Below are positions 1-64,000 of a DNA stretch of 64,000 nucleotides, one piece after another. The stretch comes from Cellulomonas sp. SLBN-39 (GTDB lineage: Bacteria; Actinomycetota; Actinomycetes; Actinomycetales; Cellulomonadaceae): NCBI RefSeq assembly GCF_006715865.1, contig NZ_VFOA01000001.1, positions 1,364,001 to 1,428,000 of the forward strand. Reading direction: 5' to 3'. A program made the position numbers and the translations under genes. The first letter of the stretch is position 1, and each line of letters starts with the position of its first letter. Below the pieces are notes generated by a model. It was not told the DNA's origin and ran no database searches. It saw only the letters and a program-made list of their open reading frames with translations.

Positions 1-28
1 GCACCCCGACCGGACCCGCCCGCGGGTG

Positions 29-85
29 CCGACCCCGTCGTCGATGACGCGAGGGGGCGACGGGCGTCACCGATGACGGGGTCGG
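29..85. terminator. Large inverted repeat, probable terminator of a gene left of the window
   Basis: Bases 29-49 pair with 65-85 over 21 positions with two mismatches, leaving a 15-base loop. There is no T-tract, as is usual in high-GC actinobacteria. The position upstream of fhaA suggests it ends transcription arriving from the left edge. Confidence 0.6.
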
Positions 86-348
86 CGGCAGACGGGCGAG
101 ACCGGTCGGCGGGGGGGACGGGGCGAGGTGAGGATGGTCACCGAGGTCCCTCGCGCGCGCGGGCGCGGAGTTCTACGGTTCACGCACAGGATCTCGACAC
201 ATGTCCAGGTGTCCGAGATGCCGTGCAGGGGCGGGGTCGTGGATACCATCAACCCCGGAACGTCGTGGCACCTGGCACCGACGGTCCGACGAGCACGCCG
301 GGGCGGGACGGGGCGTGGACCGGGCCGGACCGGCGGGAGGAGGTGAGC
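86..348 (+). promoter_or_regulatory. Upstream region of the fhaA-pknB operon
   Basis: I see no gene here. A second, imperfect inverted repeat (191-200 with 209-219, one unpaired base) lies ahead of a TACCAT hexamer at 244-249 that could be a -10 element, which would give an untranslated leader of roughly 100 bases. No convincing -35 is visible. A GGAGGAGG stretch at 336-343 is the ribosome binding site of fhaA. Confidence 0.35.
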
Positions 349-1056
349 GTGGGGTTCCTCGACAAGTTCGAGAACGGCGTCGAGCGCGTGGTCAACAACG
401 CGTTCGCGCGCGCCTTCCGGTCGGAGGTCAAGCCGATCGAGATGGCCGACGCGCTGCGTCGTGAGCTCGACGACCGTGCGGCGGTCGTCGGCCGTGACCG
501 CACCGTGGTGCCCAACGAGTTCACCATCGAGCTGTCCACGCCCGACTACGACCAGGTCGAGGCGTGGGGCGCCGAGGCCCTCGCGGAGGAGCTCGCGGCC
601 AACGTCACGACGCACGCCGGCGAGCAGCACTACGCGTTCGTGGGCCCCGTGACGGTCTCGTTCTCCGAGAACACGACGCAGGAGTCGGGGCGGTTCGCGG
701 TGCACAGCGCGACGGTGCGCGGGGCGGTGGCGCCCGCGACGAACGCGGCTCCCAGCCCGCGGCACCCGCTGGTCGACATCGACGGCCAGCGCTACATCCT
801 CACCGGCCCCGTCACGGTCATCGGCCGCGGCTCGGAGGCCGACATCATCGTCGACGACCCCGGCGTCTCCCGGCGCCACCTCGAGATCCGCGTGACGCCC
901 GACGGCGTGGTGGCCTCGGACATGGGCTCGACCAACGGGCTGTACGTCGAGGGCCACCAGGTGCCCGCCGCGACGCTGCTGGACGGCAACACGCTGACCA
1001 TCGGGCGCACGCGCATCCTCTTCTGGACCGGCGGCGACGCCGACGGGGACGAGTGA
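349..1056 (+). CDS. fhaA: FhaA: DUF3662 and FHA domain protein
   Basis: FhaA-type proteins bind phosphothreonine and act in cell-wall synthesis control; in mycobacteria FhaA binds the PknB-phosphorylated pseudokinase attached to MviN/MurJ. The 235-residue product has an N-terminal DUF3662 domain (about 1-120) and a C-terminal FHA domain (about 145-235) with the expected GRG at 159-161, SRRH at 174-177 and STNG at 194-197. I chose GTG 349 (MGFLDKFE) because the GGAGGAGG at 336-343 is then correctly spaced; an in-frame GTG at 343 would sit on the Shine-Dalgarno. It is the first gene of the operon running to pknB, with fhaB 10 bases downstream. A pseudokinase and murJ that may be its partners lie at 55805-59355. 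Confidence 0.92.
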   Translation: MGFLDKFENGVERVVNNAFARAFRSEVKPIEMADALRRELDDRAAVVGRDRTVVPNEFTIELSTPDYDQVEAWGAEALAEELAANVTTHAGEQHYAFVGPVTVSFSENTTQESGRFAVHSATVRGAVAPATNAAPSPRHPLVDIDGQRYILTGPVTVIGRGSEADIIVDDPGVSRRHLEIRVTPDGVVASDMGSTNGLYVEGHQVPAATLLDGNTLTIGRTRILFWTGGDADGDE

Positions 1057-1066
1057 CACACCGCGC

Positions 1067-1615
1067 ATGAGCGAGCTGACCGTCACCCTTCTGCGCCTGG
1101 GCTACCTCGCACTGCTCTGGCTGCTCGTGCTCTCGGCGATCACGGTGCTGCGGCGCGACCTCTACGGCACGCGCATCGTGGACCGCCGCCGCCCGGGCGG
1201 CCCTCCCCCGCGGCCCGCCTCGGCGTCCGCACCCGTCGAGGTCGGCGCTCCCCCGGCCGCACCCGCCGCCCCGACGCCCGCCGAGCCGCCGACGCGCACG
1301 TCGCGCCGGTCCAGCCGCAGCGCCGGCCCGAGCCGCCTCGTCGTGACCGAGGGCCCGCTGCGCGGCACCACGATCCCCCTGAGCGGGTCGTCGATCCTCA
1401 TCGGCCGTGCACCGAGCTGCACGCTCGTGCTCGACGACGACTACTCCTCCTCGCGCCACGCGCGCCTGTTCCCGCAGGGTGAGCAGTGGTACGTCGAGGA
1501 CCTCGGCTCGACCAACGGGACGTTCGTCGCGGAGCAGCGCGTGGACGCCCCCACCCCGGTGCCGAACGGCACGCCCGTGCGGGTGGGGCAGAGCGTCCTC
1601 GAGCTGCAGAGGTAG
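1067..1615 (+). CDS. fhaB: FhaB/FipA-like membrane-anchored FHA protein
   Basis: This 182-residue protein has one N-terminal membrane segment (about residues 5-27), a Pro/Ala-rich linker and a C-terminal FHA domain starting near residue 95. The FHA signature residues are visible: GR at 113-114, a SSSRH stretch near 127 and a STNG loop. Such proteins read threonine phosphorylation by PknA/PknB; the mycobacterial homologue FhaB (FipA) links the kinases to division through FtsZ and FtsQ. Position between fhaA and the phosphatase gene is the conserved actinobacterial order. The cytoplasmic side should carry the FHA domain, inferred from the basic residues after the membrane helix. Confidence 0.9.
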   Translation: MSELTVTLLRLGYLALLWLLVLSAITVLRRDLYGTRIVDRRRPGGPPPRPASASAPVEVGAPPAAPAAPTPAEPPTRTSRRSSRSAGPSRLVVTEGPLRGTTIPLSGSSILIGRAPSCTLVLDDDYSSSRHARLFPQGEQWYVEDLGSTNGTFVAEQRVDAPTPVPNGTPVRVGQSVLELQR

Positions 1616-1618
1616 CCG

Positions 1619-3031
1619 GTGACGGTCGCCCTGCGCTACGCGGCGCGCTCGGACGTCGGTCTCGTCCGCAGCGACAACCAGGACTCGGCGTACGCCGGTC
1701 CGCACCTGCTCGTCGTCGCCGACGGCATGGGCGGGCACGCGGGGGGCGACGTGGCGTCGTCCGTGGCCGTGGCCGCGTTCGCCCCGCTCGACGGCGAGTC
1801 CCACGGCCCCGACGACGCCCTCGACGAGCTCGAGGTCGCGCTCGACGACGCGCGCGCCGAGATCATCGCCCGCAGCCAGGCCGACCCGGACCTCGCCGGC
1901 ATGGGCACGACGGTCACCGCGATCCTGCGGGCCGGCAACAAGCTCGCGATGGTGCACCTCGGCGACTCGCGCGGGTACCTGTTCCGCGAGGGGCACCTCG
2001 CGCAGGTCACCACGGACCACACGTTCGTCCAGCACCTCGTCGACACGGGCAAGATCACGCCCGAGGAGGCCGAGCACCACCCGCAGCGGTCCGTGGTCAT
2101 GCGGGTCCTGGGCGACTTCGACGCCGAGGTCACCGCGGACCTGTCCGTGCGCGAGGCCCGCGTCGGCGACCGGTGGCTGCTGTGCTCCGACGGCCTGTCG
2201 GGGTTCGTCTCGGCGGAGACCATCGAGGAGACGCTCGCGACCATCGCGGACGTCGACGTGTGCGCCGACCGGCTGGTGCAGCTCGCGCTGCGCGCCGGCG
2301 GCGGCGACAACGTGTCCGTGGTGCTCGCCGACGTCGTCGAGCTCGACGACCTGCCCGACGGCGCGCTGCCCGGCACCGCGGCGACGGTCGTGGGTGCCGC
2401 CGCGCTCTCCCGACGCCGCCCCTCCGCCGCGGCGGACGGCCCCGCCGCGCGCGCCGCGTGGCTGACGCAGCGCGGCACCGGGGAGATCGAGGCCGTGCCC
2501 GACCCGGCCGCGGCCACCGGCGCGGAGCTGGTGCTGCACCGCGCGGTCGAGGACGAGGAGCTCGCACCGCCCCCGCGCCGCGTGGGCATCGTCGTGACCT
2601 GGGTGCTCGCGATCCTCGGTGTCGTCGGCCTGACCGCGCTGACGTACGTGTGGACGCAGGACCAGTACTTCGTCGGTGCGTCCGAGGGGAGCGTCGCGGT
2701 GTTCCGCGGCATCCCGCAGACGCTCGGCCCGCTGGAGCTGGCCGACGTCGTCGAGACCAGCGACGTGGTCGTCGCCGACCTGCCCGCCTACGTGCAGGAG
2801 CGCGTGGCGGCGACGATCAGCGCGGCGAACCTCGACGAGGCGCGCGCGCTCGTGGCGACGCTGGCCGAGGACGCCGAGGCCGCGGTCGTCGAGCCCGGGC
2901 CGACGGCGACCGCCGAGCCCACCGCGACCCCGACGCCGACGCCCACGCCGTCGCCCACCCCGAAGAGCACCCCCACCGCGGACGCCGCGCCCGCCGGGGC
3001 GGGCGCACCCGCGGACAAGACGGAGTCATGA
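1619..3031 (+). CDS. pstP: PstP-type PP2C serine/threonine protein phosphatase
   Basis: PstP is the metal-dependent phosphatase that reverses PknA and PknB phosphorylation. The 470-residue product has a PP2C domain at about 5-235 with the metal-binding DGMGGH at 35-40 and a later CSDGLSG motif, one membrane segment at about 323-345 and an extracellular tail rich in Thr-Pro (about 425-455). The GTG start at 1619 follows the fhaB stop by three bases. The last four bases overlap rodA (ATGA), so translation is probably coupled. The juxtamembrane stretch (about 250-320) is Ala/Arg-rich and looks disordered. Confidence 0.95.
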   Translation: MTVALRYAARSDVGLVRSDNQDSAYAGPHLLVVADGMGGHAGGDVASSVAVAAFAPLDGESHGPDDALDELEVALDDARAEIIARSQADPDLAGMGTTVTAILRAGNKLAMVHLGDSRGYLFREGHLAQVTTDHTFVQHLVDTGKITPEEAEHHPQRSVVMRVLGDFDAEVTADLSVREARVGDRWLLCSDGLSGFVSAETIEETLATIADVDVCADRLVQLALRAGGGDNVSVVLADVVELDDLPDGALPGTAATVVGAAALSRRRPSAAADGPAARAAWLTQRGTGEIEAVPDPAAATGAELVLHRAVEDEELAPPPRRVGIVVTWVLAILGVVGLTALTYVWTQDQYFVGASEGSVAVFRGIPQTLGPLELADVVETSDVVVADLPAYVQERVAATISAANLDEARALVATLAEDAEAAVVEPGPTATAEPTATPTPTPTPSPTPKSTPTADAAPAGAGAPADKTES

Positions 3032-4713
3032 TGGCCAGCATCCAGCCCCACCGGGTGCGGGCGGGACGCGGCACCGAGCTCGTGCTGCTCGTGCCCGCGC
3101 TCGGCCTCGGCATCGCCGGGTACGTGCTCGCGGGGCTCGGCATGACCGGCGAGGTCCCCCAGCACGTGATCGCCTACGCCGTCGGCACCACCGTGCTCGC
3201 GCTGGCCGTGCACGTGGTGCTGCGCCTGCGCGCGCCGTACGCCGACCCCGTGATCCTGCCGGTCGTCGTCGCGCTCAACGGCATCGGCCTGGCGATGATC
3301 TACCGCATCTCGATCGCGTACGCCGAGCGCGGCCGTACGTCCGACTTCGCGGACAAGCAGCTCGCCTGGGCGGCGATCAGCGTGGGCCTGGCGATCGCCG
3401 TGCTGCTCGTGCTGCGCGACCACCGCACGCTGCGCCGGTACATGTACACGGCGATGGTCGCGGGCCTGGCGCTGGTGCTCCTGCCGCTCACGCCGATCGG
3501 CACCGAGATCAACGGCGCGCGCATCTGGGTCTCGCTCGGCCCGGCCGGCATGCAGCCGGCGGAGTTCGCGAAGATCGCCTTCGCCGTGTTCTTCGCCGGG
3601 TACCTCGTCACGCACCGCGACACGCTCGCGCTGGCCGGCAAGAAGGTGCTCGGCCTGCAGCTGCCGCGGGCGCGCGACCTGGGGCCGATCATCATCGTGT
3701 GGGCGGTCTCGCTGGTGGTCCTCGTGCTCCAGCGCGACCTGGGCACGTCCCTGCTGTTCTTCGGCCTGTTCGTCGCGATGCTGTACGTGGCCACCGAGCG
3801 GACGAGCTGGATCGTCATCGGCCTGCTGCTGTTCGTCGGCGGCGCCGCCGCGGCGGCGTCCACGTTCGGCCACGTGGCGGCCCGGTTCGACGTGTGGCTG
3901 CACGCGCTCGACCCCGAGATCTACGACCGCGACCCCGGCGGCTCCGGCCAGCTCGTGCGCGGGCTGTTCGGCATGGCCAACGGCGGGCTGTTCGGCACCG
4001 GGTGGGGCCAGGGACGGCCGGACATCGTGCCGTACGCCGAGTCGGACTTCATCATCGCCTCGATGGGCGAGGAGCTCGGGCTCACCGGGCTGCTCGCCAT
4101 CCTCGTGCTCTACACGATCCTGTTCCAGCGCGGCATGCGCACCGCCATCGGCGTCCGCGACGGGTTCGGCAAGCTCATGGCCGGCGGCCTGTCCTTCGTC
4201 GTCGCCCTGCAGCTGTTCATCGTCGTCGGCGGCGTCACCCGCCTCATCCCGCTGACCGGGCTGACGACGCCGTTCCTCGCGTACGGCGGCTCCTCGCTCG
4301 TCGCGAACTGGGTGATCGTGGCGCTGCTGCTGCGGATCTCGGACGAGGCCCGCCGGCCGGCACCCGCGATGACCCCGGTCCTGACCCCCGACAGCGGCGT
4401 CCCCGTGTCCACGGCCACGGAGGTCGCCGGTCGCGGCGACGGCCCGGCCGACGACCGGGGTGACCGGCGCGGCTCGGACGACGAGACGTCGCTGATCGAA
4501 GGGCTCGACGGCCCGCCTCCCGGCACGCCCCAGGCGGGCACGCCCCGGGCAGGGACCCCCCGGCTGGGTGTGCCCCGGACGAGCACGCCGCGGGGCGGCA
4601 CCCCGCAGGCACCCGCCCCTGCGACCGCCACCGGGCCGGTGCGCCGCAGCGCGCGCCCCGCCGAGGGCCCGGACGACCAGCACACGCAGTGGATCGGAGG
4701 TGACGGACGGTGA
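3028..4713 (+). CDS. rodA: RodA/FtsW/SpoVE family peptidoglycan glycosyltransferase
   Basis: SEDS-family polytopic proteins polymerise glycan strands from lipid II and work with a class B PBP, here encoded directly downstream. The 561-residue product has about ten to twelve hydrophobic segments up to residue ~445 and the family's conserved GING-like, Q-x-D and PFxSYGGSS-like regions (here PFLAYGGSS near 415). The tail (about 455-561) is hydrophilic, low-complexity and longer than usual; it carries a run of near-identical five-residue Gly-Thr-Pro repeats at about 499-527. Two ATGs (3028, 3031) are possible; 3028 overlaps the pstP stop by four bases. Confidence 0.93.
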   Translation: MMASIQPHRVRAGRGTELVLLVPALGLGIAGYVLAGLGMTGEVPQHVIAYAVGTTVLALAVHVVLRLRAPYADPVILPVVVALNGIGLAMIYRISIAYAERGRTSDFADKQLAWAAISVGLAIAVLLVLRDHRTLRRYMYTAMVAGLALVLLPLTPIGTEINGARIWVSLGPAGMQPAEFAKIAFAVFFAGYLVTHRDTLALAGKKVLGLQLPRARDLGPIIIVWAVSLVVLVLQRDLGTSLLFFGLFVAMLYVATERTSWIVIGLLLFVGGAAAAASTFGHVAARFDVWLHALDPEIYDRDPGGSGQLVRGLFGMANGGLFGTGWGQGRPDIVPYAESDFIIASMGEELGLTGLLAILVLYTILFQRGMRTAIGVRDGFGKLMAGGLSFVVALQLFIVVGGVTRLIPLTGLTTPFLAYGGSSLVANWVIVALLLRISDEARRPAPAMTPVLTPDSGVPVSTATEVAGRGDGPADDRGDRRGSDDETSLIEGLDGPPPGTPQAGTPRAGTPRLGVPRTSTPRGGTPQAPAPATATGPVRRSARPAEGPDDQHTQWIGGDGR

Positions 4714-6161
4714 ACACCCCGGTCCGCCGCCTGGCCACGATCATGCTGGCCCTCATGGTGGCTCTCATGGGCAGCGCCACGTGGGTGCAGTACGTGCAGG
4801 CCGACGCGCTGAACAACGACACCCGCAACTCCCGCACCCTGTACCGCGAGTACAACAACGCCCGCGGGCCGATCGTCGTGGCCGGCGAGGCGATCGCGTC
4901 CTCGACCCCTGTCGACGACCCTTTCGGGTACCAGCGCACGTACGCGAACGGCGAGCTGTACTCCGCGGTGACCGGCTTCTACTCGGTGGTCAACGGCCGC
5001 AGCCAGCTCGAGAAGGCCTCCAACGAGGTCCTCACGGGCGACTCCGACCAGCTGTTCTTCACGCGCGTGCGGGACCTCCTCACCGGTCGCACGCCCGAGG
5101 GCGCCGCGGTCGAGACGACCATCCTGCCCGCCGCCCAGGAGGCGGCCCGGGCCGGGCTCGGCGACCAGCAGGGCGCGGTCGTGGCGATCGAGCCGTCCAC
5201 GGGTCGGATCCTCGCCCTGGTGTCCACGCCCGGGTTCGACCCGAACGAGCTCGCCGTGCACTCGACGAGCGACGCCTCGGCGGCGTACAACCTGCTCAGC
5301 GTCGCGGACGGCAACCCGCTGCGCAGCAACGCCACCCAGGAGCGGTACGCGCCCGGGTCGACGTTCAAGCTGGTGACGGCGGCGGCCGCGCTCGAGAGCG
5401 GCGACTACACGAGCGCGACCGAGCTGCCCGCGCCCGTCGAGCTCGACATCCCGCAGACGTCGTCGACGATCGGCAACTTCGGCGGGGGCGGGTGCGGCAG
5501 CGACCCGGTGACGCTGGCGAACGCGCTGCGCGTCTCGTGCAACACGTCGTTCGCCCAGCTGGGCCTCGACCTGGGCGAGGACGCGATCGCCGAGCAGGCC
5601 GAGCGGTTCGGGTTCGGCGACGACTCGCTCACCGTGCCGCTGCCCGTCACGGGCAGCGTCTTCCCCTCCGAGCTCGACCCGCCGTCGCTCGCGCAGTCCG
5701 CCATCGGGCAGCGCGACGTGCAGGCCACGCCGCTGCAGATGGCCATGGTCGTCGCGGCGATCGCCAACGACGGGGAGCTCATGCGACCGTACCTGGTCGA
5801 CACCGTCCGCTCCGCCGACCTCACGGTCGTGTCGGAGACCGACCCGGAGCGGTACTCGCAGCCCCTCTCGGAGGAGAACGCCGACGCGCTCACCGAGATG
5901 ATGGTCGGCGTCGTGGAGGACGGCACCGCGACGTCCGCGCAGATCTCGGGCGTGCGCGTGGCGGGCAAGACGGGCACGGCGCAGACCGTCGAGGGTCAGC
6001 CCCCGCACGCGTGGTTCACCTCGTTCGCGCCCGCCGACGACCCGCAGGTCGCGGTCGCGGTGCTGGTCGAGAACGGGGGGTCGCTCGGCAACGAGGCGAC
6101 CGGTGGTCAGGTGGCCGCGCCCATCGCGCGCGCCGTCATGGAGGCGGTGCTCGGCGGATGA
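4710..6161 (+). CDS. pbpA: PbpA: class B penicillin-binding protein (transpeptidase)
   Basis: This 483-residue protein cross-links peptidoglycan on the outside of the membrane as the partner of RodA. It has a short N-terminal anchor (about 8-27) and a transpeptidase domain with all three active-site motifs: S-T-F-K at 217-220 (nucleophile S217), S-C-N at 276-278 and K-T-G at 420-422. Its length is typical of actinobacterial PbpA rather than of the longer FtsI. The GTG start overlaps the rodA stop by four bases and a GGAGG lies at 4696-4700. The stop overlaps the pknA start by four bases. Confidence 0.94.
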   Translation: MNTPVRRLATIMLALMVALMGSATWVQYVQADALNNDTRNSRTLYREYNNARGPIVVAGEAIASSTPVDDPFGYQRTYANGELYSAVTGFYSVVNGRSQLEKASNEVLTGDSDQLFFTRVRDLLTGRTPEGAAVETTILPAAQEAARAGLGDQQGAVVAIEPSTGRILALVSTPGFDPNELAVHSTSDASAAYNLLSVADGNPLRSNATQERYAPGSTFKLVTAAAALESGDYTSATELPAPVELDIPQTSSTIGNFGGGGCGSDPVTLANALRVSCNTSFAQLGLDLGEDAIAEQAERFGFGDDSLTVPLPVTGSVFPSELDPPSLAQSAIGQRDVQATPLQMAMVVAAIANDGELMRPYLVDTVRSADLTVVSETDPERYSQPLSEENADALTEMMVGVVEDGTATSAQISGVRVAGKTGTAQTVEGQPPHAWFTSFAPADDPQVAVAVLVENGGSLGNEATGGQVAAPIARAVMEAVLGG

Positions 6162-7600
6162 GGACGACGCATGGTGTGGCGCTCGGGGACGGCCGGTACC
6201 GGCTGCTGCGACGCATCGCCGTGGGCGGGATGGGCGAGGTCTGGGAGGCCAAGGACGACGCCCTGGCCCGGCCCGTCGCGGTCAAGGTGCTGCGCGAGGA
6301 GTACGCGGGCGACGCGGGGTTCCTCGAGCGCTTCCGCACCGAGGCGCGCAACTCCGCGGCGCTGTCGCACCCGAACATCGCCGCGCTGTTCGACTACGGC
6401 GAGCAGGACGGCTCCGCGTACCTCGTCATGGAGCTCGTCGTCGGCGAGCCGCTGAGCGACCTGCTCGAGCGCGAGCCCGTGCTCAAGCCCCGCGCCCTCG
6501 TGCCGATCCTCGCGCAGTCGGCGCGCGGCCTGCACGCCGCGCACGTGGCGGGCGTCGTGCACCGCGATGTCAAGCCGGGCAACATCCTGCTGGCCCGGCA
6601 GGGCAAGGTGAAGATCACCGACTTCGGCGTCTCGCTGGCCACGGACCAGAAGACCATGACAGCGACGGGCATGGTCATGGGGACCGCCCAGTACCTGTCC
6701 CCCGAGCAGGCCGTCGGCAAGGCCGCCACGCCCTTGTCCGACCTGTACTCGCTCGGCGTGGTCGCGTACGAGGCCATGGCCGGGCACCGCCCGTTCACCG
6801 GCCCGACGGCCGTCGACATCGCGGTCGCGCACGTCAACGACCCGGTGCCGCCGCTGCCGTCGCACGCCGACAAGAAGCTCGGCGCGCTGGTCATGCGCCT
6901 GCTGTCGAAGGAGCCGAGCGAGCGGCCCGCGTCGGGCGAGGAGCTCGCCGAGCTGCTCGACCGGATGGCGCCGCGCACACCGGCCGGCGGGATCCCGGTC
7001 TTCACGTCGACGCCCCGGCGCGCGGCGGACGGGCGGCGCGGCGAGCCCGCGGAGCGCAAGCCCGCACCCGCACCCGTCGCCGGCCGCCCCGCGTCGCCCC
7101 GTCCGGGCGACGCGACGCCCCCGTCGTACCAGCCGACGACCCGGCGCGAGCGCGCCGGCCGTGGCGAGCCGTCCCGGCCGAGCGGCCGCCGCGCCGCGCC
7201 GCCCGTCACGGGTGGCGCGCACCGGGCGGGGCAGCACGGTCCGCCGCGGTCCTGGCTCGACCGCCTCCCCCGCGAGGTCGGGGTCGGCGGGTACCGGGTG
7301 CGGCTGCCGGTCGCGGTCGTGATCCTCGTCCTCGTCGCCCTGCTGGGTGCCCTCCTCGCGGACCGGATGATCGGCGCGGACGGCGCCGGGGGCACGTCGG
7401 TGACGCAGACGGCCGCAACCGTGACCGTCACGAGACCGGTCGTGCTCCCCTGCGGCACGTCCGACCAGTACCCTCGTGCACGCTGGTCGGATGGGATGAT
7501 CTGCCCGGAGCAGGCGCAGACGGCCGCGGGCAGCGACCAGGTAGGCCGGACGTGGGCGGACGCCCGTGCGCCGCGAGCGACGGAAGTGAAGGACGCCTAG
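6158..7600 (+). CDS. pknA: PknA-like membrane serine/threonine protein kinase
   Basis: This is a Hanks-type kinase of the conserved actinobacterial pknA-pknB pair that phosphorylates cell-wall and division proteins. The kinase domain (about 11-275 of 480) keeps every catalytic element: the glycine loop, Lys43, H-R-D at 135-137 and D-F-G at 155-157. A long Pro/Arg-rich juxtamembrane linker (about 285-380) leads to one membrane segment at about 383-405 and a short outer tail of about 70 residues with no PASTA domain. It overlaps both neighbours (four bases with pbpA, one with pknB), so it is almost certainly co-translated. Confidence 0.93.
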   Translation: MRTTHGVALGDGRYRLLRRIAVGGMGEVWEAKDDALARPVAVKVLREEYAGDAGFLERFRTEARNSAALSHPNIAALFDYGEQDGSAYLVMELVVGEPLSDLLEREPVLKPRALVPILAQSARGLHAAHVAGVVHRDVKPGNILLARQGKVKITDFGVSLATDQKTMTATGMVMGTAQYLSPEQAVGKAATPLSDLYSLGVVAYEAMAGHRPFTGPTAVDIAVAHVNDPVPPLPSHADKKLGALVMRLLSKEPSERPASGEELAELLDRMAPRTPAGGIPVFTSTPRRAADGRRGEPAERKPAPAPVAGRPASPRPGDATPPSYQPTTRRERAGRGEPSRPSGRRAAPPVTGGAHRAGQHGPPRSWLDRLPREVGVGGYRVRLPVAVVILVLVALLGALLADRMIGADGAGGTSVTQTAATVTVTRPVVLPCGTSDQYPRARWSDGMICPEQAQTAAGSDQVGRTWADARAPRATEVKDA

Positions 7601-9618
7601 TGGTGGATCACGCATCCCGCATCCTTGCCGCACGGTACGAGGTCGGCGAGCTGATCGGGCGCGGCGGCATGGCCGAGGTGCACATCGGCCACGACACGCG
7701 GCTCGGCCGCACCGTCGCGATCAAGATCCTGCGGTCCGACCTGGCCCGGGACCCCTCGTTCCAGAACAGGTTCCGACGCGAGGCGCAGTCGGCGGCAGCC
7801 CTGAACCACCCCGCGATCGTGGCGGTGTACGACACGGGCGAGGACGTCATCACCGAGCCCACCGGTGTGGTGCAGCACGTGCCGTTCATCGTCATGGAGT
7901 ACGTCGAGGGCCACACGGTCCGCGACATCCTGCGCGACGGGCACGCGGTGCCGATCGAGGAGGCCGTGGAGATCGCCGCGGGCGTCCTCTCGGCGCTGGA
8001 GTACTCGCACCACGCGGGCATCGTCCACCGCGACATCAAGCCCGCGAACGTCATGATCACCCCGACGGGCGCCGTCAAGGTGATGGACTTCGGCATCGCC
8101 CGCGCCGTCGCGGACTCCGCGGCGACGATGACGCAGACGCAGGCCGTGATCGGCACCGCGCAGTACCTGTCGCCCGAGCAGGCCCGTGGCGAGCAGGTCG
8201 ACGCCCGGTCCGACCTGTACTCCAGCGGCTGCCTGCTGTTCGAGATGCTCACGGGTCGCCCGCCGTTCATCGGCGACTCCCCCGTCGCCGTCGCCTACCA
8301 GCACGTGCGCGAGATCCCGCCGGTGCCGAGCTCGATCGCCTCCGACGTGCCCGAGACGCTGGACCGCATCACGCTCAAGGCGCTGGCCAAGGAGCGCGAC
8401 GCCCGCTACTCGTCGGCCGCGGAGTTCCGTGCCGACCTCGAGGCGATGCTGCGCGGGCAGGCCGTGGGCGCGCCCGCCGTCGGTGCCGCGGTGGCGCCCC
8501 TGGGCGGAGCCGAGACGACGCAGCTCATGGCGCCGCTTCCCGCCGCGGACGCGACGCAGGCCATGCCGCCGGCGATGCAGCCGTGGGGCGGCACGCAGCT
8601 GGCCGCCACCACGGCCACCACGGACCGTGAGGACGACGAGGACGAGAACAAGCGCCCCTGGCTGGTCTGGGTGCTCTCGATCATCGCCGTGCTGGCGGTC
8701 CTCGGGATCATCTGGATGCTCGTGCAGGGCAACCAGCCCCAGGCGCCGGAGACCGTCGCGGTGCCGGACGTCGTCGAGATGGAGTACGACGACGCGGTCG
8801 CCGAGCTGACGGCGCTCGGTTTCGAGACCCGGCGGGCCGAGGCGGCGGACGACTCGATCGCCGAGGGCCTGGTCGTCAGCACCGACCCCGAGGCCGGTAC
8901 GCAGGCCGAGGACGGCGAGGTCGTCCTCGTCACGGTCTCGACGGGGCCTGGCTCGGTGCAGGTCGACGACGTGGCCGGTCGCTCGGAGGCCGACGCGAGG
9001 GCTGTCCTCGAGGGTCAGGGTCTGGTGGTCAACGTCGAGCAGCGCGACGACCCGTCGGTCGACGCCGGCATCGCGATCGGTACGGAGCCCGCCGCGGGCG
9101 CGACCGTGGCTCCGGGGCAGCAGGTCACCCTGTTCGTCGCGAGCGGGAACGTCACCGTCCCGAACGTCGTGGGCAAGAACATCGAGGTCGCGCAGTCCGA
9201 GCTCGCCGAGCTGGGCCTGAACGTCAACAGCTCCCCCGTCGAGAGCCGCGACCAGGCCGAGGGCACGGTGGTCCAGCAGGACCGAGCCGAGGGCGACGTG
9301 GTGCAGGCCGGCACGACGATCAACCTGGGCGTCGCCGAGGCCCCGAGCACGGCGACGGTGCCGACGAACCTGGTGGGGATGACCTACGACCAGGCGGTGC
9401 GCGAGCTGCAGAACGCGGGCCTGAACAACGTCGCGCGCCAGGACCAGCAGGGGACCAGCCAGCCGCAGGGGACCGTCACGGCGGTCTCCCCGCAGGGCGG
9501 GACCGAGGTCGGTCTGAACCAGGAGATCACGCTGTACGTCTCGACCGGCAACAACGGGGGCGGGGAGACGACGCCGCCGGCCGAGGGCGACGGCGAGGAC
9601 ACCGGCTGGCCGTGGTGA
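7600..9618 (+). CDS. pknB: PknB: PASTA-domain serine/threonine protein kinase
   Basis: PknB senses peptidoglycan fragments or lipid II outside the cell and phosphorylates regulators of wall synthesis inside. The 672-residue product has an intact kinase domain (about 10-275) with Lys42, H-R-D at 143-145 and D-F-G at 163-165, a membrane segment at about 354-376, and four PASTA repeats starting near residues 386, 452, 518 and 585, followed by a Gly/Thr/Pro-rich tail. The number of PASTA repeats equals that of mycobacterial PknB. The GTG start shares one base with the pknA stop. It is the last gene of the operon; the terminator follows 13 bases after the stop. Confidence 0.96.
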   Translation: MVDHASRILAARYEVGELIGRGGMAEVHIGHDTRLGRTVAIKILRSDLARDPSFQNRFRREAQSAAALNHPAIVAVYDTGEDVITEPTGVVQHVPFIVMEYVEGHTVRDILRDGHAVPIEEAVEIAAGVLSALEYSHHAGIVHRDIKPANVMITPTGAVKVMDFGIARAVADSAATMTQTQAVIGTAQYLSPEQARGEQVDARSDLYSSGCLLFEMLTGRPPFIGDSPVAVAYQHVREIPPVPSSIASDVPETLDRITLKALAKERDARYSSAAEFRADLEAMLRGQAVGAPAVGAAVAPLGGAETTQLMAPLPAADATQAMPPAMQPWGGTQLAATTATTDREDDEDENKRPWLVWVLSIIAVLAVLGIIWMLVQGNQPQAPETVAVPDVVEMEYDDAVAELTALGFETRRAEAADDSIAEGLVVSTDPEAGTQAEDGEVVLVTVSTGPGSVQVDDVAGRSEADARAVLEGQGLVVNVEQRDDPSVDAGIAIGTEPAAGATVAPGQQVTLFVASGNVTVPNVVGKNIEVAQSELAELGLNVNSSPVESRDQAEGTVVQQDRAEGDVVQAGTTINLGVAEAPSTATVPTNLVGMTYDQAVRELQNAGLNNVARQDQQGTSQPQGTVTAVSPQGGTEVGLNQEITLYVSTGNNGGGETTPPAEGDGEDTGWPW

Positions 9619-9631
9619 CCGACCGGCACTG

Positions 9632-9673
9632 ACGAAGGGCCCCCGCGACCGACAGGTTGCGGGGGCCCTTCGT
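9632..9673. terminator. Bidirectional terminator between pknB and pabA
   Basis: A perfect 15-bp stem (9632-9646 with 9659-9673) encloses a 12-base loop. It lies between convergent genes and has A-rich and T-rich arm ends, so it can serve both strands. Confidence 0.9.
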
Positions 9674-9716
9674 GCGTCGGGGCCGCGGCAGCCGCGCAGC
9701 GCGGGCCGCGGGGCCG

Positions 9717-10349
9717 TCAGAGCCGGACGAGCGGGTGCAGGCCCGCGGAGCGCTCGACGGCGTCCTGCGCGCCGCACAGCGTCAGCCAGTTGGCGAGCAG
9801 CCGGTGCCCGCCCTCGGTGAGCACCGACTCGGGGTGGAACTGCACGCCGTGCAGCGGCAGCTCACGGTGCTGCAGGCCCATGATGATGCCGTTCGCGCGC
9901 GCGGTGACGACCAGCTCGTCGGAGCACGTGCCGTCGACGACGGCGAGCGAGTGGTACCGCGTCGCGGTGAACGGCGACGGCAGGCCGGCGAGCACCCCGG
10001 TGCCGTCGTGCTCGACCTGGCTGGTCTTGCCGTGCATGAGCTCGGGCGCGTGCGTGACGGTGCCGCCGAACACCTCGCCCAGGGCCTGGTGGCCCAGGCA
10101 CACGCCGAGCATGGGCGTGCCGGCCTGCGCGCAGTCGCGGATCACCTGCATGCTCTGGCCCGCGTCGGCCGGGGTGCCCGGGCCGGGCGAGACGAGCACG
10201 CCGTCGTAGCCCGCACGCTCGGCGGCCGACGGCACGGCGTCGTTGCGGACGACCTCCGTCTTGGCGCCGAGCTGGTCGAGGTAGCCGACGATCGTGTAGA
10301 CGAACGAGTCGTAGTTGTCGACGACGAGGATCCGCGTCACGTCACTCAC
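9717..10349 (-). CDS. pabA: Class I glutamine amidotransferase, PabA/TrpG type
   Basis: This 210-residue protein supplies ammonia from glutamine to a chorismate-using synthase, either aminodeoxychorismate synthase (folate) or anthranilate synthase (tryptophan). The triad is present: Cys84 in GVCLGHQ, His172 and Glu174 in FHPES. The synthase subunit is not in this window, so PabA versus TrpG cannot be settled; the position beside pknB and a class E sortase matches the gene usually annotated as PabA-like in actinobacteria. The GTG start at 10349 overlaps the stop of the small upstream gene and gives the family's normal N-terminus (ILVVDNYDSF). Confidence 0.88.
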   Translation of the reverse strand: MSDVTRILVVDNYDSFVYTIVGYLDQLGAKTEVVRNDAVPSAAERAGYDGVLVSPGPGTPADAGQSMQVIRDCAQAGTPMLGVCLGHQALGEVFGGTVTHAPELMHGKTSQVEHDGTGVLAGLPSPFTATRYHSLAVVDGTCSDELVVTARANGIIMGLQHRELPLHGVQFHPESVLTEGGHRLLANWLTLCGAQDAVERSAGLHPLVRL

Positions 10350-10503
10350 CCACCGTGGTCTCGTTGAAGGGCATGTACGGGGCGACCGCGGGGTACACCC
10401 ACAGGAAGCACGCCGCGACGACCGCCGCCGCGAGCGCGAGCGCAAGGACGGCGCGCACGGGCGTCGGGCCGGGCAGGTGCCGCCACAGCCATCCGTACAT
10501 CAT
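10342..10503 (-). CDS. 53-residue single-pass membrane protein
   Basis: A complete small gene fits between the sortase and pabA: ATG at 10503, TGA at 10342-10344 and an AAGGAGG Shine-Dalgarno at 10509-10515, five bases before the start. The product begins MMYGWLWRHL, has one hydrophobic stretch of about 20 residues (about 18-40, rich in Ala, Val and Leu) and ends in a short polar tail. Its stop overlaps the pabA GTG by eight bases, so pabA translation may be coupled to it. I do not recognise a family; the role is unknown. The strong binding site and overlap support a real gene. Confidence 0.72.
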   Translation of the reverse strand: MMYGWLWRHLPGPTPVRAVLALALAAAVVAACFLWVYPAVAPYMPFNETTVGE

Positions 10504-10553
10504 GAGCCTCCTTGGTCGTGGTGCCCAGCCGCCGTCCGCGCGGTGGTCACGCG

Positions 10554-11351
10554 TCAGGCGTCCGGGAGCAGCTCGGCGGGGGTGCCGTCGGCCACGGGCG
10601 CCCAGTAGTCCAGCACGCCGTGCACGACGTACCGCTCGCGCGCCGAGAACATCGGGTGGCAGGTCGTGAGGGTGATCGACCGCTCCGTGGGTGCCACGCC
10701 GGGCTGGTTCGGGGTCGGGGCGATGACGTCCACCTGGGACGGCAGGACGACCTGCGTCGACGTGACGCGGTAGACGTACCAGGTGTCCGCCGTGCGGACG
10801 ACGAGCGGGTCGCCGGTCTGCAGCTCCTCGATGCGGTTGAACGGCTTGCCGTAGGTCACGCGGTGCGCGGCGAGCGCGAAGTTGCCGACCTCGCCGGGCA
10901 TCGCGGTGCCCTCGTAGCGGCCGATGCCGAGCACGTCGAGGACGGTCTCGCGGTCCGTGCCCTCGCTGATGGGCCGCTCGGGCTCACCGGCCCAGCGCGG
11001 GACCTGCAGGGTCGCGAACGACTCGGCGTGCTCGGGCACGGGTGCCACCGGCGGCTCGTCGCGGCGCGGCTCGGCGACGTCGGGGCCCTCGGCGGCGGGG
11101 TCTGCCGTGGGTGCCGGCTCGAAGGGCAGGGACTGCACGATGTCGGCCTGGACCCGGTCGGCCTCGACATCCGTCCACCACAGCTGCCACAGCAGGAACC
11201 CGAGCAGCAGCACGCCGAGGGTGATGAGGAGCTCGCCGACGACCCCCACGACCCCGTAGGCGACCGAGCTGCCCCGGCCGGGACGGGGCGCGCGGGCGTG
11301 CGCGGGCGGGCGGTACCGCCGCGTCGTGCGGGCGGGTGCTGCGGTCGTCAC
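10554..11351 (-). CDS. Class E sortase
   Basis: Class E sortases are membrane transpeptidases of high-GC actinobacteria that anchor proteins carrying LAxTG-type signals to the wall. The 265-residue protein has an N-terminal membrane segment (about 31-56) and a sortase domain from about 115 with His163 (AAHR) and Cys231 (TLTTC) as catalytic residues and a downstream Arg (238 or 240). No sortase substrate is visible nearby, so it is probably a housekeeping enzyme. The GTG start at 11351 overlaps the stop of the DUF881 gene by four bases. Confidence 0.9.
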   Translation of the reverse strand: MTTAAPARTTRRYRPPAHARAPRPGRGSSVAYGVVGVVGELLITLGVLLLGFLLWQLWWTDVEADRVQADIVQSLPFEPAPTADPAAEGPDVAEPRRDEPPVAPVPEHAESFATLQVPRWAGEPERPISEGTDRETVLDVLGIGRYEGTAMPGEVGNFALAAHRVTYGKPFNRIEELQTGDPLVVRTADTWYVYRVTSTQVVLPSQVDVIAPTPNQPGVAPTERSITLTTCHPMFSARERYVVHGVLDYWAPVADGTPAELLPDA

Positions 11352-12193
11352 GTCGTCTCCTCGTCGGCGGGGAGGCCGGGCAGCACGTCGACACCGTCGG
11401 GGACGTCGGCCCAGGTCAGCTCGGTGGCGCCGGAGTAGGCGGGCAGCTCGACGGTGCTCTGGTCCTGGACGGACCAGCCGAGGCCGAGGTCGCCGGCGTC
11501 GCGGACGTACCCGGCGACGGCGGGGGACGCGGCGAGGGCGGCTCGCAGCCGCACGGGGTCGCCGACGACCTGGACCACGTAGGGCGGGGAGTAGATGCGC
11601 CCGTGGAGGCGCAGCACGTTGCCGACGCAGCGGAAGGCGCTGGTGGCGATCACGCGCTGGTCCATGAGCCCCATGGCCTCGGCCCCGCCGGCCCAGAGCG
11701 CGTTCATCACCGACTGCAGGTCCTGCTGGTGGACCACGAGGAGGTCGGGGTTGACGTCGGTGCGTCGCGACTCGGCGGGCGCGTCGTCGAGGACGACCGT
11801 GAGCCCCGGCCCGGTCACGGGCACGGTCCCGCCGGCGACGAGCTGGCCCGCGGTCGGGGGCTCGGGCGTGAGGCCCGCGGCGGCGTTCTGCTGCTCGGTG
11901 AGCCGCTCGACGGCGGCACGCAGCGTGTCGACCTCGGAGGAGAGGCGCTCGACGGTGGCGGCCTCCTGCTGGGAGAGCTCGGCGAGGTTCTGCGGGTGGC
12001 GCGAGCCGCCGTCGGCGGAGGCGCGGGCGTTGACGGTGAACATCAGCCCCGAGAGTGCGAGCACGAGCCCGACGGCGAGCGCCCCGCGGGCGATCCGACG
12101 CGGCGGCCACCAGCCGCTGGCGCGACCGGCCGGGGTCGGTGCGGCCACGTCGGAGGGCGCGGCGACGGGGGCGCGGTGCAGGTGCTGGTTCAC
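11348..12193 (-). CDS. DUF881 family membrane protein
   Basis: DUF881 proteins are conserved next to crgA and sortase genes in actinobacteria; their biochemical role is not established. The 281-residue product has one membrane segment (about 36-55), a predicted coiled coil (about 68-100, Glu/Leu/Gln-rich) and the extracytoplasmic DUF881 domain to the end. I chose GTG 12193 because a GAGGGAG stretch precedes it; an in-frame ATG at 12262 would add 23 residues and has a weaker upstream signal. The gene is divergent from crgA and overlaps the sortase gene. Confidence 0.82.
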   Translation of the reverse strand: MNQHLHRAPVAAPSDVAAPTPAGRASGWWPPRRIARGALAVGLVLALSGLMFTVNARASADGGSRHPQNLAELSQQEAATVERLSSEVDTLRAAVERLTEQQNAAAGLTPEPPTAGQLVAGGTVPVTGPGLTVVLDDAPAESRRTDVNPDLLVVHQQDLQSVMNALWAGGAEAMGLMDQRVIATSAFRCVGNVLRLHGRIYSPPYVVQVVGDPVRLRAALAASPAVAGYVRDAGDLGLGWSVQDQSTVELPAYSGATELTWADVPDGVDVLPGLPADEETT

Positions 12194-12385
12194 CGGCGGC
12201 TCCCTCACGGCTGCTCTCGCGCGGGTGCGCGCGTGCGGCACCGCGACGGACGCGCGGTGCACGGCACTACGCTAGGTCACGTCCGGCGCCGGGCGGGGCC
12301 CGTGCGACGGACGAGTGCCCACCGGCACCCGTCACGACGCGTCGTGGGGGCACGCCGGCGTCGAGTCCACGTGAGGAGCACCGCC

Positions 12386-12634
12386 GTGCCCGAGTCGAAG
12401 TCGCGCAAGAAGGCGACGTACACGCCTCCGCCCACCAAGGCGTCCGCGCCGAAGCCGCTGCCGCGGTGGTTCCTGCCGACGTCGCTGGGCCTGATGATCT
12501 TCGGTCTGCTGTGGCTGGTGACGACGTACCTGACGAGCACGGCGTACCCGGTCGGGGCCCTCGGCCAGTGGAACCTCGCGGTCGGGTTCGGCTTCATCAT
12601 CGTCGGGTTCGGCATGCTCACGCGGTGGCGCTGA
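12386..12634 (+). CDS. crgA: CrgA cell division protein
   Basis: CrgA is a small septum-associated membrane protein that helps recruit FtsI and other divisome or wall-synthesis proteins. The 82-residue product has a basic, Pro-rich N-terminus and two membrane segments (about 29-49 and 62-79), as in the family. The GTG start has a GAGGAG at 12373-12378. It stands alone on the plus strand between a divergent DUF881 gene and the convergent rhomboid gene, close to the fha/pkn operon as in other actinobacteria. Its downstream region carries an unusual DnaA-box cluster. Confidence 0.93.
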   Translation: MPESKSRKKATYTPPPTKASAPKPLPRWFLPTSLGLMIFGLLWLVTTYLTSTAYPVGALGQWNLAVGFGFIIVGFGMLTRWR

Positions 12635-12639
12635 GCCCG

Positions 12640-12725
12640 TCGTCCACAGGGTGACCGACTTACCCACAGCCTCATCCACAGGATGAGGGGCCTCGTCCCC
12701 ACGTCGTGCACAAGCGTGTGGATAG
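12640..12725. promoter_or_regulatory. Cluster of four DnaA-box-like 9-mers
   Basis: Four 9-mers, each one base from the DnaA box consensus TTRTCCACA, lie within 86 bases: TCGTCCACA at 12640-12648, TTACCCACA at 12660-12668, TCATCCACA at 12672-12680 and, on the other strand, CTATCCACA at 12717-12725. The cluster sits between the ends of two convergent genes, about 30 kb from dnaA. DnaA-titrating clusters outside oriC are known in E. coli (datA) and reported in Streptomyces; function here is inferred. Confidence 0.5.
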
Positions 12726-12739
12726 TTACACCGGTGGGA

Positions 12740-12787
12740 TTCCCCAGGTCGTGAGCACTGTTCCCCAGGTGTGAGCAAACCTGGGGA
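12740..12787. repeat. Direct repeats plus inverted repeat of a TTCCCCAGGT motif
   Basis: TTCCCCAGGT followed by (C)GTGAGCA occurs at 12740-12757 and again at 12761-12777. The second copy forms a 9-bp inverted repeat with ACCTGGGGA at 12779-12787 (loop of eight bases). Similar TGGGGAC motifs recur in oriC at 41870-41917. It could be a protein-binding site or, for the final hairpin, the end of a transcript. Confidence 0.5.
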
Positions 12788-12872
12788 CGGTCATACCCGG
12801 GCGAATCGGGCAGCACCCCGCGTAGCCCGCGCTCCGCCCCTGCGGCCGTCGTCGGACGGACCCGGGCGGGGG

Positions 12873-13778
12873 TCAGACGAGGCCGACGGCGGCGTAGGCC
12901 ACGAGCGTGGACACCACGAGGACGGCGCTGACGGCCACGGTGGCGCCCACGGCGACGAGGGTGCGGCGCTCGCGCGGGGCGTAGGCGTAGGCGGCCCCCA
13001 GGGCGGCGCCGACGAGCAGGCCGCCGAGGTGCGCCTGCCAGGCGACGTTCGGCAGGACGAACCCGAGGACGCCGTTGATGACGAGGATGCCGACGATCCC
13101 GCCGGCGTCACGGCCCAGGCGCCGCAGCACCACGAGGACGGCGCCGAAGAGGCCGAACACGGCACCCGACGCACCGACGATCCACTGGTCCCAGCCGAGC
13201 AGGGGGGCCAGCAGCACGGCGGCGACGGAGCCGCCGATCGCGCTGAGCAGGTAGAGCGTGGCGTAGCGCGCCCGCCCGAGCGTCTGCTCGAGGTACGGGC
13301 CGACCATCCACAGCGCGATCATGTTGAACAGGATGTGGAAGATCTGCCCCGAAGAGTGCAGGAACGCCGCGGTGAGGAAGCGCCACGGCTGGTAGGCGCC
13401 GTACACCGGGTTGAAGATCCACGCTCCGGTCCACCAACCGACCACCAGCTGGGCGACGTAGCTCGCAGCGCACAGCGCGATGATCGTGATCGTCACGACC
13501 GGGCGGCCCTGGTGCAGGCGCCCGCCGAAGACGGTGCGCCCCGTGCGGACGGTCTTCGCGGCGGCGGCCACGCAGTCCACGCAGTGCACCCCCACTGCCG
13601 CGGGGCGCTGGCACTCCGGGCAGGCCGGGCGCGCGCACCGCTGGCAGCGGACGTACGCGACGCGGTCGGGGTGCCGCGGGCACACGGGCTCGGCGGCGTC
13701 CGACTGGTGCGGGCCCGCCCCGGGCAGCCCGCCGCCCGCCGCCGCCGGGTCGGCGGGGCGGGCGGGGGGCTCGGGCAC
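12873..13778 (-). CDS. Rhomboid intramembrane serine protease with N-terminal Cys/His-rich domain
   Basis: Rhomboid proteases cut membrane helices. From GTG 13778 the product has 301 residues. Residues 33-69 hold a B-box-like set of metal-binding candidates (Cys33, 45, 48, 53, 56, 66, 69 and nearby His). The six-helix rhomboid domain follows, with catalytic Ser204 in GASG and His250 in the last helices, and Asn152. The start is uncertain: GTG 13778 has no Shine-Dalgarno, whereas a GAGGA overlapping the end of ppiA is well spaced for a non-standard ATC codon eleven codons upstream. The gene lies directly downstream of the cyclophilin gene. Confidence 0.88.
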   Translation of the reverse strand: MPEPPARPADPAAAGGGLPGAGPHQSDAAEPVCPRHPDRVAYVRCQRCARPACPECQRPAAVGVHCVDCVAAAAKTVRTGRTVFGGRLHQGRPVVTITIIALCAASYVAQLVVGWWTGAWIFNPVYGAYQPWRFLTAAFLHSSGQIFHILFNMIALWMVGPYLEQTLGRARYATLYLLSAIGGSVAAVLLAPLLGWDQWIVGASGAVFGLFGAVLVVLRRLGRDAGGIVGILVINGVLGFVLPNVAWQAHLGGLLVGAALGAAYAYAPRERRTLVAVGATVAVSAVLVVSTLVAYAAVGLV

Positions 13779-13807
13779 GGACGGGCCCGGGGCAGGCGTG
13801 CTGATGA

Positions 13808-14347
13808 TCAGTCCTCGACGGTGACCGACGTGAGGACGACGTCCTGGACCGGACGGTCGCCGGGGCGCACGGGCGTCGTCGCGATCGCGTCGACGACCGC
13901 ACGGCTCGCGTCGTCGGCGACCTTGCCGAAGATCGTGTGCTTGCCGTTGAGCCACGTCGTGGCCGCGACGGAGACGAAGAACTGCGAGCCGTTGGTGCCG
14001 CCGACCTTGCCGGTCACGGGGTCCATGCGCTTGCCGGCGTTGGCCATCGCGAGCAGGTAGGGCTCGTTGAAGCTGAGCTCGGGGTGGATCTCGTCGTCGA
14101 AGGTGTAGCCCGGGCCGCCCCGGCCGTTCCCGAGCGGGTCGCCGCCCTGGATCATGAAGCCCTCGATGACGCGGTGGAACACGAGGTCCTTGTAGAGCGG
14201 GTCGGTGCGCGGCTGGCCGGACGTGGGGTCGGTCCACTCGATCGTGCCCTGGGCGAGACCGACGAAGTTCTCGACGGTGCGCGGGGCGTGGTTCTCGAAG
14301 AGCTCGACCCGGATGTCACCGGCGGAGGTGTGGATGGTCGCGAACAT
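13808..14347 (-). CDS. ppiA: Cyclophilin-type peptidyl-prolyl cis-trans isomerase
   Basis: This 179-residue protein catalyses proline isomerisation during protein folding. It has no signal peptide, so it is cytoplasmic. The cyclophilin core is complete: FHRVIEGFMIQGGD near residues 58-71, NGSQFFV near 122 and the GKHTIFGKV segment near 140, and the length is typical for the family. It starts with ATG 14347 and is divergent from the gene at 14462. The rhomboid gene follows on the same strand after a short gap, and the same pair is found together in other actinobacteria. Confidence 0.93.
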   Translation of the reverse strand: MFATIHTSAGDIRVELFENHAPRTVENFVGLAQGTIEWTDPTSGQPRTDPLYKDLVFHRVIEGFMIQGGDPLGNGRGGPGYTFDDEIHPELSFNEPYLLAMANAGKRMDPVTGKVGGTNGSQFFVSVAATTWLNGKHTIFGKVADDASRAVVDAIATTPVRPGDRPVQDVVLTSVTVED

Positions 14348-14461
14348 GCGCCCAGTCTCCCATCGTCGGCGTGCTGCGCGCGTGCGAAGGGCGAAGTCAG
14401 GCCCACGGTGGCAGAGTGGGAGGTCACAGCCCCAGGACCGTACGACCCGTCGGGAGTGGCC

Positions 14462-15376
14462 ATGAGTTTCACCCATCGTCCGAAGATCGACGTCGACACC
14501 GAGCGCCTCAAGGGCCAGGCGGCGGACCTCGGCGCGACGTTCGCCGACGCCGCGTCCCACGCCCGGGAGGGCGCCAAGGACGCCGCGGTGCGCGCCTCGG
14601 ACGCAGCAGGGCACGCCAAGGACTGGACGACCCCGCGCGTCGAGGCGTTCATCGACTGGTTGCTGCCCCGCATGGAGCACCTCTACAAGGAGTCCGTGAA
14701 GGCGACGGCGCCGCAGGTCGAGAAGGCCGCGCAGAAGGCGACGCCGGCGATCGACACGGCGCACGACAAGCTGGTCGACGAGCTCATCCCGAAGGTGGTC
14801 GCCGCCCTCAACGAGGCCGCGGTCAAGGCCGGGGCCACCGTGGAGCACGCGTCGGGGGCCGCCGCCGCGGCCGCGACGAAGCACTCCGGCAAGGTCGCCA
14901 AGAGCGCGAAGAAGGCCGCCAAGCGCGCCGGCAAGGAGGCCCACAAGGCCGCGAAGGCCGCGCAGAAGGCCGACCGCTCGCACTCGGGCACGAAGGTCTT
15001 CCTCGTCGTCGCGGGGATCGTCGGGGCCGGTGCCGCGGCGTTCGCGTGGGCGCGGTCGCGCTCGACGACCGACCCGTGGGCCGAGCCGTGGGAGCCCGCC
15101 GAGGGCGCCGACTCGCTGCGGGCCCGCGCCCAGCACGCCCGCGAGGACCTGACGGACGCCGTCGGTGACGCCGCGGACGCCGTGGGCGAGGCCGCCGGTG
15201 CCGCGGTGACCAAGAGCCGTGACGCCGCGAAGAAGGCCGGCGAGGCGCTGAGCACCGCGTCGGAGGACCTCGCGGAGAAGGTGCACGAGGCCAAGGACGC
15301 CGCCGAGGAGACCGCCCGCAAGGTCACCCGTCGCTCGTCGCCCAAGACCCCGGACGCCGGCACCGACGCGTCCTGA
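14462..15376 (+). CDS. Ala/Lys-rich coiled-coil membrane protein (DUF5324-like)
   Basis: The 304-residue product is dominated by Ala, Lys, Glu and Asp in amphipathic repeats (KKAAKRAGKEA-type, 140-170; KDAAEETARK-type, 265-290) with one membrane segment at about 178-198. The predicted shape is two long helical regions separated by the membrane. The layout resembles the DUF5324 proteins that Streptomyces carries near crgA and ppiA, judged from memory only. ATG 14462 has a GGGAG eight to ten bases upstream. Function is unknown; the composition also resembles LEA or histone-like repeats, so similarity searches may give misleading hits. A terminator follows. Confidence 0.75.
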   Translation: MSFTHRPKIDVDTERLKGQAADLGATFADAASHAREGAKDAAVRASDAAGHAKDWTTPRVEAFIDWLLPRMEHLYKESVKATAPQVEKAAQKATPAIDTAHDKLVDELIPKVVAALNEAAVKAGATVEHASGAAAAAATKHSGKVAKSAKKAAKRAGKEAHKAAKAAQKADRSHSGTKVFLVVAGIVGAGAAAFAWARSRSTTDPWAEPWEPAEGADSLRARAQHAREDLTDAVGDAADAVGEAAGAAVTKSRDAAKKAGEALSTASEDLAEKVHEAKDAAEETARKVTRRSSPKTPDAGTDAS

Positions 15377-15390
15377 CCTGCACGCCCGAC

Positions 15391-15418
15391 GGCCCCCGAC
15401 GCACCCGCGTCGGGGGCC
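15391..15418. terminator. Terminator after 14462-15376
   Basis: A perfect 12-bp GC-rich stem (15391-15402 with 15407-15418) has a four-base loop (ACCC) and lies 15 bases after the stop codon. Confidence 0.85.
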
Positions 15419-15444
15419 GCCCCGTGTCCGCGGCGAGGGCCTAA

Positions 15445-17988
<2,544 letters not shown>

Positions 17989-17995
17989 CCTGACG

Positions 17996-18037
17996 GGTCC
18001 CGACCCGGCTCGACCTCCGAGTCGCCGGGTCGGGACC
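17996..18037. terminator. Terminator of the GH9 cellulase gene
   Basis: A perfect 14-bp stem (17996-18009 with 18024-18037) encloses a 14-base loop and begins seven bases after the stop codon. Confidence 0.88.
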
Positions 18038-18209
18038 GATCACGCCGGGCGGCCCGTATCCGCCCGGCCGGCGTGTCCCGCGCGGGGGTGCAGGGACACG
18101 CCCGAGGGGCGTCGCGCGCGAGCGCGGCGCCCCTCGCGCACGCCCGGGCCCGCCGGGTCTCACCCGGTCGGGGTGCACCCCGTCGAGGAGCAGCCGGTCG
18201 AGGAGCCGC

Positions 18210-19028
18210 TCAGTCGAGGAACAGGGTGCGCAGGCGACGGGTGGTGACGACGACGCCGGCGCCGATCATCACCAGGAAGTACGCCACGTGGACGAGCAGG
18301 TCGGCGGACAGCCCGGAGAGGGTCAGGCCGCGGACCAGCTCGACGGCGTGCCAGAGCGGGAACGCCTGGATGACCACCTGCACGGGCTCGGGGTAGACCG
18401 ACAGGGGGTAGAACGTGGCGGAGAAGAGGAACATCGGCAGCATGACGATCTGGATCCAGTCCATCTGCTGGAAGGTCGTCATGTAGCTGGTGACGGCCAT
18501 GCCGACCGCGGCGAACCCGAAGGCGACGAGCAGCACGGCGGGGACGGCGAGCACGGCGGTCCAGGACAGGTTCAGCCCCATGACCTGCATGACCGTGAGG
18601 AACCCGGCGGCGTAGAGGCCGCCGCGCAGCAGCGCGAACGCGATCTCGCCGAGCGCGACGTCCAGCGGGCCGAGCGAGGTGGTGAGCATCGCGTCGTACA
18701 GCTTGCCGAAGTGCATCTTGAAGAAGACGTTCCACGTGGAGTCGTAGACGGCACCGTTCATGGCCGACACCGCGAGGAGCGCGGGCGCGATGTACGCCGC
18801 GTACGGCACGGGGCCGGCGGGGGTGTCGACGTCGCCGACGAACTGCCCGAGGCCGACGCCCATGGCGAGCAGGTAGAAGACGGGCTCGAAGAACCCGGAC
18901 GCGATGATGACGGCGTTGTTGGTGCGGGTGGCACGGATGCCGCGGCCCACGACGGCGCCGGGGTTGCCGGCCCACAGGGCCCGGACGCCGCCGCGACGCG
19001 TCCGGGACGGGGTGGTCGTGGCGGTCAT
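18210..19028 (-). CDS. ABC-2 type export permease (DrrB-like), second of pair
   Basis: This 272-residue membrane protein has about six hydrophobic segments and the ABC2_membrane pattern, including the motif region FYPLSVYPEPVQ near residue 205. It should form, with the permease encoded just upstream, the transmembrane part of an exporter driven by the ATPase at 19870-20808. ATG 19028 overlaps the upstream stop by four bases. The N-terminal 20 residues are basic. Related systems include daunorubicin and lipid-linked polysaccharide exporters; the substrate cannot be told from sequence. Confidence 0.87.
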   Translation of the reverse strand: MTATTTPSRTRRGGVRALWAGNPGAVVGRGIRATRTNNAVIIASGFFEPVFYLLAMGVGLGQFVGDVDTPAGPVPYAAYIAPALLAVSAMNGAVYDSTWNVFFKMHFGKLYDAMLTTSLGPLDVALGEIAFALLRGGLYAAGFLTVMQVMGLNLSWTAVLAVPAVLLVAFGFAAVGMAVTSYMTTFQQMDWIQIVMLPMFLFSATFYPLSVYPEPVQVVIQAFPLWHAVELVRGLTLSGLSADLLVHVAYFLVMIGAGVVVTTRRLRTLFLD

Positions 19029-19873
19029 CCGCGCAGCCTCCTGCCGAACGCGCGCCGGGCGAGGACCCAGCCGCCGGCCGCCAGCACGAGGAGGACGGCG
19101 ACGTGCACGCCGACGGGCCATGCCCCGGGCGGGGACCCGTAGCTGACGGAACGGCCGAGCTCGCTGGCGTGCCAGAGCGGCGAGACCCACCCGACCCACT
19201 GCAGCCAGCCCGGCAGGGAGTCCAGCGGGTAGAAGGTGCCCGAGAACAGGAACATCGGCGTGAAGACGAAGCGCTGCACGACCGCGAACTGCCCCGTGTC
19301 GTCGGCCAGGCTCGCCGTGAAGGCCAGCAGCGGCAGGCCGAAGGCGAGACCGCCGAGCACCCCGACGAGCGGCAGCGCCAGGCCGGCGACCGGGTCGCCC
19401 ACGGCGCCGAACGCCACCACGAGCGCGTAGTAGACGACGACGGTGAGCAGCATGCGGGCCACGACGGCGAGGACGACGCCGGACATGAGCTGGCCGGGGG
19501 AGACCGGTGAGGCGTTGATCCCCCAGTACATGCGCCGCCACTTGAAGCCGGCCATGACGGCGTAGGTGAACTCGTCCATGGCCACGCCGACGGCCGCCGA
19601 GGCCATGAGCGCGGGGGCCACGAACCAGACGTAGCTGACGGGCCCGTCGGCGCCGTCGGCGACGGACTGGTCGAGGAACGCGGCCAGTCCGAGCCCGATG
19701 CCGAGCAGGTACACGAGCGGGCTGCCGACGGACCCGACGACGATGGTCCAGCCGTAGGCGCGCATGGACCGGATCTGATGCTCGGCGACGTACCAGGCGC
19801 CGAACCGGCGCGGCAGGACGCCGCCCGCGCGCGCGTCGGCGGCGGGGTCGTCCACGAGGGTCGGGTCGCTCAC
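19025..19873 (-). CDS. ABC-2 type export permease (DrrB-like), first of pair
   Basis: The 282-residue product has about six membrane segments and is similar in design to the following permease, including a comparable FYPLDSLPGWLQW segment near 220. The two permeases look like products of an old duplication that form a heterodimer. Its GTG start overlaps the ATPase gene by four bases and its stop overlaps the next gene by four bases, so the three form one translationally coupled operon. No substrate-binding protein is present, which fits an exporter. Confidence 0.87.
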   Translation of the reverse strand: MSDPTLVDDPAADARAGGVLPRRFGAWYVAEHQIRSMRAYGWTIVVGSVGSPLVYLLGIGLGLAAFLDQSVADGADGPVSYVWFVAPALMASAAVGVAMDEFTYAVMAGFKWRRMYWGINASPVSPGQLMSGVVLAVVARMLLTVVVYYALVVAFGAVGDPVAGLALPLVGVLGGLAFGLPLLAFTASLADDTGQFAVVQRFVFTPMFLFSGTFYPLDSLPGWLQWVGWVSPLWHASELGRSVSYGSPPGAWPVGVHVAVLLVLAAGGWVLARRAFGRRLRG

Positions 19874-20808
19874 TCGATCAGGCTCCGCCCCGTGAGGCGC
19901 AGGAACACGTCCTCCAGGCTGGAGCGGCGCACCAGGCTGGTGGTGGGCTCCAGGCCGGTGCGCGCGACGTGCTCGAGCACGCCCTCGCCGTCGTCGGCGT
20001 AGAGCAGCACCCGGTCGGGCAGCACCTCGGTGCGCTGCACCTGGCCGTCGAGGGCGGTCCGCAGCCGCTCGGCCGCCTCGGCGTTGCGGGAGGCCCCGAA
20101 CCGCAGCTCGACGACCTCGCGCGTGGAGTGCGCGCGGATCAGCTCCGACGGGGAGCCCTCGGCCATGACCCGGCCGTGGTCGACCACGACGAGGCGGTCG
20201 CAGAGCTGCTCGGCCTCGTCCATGTAGTGCGTGGTCAGCAGCAGGGTCGTGCCCTGCTCCTTGAGGCGGAACAGCCGGTCCCACAGCACGTGCCGGGCCT
20301 GCGGGTCGAGGCCGGTGGTCGGCTCGTCGAGCATGAGGATGCGGGGGCGGTTGATCAGCGCGCGGGCGATGGTCAACCGCCGCTTCATGCCGCCGGAGAG
20401 CTTGTCGACCTTCTCGCGGGCCTTCTCGGTGAGCTGCGCGAACTCCAGCAGCTCGTCGGCGCGCTCGGCGCAGGTGCGCCGCGGCAGGCCGAAGTAGCGG
20501 CCGTACACGAGTAGGTTGTCGCGCACGCGCAGCTCGGTGTCGAGGTTGTCCTCCTGCGGCACGACGCCCAGGCGGGAGCGGATCTCCGGCCCGTGGGTGT
20601 CGGGGTCGAGGCCGAGGACCGTCAGCTCGCCCGCCGTGCGCGACGACACGGCCCCGATCATCCGCATCGTCGTGGACTTGCCGGCGCCGTTGGGGCCGAG
20701 GAAGCCGAAGGACTCGCCGGGCGCGACGTCGACGTCGATGCCGTCGACCGCCGCGAGGTCGCCGAAGGTCTTGCGCAGGCCACGGGTGTGGACGACAGGA
20801 GCGGGCAC
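19870..20808 (-). CDS. ABC exporter ATPase (DrrA-like)
   Basis: This 312-residue ATP-binding subunit powers the two ABC-2 permeases encoded after it. It shows Walker A GPNGAGKST near 40, the Q-loop PQED, the signature LSGGM near 140, Walker B LMLDEPTTGLD near 160 and the H-loop TTHYMDEAE, and a C-terminal extension as in DrrA proteins. GTG 20808 is the most upstream start that keeps a normal N-terminus (PAPVVHTRGL). The gene is divergent from the GNAT gene; the 82-base gap must hold both promoters. Confidence 0.92.
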   Translation of the reverse strand: MPAPVVHTRGLRKTFGDLAAVDGIDVDVAPGESFGFLGPNGAGKSTTMRMIGAVSSRTAGELTVLGLDPDTHGPEIRSRLGVVPQEDNLDTELRVRDNLLVYGRYFGLPRRTCAERADELLEFAQLTEKAREKVDKLSGGMKRRLTIARALINRPRILMLDEPTTGLDPQARHVLWDRLFRLKEQGTTLLLTTHYMDEAEQLCDRLVVVDHGRVMAEGSPSELIRAHSTREVVELRFGASRNAEAAERLRTALDGQVQRTEVLPDRVLLYADDGEGVLEHVARTGLEPTTSLVRRSSLEDVFLRLTGRSLIE

Positions 20809-20890
20809 CCGCCCACGGTAGGGCCCACCACCGACGCGCGGCTCCTTCTTTGCGGTTGACCTGCCCGGACGTCCGCGCCAGGCTGCGCGG

Positions 20891-21664
20891 ATGACGACGG
20901 ACCCCGCGCCGACCGACGCTGCACCGACCACGCCTGCGCCCAGCACGCCGGAGCCGTCCACGCCGGCGCCGACCGACGTCGCCCCGGCGGGAGCCGCCCT
21001 GACGGACGCCGAGATCTGGCCGCTGACCGGGCTGCGCGTGCGCAGCGGGGACCTCGAGCTGCGCGCGCCGGACGACCGCACCCTGCTCGACCTGGCCCGC
21101 CTGGCGGCGCAGGGCGTGCACCCGGCCGACTACATGCCGTTCGTCGTGCCGTGGACGCGCGGCACCCCCGCGCAGGTGGCACGCAGCGTGATGACGTACC
21201 AGTGGGGCCTGCGCACCCGCACGACCCCCGACGACTGGGCGATCGAGCTCGCGGTGCTGCACGACGGCGTCCCGGTCGGCACGCAGGGCATGTACGCCAA
21301 GGGCTTCGCGGTCACGCGCAGCGCCGAGACGGGCTCGTGGCTGGGCCTCGCGCACCACCACCGCGGCATCGGCACGCGCATGCGCCTGCTCATCCTGCAC
21401 CTGCTGTTCGAAGGGTTCGGTGCGCAGCACGCGACGTCGTCGGCCTTCGTCGACAACCCGGGCTCGGGCGGTGTGAGCCGCAAGATCGGCTACCGCGAGA
21501 ACGGCGTGCTGCACCAGGCGCGCGAGGGGCAGCCGGTCGTCAGCCAGCAGTACGTGCTGGACCGCGCCGACTGGGACGCGCGGCCGGACCACCTGCGGCT
21601 CGACGTGACGATCGACGGGCTGGACCCGGTGCTCGACCAGCTGGGGCTGGCGACGGCGGGCTGA
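20891..21664 (+). CDS. GNAT family N-acetyltransferase
   Basis: The 257-residue protein has a Thr/Pro/Ala-rich N-terminal tail (about 1-38) and a GNAT fold with the acetyl-CoA motif A region GLAHHHRGIGTRMR at about 155-168 and a following FVDNPGSGGVSRKIGY segment. It is in the RimJ/RimL-like group by overall layout, but the substrate cannot be predicted. The tail is unusual and looks disordered. The gene is monocistronic, divergent from the ABC operon and followed by an 11-bp inverted repeat. Confidence 0.83.
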   Translation: MTTDPAPTDAAPTTPAPSTPEPSTPAPTDVAPAGAALTDAEIWPLTGLRVRSGDLELRAPDDRTLLDLARLAAQGVHPADYMPFVVPWTRGTPAQVARSVMTYQWGLRTRTTPDDWAIELAVLHDGVPVGTQGMYAKGFAVTRSAETGSWLGLAHHHRGIGTRMRLLILHLLFEGFGAQHATSSAFVDNPGSGGVSRKIGYRENGVLHQAREGQPVVSQQYVLDRADWDARPDHLRLDVTIDGLDPVLDQLGLATAG

Positions 21665-21683
21665 GCACGGGGGTCGCGGCGAC

Positions 21684-21711
21684 GTCCGACGTGGTGCGCG
21701 CCACGTCGGAC
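21684..21711. terminator. Inverted repeat after the GNAT gene
   Basis: GTCCGACGTGG (21684-21694) pairs perfectly with CCACGTCGGAC (21701-21711) over 11 bp, with a six-base loop. Its place 20 bases after the GNAT stop fits a terminator, but an operator for the gene at 21796 is also possible. Confidence 0.6.
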
Positions 21712-21795
21712 TTGATCCGTACATGACCTCGACGTGGCAAGAAGCGGACCCAAGTCCCTCCCTGCCGACCGCCCGACGGGAGTAGCGTCCCGGCC

Positions 21796-22350
21796 ATGCT
21801 TCTCGCCGACCTGCAGGCCCGTGTGCGCATCGCGCTGACCACCACGCTCGTCGACGAGTGGACGCTGTTCGCGCCCGCCGCCGGCACCAGCCGCCCCTCG
21901 GAGCGCACCGTCTCGTTCCAGCTCGGCTGGGCCCTGCGCGCGACCGTGGACCACACCTGGGACACCGACGCCGAGTACGACCGCTCCGGCATGACGCTCG
22001 AGCCCGCCGTGCGCCTGGGCGCCGACGCCGACCGGCCCCCGCACCTGATCCTGCACCGCCGCGGGCGCCTCGGCCCCGAGGACAACCTGCTGCTCGTCGA
22101 GCTGACCACCGACGCGGCCTCCGCGCCCGTCGTCCCCACCCTGGCCGCGTCGCAGGGCATCCAGCGCCGGTTCGGGTACCGGTACGCCGTGCTGCTCGAC
22201 CTGCGGCTGTCCGACGAGGCCGACCAGGCCGTCGTCCACCCGCACTGGCACTGGGCGACGCTCGAGGACGGCCCGGAGACGCCGGGGCCCGTCCCCGTCT
22301 ACACCGACGACGTGCTGGCCGACGTGCTGGCCCGGGCGCGGCGGCCCTGA
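21796..22350 (+). CDS. Conserved-looking protein of unknown function
   Basis: I do not recognise this 184-residue protein. It is soluble, acidic and has no signal peptide or membrane segment. The middle (about 85-125) alternates hydrophobic residues in a pattern that suggests beta strands, and a His/Trp-rich HPHWHW stretch lies at about 149-154. ATG 21796 gives a clean N-terminus and codon bias matches its neighbours, so I consider it a real gene. It stands alone between the GNAT gene and a convergent permease gene and ends nine bases before a strong terminator. Confidence 0.72.
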   Translation: MLLADLQARVRIALTTTLVDEWTLFAPAAGTSRPSERTVSFQLGWALRATVDHTWDTDAEYDRSGMTLEPAVRLGADADRPPHLILHRRGRLGPEDNLLLVELTTDAASAPVVPTLAASQGIQRRFGYRYAVLLDLRLSDEADQAVVHPHWHWATLEDGPETPGPVPVYTDDVLADVLARARRP

Positions 22351-22358
22351 CGCACCGC

Positions 22359-22392
22359 ACCGGTGCGCCGCGCGAGTGCGCGGCGCACCGGT
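22359..22392. terminator. Bidirectional terminator between convergent genes
   Basis: A perfect 15-bp stem (22359-22373 with 22378-22392) has the four-base loop GAGT and separates the ends of 21796-22350 and the permease gene. Confidence 0.92.
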
Positions 22393-22408
22393 GGTCGGCG
22401 GGACGGCG

Positions 22409-23842
22409 TCAGCGCAGGTCGGCCTCGGCCGCCGCGATCGAGTCGAACTCCTCCTCCGGCGCGTTCGCGACCAGGCGGTGCCGGCTCCAGAACCAGAAGT
22501 AGGCGAGGAACGCCACGAAGATCGCGGCCGTGATCCCCGCCGCCACCGGGTCGACGACGAACGTCGCGACGACGGCCACGACCGACAGCACGAGCGCGAC
22601 CGACGTGGTGACGACGCCGCCGGGCGTCCGGTAGGCCCTCGGCAGGTCGGGCTCGCGCACGCGCAGGACGACGTGCGAGAGGTTGAGCAGCACGTACGAC
22701 ACCGCCGCCCCGAACACCGCGATGTTGATGAGCTGGTCGCCGTTGGCGATGACGACCGCGAGCACGAAGCCGATCGTGCCGGGCACCACCAGCGCCCACA
22801 GCGGCGTCTGCCGGGACGACGTCCGCGAGAGCCACCGCGGCAGGTACCCCGCGCGCGACAGCGCGAAGAGCTGGCGCGAGTACGCGTAGACGATCGAGAA
22901 GAACGACGCGACCAGCCCCGCGAGCCCGGCGTAGTTGACGAAGGTCGCCAGCCCGGTCTGCCCGACCGCCTCCAGCGCGTCCGGCAGCGGGCTCGCCGAC
23001 GACCCCATCGCAGCGCTGCCGGCCCCTCCCGGGGCGAGCACCAGCACGAGGGCGCCGGTCACGACGAGCACGCCCATCGCCACGATGATGCCCTTCGGCA
23101 TGTCCTTGGCCGGGTCCGTCGCCTCCTCGGCGGCCAGCGGGACGCCCTCGATCGCGAGGAAGAACCAGATGCCGAAGACCAGCGCGGCCATGGCCCCGGA
23201 GTACCCGAACGGCAGGAACGTCGACGCGCCGGCGGCGTCCGTCGGCACGATGTCGAAGAGGTTCGCGACGTCGAACGAGCCGATCATCCCGACGGCGAAC
23301 ACGACCAGCGCGACCACGGCCACCGCGGAGATGGCGAACATCGCCTTGAGCGCCTCGCCGACCCCGACGAGATGGATGCCGATGAACACCACGTAGCAGG
23401 CCAGGAACACCGGCCACGAGCTCGTCAGCCCGAACAGACCGAGCGACTCGACGTACCCGCCGATGAACACCGCGATGGCCGCCGGCGCGATCGCGTACTC
23501 GATGAGGATGGCCATGCCGGTCGCGAACCCGCCGAGTCGGCCCAGCGCGCGGCGCGCGAACCCGTAGCCCGCACCGGCCGTGGGCAGCGACGACGACATC
23601 TCGGCGAGCCCGAAGACCATGCACGTGTACATGACCCCCATCAGCACGAACGCGATCAGGAGCCCGCCCCAGCCGCCCTGGGCCAGGCCGAGGTTCCAGC
23701 CGGAGAAGTCCCCGGAGATGACGTAGGAGACGCCGAGACCGGCGAGCAGGACCCAGCCGGCCGCGCCGCGGCGCAGCCGTCGTTCGGCGAAGTAGTCCGC
23801 GTCCGCGGTGCCCGACGCCTCGGGTCGTTCGGTGACAGCCAT
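22409..23842 (-). CDS. APC-family amino acid/ethanolamine permease
   Basis: This 477-residue inner-membrane transporter has about twelve membrane segments of the APC superfamily, with the helix-1 motif region SGDFSGWNLGLAQGG near 44-58 that is typical of the ethanolamine permease (EAT) subgroup. Together with the neighbouring kinase and class III PLP enzyme it suggests uptake of ethanolamine or a similar amino alcohol. ATG 23842 is 106 bases from the kinase gene stop, and both are on the minus strand, so they may form one transcript. Specificity is inferred from family and context. Confidence 0.85.
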   Translation of the reverse strand: MAVTERPEASGTADADYFAERRLRRGAAGWVLLAGLGVSYVISGDFSGWNLGLAQGGWGGLLIAFVLMGVMYTCMVFGLAEMSSSLPTAGAGYGFARRALGRLGGFATGMAILIEYAIAPAAIAVFIGGYVESLGLFGLTSSWPVFLACYVVFIGIHLVGVGEALKAMFAISAVAVVALVVFAVGMIGSFDVANLFDIVPTDAAGASTFLPFGYSGAMAALVFGIWFFLAIEGVPLAAEEATDPAKDMPKGIIVAMGVLVVTGALVLVLAPGGAGSAAMGSSASPLPDALEAVGQTGLATFVNYAGLAGLVASFFSIVYAYSRQLFALSRAGYLPRWLSRTSSRQTPLWALVVPGTIGFVLAVVIANGDQLINIAVFGAAVSYVLLNLSHVVLRVREPDLPRAYRTPGGVVTTSVALVLSVVAVVATFVVDPVAAGITAAIFVAFLAYFWFWSRHRLVANAPEEEFDSIAAAEADLR

Positions 23843-23948
23843 GACGGTTCCTTCCGGGAGGGGGCACGCCGGTGGGCGGGCCGCGCAGGTGCGGGACGTG
23901 CCGTGCGGGAGGTGCAGGGGGTGCCTGTGCCGGACCTGGTGGTGCCGG

Positions 23949-25007
23949 TCAGTCGAGGAGCCACGTGGGGGAGACGAGGAACCGGCGGGCGACCTCGACG
24001 GTGCCGGGCAGCTGCGCGGCGTGCAGGCCGTCGGGGAGCGCGTCCGCGCGGTGGTTGGTCGTCCAGCCGAGCATCGTCAGGCGGCGCAGCATCGACAGGG
24101 CGCTCGCGTGCCGCAGGTCGTCGGCGGTCAGGGGTGCGAGCTCGGTGTAGCCGTCGACCCAGGCGCGGGCCATCGCCGGGGCGTACGGCTCGTGCTCGAC
24201 GAACGACAGGGCGGCGGCGTAGTCGTACAGGTAGTACCCGAACCCGCAGTCGTCGAAGTCGATCACCGTGAGGGTCTGCCCGTCGGTCATGATGTTCGAC
24301 GGCCGCAGGTCGGCGTGGATCAGGCCCCACGTGCGCTCGTCGCGCGGCAGGTCGGCGAGCAGCGCGAACGCCCGTGCCTGCGCCGCGGCGAGCAGCGCGT
24401 GCTCCTCGGGGTCGGTGACGGCGTCCTCCCACCGGCCCCAGCGGCACGTCGGGCCGACCATGTCCTCGAGGGTCCACGTGAAACGGGTGAAGCCGAACGG
24501 CGGCGTCCACGTGCGCGCGTGCTGGTGGAAGGCCGCGCTCCACCGGCCGATCACGCGGTAGAACTGCGCCGGGTCGGGCAGGTCCTCGAGCACCTCGCCG
24601 GTGATGAACCGGGTGCTGACGCACGCCCAGCCGTTGCCGCGCGTGTCCTTGACCACCGCGGTGAAGGGGCCGCGGATGGTCGGGACGGGGGAGATCAGGC
24701 TGACCTCGTCGAGCTCGTGCAGCGCACCGAGCCAGGCCAGCTCGGACGCGATCGCCTCCGGCCCGCCGACGTACCCGGGCTGGCTGACCCGCACGACACC
24801 GACGGGGGTGCCGTCGAGGTCGAGCCGGAAGGTGGCGTTCTCGGAGACGGTGATGAGCGGCATGTCGACCCTGCCCGGCTCCAGGCCCCACGCCGCGCAG
24901 ACGCCGCGGTGCAGCCAGTAGGGCGCTGGCGCGCCGCGCGACAGGGCCGCGAAGGCGGCGAGCGAGACGTCCTCGCTGGGTCGTTCCGTCGTGGTCTCGA
25001 TGGTCAT
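23949..25007 (-). CDS. APH-fold small-molecule kinase, probable amino-alcohol kinase
   Basis: The 352-residue protein belongs to the aminoglycoside phosphotransferase/choline kinase superfamily. The catalytic loop HADLRPSN (near 230-237, Asp as base) and the metal-binding DFDD (near 250) are intact, so it should be active. Placed between an ethanolamine-type permease and a divergent class III PLP enzyme, it probably phosphorylates the imported amino alcohol, giving the substrate of a phospho-lyase. An antibiotic-resistance role is less likely from context. ATG 25007 has a GAGGA five bases upstream. Confidence 0.8.
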   Translation of the reverse strand: MTIETTTERPSEDVSLAAFAALSRGAPAPYWLHRGVCAAWGLEPGRVDMPLITVSENATFRLDLDGTPVGVVRVSQPGYVGGPEAIASELAWLGALHELDEVSLISPVPTIRGPFTAVVKDTRGNGWACVSTRFITGEVLEDLPDPAQFYRVIGRWSAAFHQHARTWTPPFGFTRFTWTLEDMVGPTCRWGRWEDAVTDPEEHALLAAAQARAFALLADLPRDERTWGLIHADLRPSNIMTDGQTLTVIDFDDCGFGYYLYDYAAALSFVEHEPYAPAMARAWVDGYTELAPLTADDLRHASALSMLRRLTMLGWTTNHRADALPDGLHAAQLPGTVEVARRFLVSPTWLLD

Positions 25008-25317
25008 GGGGTCCTCGCTCGGGTCCGCCGGGATGGTGCGTGCGGGTGGGGGTCGAGACGAGGGGAGCGGGCGGCTCGGGGCGAGCGTCCCGCGCCGCGC
25101 CGGGCGACGACAAGACGTCGCCAGGGCACGAAACGGGGGTTTTACACGACGGTGGGCGTGTCACCGACCGTTTACGTGCCGCTGCCCGACAGTGACCAAC
25201 CGTTTACCGACGGCCCTGGGCGGGGGCCTGCCGCCCGCGCAGGATGGTGGGCCTCACGAGGCGGAGCCGGGCGGCCCTGCGCGCGAGGAGACCGGCGCAC
25301 GAGGAGAGGACGGCACG
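25008..25317. promoter_or_regulatory. Divergent promoter region of the amino-alcohol module
   Basis: This 310-base gap separates the kinase (minus) and the PLP enzyme (plus) and must hold both promoters. The segment 25135-25210 is markedly less GC-rich than its surroundings. The nonamer ACCGTTTAC occurs at 25167-25175 and 25199-25207, 32 bases apart (about three helical turns), consistent with two bindings of one regulator. I see no gene in the gap. Confidence 0.5.
25167..25207 (+). repeat. Paired ACCGTTTAC direct repeats
   Basis: Two identical copies of ACCGTTTAC lie 32 bases apart in the divergent promoter region. The flanks are partly alike as well (GACC before the core). A regulator binding the same DNA face at both sites is a plausible reading. 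Confidence 0.55.
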
Positions 25318-26655
25318 GTGGCGACACGCTCGACGATCATGGACACCAACAGCTTCCGCCCCGAGGAGGCGTCGGGGCTGAGCCCCGCCACGCTCGCGAT
25401 GACGCGCCGGCGCGAGGAGCTCCTGGGCTCCGCGTACCGCCTGTTCTACCGGGACCCGGTGCACCTGGTCCGAGGCCAGGGCGCGCACCTGTACGACGCC
25501 GACGGGGCCGAGTACCTCGACGTCTACAACAACGTCGCGTCCGTCGGCCACGCCCACCCCCGGGTGGTCGAGGCCGTCGCGCGGCAGGCCGCCACCCTCA
25601 ACACCCACACCCGCTACCTGCACTCCGCGGTCCTCGACTACGCCGCGGACCTGCTCTCGACGATGCCGGACGAGATCGGCCGGCTGATGATGCTGTGCAC
25701 CGGGTCGGAGGCCAACGACCTCGCGGTGCGGGTGGCGCAGGCGTTCACCGGCCGGCGGGGCGTGATCATCAGCGCCGAGGCGTACCACGGCAACACCGCG
25801 ATGGTGTCGCAGCTCTCGCCCGCCCTGGGCAGCGCGCAGCCGCTCGCCGACTGGGTGCGCCTGGTGCCCGAGCCCGACCCGCGGCACGCGGCGGCCGCCG
25901 GGATGCCGCTCGGGGAGTGGTTCGCCGCGCAGGTGCAGACCCAGGTCGACGACCTCGAAGCCGCGGGCCACGGCTGCGCGGCGCTGCTGGCCGACTCGAT
26001 CTTCTCCTCCGACGGCGTCTACCCGGACCCCGCCGGCTACCTCGCGCCCGCGGTCGAGGCCGTGCGCCGCGCGGGCGGGGTCTTCATCGCGGACGAGGTG
26101 CAGCCGGGTTTCGGGCGCACCGGGCAGGCCTTCTGGGGGTTCGCCCGGCACGGCGTCGTCCCCGACCTGGTCACGACCGGAAAGCCGATGGGCAACGGGA
26201 TCCCCGTCTCGGGCATGGCCGCCCGCCCCGAGGTGCTCGCCGCGTTCGCGGACCACCTGCCGTACTTCAACACCTTCGGCGGCAACCCGGTGTCGGTCGC
26301 GGCCGCGCAGGCCGTGCTCGACGTCCTCCGTGACGAGGACCTGCAGCTGCACGCCGACCGCGTCGGCACGGACCTGCTCGCCGGGCTGCGCGGGCTCGAC
26401 CACGCGGCCGTCGGCGAGGTCCGCGGCGCAGGCCTCTACATCGGTCTGGAGGTCGTGGACCCGGCCGACGGCACCCCGTCCCGGCAGGTGGCTCTCGACG
26501 TCGTCGAGGAGCTGCGCGCACGCCGCGTCCTGACCTCCGTGTGCGGCGGCGGCGGCAACGTCCTCAAGCTGCGCCCACCGCTGGTGTTCGACGACGACGA
26601 CGCGGCCCGCCTGCTCACCGAGCTCGACGGGGCGCTGCGCAGCGTCGCCGGGTGA
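25318..26655 (+). CDS. Class III PLP enzyme, probable ethanolamine-phosphate phospho-lyase
   Basis: The 445-residue product has the class III aminotransferase fold: GSEAND near 130, the PLP-aspartate motif FIADEVQPGFGRTG near 260, and the Schiff-base lysine in TTGKPMGNG near 288. The segments ADSIFSSDGVY and PMGNGIPVSG resemble amino-alcohol-phosphate phospho-lyases (human ETNPPL type) rather than ornithine or acetylornithine aminotransferases. It would convert ethanolamine phosphate to acetaldehyde, ammonia and phosphate after the kinase step. GTG 25318 follows a strong GAGGAGAGGA at 25301-25310. An ordinary aminotransferase remains possible. Confidence 0.82.
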   Translation: MATRSTIMDTNSFRPEEASGLSPATLAMTRRREELLGSAYRLFYRDPVHLVRGQGAHLYDADGAEYLDVYNNVASVGHAHPRVVEAVARQAATLNTHTRYLHSAVLDYAADLLSTMPDEIGRLMMLCTGSEANDLAVRVAQAFTGRRGVIISAEAYHGNTAMVSQLSPALGSAQPLADWVRLVPEPDPRHAAAAGMPLGEWFAAQVQTQVDDLEAAGHGCAALLADSIFSSDGVYPDPAGYLAPAVEAVRRAGGVFIADEVQPGFGRTGQAFWGFARHGVVPDLVTTGKPMGNGIPVSGMAARPEVLAAFADHLPYFNTFGGNPVSVAAAQAVLDVLRDEDLQLHADRVGTDLLAGLRGLDHAAVGEVRGAGLYIGLEVVDPADGTPSRQVALDVVEELRARRVLTSVCGGGGNVLKLRPPLVFDDDDAARLLTELDGALRSVAG

Positions 26656-26674
26656 TCACCCACGACGGTGCGCA

Positions 26675-26691
26675 GCCCCCTCGCGCGGGGC
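26675..26691. terminator. Short GC hairpin between convergent genes
   Basis: GCCCC (26675-26679) pairs with GGGGC (26687-26691) around a seven-base loop, 20 bases after the PLP enzyme stop. It is short and may be only a weak terminator. Confidence 0.35.
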
Positions 26692-26708
26692 GATGTCGGC
26701 GGACGAGG

Positions 26709-27554
26709 TCAGACCAGGCCCGTGAGGCCGACCAGGTCCGCGCTGCGCTGCCACAGCCCTTCGGCCAGTTCCGCGTCGCGGACCTGCGGGTTCACCTTGT
26801 CGGTGAGCTTGCGCTGGTCGTAGTAGCGGCCCGAGTGCCAGGTCGTGCCGGGTTCGCCCTCGATGAACCAGGCGAGGGTGGCGCCACCCTTCTCCGGGCT
26901 GATCAGGGTCAGGTTCAGCAGCGGCGTCCGATAGGTGAACCGCATGGCACTGGTGGTCTCCGCAGCGAAGTTCGTGCGGACGACCCCCGGGTGGAAGGCG
27001 ACCGCGCTGATCCCCTCGTCGCGCAGCTTGGTGTGAAGGCTCACGGTGAACAGGACGTTCGCGAGCTTGGCGTCGCCGTACGCCTTGTTCGCGTTGAAGT
27101 CACGGCGGTTGTCGAGGTCGTCCAGGTCGATCTTGCCGAAGAACCGGTGACCGATGCTGGACGTGTTGATGATGCTCGCGCCTCCCTGCCGCAGCTGCGG
27201 CAGGAGCAGGCCGGTCAGCAGGAACGGTGCGAGGTGGTTGACCTGCAGGGTCTTCTCGAACCCGTCCACGGTGGGCGTCGGGTCGCCGAAGATCCCTCCC
27301 GCGTTGTTGGCGAGCACGTCGATGCCCCCGGGGCCGACCGCCGACGCGATCTGGGCGGCAACGGCCCTGACGTCGTCCAGCCGGGCGAAGTCGGCTACGA
27401 ACACCTCGGCCCCGGTCTGGCGGGCGACCGCCTCGGCCTTCTCCCTGGACCTGCCGAGCAGGATCAGCCGGTGGCCCCGGTCGGCGAGGATCCGCGCCGC
27501 AGCGGCACCGATGCCGTCCGACGCCCCGGTGATGACGATGGTCTTCTGTGTCAT
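26709..27554 (-). CDS. Short-chain dehydrogenase/reductase
   Basis: This 281-residue oxidoreductase has the NAD(P)-binding motif TGASDGIG near 9-16, the NNAG motif near 88, a Ser in the INTSSIGH segment and the catalytic Y-x-x-x-K (YGDAK) near 158-162. The layout matches the retinol-dehydrogenase-like SDR group, whose bacterial members have varied substrates. It is followed in the divergent-regulator cluster by a DoxX-like gene and another SDR on the same strand (28004-28831), probably one operon controlled by the TetR regulator at 28919. The substrate is unknown. Confidence 0.87.
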   Translation of the reverse strand: MTQKTIVITGASDGIGAAAARILADRGHRLILLGRSREKAEAVARQTGAEVFVADFARLDDVRAVAAQIASAVGPGGIDVLANNAGGIFGDPTPTVDGFEKTLQVNHLAPFLLTGLLLPQLRQGGASIINTSSIGHRFFGKIDLDDLDNRRDFNANKAYGDAKLANVLFTVSLHTKLRDEGISAVAFHPGVVRTNFAAETTSAMRFTYRTPLLNLTLISPEKGGATLAWFIEGEPGTTWHSGRYYDQRKLTDKVNPQVRDAELAEGLWQRSADLVGLTGLV

Positions 27555-27589
27555 GGCACTCCTCGAGCGATGGTCTGACGGGGACGACC

Positions 27590-27955
27590 TCACGCGTGCG
27601 CGACGACCGCCAGGACGAGCGTCACCAGGGCGATCAGCAGGACGACCACGTCGGCCGTCACACCGCTGCGCTGCTGCGCACCCCCCGCCCGGAGCCTGGT
27701 GACGATGGCGCCGGCCATGAGCAGGACGACGCCGCCCGCAGCGGCGACGCCGGCCAGGGGTACCCAGATCCCGAGCACGAGGGCGGCGACGACCACACCC
27801 TCGAACGCCCCGATGGCCCTCCACCGGCCGGGCGGGACGTGCAGGCTGTCACGGATGGCGTGGGAGGAGGCGGACCCGGCGATCTTGCCCCCTCCGGTCG
27901 TGAGCAGGAGCGCCGCGAGGAGCACGCTCAGGACGATGTGGGCGACAGCAGGCAT
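27590..27955 (-). CDS. DoxX-like small membrane protein
   Basis: The 121-residue product has four hydrophobic segments with the TGGGKIAG pattern near residues 20-27 that is typical of DoxX/DoxD-like proteins, often encoded beside oxidoreductases. The precise role of these proteins is unclear; some act in membrane redox balance. It lies between two SDR genes on the same strand with short gaps (35 and 48 bases). Confidence 0.78.
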   Translation of the reverse strand: MPAVAHIVLSVLLAALLLTTGGGKIAGSASSHAIRDSLHVPPGRWRAIGAFEGVVVAALVLGIWVPLAGVAAAGGVVLLMAGAIVTRLRAGGAQQRSGVTADVVVLLIALVTLVLAVVAHA

Positions 27956-28003
27956 GGGGGCTCCTCGCGGCGACGGCTGGGGATGGCGGGTCGTGCGGTG
28001 AGG

Positions 28004-28831
28004 TCAGTGACCGTTCGACTGGAGCGAGAGCTCCTTCCAGGACTCCCAGGTGGCGAGCCGGTCCTGGTAGATGCCGGGGACGATGAGCGTGGGCATCGTG
28101 CCGAAGAAGACGCGCAGCGGCGGCTCGGGAGCGTCGACGAGCGTGAGGATCGCGCGACCTGCGGCCTCGGGGTCGCCCGTCATCTCGGGCGGCGTCCGAC
28201 GGGCACCTTCCGCCATCGCCTGACGGACGCCGTCGTACTGCGGCTGGGGGTCGGCGTGCACCGCGCTGGAGCCGGACCAGTCGGTCGCGAAGCCCCCGGG
28301 CTCGACGAGGGTGACCTTGATGCCGAAGGGGGCGACCTCCTGGGCGAGCGACTCGGAGAGCCCCTCGAGCGCCCACTTCGAGGCGTGGTAGCCGCCGAGG
28401 TTGGGGAACGCGGCGACGCCGCCGACGGTCGAGATCTGCACGATGTGGCCGCTTCCCTGCGCCCGCAGGATCGGCAGCACGGCCTGCGTGACGTGCAGGA
28501 CCCCGAAGAGGTTGACCTCGAGCTGGTCGCGCAGCTGCTGGGCGGAGATCTCCTCCACGGTCCCGAAGAGGCCGTAGCCCGCGTTGTTGACGACGACGTC
28601 GAGGCGGCCGAAGCGCTCGTGCGCAGCCTGCACGGCCACGGTGACGGCCTCGGCGTCGGTCACGTCGAGCGTCAGCGGGAGCACCGCCTCGCCGTGCTCC
28701 TCCACGAGGTCGTCGAGCGCGCGGATGTCGCGGGCCGTGGCGGCGACGAGATCGCCGCGCCCGAGGGCCTGCCGGGCGAACTCCTTGCCGAACCCACGGC
28801 TGGCGCCGGTGATGAACCAGGTCTTCTGCAT
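28004..28831 (-). CDS. Short-chain dehydrogenase/reductase (classical SDR)
   Basis: The 275-residue enzyme has the classical TGASRGFG motif near 9-16, NNAG near 87, catalytic Ser in QISTVGG near 137 and Y-x-x-x-K (YHASK) near 151-155. It differs clearly from the SDR at 26709. It is the first gene of the putative SDR-DoxX-SDR operon and is divergent from a TetR-family regulator, which probably represses it through the inverted repeats in the 87-base gap. The substrate is unknown. Confidence 0.88.
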   Translation of the reverse strand: MQKTWFITGASRGFGKEFARQALGRGDLVAATARDIRALDDLVEEHGEAVLPLTLDVTDAEAVTVAVQAAHERFGRLDVVVNNAGYGLFGTVEEISAQQLRDQLEVNLFGVLHVTQAVLPILRAQGSGHIVQISTVGGVAAFPNLGGYHASKWALEGLSESLAQEVAPFGIKVTLVEPGGFATDWSGSSAVHADPQPQYDGVRQAMAEGARRTPPEMTGDPEAAGRAILTLVDAPEPPLRVFFGTMPTLIVPGIYQDRLATWESWKELSLQSNGH

Positions 28832-28867
28832 GGTCTGCTCCTCACGTCGAGATGTGCCATCACCATA

Positions 28868-28912
28868 CGCCACTTCTGACACTGAGTGCCACAAGTGGCG
28901 CACTGGTAGGGT
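28868..28912. promoter_or_regulatory. Operator and -10 element between SDR and tetR
   Basis: CGCCACTT at 28868-28875 is the reverse complement of AAGTGGCG at 28893-28900, and TGCCAC-AA-GTGGCG at 28887-28900 is a second, overlapping inverted repeat. TAGGGT at 28907-28912 fits a -10 hexamer that would start the tetR transcript at or next to its ATG. Self-repression by the TetR protein and control of the divergent SDR are inferred. Confidence 0.55.
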
Positions 28913-28918
28913 CGTCAC

Positions 28919-29539
28919 ATGTCGTCGCCCACCTCCGAGAGCCTGCGGGCCCGTACGCGTCGAGCCGTGCAGAACGAGCTCCTCGACGCCGCCCAGGAGC
29001 TCTTCGCCCGGGACGGCTACGAGCACGTGACGATCGAGCAGATCGCCGAGGCCGTGGGTGTCTCGCGACGGAGCTTCTTCCGCTACTTCCGCAGCAAGGA
29101 AGCCGTCGTCCTGGGCAAGTACGAGCGCCAGGGCGAGCAGTTCGCCGAGGCGCTCGACGCCCGGCCTGCGGACGAGCACCCCTGGGTGTCCCTGCGACGG
29201 GTGTTCGACGGTCCGGTCGCCTACATGTCCGACCCGGTCCTCGGCCCGCGGGCCGAGGAGATGCAACGGATCATCGACTCGTCCGAGACCCTGCGCGCAG
29301 GGTTCCTCGAGCGCATGCAGCGTGCGCAGGACGTGCTGGTGGATCGTCTGGTCGCGCGGGCGCAGGCCCGTCGGGAGGACGTCGGTCGCCTCGAGGTCGC
29401 CGCGCTCGTCGCCGCAGCTTTCGCTGCCATGACCGTCGCGCGCAGCCACGCCCAGCGGGCCGGCATCCCCTTGGACACCGCCGTGGACGACGCGATGGAC
29501 GCCGTGGCCCGAGGCGCGGTCCCCGTCGGCGTGAGCTGA
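28919..29539 (+). CDS. TetR/AcrR family transcriptional regulator
   Basis: The 206-residue protein has a TetR DNA-binding domain (about 14-62) with the helix-turn-helix TIEQIAEAVGVSRRSFFRYF, and an all-helical C-terminal ligand domain without a recognised subfamily signature. ATG 28919 has no Shine-Dalgarno and lies six bases after a TAGGGT hexamer, so the mRNA is probably leaderless, which is common in actinobacteria. It is divergent from the SDR operon, its likely target. The inducer is unknown. Confidence 0.9.
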   Translation: MSSPTSESLRARTRRAVQNELLDAAQELFARDGYEHVTIEQIAEAVGVSRRSFFRYFRSKEAVVLGKYERQGEQFAEALDARPADEHPWVSLRRVFDGPVAYMSDPVLGPRAEEMQRIIDSSETLRAGFLERMQRAQDVLVDRLVARAQARREDVGRLEVAALVAAAFAAMTVARSHAQRAGIPLDTAVDDAMDAVARGAVPVGVS

Positions 29540-29598
29540 CCGCCGCACCCCGAGAGCCGGGGTACCTCCGGGGTCCCCGACGCCCTACGGTGTCCGCC

Positions 29599-30348
29599 AT
29601 GAGGGTGGCGCCGCACGAGCAGACCGTCGCCGCCGCGGCGACCCTGCGGGCGATGATGCGCCGCCAGGAGCTGCGCCCCGGCGACCGGCTCGGCGACGAG
29701 CGCAGCCTGGCCGCCGAGCTCGGCATCACCCGGTCCCGGCTCCGCGAGGCCCTCGAGCTGCTGCAGGCCGCGGGCCACGTGCGCCGGCGGCTCGGACGCG
29801 GGGGAGGGGTGTTCGCCTCCGACGGGCGGATCGAGCGGAACCTCAACACCATCGAGGGGCTGCCGGACATCACCCGCGTGCAGGGCGTGCGGCTCGTCAC
29901 GACGGTGCTGCGGGTCGAGCTCGTGCGTGCCGGCCCCCTCGACCGCCGCCTGCTGCGGCTGCCCGCCGGTGCCTCCGTCTACCACCTGCAGCGCCTGCGC
30001 CGCACCGACGACGGCGCCGGTCTGAGCCTGGAGGACACCCGCGCCCCCGCGTCCCTGTTCCCCGAGCTGGACGCCCAGGACCTCACCCAGCTCTACCGCT
30101 GCTTCCGCGAGACCTACGGCGTGACCCCGGCCGTCTCCGACGAGAGCATCGAGGTCGCGTACGCCACCGCGGGCCAGGCCGAGCTGCTCGACGTCGACCC
30201 CGGCACCGCGCTGGTCCGCCTGTCGCGGCTCACGCTCGACGACCAGCAGCGCCCGGTCGAGATCGGCACCGAGCTGTTCGTCGCCGACCGCATGCGCTTC
30301 CACCTGCGCCGCTACGGCGTCGTCGGCAACCCCCACCGCCCCGGCTGA
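29599..30348 (+). CDS. GntR family regulator with UTRA domain
   Basis: This 249-residue HutC/FarR-type regulator has an N-terminal winged helix (about 10-75, with DERSLAAELGITRSRLREALELL) and a C-terminal UTRA effector domain (about 90-240). A TACGGT hexamer at 29586-29591 lies seven bases before ATG 29599 and there is no Shine-Dalgarno, so this mRNA too may be leaderless. UTRA domains bind small sugars, amino acids or related molecules. The target is not evident; the amino-alcohol module 3 kb away is one candidate. Confidence 0.87.
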   Translation: MRVAPHEQTVAAAATLRAMMRRQELRPGDRLGDERSLAAELGITRSRLREALELLQAAGHVRRRLGRGGGVFASDGRIERNLNTIEGLPDITRVQGVRLVTTVLRVELVRAGPLDRRLLRLPAGASVYHLQRLRRTDDGAGLSLEDTRAPASLFPELDAQDLTQLYRCFRETYGVTPAVSDESIEVAYATAGQAELLDVDPGTALVRLSRLTLDDQQRPVEIGTELFVADRMRFHLRRYGVVGNPHRPG

Positions 30349-30350
30349 CC

Positions 30351-30374
30351 AGCCCGGTCGCCCGCGACCGGGCT
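30351..30374. terminator. Terminator after the GntR gene
   Basis: A perfect 10-bp stem (30351-30360 with 30365-30374) with the loop CCCG starts two bases after the stop codon. Confidence 0.82.
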
Positions 30375-30446
30375 CCCGCTCACGCCTCAGACCCCCGAGC
30401 CGCGCACCAGGTCCCGTTCGCCGACCGTCGGGATGGTCGACAGGCC

Positions 30447-30734
30447 TCAGACCCCACCGCGGGCTCGTCGCCAGATGCCCTCGAAGTCCGCTGCATCGAT
30501 GACAGCGACCGTGAACTGGGGATCGGCCGCGATCTCCTCCGGTCGCGGGATCGGTACCTGGCCGAGGCCGGTGGTCTCCGTCTCGTGCTGATCGTCAGCC
30601 CACGCCAGACGACCGTCGGCGAACTCGTCGACCTTGCGCACCTCCCAGCCGTCGACGATGTGCGACCACAGCACCACGGGGTCCTCGGCGTCATCGTGGT
30701 GCCAACGAACACGCTGGAAGTAGCCGGCAGTCAC
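30447..30734 (-). CDS. DUF6881-like small protein
   Basis: The 95-residue product (from GTG 30734) is soluble and matches the DUF6881 pattern as I remember it: a strand with V-x-W near the start (QRVRWHHD), a WSHIVDGWEVRKV segment, a tyrosine- or tryptophan-bearing turn and a C-terminal F-x-x-I-W. Proteins of this family are short, often lone, and some occur beside toxins as possible immunity proteins; no toxin is visible here. An upstream GTG at 30788 would lie inside a terminator-like hairpin arm, so I prefer 30734. Confidence 0.65.
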   Translation of the reverse strand: MTAGYFQRVRWHHDDAEDPVVLWSHIVDGWEVRKVDEFADGRLAWADDQHETETTGLGQVPIPRPEEIAADPQFTVAVIDAADFEGIWRRARGGV

Positions 30735-30773
30735 CGCCTGATCGTGGCACGTCGCAGGCACCACAGCACCGAA

Positions 30774-30821
30774 CGGGCTCTGGCTCACGGGTCAGGGCCG
30801 TGAACCGTGAGCCAGAGCCCG
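30774..30821. terminator. 17-bp perfect inverted repeat
   Basis: Bases 30774-30790 pair perfectly with 30805-30821 (17 bp) around a 14-base loop. The 3' end and stop codon of the gene at 30792-31190 lie within the right arm and loop. It probably ends that minus-strand transcript before the DUF6881-like gene. Confidence 0.78.
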
Positions 30822-31190
30822 CTCGGCGGCGGGGGACGCTGTGAGGGCGACCGGGAACCAGGGGACCGGGGCCGGGGCCTCGGCCGAGGGTCTGGTGAGC
30901 ATCCAGCGGAGGACCGCGCTCGCCTCCGCGTGGCTCGGGAGCAGGCCGCGGCTGTTCGTGCAGGTCCCGAGGGCGGTGGCGACCTCGTCGGCGTACCCGT
31001 GGCAGTGCCACGAGTGCAGGTCGAACCAGTCGTCAGCCCCGACGACCTCCCAGCCCAGGACGCGCTGCGCCGGGCCGACCGGCTCCTGCCGACGGAGGAC
31101 GGCCGGGACGCAGCACCGGCGGCAGCGCGGTGGGAGTGACGAGGACCCATCCGGCAGCGACGAGCGGCGGGGCGGGCACCCGCCCATCAT
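30792..31190 (-). CDS. Hypothetical protein
   Basis: The 132-residue reading frame shows a conserved-looking middle part (about 45-95) with GWEVVGADDWFDLHSWHC and a GLLPSHAEA segment. This pattern of a Trp/His-rich start followed by an Ala-rich helix resembles small actinobacterial hypotheticals, but I do not recognise a family. The first 35 residues are basic and Cys/Arg-rich and may be untranslated; the true start could lie further downstream. The gene ends inside the strong inverted repeat at 30774-30821. Confidence 0.5.
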   Translation of the reverse strand: MMGGCPPRRSSLPDGSSSLPPRCRRCCVPAVLRRQEPVGPAQRVLGWEVVGADDWFDLHSWHCHGYADEVATALGTCTNSRGLLPSHAEASAVLRWMLTRPSAEAPAPVPWFPVALTASPAAERALAHGSRP

Positions 31191-31227
31191 GGCCGGGCGA
31201 GCCGCCAGGGTCCTCCGGATTGCTGGG

Positions 31228-31300
31228 TGGAGCCAAGGGGACTCGAACCCCTAACCCCCTGCTTGCAAAGCAGGTGCGCTACCAATTGCGCCATGGCCCC
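31228..31300 (-). tRNA. tRNA-Ala (TGC anticodon)
   Basis: The 73-base cloverleaf begins GGGGCCATGG and has a complete acceptor stem (GGGGCCA with TGGCTCC, one G-T pair), an anticodon stem CCTGC/GCAGG with TGC in the loop, and a TTCGAGTCC T arm. CCA is not encoded in full at the 3' end. Its place near gyrA with tRNA-Ile is the conserved actinobacterial order. Confidence 0.97.
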
Positions 31301-31328
31301 TGGTCGCGGCGCTCGCGCCGCGGGGAGG

Positions 31329-31448
31329 TCACTCGAAGGTGTCGGTGACCTCGGCCCACAGGTCCCGCTCGTCGCGGTCCTGCACGTACTTCTGCCAGGC
31401 GACATATCCGACGACCGCTGCCGCCGTCAGGAGAAGGAGCTTCTTCAT
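31329..31448 (-). CDS. DLW-39 family small protein
   Basis: A complete 39-residue gene lies between the two tRNAs: ATG 31448, stop 31329-31331. The product starts MKKLLLL, has one hydrophobic segment (about 4-17) and a charged C-terminal part containing the ERDLW motif that names the DLW-39 family of actinobacteria. Its length is exactly that of the family. The function is unknown; its conserved position beside the gyrA-proximal tRNAs suggests a housekeeping membrane role. Confidence 0.88.
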   Translation of the reverse strand: MKKLLLLTAAAVVGYVAWQKYVQDRDERDLWAEVTDTFE

Positions 31449-31490
31449 CGTTCTCCCGTCATCGGGGTGGTACGGCATCACCGTGCTGCG

Positions 31491-31564
31491 TGGGCCTAAC
31501 AGGACTTGAACCTGTGACCTCTTCCTTATCAGGGAAGCGCTCTAACCGTCTGAGCTATAGGCCC
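31491..31564 (-). tRNA. tRNA-Ile (GAT anticodon)
   Basis: The 74-base cloverleaf begins GGGCCTATAG with the D-arm GCTCAGACGGTTAGAGC, an anticodon stem holding GAT and a TTCAAGTCC T arm; the acceptor stem GGGCCTA/TAGGCCC is perfect. CCA is not encoded. It is followed by DLW-39 and tRNA-Ala on the same strand. Confidence 0.97.
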
Positions 31565-31638
31565 GCCGTGCGCCCACCGGTGACGGTCCACCCCGAGGGG
31601 CGGCGTCCGGCGTGCGCGACGGTCGAGGGTACCGCAGG

Positions 31639-31668
31639 GGGCGCCGTGGTCCCAAACCGCCGGCGCCC
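31639..31668. terminator. Possible terminator after the DUF3566 gene
   Basis: GGGCGCC (31639-31645) pairs with GGCGCCC (31662-31668) around a 16-base loop, nine bases after the stop on the minus strand. The large loop makes the call uncertain. Confidence 0.4.
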
Positions 31669-31676
31669 ACCGCGAC

Positions 31677-32638
31677 TCACTCGTCCGTCATGGTGACGTG
31701 CACGCCGCCGACCAGCGACGCCACGATGTTGTAGAGGAACGCGCCGATGGTGGCCAGCGCGGTCAGCAGGAACACGTCGATGACCGCGACGAGCGTCGCC
31801 GCCGAGATCGTCTTGCGGAACGAGACGTACTCGTTGATGTCGATCGGCGTCTCGGTGCCGGCGATCTGGCGGATGAGGCCGTCGATGTCGGCGAACACCC
31901 GCAGACCGTCGAGCGTGAACCACACGACGGCCGCCGCGACGACGATCATGATGCCGATCGCGACGGAGAGCAGGAACGCGAGCTTCATGACCGACCACGG
32001 GTCGACGCGCGAGATCGCGAGCCGCACGCGTCGCGGGGCGCCGACGGCCGGCGTGCGACCGGTGGCGGGACGGACCGACGAGGTGGCACCGGTGGTCGGA
32101 CGCGGGGCGGCGGCGCGCTCCTGCGTCGACGTCGGGGAGGCCGACGTGGCAGTCATCTGGGCGTCCTCGGTCCGGGGGCGTGTCACCGAAGCGTACGCCC
32201 GGCTGAGGCTCGCACCGGTGGAACTCGCCGCCTTCTTCAGCCACTCCGTCGTCCCGTCGACGGCGGTGACCAGCGGAGAGGGCTCGTCGGCTCGCGGAGC
32301 GGGGCCGCCCGTGCCCGCAGAGCCGGCGGGGAGCGGGTCCTCGACCGTGCCGATGACGCGACGGTCCTCGCCCGACGACCCCGTGGGGGTGGACGTCGTC
32401 GTCGAGGTGCCGCCCGACGAGCCGCCGGTGCTGCGTCCCGTCGTCGACGTCCGCGCCGTGTACGTCGGAGGCGTCGAGGAGCCCGACGACCACGCCCCGT
32501 CGTCGGACTTCTCCGAGGCCGCGGGACGCTCGGCGTCCTTCACGGTCTCGGTGCCCGTCGAGCCTCCGGGACGCGCCCCGGACCCACCCGCAGGCGGGGT
32601 CGGCCGCTTGCGCGGGGGGATCGAAGGGGGGGTCTCGC

Positions 32639-32642
<4 letters not shown>
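31677..32642 (-). CDS. DUF3566 transmembrane protein
   Basis: The 321-residue product corresponds in position and domain to mycobacterial Rv0007. It has a long Ser/Thr/Pro/Gly-rich cytoplasmic N-terminus (about 1-205) and a C-terminal DUF3566 domain with two membrane segments (about 215-240 and 283-307). Proteins encoded here downstream of gyrA are linked to cell-shape and wall regulation in mycobacteria, but their activity is unknown. ATG 32642 overlaps the gyrA stop by four bases. The Thr-rich tail offers many possible PknA/PknB sites (inference). Confidence 0.88.
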
Positions 32643-35248
<2,606 letters not shown>

Positions 35249-35319
35249 GTGCGGGTCACTCCACTCACCAGGTCCGTCAGTTGCGCGTCGTGCGCGCCGG
35301 CCGGGGCCGGCGGCGTGCG

Positions 35320-37401
<2,082 letters not shown>

Positions 37402-37597
37402 GGGCGACGCTTCTCCTCGGTGCTGGGCGCGCGCGGGGCGCGTCGTGAGCGGCTGCGCGCCGCCGGGAGACCGGATCACCCCATGAGGCTGGAGTTCTCG
37501 TCTCTCACGGGCCCGCAGACGCCTGGAATGACCTCCCCAGTCTACCCGGTCACCACCTCGCGCACCGTTTCCCTCGCCGTGGCCTGTGCGCGGGCCG

Positions 37598-38212
37598 TCA
37601 GCCCCACGTGTCGCGCGGGCCCCGGCCCTGCACCCGGCGTGGGCCGCGACCGAACCCCGGTGTGCTCGGCCCGAGCACCTTGACCTCGAGCACCGTGTCC
37701 TCGCCGAACGCCTCGGAGAACCGGGCGAGCATGGTCGGGCTGTACATCCGGACGGTCGCGGCCCAGGTCGTGGAGTCCGCGCGCAGCGTCAGCAGCCCCT
37801 GCTCCAGGGAGACGAACTCGCAGTGCTCGGCCACGTCGCGACCCACGAGCTCGCGCCACCGGTGCTGCACCTCCCCGACGACCAGGCCCGGCTCCCACCC
37901 CAGGTCACGGGCCAGGGACTGCGCCGTGGCCCCCAGCAGCTGCGGGTCGCGGGCACCGGGTCGCGCACCGCTGGACACCGCCGGCGTCGCGCGGCCGCGG
38001 GGTGCTGCCCCGGGGTACAGCCCGCGGGCGCGGGCGGCGGCCTTCGCCCGTGCGAGGGCCGCACGGGCGACCTGCTCGGGCGGCGTCAGGTCGACCAGCT
38101 CGCCCACGGGCACGCCGTCGGGCACCACGGGCGGGCGGGGGATCAGCGCGCCCGACGGGTCCTCGTCCTGCGGGTCCGGCCCGCGCCGGCCCGGGCGGCC
38201 GTCAGAGGACAC
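37598..38212 (-). CDS. dciA: DciA-like DUF721 protein
   Basis: DUF721/DciA proteins load or assist the replicative helicase DnaB in bacteria that lack DnaC. The 204-residue product has a basic, Gly/Ala/Arg-rich N-terminal part (about 1-100) and the compact DUF721 domain (about 100-190, with W-x-x-LVG and a C-terminal strand pattern). The GTG start overlaps the recF 3' end by eleven bases, as in other actinobacterial recF-dciA-gyrB clusters. In mycobacteria the gene between recF and gyrB (Rv0004) is this family. Confidence 0.9.
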
Positions 38213-39395
38213 GGGTGACCTCGCCGCCCATGACGTCGACGCGTGCGCCGGCCAGGGGCTCGGGCACGTCCTGCGGCACGGCGGCCGTCACCAGCACCTG
38301 CCCGGCCGTCGAGACCAGCTCGGCGAGGCGGGTGCGGCGGCGCGTGTCGAGCTCGGCGAAGACGTCGTCCAGCACGAGCACCGGCTCGCCGTCCGGGCCC
38401 CAGTCGGCGGACCACGCGTCGGTCTCCTCGACGCCGTGCGTGAGCAGCCCGTAGGAGCCGAGGCGCAGCGCCAGCGCCACCGACCAGGACTCGCCGTGGC
38501 TCGCGTACCCCTTGGCGGGCAGCTCGCCCAGGCTCAGGACGAGGTCGTCACGGTGCGGGCCCACGAGGCACACGCCCCGCTCGATCTCCTTGCTGCGCAG
38601 CCGCCCCATCGCCTCGAGCAGCTGGGCCTCGACGAGCGGGGCGGGCGCCGGCTCGGCGGCCGCCCCCGGGTCGAGGTCGAGGGCCGCCTCCAGCGACGTG
38701 CGGTAGACCAGCCCGAGCTCGCTCTGCCCCGAGCTGACCTGGCGGTAGGCGTCCGTCGCGCGGGGTCGCAGCGCGGCGACGAGCGCGCGACGCGCGACGA
38801 CGAGCTGGGCGCCGACCTGCGCGAGCTTGGCGTCCCAGACGTCGAGCGTGCGCAGGTCGGACCCGCTGCGCGAGCCGCGGACGGCGGCCCCGGCGCTCTT
38901 GAGCAGCGCGGACCGCTGCCGCAGGACCCGGTCGTGGTCGCCGATCACCCCGGCGATCCGCGGGGTCAGCTGGACCAGCAGGTCGTCGAGGAACCGCCGG
39001 CGGCCGTCCGGGTCGCCCTTGACGAGCGCGAGGTCCTCGGGCGCGAAGAGCACGGTGCGCAGAATGCCGAGGACGTCGCGCGCGCGCCCTGGCGAGCCGC
39101 CGTTGACACGCGCGCGGTTGGCCTTGCCCGGGGTCACCTCCACCTCGACGAGCGTGCTCCGCGCCTCGCGCACGACCTTCGCGCGCACGACCGCCCGGCT
39201 CGCGCCGTGCCGCACGAGCGCCGCGTCGCTGGGCACGCGGTGGCTGCCCAGCGTCGCGACGTACCCGACGGCCTCGACGAGGTTCGTCTTGCCCTGCCCG
39301 TTCGGGCCGACCAGCGCGGTGATCCCCGGCTCGAGCGGCAGCTCGACCTGGTGGTACGACCGGAAGTCGGTGAGCGAGAGGTGGGCGACGTGCAC
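38202..39395 (-). CDS. recF: RecF recombination protein
   Basis: RecF helps load RecA at DNA gaps together with RecO and RecR. The 397-residue protein has the ABC-type ATPase features: Walker [10 protein letters not shown] near 31-39, the ABC-signature region near 290-305 and Walker [13 protein letters not shown] near 340. It lies seven bases after gnd and overlaps dciA by eleven bases, so the minus-strand genes dnaN to gyrA are probably transcribed in long overlapping units. The length is typical for the family. Confidence 0.95.
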
Positions 39396-39402
39396 GGGCG
39401 GC

Positions 39403-40332
39403 TCAGGCCTCCGAGGTCGGCGGCGCCGTGGGCGTGACCGTGTCGGCGCCCGCGGCGCGCACCGCGTGCCCGCCGAACTGCTGGCGCAGCGCCGCGACGG
39501 CCTTCATCGCGGGGGACTCGCCCTGGCGCGACGAGAACCGGGCGAAGAGCGACGCGGCGATGACCGGCGCGGGCACGGCGAGCTCGATGGCCTCGTCGAC
39601 CGTCCAGCGGCCCTCGCCGGAGTCCTCGACCCAGTCGTCGATCTCCGTGAACGCCGGGTCCTGCTCCAGGGCCTGGACGAGCAGGTCGAGCAGCCAGGAG
39701 CGCACGACGGTGCCCTTGCTCCAGGCCCGCATCGTCGCCTGCACGTCCGTCACGAGGTCCTTGGCCGCGAGCAGCTCGTAGCCCTCCGCGTAGGCCTGCA
39801 TGAGCCCGTACTCGATGCCGTTGTGCACCATCTTGGCGTAGTGCCCGGCACCCACCGGGCCCGCGTGCACGAAGCCGTCGGCGCGCTCGCCCTCGGGCCG
39901 CAGGGCGTCGAACACGGGCATCGCGCGGGCCACGTCGTCGGCCGCTCCGCCGACCATGAGGCCGTACCCGTTCTCCAGGCCCCAGACGCCGCCGGAGACC
40001 CCGGCGTCGACGAAGCCGACGCCGTGCTCGGCGAGCAGCGCCGCGTGGCCCGCGTCGTCCTGGTAGTAGGAGTTGCCGCCGTCGATGACCAGGTCACCGG
40101 GGGCGAGAAGGCCGGCGAGGTCGGTGACTACCGCGTCAGTCACCGCTCCGGCGGGCACCATGACCCACACGACACGCTCGCCCTGGGGCAGGGCCTGCAC
40201 GAGCGCCTCGAGCGTCGGCACGTCCGTGACGTCGGGGTTCCGGTCGAACCCGGTCACCTCGATCCCGGCGCGGCGCATCCGCTCGCGCATGTTCGCGCCC
40301 ATCTTGCCCAGGCCGACCAGTCCGATGTGCAT
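39403..40332 (-). CDS. gnd: 6-phosphogluconate dehydrogenase, short NAD-type
   Basis: The enzyme oxidatively decarboxylates 6-phosphogluconate to ribulose 5-phosphate in the pentose phosphate pathway. At 309 residues it is the short (about 300-residue, GndA/YqeC-like) form rather than the about 470-residue NADP form. It shows GLGKMG near 7-12 for the dinucleotide, GGNSYYQDD near 88 and the catalytic [10 protein letters not shown] near 167-176. Such short forms often use NAD. The location between dnaN and recF is conserved in actinobacteria and does not imply a replication role. Confidence 0.93.
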
Positions 40333-40441
40333 GCTTCGCCCTCTCGTCGTGCGCGGTTCCGCCGGTCGTGCGCCGTCGCACCGTGCACCACTGTGCCGCA
40401 GCCCGGGGGCGGTCGCCCGGGCGGCGAGGACTCCTCGTGCC

Positions 40442-40460
40442 GGCCCCGACGGACGGGGCC
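40442..40460. terminator. Terminator after dnaN
   Basis: GGCCCCG (40442-40448) pairs with CGGGGCC (40454-40460) around a five-base loop, immediately after the dnaN stop on the minus strand. Outer bases can add pairs with a one-base bulge. Confidence 0.6.
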
Positions 40461-40465
40461 CGGCC

Positions 40466-41596
40466 TCAGCTCGCGAAGCGGATCGGGACCAGCAGGTAGC
40501 GGTAGTCCTTGAGGTCGTCGCCCTCGAGCGACTCCTGCCCCGTGAACTCCACCGGCTTGTTCGGGTGCGTGAACGACAGCCGGACGAAGGTCGTGTCCAG
40601 CGCGCCGAGCCCGTCGAGCAGGAACTGCGGGTTGAACGCCACGGAGATGTCCTCGCCGACGAGCGTCGACTCGAGCGCCTCGGACGCCTGCGCGTCGTCG
40701 CCCTGACCCGCGTCGAGCACCAGCTGCCCCTCGGCGAACGACAGGCGGATGGGCGTGTTGCGCTCCGCGACGAGAGCGACACGCTTGGCGGCCTCGGCGA
40801 GCTGCTGGCGGTGCACGATCGCGTGGATGGGCGTCTCGTCGGGGAAGAGGCGTCGCACGGCCGGGTAGTCGCCGTCGACGAGCAGGCTCGTGCTCTGCCG
40901 GCCGCCTGCCTCGAACCCGATGAGGTCGACGCCGCCGCCGGTGGACAGCGCCACCGACACCGAGCCGGCGCCGCCGAGCGACTTCGCCGCGTCGGACAGC
41001 GTGCGCGCACGGACCAGGGCCACGGCGGACAGGTCGGGGGTCGCGGGCTTCCAGGTCATCTCGCGCAGCGCGAGCCGGTACCGGTCCGTGGCGAGCAGCG
41101 TGACCTTCTCGCCCTCGATCTCCACGCGGACACCGGTGAGCAGCGGCAGGGTGTCGTCACGGCTCGCGGCGACCGAGACCTGCGCGACCGCGTGGGTCAG
41201 GTGCTCGCCGTCCACGGTGCCGGTGACGGGGGGCATCACGGGGAGCGCGGGGTAGTCCTCGACGGGCATGGTCAGCAGCGTGAAGCGGCTCGCCCCGCAC
41301 GTGACCTGGACCTTGGTGCCGTCGAGGACCACGTCGACCGGCTTGGCCGGCAGCGCACGGGAGATCTCGGCCAGCAGACGCCCGGAGACCAGGACCGTGC
41401 CGGGCTCGCTGACGTCGGCAGGGAGCTGCGCACGCGCCGAGACCTCGTAGTCGAAGCTCGAGAGCTGGATGGTCCCCGTCGTGTCCGCCTCGATGCGGAC
41501 ACCGGCCAGCACCGGGACGGGCGGCCGTGTGGGGAGGCTGCGTGCGGTCCACGTGACGGCGTCGGCGAGCACGTCACGATCGACCCGGAACCTCAT
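40466..41596 (-). CDS. dnaN: DNA polymerase III sliding clamp (beta subunit)
   Basis: The 376-residue protein forms the ring that tethers DNA polymerase III to DNA. It has the three repeated clamp domains (about 1-125, 126-250, 251-376) and ends in the usual YLLVPIR-x-type stretch. It starts with ATG 41596 at the oriC boundary. The gene order dnaA-oriC-dnaN-gnd-recF-gyrB-gyrA is the classic actinobacterial origin arrangement. Confidence 0.98.
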   Translation of the reverse strand: MRFRVDRDVLADAVTWTARSLPTRPPVPVLAGVRIEADTTGTIQLSSFDYEVSARAQLPADVSEPGTVLVSGRLLAEISRALPAKPVDVVLDGTKVQVTCGASRFTLLTMPVEDYPALPVMPPVTGTVDGEHLTHAVAQVSVAASRDDTLPLLTGVRVEIEGEKVTLLATDRYRLALREMTWKPATPDLSAVALVRARTLSDAAKSLGGAGSVSVALSTGGGVDLIGFEAGGRQSTSLLVDGDYPAVRRLFPDETPIHAIVHRQQLAEAAKRVALVAERNTPIRLSFAEGQLVLDAGQGDDAQASEALESTLVGEDISVAFNPQFLLDGLGALDTTFVRLSFTHPNKPVEFTGQESLEGDDLKDYRYLLVPIRFAS

Positions 41597-41869
41597 GCGT
41601 CACCCCTCGTCGTCGTCGCCCGTGCGGGGCACCGTCCCACCGCTCACCAGGCTCCTGCGAAGACTACGCGACGTCCTCTGCCCTGCAGCGCAGGTGGTCG
41701 GCACCGGCCTGCGCGTCGTCGGTCGCCGGCCCAACGTCGGTGGTCTGCCCCCTTCATCTCTCTGTCCCGTCATCGTCATAGGGGTTGTGAATCCTGTGGA
41801 TCACGGGTCTTGGTGCAGGTCAGGGCCACTTTCGCTTGTGGAGCCCGCCTGTGGGTGACGAGGGGTCTG

Positions 41870-41917
41870 CTGGGGACGCCTGGGGACGGCGCGGAGTTCG
41901 TCCCCAACCGTCCCCAG
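41870..41917. repeat. 19-base inverted repeat inside oriC
   Basis: CTGGGGACGCCTGGGGACG (41870-41888) is the reverse complement of 41899-41917 except for the two central bases of each arm, with a ten-base loop. Each arm is itself a tandem of TGGGGACG. It could form a cruciform or bind a protein as four TGGGGAC units. Confidence 0.7.
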
Positions 41918-42225
41918 ATCGGCCCTGTGCCCTCCACAGGAACGGAGGGGGTCATCCACCGCCGTCCACAGGTCTGTGCACAGGTGTGAGTAGTCATCCC
42001 ATGCCCGATTTCTGCTGGTGGCGCGTTCCTCCTGCGGACACCCGATGTTCTCGCGGGGAGGGGGTGCCGGCGTCCGCCCGCACCCGGGGGACCGGCTGGA
42101 GGGGCGCTGACGCGACGACGTCGTCGCAGGTCAGGCCCGGGGGCAGCCGGGGACGACGAAGCGCAGGATCGCGCAGGGAGCACGATCCCGGGGTGTGACC
42201 TTCGTCCCCAGGCCGTGGGGAAACC

Positions 42226-42234
42226 TGTGGATAA
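42226..42234 (-). promoter_or_regulatory. Consensus DnaA box beside dnaA
   Basis: The sequence TGTGGATAA is an exact match to the DnaA box TTATCCACA on the minus strand, 47 bases past the dnaA stop. It is the best box within the dnaA-dnaN gap. Confidence 0.8.
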
Positions 42235-42280
42235 ACACCCGCTCGCGGTGGACGACGGGTGAGGGCACGGAGGCGGCGGA

Positions 42281-43888
42281 TCAGCCGCGGTGCTGCTGCT
42301 TGATCCGGTTCGTGAGCTCCGTGACCTGGTTGTAGATCGACCGTCGCTCGGCCATCAGCTCGCGGATCTTGCGGTTCGCGTGCATGACCGTGGTGTGGTC
42401 GCGGCCGCCGAACGCCTGCCCGATCTTGGGCAGCGAGAGGTCGGTCAGCTCGCGGCACAGGTACATCGCGATCTGCCGCGCGGTCACCAGGACGCGGGAG
42501 CGGCTCGACCCGCACAGGTCCTCGATGCTCAGACCGAAGTAGGCGGCGGTCTGCCCGATCACCGTCGTCGCGGTGATCTCCTGCGTCTGGTCGTCGGTGA
42601 TCAGGTCCTTGAGGACGATCTCCGCCAGCGTGACGTCGACCTGCTGACGGTTGAGGTTCGCGAACGCGGTGACCCGGATGAGCGCACCCTCGAGCTCACG
42701 GATGTTGGTCGAGATCTTCGACGCGATGTACTCCAGCACGTCGTGCGGGGCCTGCAGGCGCTCGCTCGCCGCCTTCTTGCGCAGGATCGCGATGCGGGTC
42801 TCGAGGTCCGGCGGCTGGACGTCGGTGATCAGGCCCCACTCGAAGCGCGACCGCATCCGGTCCTCGAAGCCGTTCAGCTGCTTCGGCGGCACGTCGGAGG
42901 TGATCACGACCTGCTTGTTGGCGTTGTGCAGCGTGTTGAAGGTGTGGAAGAACTCCTCCATCGTCTGTTCCTTGCCCTGCAGGAACTGGATGTCGTCGAT
43001 GAGGAGGACGTCCACCTCGCGGTACCGGCGCTGGAAGGCGCCCGCCCGTCCCTCGGAGATGGAGTTGATGAAGTCGTTGGTGAACTCCTCGGAGTTCACG
43101 TACCGCACGCGCACGGCCGGGTAGAGGTTCTGCGCGTAGTGGCCGATCGCGTGCAGCAGGTGCGTCTTGCCCAGCCCGGAGTCCCCGTAGATGAACAGCG
43201 GGTTGTAGGCCTTGGCCGGGGCCTCGGCCACCGCGACCGCCGCCGCGTGGGCGAAGCGGTTCGAGGATCCGATGACGAAGGTCTCGAAGAGGTACTTCGG
43301 GTTGAGCCGTGCCGGCTCGGCGGTCGCGGTGCGCCGCGCCGGGCTGAGGTCCTCGACGGCGCGCAGCGTCGCGCGGTCGCCCGGCAGGGGCCCGCGCCCG
43401 TCGTGACGGTCGTCGTCGTCGAACGCGTCGTCGCGCCCGTGCAGCGGCCGGGGCTGGCCGGCGTGCTGCTGGGGGAGGTGCGGCTGACCGTTGCGGCCGT
43501 CGTGAGAGCCGTCGTGCCCGTCGTGGCCCAGCCGGACCGGGGCCCCGCGCTCGGACGTGAGCGCGTCGGACGCGCGGACCGGTGGAGCGGGGACGACCCG
43601 CAGCGCCGGCGGGACGTCGCTGGCGATCTCAGGGTCGACGGTGATCGCGAACCGGGCCTCGCGGTCGAGCGCCTGGCTGAGCGCCCCGGTGACCTCGTCG
43701 CGCACGCGCGTCTCGAGGTACTCCTTCGTCAGGTCGTTGCCGACCGCGAGGATCATGGTGCCGTCGAGGATGCCCAGCGGGTGGGCGAGACGGACGAACG
43801 CGAGCTGGCGCGGCGTGATGTCCGGGCTCGCCTCGAGGGTCTGCACGACGTGCCCCCACACGCGGGCGGGTTCTTCGTCCTGTGACAC
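42281..43888 (-). CDS. dnaA: Chromosomal replication initiator DnaA
   Basis: DnaA binds DnaA boxes and opens oriC. The 535-residue protein has domain I (about 1-95), a His/Gly/Asp-rich disordered domain II (about 110-200), AAA+ domain III with Walker A GDSGLGKTH and the Walker B LLIDDIQFL, and a DNA-binding domain IV with the signature GGRDHTTVMHANRKI near 494. The GTG start at 43888 gives the actinobacterial N-terminus. Two perfect DnaA boxes 54-74 bases upstream suggest autoregulation. It is divergent from rpmH. Confidence 0.98.
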   Translation of the reverse strand: MSQDEEPARVWGHVVQTLEASPDITPRQLAFVRLAHPLGILDGTMILAVGNDLTKEYLETRVRDEVTGALSQALDREARFAITVDPEIASDVPPALRVVPAPPVRASDALTSERGAPVRLGHDGHDGSHDGRNGQPHLPQQHAGQPRPLHGRDDAFDDDDRHDGRGPLPGDRATLRAVEDLSPARRTATAEPARLNPKYLFETFVIGSSNRFAHAAAVAVAEAPAKAYNPLFIYGDSGLGKTHLLHAIGHYAQNLYPAVRVRYVNSEEFTNDFINSISEGRAGAFQRRYREVDVLLIDDIQFLQGKEQTMEEFFHTFNTLHNANKQVVITSDVPPKQLNGFEDRMRSRFEWGLITDVQPPDLETRIAILRKKAASERLQAPHDVLEYIASKISTNIRELEGALIRVTAFANLNRQQVDVTLAEIVLKDLITDDQTQEITATTVIGQTAAYFGLSIEDLCGSSRSRVLVTARQIAMYLCRELTDLSLPKIGQAFGGRDHTTVMHANRKIRELMAERRSIYNQVTELTNRIKQQHRG

Positions 43889-43941
43889 GTCCTACCTCGG
43901 GGTGCTCGTCCAGCGGGCTGCGAGTGTGGCACCGCCCGGCG

Positions 43942-43962
43942 TTGTCCACAAAGTTGTCCACA
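43942..43962 (+). promoter_or_regulatory. Two perfect DnaA boxes upstream of dnaA
   Basis: TTGTCCACA occurs exactly at 43942-43950 and 43954-43962, twelve bases apart and in the same orientation. The matches are better than most boxes in the dnaA-dnaN gap. They lie between dnaA and its likely promoter, where DnaA binding could repress its own gene or form part of the origin. Confidence 0.85.
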
Positions 43963-44258
43963 CCTGTGCGTTCGCCGACGAGCGCCGTTCCGGGCTGCTG
44001 CGGAGGCGCTCCGGACCGGCGGTCGGCCGGTGGCCGGCTCCGCACCGCCGACCGGTCGGGCGCCGCCCAGGGTGGCACGTCGTGCGCGGACCGCGCGAGC
44101 CCCCGGGGTGACGAGGACCGATGCTAGACCCCGCGGAGTGGGTGAAGAAGCCCGCGCACGGGTGAGTCAGCCCGGACGTCCGGGCAGGTCGTGGTGCCGT
44201 GCACGGTGGGGGAGCGCCGCAGGTCGTCCGACCGTCGACTCGGTCACACCGCCTGCGT

Positions 44259-44288
44259 TTGACCGGCCGCCGAAGGCTCGCGTAACGT
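44259..44288 (+). promoter_or_regulatory. Probable rpmH promoter
   Basis: TTGACC (44259-44264) and TAACGT (44283-44288) are 18 bases apart, a good match to housekeeping -35 and -10 hexamers. The transcript would start near 44295 and carry a leader of about 130 bases before rpmH. Confidence 0.65.
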
Positions 44289-44427
44289 GGCCCAGCCTCA
44301 TGACGGCTCCTCTCGGCGCGCCCAGACGCCAGCCCGTGCCTCGGCAACGGGTTCCCGGAGCGGTCGACCGGCACATGGACCTGGTCGCGCACCCCTGGGC
44401 GGCCGTACCGAGACCTTGGAGACCGTC

Positions 44428-44565
44428 GTGACCAAGCGCACCTTCCAGCCGAACAACCGGCGCCGCGCCAAGACCCACGGCTTCCGCCTGCGCATGCGCA
44501 CGCGAGCCGGCCGCGCCATCCTCGCGGCGCGCCGCCGCAAGGGGCGCGCCGAGCTCTCGGCCTGA
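44428..44565 (+). CDS. rpmH: Ribosomal protein bL34
   Basis: This 45-residue, strongly basic protein belongs to the large ribosomal subunit. It shows the conserved start [20 protein letters not shown] and the RTRAGRA-type middle. GTG 44428 follows a TTGGAG at 44416-44421. It opens the rpmH-rnpA-yidD-yidC-khpB cluster. Confidence 0.98.
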
Positions 44566-44576
44566 CACCCCGCCCG

Positions 44577-44945
44577 GTGCTCCCCGCAGCGCACCGGATG
44601 CGCCGGTCTGCCGACTTCGAGCAGACGGTGCGTCGCGGGGCGCGCGCCGGACGCGACACCCTCGTCGTGCACCTCACGACCACGACCGACCCCGGCCCGC
44701 CGGTGGTCGGTCTTGTCGTGTCCAAGGCCGTCGGCAACGCCGTCGTCCGCAACCGCGTGAAGCGCCGGCTGCGGGCACTCGTCCGGCCGCGTCTGGACGC
44801 GCTCGGCGCCGGAACACTCGTGGTCGTCCGTGCCCAGAGCGCAGCGTCGGTCGCGACCTCGGACCAGCTGGCACGTGATCTCGACGGCGGGATCGCGCGG
44901 GCGCGCGATCGCGCCACGCGGCGCGGCACGGGGCACGGTCGCTGA
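44577..44945 (+). CDS. rnpA: Ribonuclease P protein component
   Basis: RnpA binds the RNase P RNA and helps it cut tRNA 5' leaders. The 122-residue protein is basic, carries the conserved [18 protein letters not shown] segment (about 51-68, the RNR signature) and ends in an Arg-rich tail. GTG 44577 lies eleven bases after rpmH. The segment before Met8 (MRRSADF) is short; the true start could be the ATG at 44598. The order rpmH-rnpA-yidD-yidC is universal. Confidence 0.94.
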
Positions 44946-44946
44946 C

Positions 44947-45252
44947 GTGACGGGGATGACCGGGCGCCGGGCGCTGGCCGTGGTGCGACGACTCCCCGCG
45001 GTGGTCCTGCTCGCGCTGCTCCGGGTCTACCAGGTCGTGGTGTCGCCGATGACGCCGCCGACCTGCCGCTTCTACCCCTCCTGCTCGCAGTACGCGGTCG
45101 TCGCCGTCCAGCGGCACGGCGCGCTGCGGGGCACGTGGCTGGCGACCCGCCGGCTGCTGCGCTGCCACCCCTGGAACCCCGGCGGCGTCGACGACGTTCC
45201 ACCGGCGCGCCCTGCGCACCGCCACCACGACGCGGCCACGCCCGCTCACTGA
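44947..45252 (+). CDS. yidD: YidD membrane protein insertion efficiency factor
   Basis: YidD is a small protein at the inner membrane that assists YidC-dependent insertion. The 101-residue product has an amphipathic N-terminal region and the family signature with [11 protein letters not shown] near 40-50 and HPWNPGG near 76-82. The GTG start at 44947 lies two bases after the rnpA stop. The C-terminal His/Ala tail is not conserved. Confidence 0.92.
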
Positions 45253-45271
45253 GCTCCGAGGAGCCTTCTTC

Positions 45272-46345
45272 ATGGACTGGATGGACGGCCTGCTGTTCCC
45301 GATCATGGCGGTGGTCGCCTGGATCATGGTGCAGTTCCACGACCTGCTCAGCGCCGCCGGCCTCGACCCCGCGGGCGGTGCCGCCTGGGCGCTGTCGATC
45401 GTCGGGCTCGTCATCGTGATCCGGATCCTGCTGATCCCGCTCTTCTTCAAGCAGATCAAGGCCTCGCGCGGGATGCAGCTCATCCAGCCCGAGATGCAGG
45501 CGCTGCAGAAGAAGTACAAGGGACGCACCGACCCGGCGTCCCGCGAGGCGCAGAGCCGCGAGATGATGGAGCTCTACCGCAAGCACGGCACGAACCCGTT
45601 CGCGTCCTGCCTGCCGCTGCTGCTGCAGTCCCCGATCTTCTTCGCCCTGTTCCGCGTGCTCTACGAGCTCCCGCGGCTGGCAGAGGGCACCTACCCGCGG
45701 GCCGACGCGATCGGACCGATGACGCAGGAGCTGGCGGCCCAGGCCGAGCAGGCGACGATCTTCGGAGCGCCTCTGGCCGGCACCTTCATGCAGGCGAACG
45801 GTGTCTGGCAGATCCAGCTGGTCACGGTGGTCCTCATCATCGCGATGTCGGCGACCACGTTCCTCACGCAGCGCCAGCTCACGATGAAGAACATGCCGCC
45901 TGCCGCGCTGGAGGGGCCCATGGCCCAGCAGCAGAAGGTGCTGCTCTACGTGCTGCCGCTGATCTTCGCGTTCTCTGGCGTGAACTTCCCGATCGGCGTG
46001 CTCATCTACTGGACCACCACCAACCTGTGGTCGATGGGCCAGCAGTTCTACACGATCCGGCGCATGCCGGCGCCGGGCTCCGCTGCCGAGGCGGCGCTCA
46101 AGGCCCGCAAGGCCCGCAAGGCCGCCTCCCGCGGCGAGACCCCCGAGACGGTCGAGGGCACGACCACTGCGGTGATCGAGGAGCGGCCCCGCAGCGGTCA
46201 GCGGCAGCAGCCGAAGCGCAAGGATCGTGCCAAGGGACGACCGCAGACCGGCGCCGGGCAGGCCTCCGGCACGGAGACGAACGGCAGCGACGACGCGGGA
46301 CCGACCGCGGGCGACGACGGCACCACGCCCACCGGAGGGCGTTGA
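45272..46345 (+). CDS. yidC: YidC/Oxa1 family membrane protein insertase
   Basis: YidC inserts and folds membrane proteins. The 357-residue protein is the Gram-positive type without the large periplasmic domain and has about five membrane segments, the conserved hydrophilic-groove Arg (IVIRILLIPLF near 50) and a YRKHGTNPFASCLP loop. The C-terminal tail (about 280-357) is basic then Gly/Thr/Asp-rich, as in other actinobacterial YidC. It is followed two bases later by khpB. Confidence 0.96.
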   Translation: MDWMDGLLFPIMAVVAWIMVQFHDLLSAAGLDPAGGAAWALSIVGLVIVIRILLIPLFFKQIKASRGMQLIQPEMQALQKKYKGRTDPASREAQSREMMELYRKHGTNPFASCLPLLLQSPIFFALFRVLYELPRLAEGTYPRADAIGPMTQELAAQAEQATIFGAPLAGTFMQANGVWQIQLVTVVLIIAMSATTFLTQRQLTMKNMPPAALEGPMAQQQKVLLYVLPLIFAFSGVNFPIGVLIYWTTTNLWSMGQQFYTIRRMPAPGSAAEAALKARKARKAASRGETPETVEGTTTAVIEERPRSGQRQQPKRKDRAKGRPQTGAGQASGTETNGSDDAGPTAGDDGTTPTGGR

Positions 46346-46346
46346 C

Positions 46347-46895
46347 GTGACGACGGACCAGAGCGCGCAGGCGCGACGAAACGGAGATGAGATGGGTGCG
46401 ACGCAGCCTGAGGTGGCCGCAGACGTGAAGCGCCTCGAGGAGGAGGGCGAGATCGCCGCCGACTACCTCGAGGAGCTCCTGGACATCGTCGACGTGGACG
46501 GTGACATCGAGATCGACGTGGAGCACGGTCGGGCCGCCGTCGAGATCGTCTCGGAGGAGTCGGAGGACCGCAGCCTGCGCCGTCTCGTGGGCCCGCACGG
46601 CGAGGTGCTGGACGCTCTCCAGGAGCTGACGCGTCTCGCGGTCCAGGCGCGGACGGGCGAGCGCAGCCGTCTGATGCTCGACGTCGCGGGCCACCGCGCC
46701 GCGCGGCGGACCGAGCTCGTCGCGATCGCGGAGGAGGCGATCGGCCGCGTGCGCTCCGACGGTGCCCCCGTGGCGCTGCGTCCGATGAACCCGTTCGAGC
46801 GCAAGGTCGTCCACGACACGGTGGCAGCCGCGGGCCTGGTCAGCGACTCGGACGGCGTCGAGCCTGATCGTCACGTGGTGATCCACCCGGCCTGA
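46347..46895 (+). CDS. khpB: KhpB/Jag RNA-binding protein (KH and R3H domains)
   Basis: KhpB (Jag, EloR) is an RNA-binding protein linked in Gram-positive bacteria to cell elongation; it is usually phosphorylated or controlled by the PASTA kinase. The 182-residue product has a KH-like domain (about 40-110) and a C-terminal R3H domain (about 112-175) with R-x-x-x-H motif NPFERKVVHD near 148-157. GTG 46347 follows a GGAGGG at 46333-46338; ATG 46392 is an alternative. It ends just before an 19-bp terminator. Confidence 0.92.
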   Translation: MTTDQSAQARRNGDEMGATQPEVAADVKRLEEEGEIAADYLEELLDIVDVDGDIEIDVEHGRAAVEIVSEESEDRSLRRLVGPHGEVLDALQELTRLAVQARTGERSRLMLDVAGHRAARRTELVAIAEEAIGRVRSDGAPVALRPMNPFERKVVHDTVAAAGLVSDSDGVEPDRHVVIHPA

Positions 46896-46911
46896 TCGCG
46901 CACCTGAGGCT

Positions 46912-46953
46912 CGACGGAGGCGGGCGACCCCAGAGGGTCGCCCGCCTCCGTCG
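46912..46953. terminator. Terminator of the rpmH-khpB operon
   Basis: A perfect 19-bp stem (46912-46930 with 46935-46953) has the loop CAGA and begins 16 bases after the khpB stop. Confidence 0.95.
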
Positions 46954-46992
46954 TCCATGGGGTCGGTCCGCGCCGTGGTCACTTCTCGACGC

Positions 46993-47008
46993 CGTTTCAC
47001 GTGAAACC
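46993..47008. other. parS site 1
   Basis: CGTTTCACGTGAAACC contains the full 14-base parS core GTTTCACGTGAAAC, the palindrome bound by ParB. It is 39 bases past the khpB terminator. Confidence 0.93.
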
Positions 47009-47186
47009 GTGGTCGTCGTTGCCTCGTCCGGACGCTTCGGGAGCGACACGACCCACTCGGGCTGCGGGGCAGCGCCCCGAAGCGATGCGTTCGACGCGGC
47101 CCGGGCGAGCCCGTCTCGACATGCGCAGCGCTGGGCGCGGTCCTGCTCGCGCCCGGGGACCGCGGGCGCCTGTGCGGGCTGGCCCA

Positions 47187-47202
47187 TGTTTCACGTGCAA
47201 CG
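47187..47202. other. parS-like site 2
   Basis: TGTTTCACGTGCAACG differs from the parS consensus TGTTTCACGTGAAACA at two positions (one in the right half-site, one at the end), so it may bind ParB more weakly. Confidence 0.75.
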
Positions 47203-47367
47203 GTCATCTGCCTCCTCGGAGGCCACCAGACGCCGCGGAGATCGGACCATTCGCCCACCTGCGGTTCTTCGCGCGCGTGGCGCCGGGTCCGGAGTGCGAC
47301 GCGCGGTACCGTGGGCGGACGCCGAGCGGCGTCTGTCGCCCCTGGCAGAGGCGTGCGACTGCAGCGG

Positions 47368-47383
47368 TGTTTCACGTGGAACC
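47368..47383. other. parS-like site 3, at the rsmG start
   Basis: TGTTTCACGTGGAACC matches parS except for a G in the right half-site and the last base. It ends twelve bases before the rsmG start and is next to the Shine-Dalgarno at 47384-47390. Confidence 0.8.
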
Positions 47384-47394
47384 GAGGAGGATGC

Positions 47395-48078
47395 GTGGTC
47401 GAGGCGTCGACGAACGGCGGGATCGACGACGTCGAGGTCGATCCGTGGATCGGCGACCCGCGCCTCGAGGCCTTCTTCGGAGCGGCCTGGGCAGCCGTCG
47501 ACGGCTTTCACCGGATGCTGGCCACCGAGGGGGAGCTGCGTGGACTGATCGGGCCTCGTGAGGTGTCACGGCTGTGGGAGCGGCACCTGCTCAACTCCGC
47601 GGCCGTCGTGCCGTTCCTCCCGCAGCGTGGGGTGATCGTCGATGTCGGCTCGGGGGCCGGTCTGCCCGGGATCGTGGTCGCGGCGATGCTGCCCGACGCG
47701 GAGGTCGTCCTGCTGGAGCCGATGGAGCGTCGCGTCGTCTGGCTCGGAGACGTGGTTGCGGCCACGGGGCTCAAGAATGTCGAGATCCGGCGAGGGCGCG
47801 CGCAAGAGATGGAAGAGGGCGTCGCCGATGCGGTCACCGTCCGTGCCGTCGCCTCGCTCGACAAGCTCTACCGGTGGACCGCTCCGATCCTCCGGGCGGG
47901 GGGGATGCTTGTCGCGCTCAAGGGCGAGCGGGCCGACGACGAGGTGCTGGCCGCTGCGCGCGCGGCCAAGGAGACAGGCATGATCGGAGCACAGGTGCGC
48001 GCGTCGGAGACCATCCCCGGGGTCGCGGGTGCGCGTGTGGTCACCGCCGAGCGGGGGAGGCCCGGTCGTGTTCGGTAG
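47395..48078 (+). CDS. rsmG: 16S rRNA m7G methyltransferase RsmG (GidB)
   Basis: RsmG methylates G527 of 16S rRNA and its loss gives low-level streptomycin resistance. The 227-residue protein has the Rossmann-fold SAM motif VDVGSGAGLPGI near residues 82-93 and the GLIGPREVSRLWERHLLNS segment near 43-61. GTG 47395 follows a GAGGAGG that is only four bases away. The last eleven bases overlap the parA start. The gene is a standard member of the khpB-rsmG-parA-parB cluster. Confidence 0.93.
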   Translation: MVEASTNGGIDDVEVDPWIGDPRLEAFFGAAWAAVDGFHRMLATEGELRGLIGPREVSRLWERHLLNSAAVVPFLPQRGVIVDVGSGAGLPGIVVAAMLPDAEVVLLEPMERRVVWLGDVVAATGLKNVEIRRGRAQEMEEGVADAVTVRAVASLDKLYRWTAPILRAGGMLVALKGERADDEVLAAARAAKETGMIGAQVRASETIPGVAGARVVTAERGRPGRVR

Positions 48079-50359
48079 GAAGAAGCGGCAGGAGCAGGAG
48101 CGTCTCGAGCAGGAGCGCCTGGAGCAGGAGCGCCTGGAGCAGGAGCGCCTGGATCAGGAGCGCCGGGAGCAGGTGAGGGTCGCTGACGAAGCCCGGCGCC
48201 TGCAGGAAGCACCTGAGGAGAGCGGTCCGAGCGGCGGGGCGATGTCCGCGACGGGGGATCCCCTGGCGCCGGGACGAGTGACACCGGGGCCGCCGACGGA
48301 GGTGTCCGGGCTGCAGCCTGATCCCGGGCCGGATGGCGATGGGCGAAGGCTTGGGTCCGCGTACGGACCGGCGGCAGCGTCTCGCCGGCCGGCGGTCGGC
48401 GCGGATCCGGAGGCGGGTAGCGCGGGCGAGCACGGGAGCGGGTCCGCTGAGGACGGACGGATCCGACCCGAGACGCGCGGGGGGCTCGGAGATGGACCCG
48501 TCGGGGTTGCCGATGTGGGGACGTCCGACCTCGCCGGCGGTGAGTGGCGGCCGCGCGGGGGAGCGGTGGCGCCATCGTCGACGAGCGCAGGTCAGCCGCG
48601 CGCCGGGGCGTCCTCACCCGTCGACGGCGGGAGCGAGGGCGACCCGACGCCGACGGGAGTCGACCGATGGGCGTCAGCGGCGGCTGGCGTGCGGCAAGGG
48701 GGGGAGGGCGGCGGCACCGAGACCCTCGCCGCTGCTCACGACGCTGTTTCACGTGAAACCGCGCGCGCCTGGAGCGCGCCTGACGCGGCGAGATCGGCGG
48801 GCGGCGGGTCCCAGGCTGTGGGGTACGACGCGACGCGTCCGGCAGGCTCGCCGCCGGACGGCCCCGTTGCGCCCGCAGAGACGCCCCGCGCAGCGCAGGA
48901 TCCGGGCGACACCGCTGATGTTCCACGTGAAACCGCCTGGGCTGCCGCCGTCGTCGACGCGGACGCCCGCGATGTTCCACGTGAAACGGCAGCGGTCTCC
49001 GAGGCGGCGACCTCGGACGGAGAAGGGGAGAATCCCTTCGGGCACCCCGGGGAGGCTCGCCCACGACGGACCGGCGGACGACCACAGCCCGTCTCGGTGG
49101 CCCAGCTCGGAGCCGCATACGCGTGGCAGACTGAGGCAGCGCTCGACGAGTCGGAGCCGGCGGCCACGCCGCCCCCGCCGAGCGATCATGGCGGATCGCA
49201 CGACGCCCCCGCTGCGCTGCAGCCCGGGCCGATCGTGGGATCGACCCCCAGCGAGACGGACAGAGGAGACGCGGCCCGCGCCGCCGAGGTCGACCGTGAG
49301 GCCGGGAGCCTGGTCGATGCGAGCGACGCCGGGCCTGTGACCAGCATGAATGCTTCGATCGACGCGGACGACGCCCGTCGGGCCGCCCTTGTGCAGAGCC
49401 TGCCTGCCGCCGACGCGGACACCCCGCTGATGGCCGAGCTGCAGCTCGACGCCCGCCGCCGGATCGAGCTGCGCGGCCGACGCTTCCCCCGCCCGCCGGC
49501 GACGCGAGTCATCACCGTGGCGAACCAGAAGGGTGGCGTGGGCAAGACCACCACGACGGTCAACCTCGCCGCCGCGCTCGCGCAGGCCGGTCTGCAGGTG
49601 CTTGTGCTCGACAACGACCCCCAGGGGAACGCGTCGACGGCGCTGGGCATCGAGCACCGGGCGGGCACCCCCTCCATCTACGAGGTGCTCGTGGACGGCG
49701 CCCCGATGCACGGTGCGGTCCAGGAGAGCCCCGAAGTGCCGGGCCTGTGGTGCCTGCCGGCGACCATCGACCTCTCGGGCGCCGAGATCGAGCTCGTCTC
49801 GATGGTGGCGCGCGAGACCCGTCTGCGCACCGCGCTCGAGCAGTACCTGCAGTGGCGCAGAGACAACGGTCACGAACCGATCGACTACGTGTTCGTCGAC
49901 TGCCCCCCGAGCCTCGGGCTGCTCACCGTCAATGCGTTCGTCGTGGCGCGGGAGGTGCTCATCCCGATCCAGTGCGAGTACTACGCGCTCGAGGGGCTCT
50001 CCCAGCTGCTCAAGACGATCGACCTCATCCAGGCGCACCTCAACCCCGCGCTCGAGGTGTCGACCATCCTGCTGACCATGTACGACGCGCGCACCAACCT
50101 CGCGCAGCAGGTGGCGGACGAGGTACGGACCCACTTCCCCGAGCGGACGCTCCGGACGACGGTGCCGCGCTCGGTACGGATCTCCGAGGCGCCCAGCTAC
50201 GGCCAGACCGTGATGACGTACGACGCCGGGTCGTCCGGGGCGCTCGCCTACCTGGAAGCGGCGCGCGAGCTCGCCGAGCGCGCCGCGCCGGGCACCGGCA
50301 GCACGAACGAGACCGTCGGTGCGACCGCAGCCCCGGCCGCGACGCAGGAGGACATGTGA
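48068..50359 (+). CDS. parA: ParA chromosome-partitioning ATPase with long N-terminal extension
   Basis: ParA uses ATP-dependent DNA binding to pull ParB-parS complexes apart. The ATPase starts near residue 480: deviant Walker A QKGGVGKT (487-494), [10 protein letters not shown] and FVDCPPSLG motifs are intact. GTG 48068 follows a GGGAGG at 48055-48060 and gives 763 residues, so about 480 residues precede the domain, much longer than usual (tens to a hundred). The extension has a (E-Q-E-R-L) repeat coiled coil (residues 9-36) and a disordered Gly/Ser/Pro part. Three parS sites inside it read V(S/P)RET at 227, 285 and 303. A start near Met455 (ATG 49430) would give an ordinary ParA. Confidence 0.9.
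48092..48166 (+). repeat. Five-copy 15-base tandem repeat in parA
   Basis: The unit GAGCAGGAGCGCCTG runs at 48092-48106, 48107-48121, 48122-48136, 48137-48151 and 48152-48166, the middle three copies identical. Each unit codes for E-Q-E-R-L, so copy-number change keeps the frame. Confidence 0.9.
48745..48760. other. parS site 4, inside parA
   Basis: TGTTTCACGTGAAACC matches the 16-base parS consensus except for the last base. The in-frame reading is V-S-R-E-T (residues 227-231 of the long ParA). Confidence 0.93.
48919..48934. other. parS-like site 5, inside parA
   Basis: TGTTCCACGTGAAACC differs from parS at one internal position and at the last base. It is read in frame as V-P-R-E-T (285-289). 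Confidence 0.85.
48973..48988. other. parS-like site 6, inside parA
   Basis: TGTTCCACGTGAAACG differs from parS at one internal position and the last base, and is read in frame as V-P-R-E-T (303-307). It is 54 bases from site 5. Confidence 0.85.
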
Positions 50360-51753
50360 GCGAGAAGCGCCGTGGACTGGGCCGAGGGCTCGGTGCACTG
50401 ATCCCCACCGGGCTCGACGGCAGCCGGAGCACCGGCGCCGACCGGCCCGTGGATGTGTTCTTCCCCGACAACCGCAAGGCTGCGGCCGCCGCGCAGGCGG
50501 CCGAGGACCAGGCGGCCGTGGAGGCGACCGAACCGCCGGCCGACGGTGCTGTGCGCACGGACGTTCGTGCACCCGAGGCCGCCACGGCGGATGGTGTGCC
50601 GGCCACAGACGCGGAGCGGGGAGTGGCTGCGTCCACCGAGTCCGTGCCGGCAGCGAAGGACGAGGGCGTCGTCGCGGACGCGCGGACCGCGGACGCCGTC
50701 GCGCAGGAGCGCGACGGTGGACGCGCGACCGGCAGCCAGCGCGAGGACGTCGCGGCCGTCACCGGTGCGCCGGCGGTCGACCCCACGCAGGTCTCCGGCC
50801 CGAGCGGTGCATCGGCCCTGGTCAGCAGCTCGGGAGAGGCCGCGTCACCCACCGGCACCGCGTCCGGCGGCGACGGTCATGTCGCGGCTCCCGCGTCGGA
50901 CGACTGGAAGGCGGACGTCGCCGATCTCGTGCCCGTGCCGGGCGCGCGCTTCGCCGAGCTGCCCGTCGACGCGATCCGGGCGAACGCACGGCAGCCGCGC
51001 CAGGTCTTTGACGACGACGCGCTCGAGGAGCTGGTCGGCTCGATCCGTGAGCTCGGCGTGCTCCAGCCGATCGTCGTCCGTGACGTGGGTGACGGGTACG
51101 AGCTGATCATGGGGGAGCGCCGCTGGCGCGCCACCCAGCAGGCCGGGCTGGAGACCATCCCGGCGATCATCCGCGAGACCGACGACGCGGACATGCTGCG
51201 GGACGCGCTCCTGGAGAACCTGCACCGGGCGCAGCTCAACCCCCTCGAGGAGGCCGCCGCCTACCAGCAGCTGCTCGACGACTTCGGGTGCACGCACGAC
51301 GAGCTGGCCACCCGGATCCACCGCTCGCGGCCGCAGATCTCCAACACGCTGCGTCTGCTGCGCCTGCCTCCGCTCGTCCAGCGGCGGGTGGCGGCCGGCG
51401 TCATCTCCGCAGGTCACGCGCGGGCGCTGCTCGGGCTGAGCGACGGCGCCGCCATCGAGCGGCTGGCCCAGCGCATCGTCGCCGAGGGGCTGTCCGTGCG
51501 GGCCGTCGAGGAGATCGTCGCGCTCGGCGGGGACGAGACGGCTCCGACACGGCGGCCTCGTGCCCGCGCGGGAGTGCGCAACGAGGCGCTCGACGAGCTG
51601 GCCGGGCGCCTCTCCGACCGGTTCGAGACGCGCGTCAAGGTCGACCTGGGCAAGACGCGCGGACGCCTGACCGTCGAGTTCGCCTCGGTGCAGGACCTCA
51701 ACCGGATCCTCAACACGCTCGCCCCGGACGACCCGGGGCTGCTCCGAGGCTGA
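50356..51753 (+). CDS. parB: ParB chromosome-partitioning protein
   Basis: ParB binds parS, spreads as a CTP-dependent clamp and is moved by ParA. The 465-residue protein has the N-terminal ParA-contact motif [13 protein letters not shown] (about 5-17), a disordered Ala/Thr/Asp-rich stretch (about 40-190), the CTPase/ParB domain with GERRWRA at 253-259 and [14 protein letters not shown] near 291, a helix-turn-helix domain and a C-terminal dimerisation domain. The disordered part is longer than in most ParB. The GTG start overlaps the parA stop by four bases. Six parS-like sites lie 1.4-3.4 kb upstream of the start. Confidence 0.95.
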
Positions 51754-51859
51754 TCCGCGGCCCGGGCGCACGCGGTCGGCACGACGGGCGGCGGTGGGCG
51801 TCGCCTGCGGGGAGAGTGCCGCCGACCGCAGCGTGCCGCCCGTCGGCTGTGTGACCACC

Positions 51860-51913
51860 CGGCGGAGCGTGGCGACCAGGCGGAGCGTGGCGACCCGGCG
51901 GAGCGTGGCGACC
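51860..51913 (+). repeat. Three tandem 18-base repeats downstream of parB
   Basis: The unit CGGCGGAGCGTGGCGACC occurs three times in a row at 51860-51877, 51878-51895 and 51896-51913; the second differs only in the first base. The gap (51754-51937) also has two inverted repeats (51772-51780 with 51821-51829; 51782-51792 with 51835-51845) that may end parB transcription. Confidence 0.85.
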
Positions 51914-51937
51914 GGTCGCAGCTCGCTGACCGACGGG

Positions 51938-52906
51938 TCAGTCGGTGGCGACGGGTGCTTGCACGGCGGCGTCGACCAGTGCGCGGTAGAGCGTGCCGAG
52001 CCCGTGACCTGCAGCGACGGCCGACTGGGGCAGCAGGGACGTCTCGGTCATGCCCGGCGCGACGTTGACCTCCAGGAACCAGGGCGTGCCCGCCGCGTCG
52101 ACGACCAGGTCGGTACGGGAGAGCCGTTCGAGCCCGAGAGCCCGGTGCGCGCGGACGGCGACGTCCTGCACGGCCCGTGTCGTCGCCTCGTCGAGCCGCG
52201 CCGGGGCGAAGTACTGCGTCCGTCCCGCGTTGTACCGGGCGTCGTAGTCGTACGGCCCGTCGGTGACGATCTCGACCGGCGGCAGCGCGAACGGTCCGTC
52301 GCCTGTGTCGAGGACGCTGACAGCGACCTCGACGCCCACCACCGCCCGCTCGACCAGAGCCGTGTCGGTGTACGAGAAGCACGCGATCATCGCCTGCGGC
52401 AGGTCCTCGCGCCGTTCGACCAGCGTGACCCCGAGGGCGGAGCCGCCGCGTGAGGGCTTGACGACCAGAGGCAGCCCGAGGCGCGCGACGAGCATGTCGA
52501 GGACCGCCCCTGCGCCGAGCTCGCGGAACAGCGACTGCGGCAGCGTCGCGAAGTCCGGTGTCGCGATGCCGTCGCGGGCCACGACGGTCTTGGCGATCGG
52601 CTTGCTCCAGGCGACGCGCGAGGCGCGCGGACCCGTCCCGAGCACGCGCAGGCCCATCATCCGGACGACGTCGCGGACCGAACCGTCCTCGCCGCTGGCG
52701 CCGTGCAGCACGGGCCAGACGACGTCGGGGGAGAGCTGGCGCAGCGCCGGGACGAGGTCGGCGTCGACGTCGTGGACGCTGACCTCGGCACCCGTCGATC
52801 GCAGGGCCTCGGCCACGCGGCGGCCGCTGCGCAGCGAGACGTCGCGCTCGTGGGACAGGCCGCCGGCCAGGACCGCCACCCGAGGTGCGCGTGCAGGTGC
52901 GTCCAC
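51938..52906 (-). CDS. D-alanine--D-alanine ligase family ATP-grasp protein
   Basis: The 322-residue product has the Ddl fold: N-terminal LAGGLSHERDVSLRSG near 11-26, a His/Gly-rich LHGASGEDG near 78-86, the ATP-grasp KPSRGGSALGVTLV near 160 and the metal-binding NVAPGMTETS near 286-295. It is shorter than typical Ddl (about 340-370), so a role in another dipeptide or peptide bond is possible. GTG 52906 lies one base after the aminotransferase stop. The gene ends convergent with parB. Confidence 0.82.
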   Translation of the reverse strand: MDAPARAPRVAVLAGGLSHERDVSLRSGRRVAEALRSTGAEVSVHDVDADLVPALRQLSPDVVWPVLHGASGEDGSVRDVVRMMGLRVLGTGPRASRVAWSKPIAKTVVARDGIATPDFATLPQSLFRELGAGAVLDMLVARLGLPLVVKPSRGGSALGVTLVERREDLPQAMIACFSYTDTALVERAVVGVEVAVSVLDTGDGPFALPPVEIVTDGPYDYDARYNAGRTQYFAPARLDEATTRAVQDVAVRAHRALGLERLSRTDLVVDAAGTPWFLEVNVAPGMTETSLLPQSAVAAGHGLGTLYRALVDAAVQAPVATD

Positions 52907-52907
52907 G

Positions 52908-54254
52908 TCAGGAGACGTCCGGTCCGGGGGTCTGCACGTCCCCGTCGGCACGGTGCGCCCCCGGGCCGAACAGGTCGACGAGCTCGCTCTCACCTGCGAC
53001 GACACCGGCGAGGCGGCGCACGCCCTCCCGGATGCGCTCGGGCGTGGGGTAGCAGAACGACAGCCGCATGTGGTCGGCGCCGCGGCCGTCGAAGTAGAAC
53101 GCGGTGCCCGGCACGTAGGCGACCAGGGCGGTGACCGCGCGAGGCAGCATCTCGCGCGCGTCGAGGCCGTCGGGCAGGCGGACCCACGTGTAGAAGCCGC
53201 CGTCGGGCACCGTCCACGAGGCGGTCGGCATGAGCTCGGCGAGCGCACCGACCATCGCGTCGCGCCGCTCGCGGTACATCTCGCGGTAGTCCTTGATCTG
53301 GGCGCGCCAGTCGCACGTCTGCAGGTACGTCGAGACGGTCAGCTGCGACGCGTTCGACGGGGAGAGGATCGCGGACTCGCTGGCCAGCACGAGCTTCTCG
53401 CGGACCGCGTGCGGCGCCACGACCCAGCCGACGCGGTAGCCCGGGGCGAACGTCTTGGAGAACGAGCCGAGGTACAGCACGCCCTCGTCGTCCATCGAGC
53501 GCAGCGCCGGGCGCGGGTCGCCCTCGAACCCGAGCAGGCCGTACGGGTCGTCCTCGACGACGAGGACCCCGTGCCGCCGGCAGACCTCGAGCACCCGGGG
53601 ACGGCGCTCGAGGGCGAGGGAGACACCCGCGGGGTTGTGGAAGTTCGGCACGGTGTACAGCAGCTTCGCCCGACGGCCCGCAGCGGCGAGCGCCGTCAGC
53701 GTCTCGTCGAGGGCCTCGGGGACCAGCCCGTGCTCGTCGATCGGCACGTGCACGACGTCGGCCTGGTACGCCCGGAACACGCCGAGCGCACCCACGTACG
53801 ACGGCGCCTCGGCGACCACGACGTCGCCCGGGTCGCAGAACACGCGGGTGACCAGGTCCAACGCCTGCTGGGAGCCCGTGGTGACGACCACGTCGTCCGG
53901 GTGCGCGTCGATGCCCTGCAGGCGCATGACCTCGAGGATCTGCTCGCGCAGCGTCGGGTCGCCCTGCCCCGAGCCGTACTGGAGCGCCACGAGCCCGCGC
54001 TGCGCGACGACCCGCTGCGCGATGTCGGCCAGCACGTCGAGGGGCAGCCGGTCGAGGTACGGCATGCCACCGGCGAGCGACACGACCTCGGGTCGGTTGG
54101 CCACGGCGAACAGGGCGCGGATCTCGGAGGCGCGCATGCCGTGCGTGCGTTCGGCGTAGGCGCCGAACCAGGGGTCGAGACGGGTGCCGGCTGCGGCCGC
54201 GGACGTGGGGGTGGGTCCCGACGTCGTGCGGTCGGGCTCGGTCACGGAGGTCAT
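52908..54254 (-). CDS. PLP-dependent aminotransferase (class I/II, MocR/LysN-like)
   Basis: The 448-residue enzyme resembles 2-aminoadipate/multi-substrate aminotransferases: SLAGGMP near 60, QYGSGQGDPTLR near 90, TTGSQQALDLV near 120, the PLP-lysine in GSFSKTFAPGYRVGW near 265 and the C-terminal RLSFCYP. The first 30 residues are Thr/Ser-rich and unlike the family. ATG 54254 has no Shine-Dalgarno; a 7-bp palindrome lies just upstream. It is co-transcribed with the ATP-grasp gene. The substrate is unknown. Confidence 0.86.
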   Translation of the reverse strand: MTSVTEPDRTTSGPTPTSAAAAGTRLDPWFGAYAERTHGMRASEIRALFAVANRPEVVSLAGGMPYLDRLPLDVLADIAQRVVAQRGLVALQYGSGQGDPTLREQILEVMRLQGIDAHPDDVVVTTGSQQALDLVTRVFCDPGDVVVAEAPSYVGALGVFRAYQADVVHVPIDEHGLVPEALDETLTALAAAGRRAKLLYTVPNFHNPAGVSLALERRPRVLEVCRRHGVLVVEDDPYGLLGFEGDPRPALRSMDDEGVLYLGSFSKTFAPGYRVGWVVAPHAVREKLVLASESAILSPSNASQLTVSTYLQTCDWRAQIKDYREMYRERRDAMVGALAELMPTASWTVPDGGFYTWVRLPDGLDAREMLPRAVTALVAYVPGTAFYFDGRGADHMRLSFCYPTPERIREGVRRLAGVVAGESELVDLFGPGAHRADGDVQTPGPDVS

Positions 54255-54261
54255 CCCCTGA

Positions 54262-54277
54262 GTGTGGCACGCCACAC
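54262..54277. promoter_or_regulatory. Perfect palindrome upstream of the aminotransferase
   Basis: GTGTGGC-AC-GCCACAC (54262-54277) has two 7-base arms around a two-base centre, eight bases ahead of the start codon. It could be an operator overlapping the promoter or a weak trxA terminator. Confidence 0.45.
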
Positions 54278-54309
54278 CCGCGGGATGACCGGACGTCCCA
54301 CGCCCGGAG

Positions 54310-54651
54310 TCAGGCCGGCGGGGTCCGATCCGGGACGATCTCCTCGATCTTCTCCCGGAAAGCGGCCTTCGGGCGGGCGCCGATGACCGAGTCGACCATC
54401 TCGCCGCCCACGAAGAACCCGATGAACGGGATCGACTGCACGTGGAACTGCTCGGTGAGCGCCGGGTTGGCGTCGGTGTCGACCTTCACGACACGGACGC
54501 GACCGTCGTACTCGGCCGCCAGCTCGTCGAGCACGGGCGAGACCATGCGGCACGGGCCGCACCAGGTCGCCCAGAAGTCCACGACGACGGGCAGGTCGGA
54601 CTCCAGGACCTCCGCGCCGAAGGTCGCGTCGGTGACGTCGACGACGCTCAT
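54310..54651 (-). CDS. trxA: Thioredoxin
   Basis: Thioredoxin reduces protein disulphides and is recycled by TrxB. The 113-residue protein has the active site WCGPC (Cys31-Cys34), the conserved DFWATW start and a cis-Pro in the SIPF segment (Pro76). It has no signal peptide, so it is cytoplasmic. ATG 54651 overlaps the trxB stop by four bases, so both are made from the trxB promoter. Confidence 0.96.
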
Positions 54652-55682
54652 GCGCCCGCCTCCGCGCCGGTCGTCACGAGCGCCTCGCCGGGGACCTGCG
54701 GGTCGACGACGTCCGTGACCAGGCCGGACAGGTAGTGCTGCGCGTCGAGGGCGGCGGCGCAGCCGGAGCCGGCGGCGGTGATGGCCTGCCGGTACCGGTG
54801 GTCCACCACGTCGCCCGCGGCGAACACGCCGGGGATGTTGGTCAGCGTGGTGCGCCCCTGGACGACGACGTAGCCGTTCTCGTCGAGCTCGACCTGGCCG
54901 ACCAGCAGCTCGGTGCGCGGGACGTGGCCGATCGCGACGAACACACCGCCGGCCTCGATCTCGCGGGTCTCGCCCGTGACGGTGTCGCGCAGCGTGAGGC
55001 CGGTGACCTTGTCCTCGCCGTGGATCGCGACGACCTCGGAGTTCCACGCGAACTCGATCTTCGGGTCCGCGGCGGCGCGGTCCGCCATGATCTTCGAGGC
55101 CCGCAGCGTGTCGCGGCGGTGGACCATCGTGACCCGACGGCCGAAGCGCGTGAGGAACGTCGCCTCCTCGACGGCGGAGTCGCCGCCGCCGACCACGACG
55201 ATCTCCTGGTCGCGGAAGAAGAACCCGTCGCAGGTGGCGCACCACGAGACGCCGTGGCCGGACAGGCGCTTCTCGTCGTCGAGGCCCAGCTCGCGGTACG
55301 CGGAGCCGGTCGACAGGATCACCGAGCGCGCGCGGTAGACGTCGCCGGAGCCGGTGGTGACGACCTTGACGTCGCCCGTGAGGTCCAGCGAGGTCGCGTC
55401 GTCCCAGAGCACCTCGGCGCCGAACTTCTCGGCCTGCTTCTGGAGGGAGTCCATGAGCTCGGGGCCCTGGACGCCGTCGGGGAAGCCGGGGAAGTTCTCG
55501 ACCTCGGTGGTGTTCATGAGCGCACCGCCGGCGGTGACGGAGCCGGCCACCACGACGGGCGCGAGCCCGGCACGGGCGGCGTAGATCGCCGCGGTGTAGC
55601 CCGCGGGACCGGAGCCGACGATGACGACGTCGCGGACGACGGCGTCGGTGCGGGGGGTCTGGTCGGTCGTCTCAGCGGTCAC
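54648..55682 (-). CDS. trxB: Thioredoxin reductase
   Basis: TrxB transfers electrons from NADPH through FAD to thioredoxin. The 344-residue protein has the FAD motif [10 protein letters not shown] near 23-32, the redox-active Cys148-Ala-Thr-Cys151 and the NADPH motif GGGDSA near 165-170. The first 15 residues are a non-conserved tail. It starts with GTG 55682 and is preceded by a SigR/SigH-type promoter at 55748-55773, so oxidative thiol stress probably raises its transcription. Confidence 0.97.
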
Positions 55683-55747
55683 GGGGTCCCTCGGTCGGTC
55701 GGTGCCCGCGGCGGCGGGCGGCGGTGGTCGGTGGTCCTGGCCTCGTC

Positions 55748-55773
55748 AACCGATGGTAGGCGCCGTGTGTTCC
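55748..55773 (-). promoter_or_regulatory. SigR/SigH-type ECF promoter of trxB-trxA
   Basis: On the minus strand GGAAC (55769-55773) is followed after exactly 18 bases by GTT (55748-55750), the recognition pattern of SigR (Streptomyces) and SigH (mycobacteria), which activate trxB-trxA operons. A TACCAT hexamer at 55753-55758 could be an overlapping housekeeping -10. Confidence 0.72.
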
Positions 55774-55804
55774 GGGACGGCGACGCAACGGTGGACGGCA
55801 GGCG

Positions 55805-57643
55805 TCAGCCGACCTTGACGTCGTTGACCTCGAGCCGGAACTTGCCCTCGGAGTTCGTCGGCAGCTCGGTGAACCACAGCACGATCGTGCTGGTGTCGAC
55901 CGGCTCGTCGAAGGTCAGCACGGTCTGGGCGCCCAGCGTGCCCGAGGCCAGCAGGTCGCCCTCCGTCGGTGCGGCCATGGTGGTCGCGCGCACCTCGACG
56001 TTGCCGCCCGTGCCGTTGACGCCGAGCGTCACCGAGCTGACGGACGCCGTGTCGCGGAGCGTCACCTCGAGGCCGACGGCCGGCTTGAGGCCGCCGAAGT
56101 CCGGGCGGTTGTACGTGAACGTGTACCAGAAGGTGCTCGGGTCGTTGTCGATCGCGAGCGGGACGAGCTCTTCCTTCTCGCCCTCCGGGCTGTTCGGGTC
56201 GATCGAGCGGATCGAGGCGACGGCGGGAGGGTCCGTGGACACGGCGGGCTCGGACGGCTCCGGCGACTCCTCGGCCGACGGGCTCTCGTCCGTGCCCGGG
56301 TCCTGCGGCTGGGTCGACGTCCCGCCGGCGGGGTCGGCCGTCTGGTCGCCGGTGCCCGCGAACAGCGAGCTCGCGGCGAAGACGAGGCCGATGAGCAGCA
56401 CGACGCCCACCACGACCAGGACCAGCGCGGTCGGGTCGAACTTGCGCTCGCGCGGCTGCTCGTCGTCGGCGAAGGGGAACGGGTCGCCGGTGGTCGGCGC
56501 GCCGGGACCCCAGCCCTGGCCGTCGTCGCCGCCCGGGGGGATCGCGGCCGGCGGGCCGGCGGTGCGCTGCGGGTGAGCGGGGGGGCGACCTGCCGCGACG
56601 GGCGGCAGCGACGCGGGCACCTCGGGCGGGGCGAAGGCACCCGTCTGGGTGTCCGTCCAGCTGGCGGCGGGCAAGCCCGTGCTGCGCGCAGGGGCGGCCG
56701 GCGGGGGGGTGCCGGGCCGGGCGGCCCCGGGGGGCAGCTCGTCGAACGCCGCCCGTACCGACTGGCGGGCGACGCGCACGGGCTGCGGGGGAGCGACGGG
56801 CGGCGCGATCATCGTCGCCGCCGGGTCGGTGGCCATGTACGCGGCCGTCGGCTGCTCGACGGGCTGCCCGATGCGGATCTCGCCCCACGGCTCCAGCTCG
56901 CGCACGAGCTCGGCGGGGGAGTGCGGGCCGTCCTCGTACGGGCCGAGGGTCACGCTGCACAGCGTGTCGAGGTCGTTCGGCACGCCCATGACGATCTCGG
57001 CGGGCGGCACGGGGGAGCCGTCGAGCACGGGTGCCGGCTGCAGGTCGCGCACGGGGGTCGTGTCGTCGTGGAACATCGGCCAGCGGCCGGTCAGCGCGGT
57101 GTAGAGCACGCGCACGAGGTCGACGGTGTCGGCGCGGCTGGTCGCGCGCGCGTCGCCGACCGGGCTGCCGACGAGCGCGGCGTCCAGCGCCAGGCCGGAC
57201 ACGAGCACGCGCCCGTCGGTGGAGACGTGCACGACCGAGGGCCGCAGCGCGAGGTGGTGGACCCCGCGGCGGCGGGCGACCTCGAGCGCGGCCGCGGCCT
57301 CGCCGACGACCGCACGCGCCTGCTCCGGCGTCAGGGGGCCCCGCTCGACGAGCTGGGCCAGCGTCACGCCGGCGATCTGCTCGGTGATGACGTAGCCGAC
57401 GCCCTCGTGGGTGCCCACGTCGAGCACGCGCACGAGCCGGGGGTCGGTGACGAGCGCCGCACGGCGGGCGGCGTCCAGGGCCGGGGCGACGGCGCCGGAG
57501 CCCAGGACGCGCACGCGCACGCCGCGGTCGAGGATCTGGTCGGTCGCCTGCCACACGTCGACGCCGTCCAGGTCGGTGGGCAGCGGGTCCAGCACGCGGT
57601 ACCGCCCCGCGAGCACGGTCCCCCGTCCGACGACGTCGACCAC
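55805..57643 (-). CDS. MviN-associated pseudokinase with extracytoplasmic domain
   Basis: The 612-residue protein has a kinase-like domain (about 10-250) that has lost the catalytic residues: the ATP-binding Lys is replaced (VRVRVLGSG), the HRD segment reads HLALRP and the DFG reads VSGLALD. A disordered Pro/Thr-rich linker (about 265-415), one membrane segment (about 428-448) and an extracellular domain (about 490-612) of discoidin-like beta-sandwich pattern follow. In mycobacteria the pseudokinase of MviN is phosphorylated by PknB and then binds FhaA. Here it is a separate gene, 53 bases after murJ. GTG 57643 follows a GGAGG. Confidence 0.88.
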   Translation of the reverse strand: MVDVVGRGTVLAGRYRVLDPLPTDLDGVDVWQATDQILDRGVRVRVLGSGAVAPALDAARRAALVTDPRLVRVLDVGTHEGVGYVITEQIAGVTLAQLVERGPLTPEQARAVVGEAAAALEVARRRGVHHLALRPSVVHVSTDGRVLVSGLALDAALVGSPVGDARATSRADTVDLVRVLYTALTGRWPMFHDDTTPVRDLQPAPVLDGSPVPPAEIVMGVPNDLDTLCSVTLGPYEDGPHSPAELVRELEPWGEIRIGQPVEQPTAAYMATDPAATMIAPPVAPPQPVRVARQSVRAAFDELPPGAARPGTPPPAAPARSTGLPAASWTDTQTGAFAPPEVPASLPPVAAGRPPAHPQRTAGPPAAIPPGGDDGQGWGPGAPTTGDPFPFADDEQPRERKFDPTALVLVVVGVVLLIGLVFAASSLFAGTGDQTADPAGGTSTQPQDPGTDESPSAEESPEPSEPAVSTDPPAVASIRSIDPNSPEGEKEELVPLAIDNDPSTFWYTFTYNRPDFGGLKPAVGLEVTLRDTASVSSVTLGVNGTGGNVEVRATTMAAPTEGDLLASGTLGAQTVLTFDEPVDTSTIVLWFTELPTNSEGKFRLEVNDVKVG

Positions 57644-57696
57644 GTCCCACCTCCGTTCGAGCGACCACCGATGTGCACGGCGCGTGCGGGGCCATG

Positions 57697-59355
57697 CTAG
57701 ACGGGTCGGGAGCCCCCACGGCCGAGCTTGCGCAGGAGCGGACCCGCGAGCAGGTCCAGCTCGCGCACCCGGAGCAGGCGCAGCACGACGAGGTAGACCA
57801 GCCCCACGACCGCGGAGACGGCCAGGCACTCGAGGGCCGCGTCGCCGACGCCGCTGCCCAGCACGTCGTCGAGCAGGCGGCGCGCACCCCACCCCGCGCC
57901 GAACGCGGCGGCCGCGGCCAGTCCCGCGAGCAGGTGCGTCTTCAGGATCGCCGGGGCGTCCACGGTGCCCAGGTGCCCGCGCAGGCGCAGCATCGCCAGC
58001 ACGGTGCCGACGAGGTACGACGCGCTCATCGCCAGCCCGATCCCGACGACCCAGCTCGAGCTGGGGAGCAGTGCCCTGCCGGCGAGGGTGCCGCCGACGA
58101 CGACGACGGCCATCGCGACCTGGATCGGCACCATGCCCTTGGCGTCCTCGTACGCGTAGAAGACGCGCTGGCACATCGACCACGCCCCGAAGGCGGGCAG
58201 GCCGACGGCCATGGCAGCCACGATCGGCGCCGTGGCGGCGACGCCCGCACCGCCCTCACCGACCAGCAAGATCCGGGTGACGGGCTCCGCGAGCACCACC
58301 AGCAGTGCGGCGGCGACCAGGGTGAACACGCCGACGACACGGACACCGACGGAGAACGTCGCGCGTGCGGCGTCGACGTCCTTGTCGCTCGCCTGCGCCG
58401 ACAGCCGGGTGAACAGGGCTGTCGCCAGCGACACCGTCACCAGCGAGTGCGGGAGCATGAACAGCATGAACCCGAACTCGTAGGCCGCGTTGCCGGCGAC
58501 GTCCCGGGCTCCCTGCGGAGCCTGCGAGGCCACCCGTGAGCCGATCAGGTAGCCGAGCTGACCGATGGTCAGGCCGGCGAAGGTCCACGTGGCGACGGAC
58601 CCCGCACGGCCCAGGCCGGATCCGCGCAGCCCCCAGCGGGGTCGGTAGCTCACACCCGTCGCGCGCAGGGCGGGGATCAGCACCAGCGCCTGGGCCACGA
58701 TGCCGAGGGTCGCGGCACCCGCGAGGACCCCGACCTGGAGGCCGCTCCAGCCGGTGGCGCTGATGACGTCCGGGTTCGACGCCCCGCCGAACACGGCGAT
58801 GAACAGGCCGAAGCCCACGATGGAGACGACGTTGTTGACCACGGGCGCCCACATGTACGGGCCGAACGAGCCGCGCGCGTTGAGCACCTGCCCGAGCAGG
58901 CCGTAGACGCCGTAGAAGAACATCTGCGGCACGCACCAGTAGGCGAACGCGGTGGCGAGCGCGACCTGCGCGGGGTCGCCCGGGTCGGCGTAGAGGCGCA
59001 CGAGCAGCGGCGAGGCGATCGTGAGGAGCAGCGTCGAGCCGGCGAGCAGGGCGAAACCCAGGGTGAGCAGCCGGTCGACGTACTCCTGCCCGGCGTCCCG
59101 CTTGTACGCGCGCACGACCTGCGGCACGAGGACCGCGTTGAGCGCCCCGCCCGCGAGCAGCATGTAGAGCACGTTCGGCAGCTTGTTGGCCACGGCGAAC
59201 GCGTCCGCCGCCTGCCCGGTGACGCCGACGGCCGCGATCAGCACCATGGCCCGCACGAACCCCAGCGCGCGGGACACGGCGGTGCCCGACGCCATGAGGG
59301 CGGCACCGCGGAACAGATCGCCTCGGGGGCTCTGGGACACCGTCGCCTCGCTCAC
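57697..59355 (-). CDS. murJ: MurJ (MviN) lipid II flippase
   Basis: MurJ flips lipid II to the outer side of the membrane. The 552-residue protein has about fourteen membrane segments and the conserved N-terminal pattern RGAALMASGTAVSRALGFVR (about 14-33). It lacks the pseudokinase that is fused to its mycobacterial homologue. GTG 59355 overlaps the stop of the DUF6049 gene by four bases. The order DUF6049-murJ-pseudokinase-trxB is conserved in actinobacteria. Confidence 0.95.
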   Translation of the reverse strand: MSEATVSQSPRGDLFRGAALMASGTAVSRALGFVRAMVLIAAVGVTGQAADAFAVANKLPNVLYMLLAGGALNAVLVPQVVRAYKRDAGQEYVDRLLTLGFALLAGSTLLLTIASPLLVRLYADPGDPAQVALATAFAYWCVPQMFFYGVYGLLGQVLNARGSFGPYMWAPVVNNVVSIVGFGLFIAVFGGASNPDVISATGWSGLQVGVLAGAATLGIVAQALVLIPALRATGVSYRPRWGLRGSGLGRAGSVATWTFAGLTIGQLGYLIGSRVASQAPQGARDVAGNAAYEFGFMLFMLPHSLVTVSLATALFTRLSAQASDKDVDAARATFSVGVRVVGVFTLVAAALLVVLAEPVTRILLVGEGGAGVAATAPIVAAMAVGLPAFGAWSMCQRVFYAYEDAKGMVPIQVAMAVVVVGGTLAGRALLPSSSWVVGIGLAMSASYLVGTVLAMLRLRGHLGTVDAPAILKTHLLAGLAAAAAFGAGWGARRLLDDVLGSGVGDAALECLAVSAVVGLVYLVVLRLLRVRELDLLAGPLLRKLGRGGSRPV

Positions 59356-61670
59356 TTCTCGTCCTCCGGGGTTCCGCCGAGCACCGGCAGCGTTCGAGCC
59401 TGCGACTCGTGCACGAGCCGCGCCCCGCGGCGCGCGCTCTGCCCGCGCCGCACCGTGCGCACGATGCCCAGCACGAGGCCCACCAGCAGGAGCACACCGA
59501 CCACGGCGGTGCCCACGGACTCGATGGTCGGCGTGACGCTCGCCTGGAACGTCAGGGTCGGCGACACGGGGGTGCCCGCCGACGTGGTCACGACCGCCTC
59601 GACCTGCACCTCGCAGTTGGCGACGGCGTGCAGGGGCACCGGGACGACCCGCTCGGCGCCGGGCTCGAGCGTGACGAGCTCGCTCGGCTCGGTGCTCAGG
59701 CACGCCTTGCGCGGGCTCGCGACGATGCGCACGGACGCCGGCACGTCCAGCTCGTTGCGGACCGAGAACCGCAGGTCCCCGCTCGCGCTGATGATCCGCT
59801 GCGTGCTCAGCGGGGCGATGGACAGCCCGGTGCGGCGCGCGTCGACCGCGGCGACGACCCCGTCGACGACCGTCTGACGTGCACCGACGTCCGACCGCCA
59901 CGCCACCGAGAGCGGGGCGAGGACCGCGTCGTCGAGCCCGGTGAGCAGCTCGGCCGCGTCGTCGCTGACCTGGGCGAAGTCGATCGCCGCGGAGCGTGCG
60001 TCGTCGAGGCGGCGGACCTGCTCGGGCGCGAGCTCGGTCTCCGCGGTCGCCGACGCGGGCAGGGGCGTCCGCTGCTCGGTGCCCGACGTGGTGCCGAGCA
60101 GCGCGGTCAGCGGCGTCGTGCGCGACCACGGCGACTCCTGCACGCCGGTGAGCACGGCGGCGACCAGGTCGGGGTCGGCCTGCCACGTGCGGGGCGTGGT
60201 CACGAGCACGTGCGGCGGGGCCAGGGTGCCGGCACGGGCGATGACGGACAGCTCGGCCAGGGTGCGGGCGAGAGCGGTCGCCGGCGTCGCGGCGGGGTCG
60301 AGCACGGTCGGGTCGGTGAGCAGCTGCGACAGCACCGGGTCCGGTGTCAGGGTGGTCAGCGCGCCGGTGCCGGTCGTGACCTCGGACCGCGCGCCGACGG
60401 TGACGTCGCCAGTGGCGGCGAGGTCGCCCGCGGCGGTGACGAGGACCTGCGCCCCGGCCTCGGCGGCGAGCTCCGCGGTGGGCTGGTCGGTGCTGGGACC
60501 CGGCGCGAGCAGCACGTCCGTGCGGGCGCCCGCGAGCCCCAGGGCGTCGGCGCGCGCGGCGGTGGCGTCGGTCGCGGCGGCGAGCAGCGCGGTGTCGCCG
60601 GCGTGGGCGAGCGCGGCCAGGTCGGGGTCGGACCACGGCAGGGCGACGACGTCGCGTCCCGCGGCGAGCGAGCGCAGGTCGTCGGCCCAGCCGGGCGAGA
60701 CGCCGCGGGCGTCTTCGGCGTCGTCCGACGCGTCGGACGTGCCCTCGTCCGGCGCGGACGTCCCCGTCGGCCCGGTCGCCGTGGGTGCGGGCGTCGTGGG
60801 CTCGGGCGTCGGGTCGGCCGTGGCGTCGTCGTCGGGGCCTGGCGCGGTCCCGACGCCGGCCGGCGGTTCCGCGACGTCCGCGAGCAGGGCCGGGTCGACG
60901 GCCAGGGCGAGGTCGTCGAAGGGCCGCACCGCGTCGAGCAGCGCCGTCAGGCGGCCGTCCGGGGCGGTGAGCTCCGCCGCGGTGGGGCCGGGACCGTCGA
61001 CCTCGACGCCCTCGGGGACGGTGGCACCCCCGACGACCGGGGTGACGACGGAGACCCGGGCCTGCGTGTACTGCCCTTCGGGCGCCCACAGCACGAAGGT
61101 GCGCTGCAGGCCGACGCGGGAGCCGCCGTCGGTCGCCTCGACGGCGAGGCCCCGGGCGCCCCAGACGTCGGGCCGGTCGAGCAGGCCGACGTCCTGGGCC
61201 CGCACGGTCGCGACCAGCTCGGTCTGCGCGCCGGGGGCGAGCGGAACGTCGGACGTCGCGGACGCCGCGTACGCGCCGACCCGTCCGCCCGCGTCGGTGG
61301 GGGAGTCGAGCCACGCCTGAAGCTCCGCGCGGGTGCCGGGGCGGATCCGCTCGATCCGGACGGTGGCCCCAGGGCGCTCGATCGCGGTCGTGCCGTCGTT
61401 GGTCAGCCGGACGCGGACCACGAGGTCCTGGCCGGGCCGCAGGACGGTCGGCGCGACGTCGAGCACCTGGACCGTGACGGGCAGCGCGCGCGTCGTGCTC
61501 GCGGACGCGGCGCCCGTGGCCGTCGTGGTCGCCGCGTAGGCGGGTGCCACCGCGCCGAGCAGGCCGAACGCGAGCACCGCCGCTCCCGCGAGCAGGCGCA
61601 GGGCGGCGGGGCGCTGCCGCACCGTCGGGCGCCGCCGGGCGACGGGCCGGGCCGAGGGGGTCGGCGTCAT
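59352..61670 (-). CDS. DUF6049 family secreted/membrane protein
   Basis: The 772-residue protein starts with a basic tail and signal peptide (about 20-45, ending in AYAA), followed by a large extracytoplasmic part with beta-sandwich-like segments (about 55-200), a disordered Thr/Pro/Asp-rich stretch near 280-330, a second beta-rich part (about 620-730) and one membrane segment near 725-745 with a short cytoplasmic Arg-rich tail. It is a conserved actinobacterial family linked to murJ by gene order; function unknown. ATG 61670 overlaps the NUDIX stop by four bases. Confidence 0.87.
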   Translation of the reverse strand: MTPTPSARPVARRRPTVRQRPAALRLLAGAAVLAFGLLGAVAPAYAATTTATGAASASTTRALPVTVQVLDVAPTVLRPGQDLVVRVRLTNDGTTAIERPGATVRIERIRPGTRAELQAWLDSPTDAGGRVGAYAASATSDVPLAPGAQTELVATVRAQDVGLLDRPDVWGARGLAVEATDGGSRVGLQRTFVLWAPEGQYTQARVSVVTPVVGGATVPEGVEVDGPGPTAAELTAPDGRLTALLDAVRPFDDLALAVDPALLADVAEPPAGVGTAPGPDDDATADPTPEPTTPAPTATGPTGTSAPDEGTSDASDDAEDARGVSPGWADDLRSLAAGRDVVALPWSDPDLAALAHAGDTALLAAATDATAARADALGLAGARTDVLLAPGPSTDQPTAELAAEAGAQVLVTAAGDLAATGDVTVGARSEVTTGTGALTTLTPDPVLSQLLTDPTVLDPAATPATALARTLAELSVIARAGTLAPPHVLVTTPRTWQADPDLVAAVLTGVQESPWSRTTPLTALLGTTSGTEQRTPLPASATAETELAPEQVRRLDDARSAAIDFAQVSDDAAELLTGLDDAVLAPLSVAWRSDVGARQTVVDGVVAAVDARRTGLSIAPLSTQRIISASGDLRFSVRNELDVPASVRIVASPRKACLSTEPSELVTLEPGAERVVPVPLHAVANCEVQVEAVVTTSAGTPVSPTLTFQASVTPTIESVGTAVVGVLLLVGLVLGIVRTVRRGQSARRGARLVHESQARTLPVLGGTPEDEK

Positions 61671-62221
61671 GCGTCGTCGCCGAGCACCGTGCGGGCGGTG
61701 TCGGCCAGGCGGCGCTCGTTGGGGTAGGCCAGCCGCTCGGAAAGCGCGTGCACGGCGACCCACTCCACGTCCTCGGCCTCGCCGTCCGGGTCGTTCTCGA
61801 CCGTGAGCTCGCCGTGCACGGCGCCGAGCAGGAAGTGGTGCACCACCTTGTGCACGCGGTGCTCGTCACCCGAGAACCAGTAGTCGATGACGCCGAGGCG
61901 GCGCAGGACCCGGCCGGTGATGCCGGTCTCCTCGGCGATCTCGCGGACCGCAGCCTGCTCGGGGGTCTCGTCGCCCTCGAGGTGGCCCTTGGGCAGGCAC
62001 CACTCGAGGCGGCCCGCACGGTTGCGGCGGGCGATGACGGCGGCCTCGTACAGGCCGTGCCGACGGGTGACGACGAGGCCGCCCGCGGAGGTCTCGTCGA
62101 CGACGGGCATGGCGGCCGGGGCGGGACGCTGGGTGAGGCGTGAGGGGTCGATCCGCAGGGCGTGACCGCCCGGGGGCGCCGGCACGCGCCCGGGCACGGG
62201 CGGGCGGGCGGCGCTGGGCAT
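61667..62221 (-). CDS. NUDIX hydrolase
   Basis: The 184-residue protein has the NUDIX box GHLEGDETPEQAAVREIAEETGI (about 84-106) with the consensus GX5EX7REUXEEXGU. It is in the MutT/ADP-ribose group found beside cca and murJ in actinobacteria. It should hydrolyse a nucleoside diphosphate linked to another group; the exact substrate is unknown. The first 40 residues are Pro/Ala-rich. ATG 62221 is used here; longer frames upstream overlap the divergent cca gene. Confidence 0.92.
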   Translation of the reverse strand: MPSAARPPVPGRVPAPPGGHALRIDPSRLTQRPAPAAMPVVDETSAGGLVVTRRHGLYEAAVIARRNRAGRLEWCLPKGHLEGDETPEQAAVREIAEETGITGRVLRRLGVIDYWFSGDEHRVHKVVHHFLLGAVHGELTVENDPDGEAEDVEWVAVHALSERLAYPNERRLADTARTVLGDDA

Positions 62222-62315
62222 GCGGACAACTGTAACGAGTCCACCACCGCCGGATCGCCGGTGCGCGGGCCGATCTGGTGCCGGTCGGGCCGCGCACCTC
62301 TGGCACCCTGGTGCG

Positions 62316-63851
62316 GTGCCCACCAGCCCTGACGACCACCGTCCTGCCCTGAACCAGCTGCAGCGCCGTGCGATCGAGGTCCTCGCGACCGTCGCGCCCG
62401 ACGCCCTCGCGCTGGGGGAGCGGTTCAGGGACCAGGGTCACGAGCTGGCCCTGGTCGGCGGTCCGGTGCGCGACGCCTTCCTCGGGCGGACCAGCAACGA
62501 CCTGGACTTCGCGACGTCGGCGTCGCCGGACGAGGCGGAGCCGCTGCTGGCGTCGTGGGGCGACGCGCACTGGGACATCGGTCGGGAGTTCGGCACCGTC
62601 GGCGCGCGTCGGTTCGCCGGGCGGCACGGCGCCGGGTCGGCGGACGTCGTGGTCGAGGTGACGACGTACCGCACGGACGAGTACGACCCGACGTCCCGCA
62701 AGCCCGTGGTCGCCTTCGGCGACACCCTCGAGGGCGACCTGTCGCGCCGGGACTTCACGGTCAACGCGATGGCGCTGCGGGTGCCCGACCTGGTGTTCGT
62801 CGACCCGTTCGACGGGCTCGGCGACCTGGCGCGCCGGGTGCTGCGCACGCCGGTGGACCCGCGGCAGTCGTTCGACGACGACCCGCTGCGCATGATGCGC
62901 GCGGCACGGTTCGTCGCGCAGCTGGGCTTCCGGCTCGACGACGACGCGCGGGCCGCGATCGTCGACATGGCCGAGCGGATCACGATCGTGTCGGCCGAGC
63001 GGGTGCGGGACGAGCTGACCAAGCTGCTGATGGCGGAGCACCCGCGGGCGGGCCTGGAGGTGCTGGTCGACACCGGGCTGGCGGACCACGTGCTGCCCGA
63101 GCTGCCGGCCCTGCGGCTCGAGATCGACGAGCACCACCGCCACAAGGACGTGTACGAGCACTCGCTCATGGTGCTGGAGAAGGCCGTGGCGCTGGAGACG
63201 GGCCCGGACGGCGCGGTGCCGGGCCCTGACCTGGTGCTCCGCCTCGCGGCGCTGCTGCACGACATCGGCAAGCCCCGCACGCGACGGTTCGAGGAGGGCG
63301 GGGGCGTGAGCTTCCACCACCACGAGGTCGTGGGCGCCAAGATGGCGGCCAAGCGGCTCAAGGCGCTGCGGTTCGACAAGCAGACGGTGCAGGACGTCGC
63401 CCGGCTGACCGAGCTGCACCTGCGGTTCCACGGGTACGGCGAGGGGGAGTGGACCGACTCGGCGGTGCGGCGGTACGTCACGGACGCCGGACCGCTGCTC
63501 GAGCGGCTGCACCGCCTGACGCGGTCGGACTCCACCACGCGCAACCAGCGCAAGGCCCAGCGGCTGTCGCGCGCGTACGACGACCTCGAGGTGCGGATCG
63601 CCCGCCTGCGGGAGCAGGAGGAGCTGGCGTCGATCCGTCCGGACCTGGACGGCACGCAGATCATGGCCGCGCTCGGCGTCGGCCCGGGGCGCGTGGTCGG
63701 CGAGGCCTACCGGTTCCTGCTCGAGCTGCGCCTCGACCGCGGCCCGCTCGGCGAGGACGCGGCCCGCGCCCTGCTGCAGGAGTGGTGGGCGGCGCGCTCG
63801 ACCGACTCGGGCGTCAGCGACGACCGACTCGACGGTCAGCCGACTGACTGA
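62316..63851 (+). CDS. cca: CCA-adding tRNA nucleotidyltransferase
   Basis: This enzyme adds or repairs the CCA end of tRNAs, which the tRNA genes in this window do not encode. The 511-residue product has the class II polymerase motif GGPVRDAFLGR (48-58) with catalytic Asp62 and Asp64 (DLD), an arm region and a C-terminal HD domain (LLHDIGKPRT). GTG 62316 gives a normal start; longer frames would overlap the NUDIX promoter. The stop lies inside the stem shared with the convergent gene. Confidence 0.95.
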   Translation: MPTSPDDHRPALNQLQRRAIEVLATVAPDALALGERFRDQGHELALVGGPVRDAFLGRTSNDLDFATSASPDEAEPLLASWGDAHWDIGREFGTVGARRFAGRHGAGSADVVVEVTTYRTDEYDPTSRKPVVAFGDTLEGDLSRRDFTVNAMALRVPDLVFVDPFDGLGDLARRVLRTPVDPRQSFDDDPLRMMRAARFVAQLGFRLDDDARAAIVDMAERITIVSAERVRDELTKLLMAEHPRAGLEVLVDTGLADHVLPELPALRLEIDEHHRHKDVYEHSLMVLEKAVALETGPDGAVPGPDLVLRLAALLHDIGKPRTRRFEEGGGVSFHHHEVVGAKMAAKRLKALRFDKQTVQDVARLTELHLRFHGYGEGEWTDSAVRRYVTDAGPLLERLHRLTRSDSTTRNQRKAQRLSRAYDDLEVRIARLREQEELASIRPDLDGTQIMAALGVGPGRVVGEAYRFLLELRLDRGPLGEDAARALLQEWWAARSTDSGVSDDRLDGQPTD

Positions 63852-63863
63852 AGAGTCAGTCGG
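63840..63863. terminator. Terminator shared by cca and the convergent gene
   Basis: A 10-bp stem (63840-63849 with 63854-63863) with the loop GAAG contains the cca stop (63849-63851) and that of the convergent gene (63856-63858). It can end both transcripts. Confidence 0.82.
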
Positions 63864-64000
63864 TGTGGTTCCCCCGCACCACGAGCAGGCACACGTCGTC
63901 CTCCTGCTGCCCGTCGACCAGCGCGGCGACCAGCGCGTCGCGCACCTGCGCCGCGCTCCCCCCGGCCGGGGCCGTGGCGAGCGCCGCGCGCAGGCGGGCC
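63856..64000 (-). CDS. 3' end of a probable PP2C/SpoIIE-type phosphatase
   Basis: Only the last 47 or so codons are present; the rest lies past the right edge. The reading frame ends in DDVCLLVVR-G-N, the motif that closes PP2C/SpoIIE-family serine phosphatase domains (metal-binding DDxxLLVVR). The preceding A-x-A-G-rich helix also fits. It may be an RsbU-like regulator or a response-regulator output; the upstream domains are not visible. Confidence 0.65.
   Translation of the reverse strand, partial: ARLRAALATAPAGGSAAQVRDALVAALVDGQQEDDVCLLVVRGNHTD

Follow-up and report, generated by a model that had tools for sequence, protein, structure and literature searches.

A DnaA-box cluster and palindrome beside crgA: probable local copy of a class-wide actinobacterial extra-origin DnaA control site

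The box cluster and the anatomy of the element

What might a tight group of DnaA boxes be doing behind a cell division gene, well away from dnaA? The question is raised by the window (the whole 64-kb stretch of Cellulomonas sp. SLBN-39 DNA analyzed here), in which such a group occupies the gap of about 238–245 bp between crgA, coding for the cell division protein CrgA (12389..12634, forward strand; Pfam PF06781, 101 bits), and a convergent gene for a rhomboid family protease (12873..13829, reverse strand; PF01694, 107 bits). A cyclophilin-type PPIase gene, the counterpart of M. tuberculosis Rv0009 ppiA, lies next to the latter (13808..14347, reverse strand; PF00160). The dnaA gene itself (42281..43891, reverse strand), whose identity is backed by PF00308 and PF08299, is about 29.5 kb from the gap, in agreement with the 30 kb given in an earlier sequence-only reading of this DNA.

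That reading was correct in reporting four DnaA boxes within 86 bp, each with one mismatch to TTRTCCACA: TCGTCCACA (12640..12648), TTACCCACA (12660..12668) and TCATCCACA (12672..12680) on the forward strand, and TGTGGATAG (12717..12725) on the reverse strand. A weak box-like sequence on the reverse strand, CGTGCACAA (TTGTGCACG; 12705..12713), stands in a 12-bp register with the last of these, and within its region GGTGCACA is almost invariant among relatives. The clustering, likewise claimed earlier, exceeds chance: the window holds 10 one-mismatch matches to TTRTCCACA, the four in the crgA gap being the sole dense cluster, and when the window was simulated 300 times with a first-order Markov model, no 86 bp held more than two boxes. 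The further claim that this gap is richer in boxes than the dnaA–dnaN gap holds for this genome (counting boxes with at most one mismatch to TTNTCCACA, the 245-bp gap behind crgA has four and the 900 bp after dnaA two) and fails in relatives, where both gaps have similar numbers.

The boxes at the right end of the cluster belong to a conserved element of about 95 bp (12694..12788, forward strand; contig 1376694-1376788), which is recognized by a sequence model, R1, with E=2.9e-9. Its core dyad, AGTTACACCGGTGGGATT (12724..12741), agrees at 12 of the 14 specified positions with the consensus core dyad of the element, AAYNACACNNGTGTNRTT, both being 18 bp long. The right half carries two copies of TTCCCCAGGT (starting at 12740 and 12761), the repeats noted earlier for their likeness to GTCCCCAG/CTGGGGAC, which are indeed present in the dnaA–dnaN gap. 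Comparison with relatives suggests that the pair is one 21-bp tandem duplication (12740..12770, forward strand) inside the conserved element. The region of the right arm also includes an inverted repeat, TCCCCAGGTGTG/CAAACCTGGGGA (12762..12787), with no T-run after it.

Across relatives, dyad and boxes form a composite of fixed geometry. Of the 114 loci with a good dyad, 97 have their nearest outward-facing DnaA box running into its edge by 1–2 nt (2 nt exactly in 83, 1 nt in 14); because the outer TT belongs to both dyad and box, this agreement is to a minor extent inherent. A second box facing the same way typically follows 12–13 bp beyond the first, and an opposite box often comes about 10 bp after that. 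The window copy is a diverged member: the box at 12717..12725 shares 2 nt with the edge of the dyad, but the dyad is imperfect, all boxes are imperfect, and it has extra upstream boxes as well as the 21-bp duplication.

The presence of inverted repeats between genes that are convergent in most members might point to a bidirectional terminator, with the likeness to DnaA boxes a by-product of its hairpin. Several observations make this quite unlikely. A terminator scan found no G+C-rich stem with a T-run at the element, and the fold z-score is just −1.4 on both strands. Moreover, at the variable dyad positions 4/15 and 9/10 pairing is no commoner than expected of independent columns and at 3/16 it is moderately more common; this mostly uncoupled variation is more in keeping with a DNA dyad bound by protein than with a folded stem, and covariation gives little sign of a hairpin or RNA structure. 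A bidirectional stem would also have no need of fixed box offsets, and the Mycobacterium copy lies upstream of Rv0010c and not between convergent gene ends. An Rfam search returned no real match, a blastn search against plasmids no match, and a scan of the same genome with a short degenerate pattern was too loose to be informative.

Conservation from genus to class

The sequence-only reading had proposed looking for the same cluster at crgA in other Cellulomonas genomes. Among 60 same-genus genomes searched for crgA, 57 were positive, and in the best 30, whose DNA behind crgA was read, the element lies downstream of crgA in 29 (weakly in one), while in the 30th, G049, it is one gene further from crgA. 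A sequence close to GTCCCCAGYGGTGCACAAGTCTGTGGATAACTACACNNGTGTAGTTCCACAGGTGTGAGNAACNNTGGGGACG is found in almost all 30 loci. In two (L015 and L022) the element is inverted relative to crgA, and another (L030) combines a weak element match with a second, similar copy.

Beyond the genus, R1, a sequence-only model built from element copies of 20 other genomes, matches 289 of 396 genomes of the order, representing 81 of 109 genera. The best 30 of these loci, from several families, all fall within the crgA–rhomboid interval, as do most of the R1 matches retrieved at the class level. Of 30 class genomes picked mostly for lacking an R1 match, 25 had two or more boxes no further than 300 nt from crgA, a number seen in just 1 of 210 control tiles. 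A second class sample, drawn for the most part evenly, reached the same threshold in 27 of 35 loci and had the dyad in 23 of 35. The crgA gene itself was present in 40/40 class genomes sampled. The element is conserved between crgA and the rhomboid gene across the class Actinomycetia. A few genomes (L261, L270 and L335) have no boxes at crgA, and none convincing were found elsewhere in L261 and L270; the large f37 genomes L260 and L262 do have boxes beside crgA.

The element is a unit separable from crgA. In G049, the two are set apart by about 1.5 kb of intervening sequence that includes a gene, and the element remains by the rhomboid gene with E=6e-22 (this gene-carrying extra sequence of locus L018 spans G049:C18:25606-27072). 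In G467, crgA is far off and the element is still by the rhomboid gene, and two small f44 genomes have the dyad and boxes by the rhomboid gene with no crgA nearby.

The element site lies 10–47 kb from dnaA, on the dnaN–gyrA side. When 100 kb around dnaA was scored for dyads in 11 genomes (164 kb in the case of our genome), the crgA dyad came top in 11/11; the window dyad is the top-scoring one in its 164 kb, and the sole tie was with a dyad in one dnaA–dnaN gap. These data bear on whether the cluster is a second or true origin, one half of a bipartite origin, or the relic of an origin copy. Its box density is at least that of the dnaA–dnaN gap in this genome and GC skew is compatible with an origin, though the four-fold-site skew in 11 genomes is too weak an effect to place one. 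However, in relatives a separate set of conserved boxes occupies the dnaA–dnaN gap, the dyad is missing from 10 of 11 such gaps, and in M. tuberculosis oriC and the site between Rv0010c and Rv0011c are separate DnaA peaks (PMC7738170). We therefore regard an origin as highly improbable. The earlier suggestion of a relic fares no better: the element is under conservation, its class-wide retention is not expected of a relic, and, with the dyad in just one of 11 dnaA–dnaN gaps, its whole arrangement is unlike that of the proposed oriC parent.

A mycobacterial counterpart and probable extra-origin control of DnaA

The slot beside crgA is also occupied in Mycobacterium. In the loci compared, which include M. 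leprae, not H37Rv, dyads of the AATCACACGCGTGTGATT type are followed by TTATCCCCA and TGTGGATAA; in one of them (L092), the dyad stands 66 nt before the next gene start, ATGCAGCAAAC. We take Rv0011c of M. tuberculosis to be crgA and Rv0009 to be ppiA, which is consistent with the flanks of these loci. On one contig of Mycobacterium numidiamassiliense (NZ_FUEZ01000004.1), crgA loci L145 and L146 have identical match statistics and lie about 74 kb apart in opposite orientation, reflecting either a duplication of the origin region or an assembly artefact.

The gap between Rv0010c and Rv0011c of M. tuberculosis is bound by DnaA in vitro, as established by IDAP-seq and EMSA (Hicks et al. 2020, PMC7738170), and the homologous M. 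smegmatis site is bound in vivo by ChIP-seq (PMC7738170). The sequence-only reading, which saw no other known role for this gap, is hence mistaken as regards the M. tuberculosis homolog. Clinical strains recurrently carry mutations in a palindrome that lies 65 bp ahead of the Rv0010c start, and mutants with SNPs at the site have longer cells and isoniazid tolerance, as do dnaA mutants; in the latter, the expression of both Rv0010c and Rv0011c and the rate of initiation are unchanged (PMC7738170). The mycobacterial site was reported to have "no obvious correspondence" in other species (PMC7738170).

The window site shares with it an intergenic, ori-proximal position directly downstream of crgA with a PPIase gene near, and the combination of a palindrome (the 12/14 dyad) with a DnaA-box cluster, one box of which abuts the dyad. 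On this likeness of place and sequence, we identify the window element as the positional counterpart of the M. tuberculosis site. The two differ in that the window has a rhomboid gene convergent with crgA, whereas the Mycobacterium element is upstream of Rv0010c; the imperfect dyad, the extra upstream boxes and the duplication are further differences, and DnaA binding is predicted for the window. The other published mycobacterial DnaA sites, namely oriC, the dnaA promoter and the region upstream of dnaB (PMC7738170), account for the remaining main box clusters around dnaA in the genomes studied here, supporting the reading of such clusters as DnaA sites. In the window, the dnaA promoter region has two perfect TTGTCCACA boxes (43942..43962, forward strand), a second class of DnaA site common with M. 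tuberculosis. A dnaB-adjacent box cluster matching a mycobacterial DnaA site is seen at about contig position 1452740 of the same genome and in several relatives; some of the dnaB genes, including that of our genome, have an apparent intein-like insertion after "PAIGKA".

Class-wide conservation at crgA, together with the experimentally mapped mycobacterial counterpart, strongly supports a predicted extra-origin DnaA-binding locus. Accordingly, we consider it very probable that in this cluster the window carries its copy of an extra-origin DnaA control site, composite in design, that actinobacteria have class-wide. We propose that DnaA would assemble on the ordered boxes, that a partner protein bound to the dyad would position or gate this assembly, and that the resulting complex might alter how much DnaA competent for initiation is available near the origin. 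This would be analogous to the pairing of boxes with IHF at E. coli datA and with IHF/Fis at the DARS loci.

As to the direction of action, the mycobacterial dyad mutations mimic weakened DnaA by giving longer cells, which leads us to favor a positive, DARS-like action over titration, by analogy with phenotypes from another order of the class, in which the initiation rate was unchanged in dnaA mutants. DARS1 and DARS2 of E. coli similarly have ordered DnaA boxes outside oriC with a partner protein site beside them. The DARS core comprises three boxes at fixed spacing, of which box I points against boxes II and III; in many class members, two boxes 12–13 bp apart face one way and a further one faces the other, while the window copy has box1 with weaker neighbors. 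DARS promotes the release of ADP from DnaA, and the likening of the element to it is by box arrangement and putative partner site.

The site might instead be a datA-like or passive reservoir, which titrates DnaA or promotes ATP hydrolysis and thereby restrains re-initiation after early duplication. This we hold as a tentative possibility; being one way in which such a control site could act, it does not compete for probability with the control-site reading. Like datA, the element groups DnaA boxes in an intergenic region close to the origin, with a putative partner-protein site beside or among them, and this closeness to the origin is seen in complete genomes; in most members it lies between convergent genes, with datA being downstream of glyVXY and queG. 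Clusters restraining initiation are also reported for Streptomyces coelicolor and B. subtilis (cited in PMC5742627), the former being, like ours, an extra-oriC DnaA-box cluster in an actinomycete (Smulczyk-Krawczyszyn et al. 2006, cited therein). However, the partner site of datA is an IHF site between boxes and that of the element an 18-bp dyad; datA promotes hydrolysis of DnaA-ATP, as the element might in this mode. The few boxes offer little for passive titration, and the mycobacterial palindrome mutants have longer cells like hypomorphic dnaA alleles, a phenotype that does not point to over-initiation and is unlike the loss of a repressor. Of the earlier proposal of a datA-like reservoir, then, the extra-origin DnaA locus stands, with the datA mode being one of several and the phenotypes leaning toward DARS.

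Actinobacterial DnaA control outside oriC has so far been little understood, and the element may put the recurrent clinical mutations associated with isoniazid tolerance in a new light. A second cluster in our genome (2055071-2055159; L286 1570-1658), with three perfect TTGTCCACA and one TCGTCCACA within 90 bp, lies about 650 kb from dnaA between D-aminoacyl-tRNA-deacylase-like and macrodomain-like ORFs.

Recurrence of the dyad at whiB and the putative partner

The dyad pattern was found in 42 of 148 class genomes as compared to one for the reversed control, and several copies away from crgA precede a WhiB-family gene (PF02467). Upstream regions of whiB have a dyad matching at least 11 of 14 positions in 30/30 genomes, whereas the control tiles (n=210) never exceeded 10; in our own genome, a perfect dyad, AACGACACGCGTGTAATT, lies upstream of a whiB gene (3036116-3036133; L171, L303). 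This recurrence suggests that the dyad is probably the operator of a regulator.

Could the element then be only an operator for crgA or the rhomboid gene, its DnaA boxes being incidental? The whiB copies, and others upstream of dnaB and NlpC/P60-type genes, would fit such a role. Nevertheless, in most members the element is behind both genes, boxes abut the dyad in nearly all loci, and in mycobacteria DnaA binds directly and Rv0010c and Rv0011c expression is unaffected in dnaA mutants (PMC7738170); hence, we consider this unlikely.

Within the DnaA control site favored here, the whiB association points to a partner that probably regulates septation too, a process governed by class II WhiB proteins (PMC6282962). 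We give an even chance to the idea that one conserved actinobacterial regulator binds both the whiB promoter and the DnaA site, tying DnaA control to division class-wide. If so, the recurrent M. tuberculosis palindrome mutations would strike the site of the partner and not a DnaA box. The class-wide composite with its fixed geometry and whiB-recurring palindrome provides a defined DNA bait for this partner, and brings the mechanism within reach of harmless laboratory species.

BldD is a lead as the dyad binder: its half-sites resemble those of the dyad, with a center one base shorter. WhiA fits poorly, as its site is an asymmetric GACAC bound by a monomer (PMC3781837), and so does MtrA, the motif of which is a direct repeat (PMC6265350). 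In three loci of one genus, g144 (L188, L189 and L190), the dyad is upstream of a gene whose start resembles an NlpC/P60-type cell-wall hydrolase.
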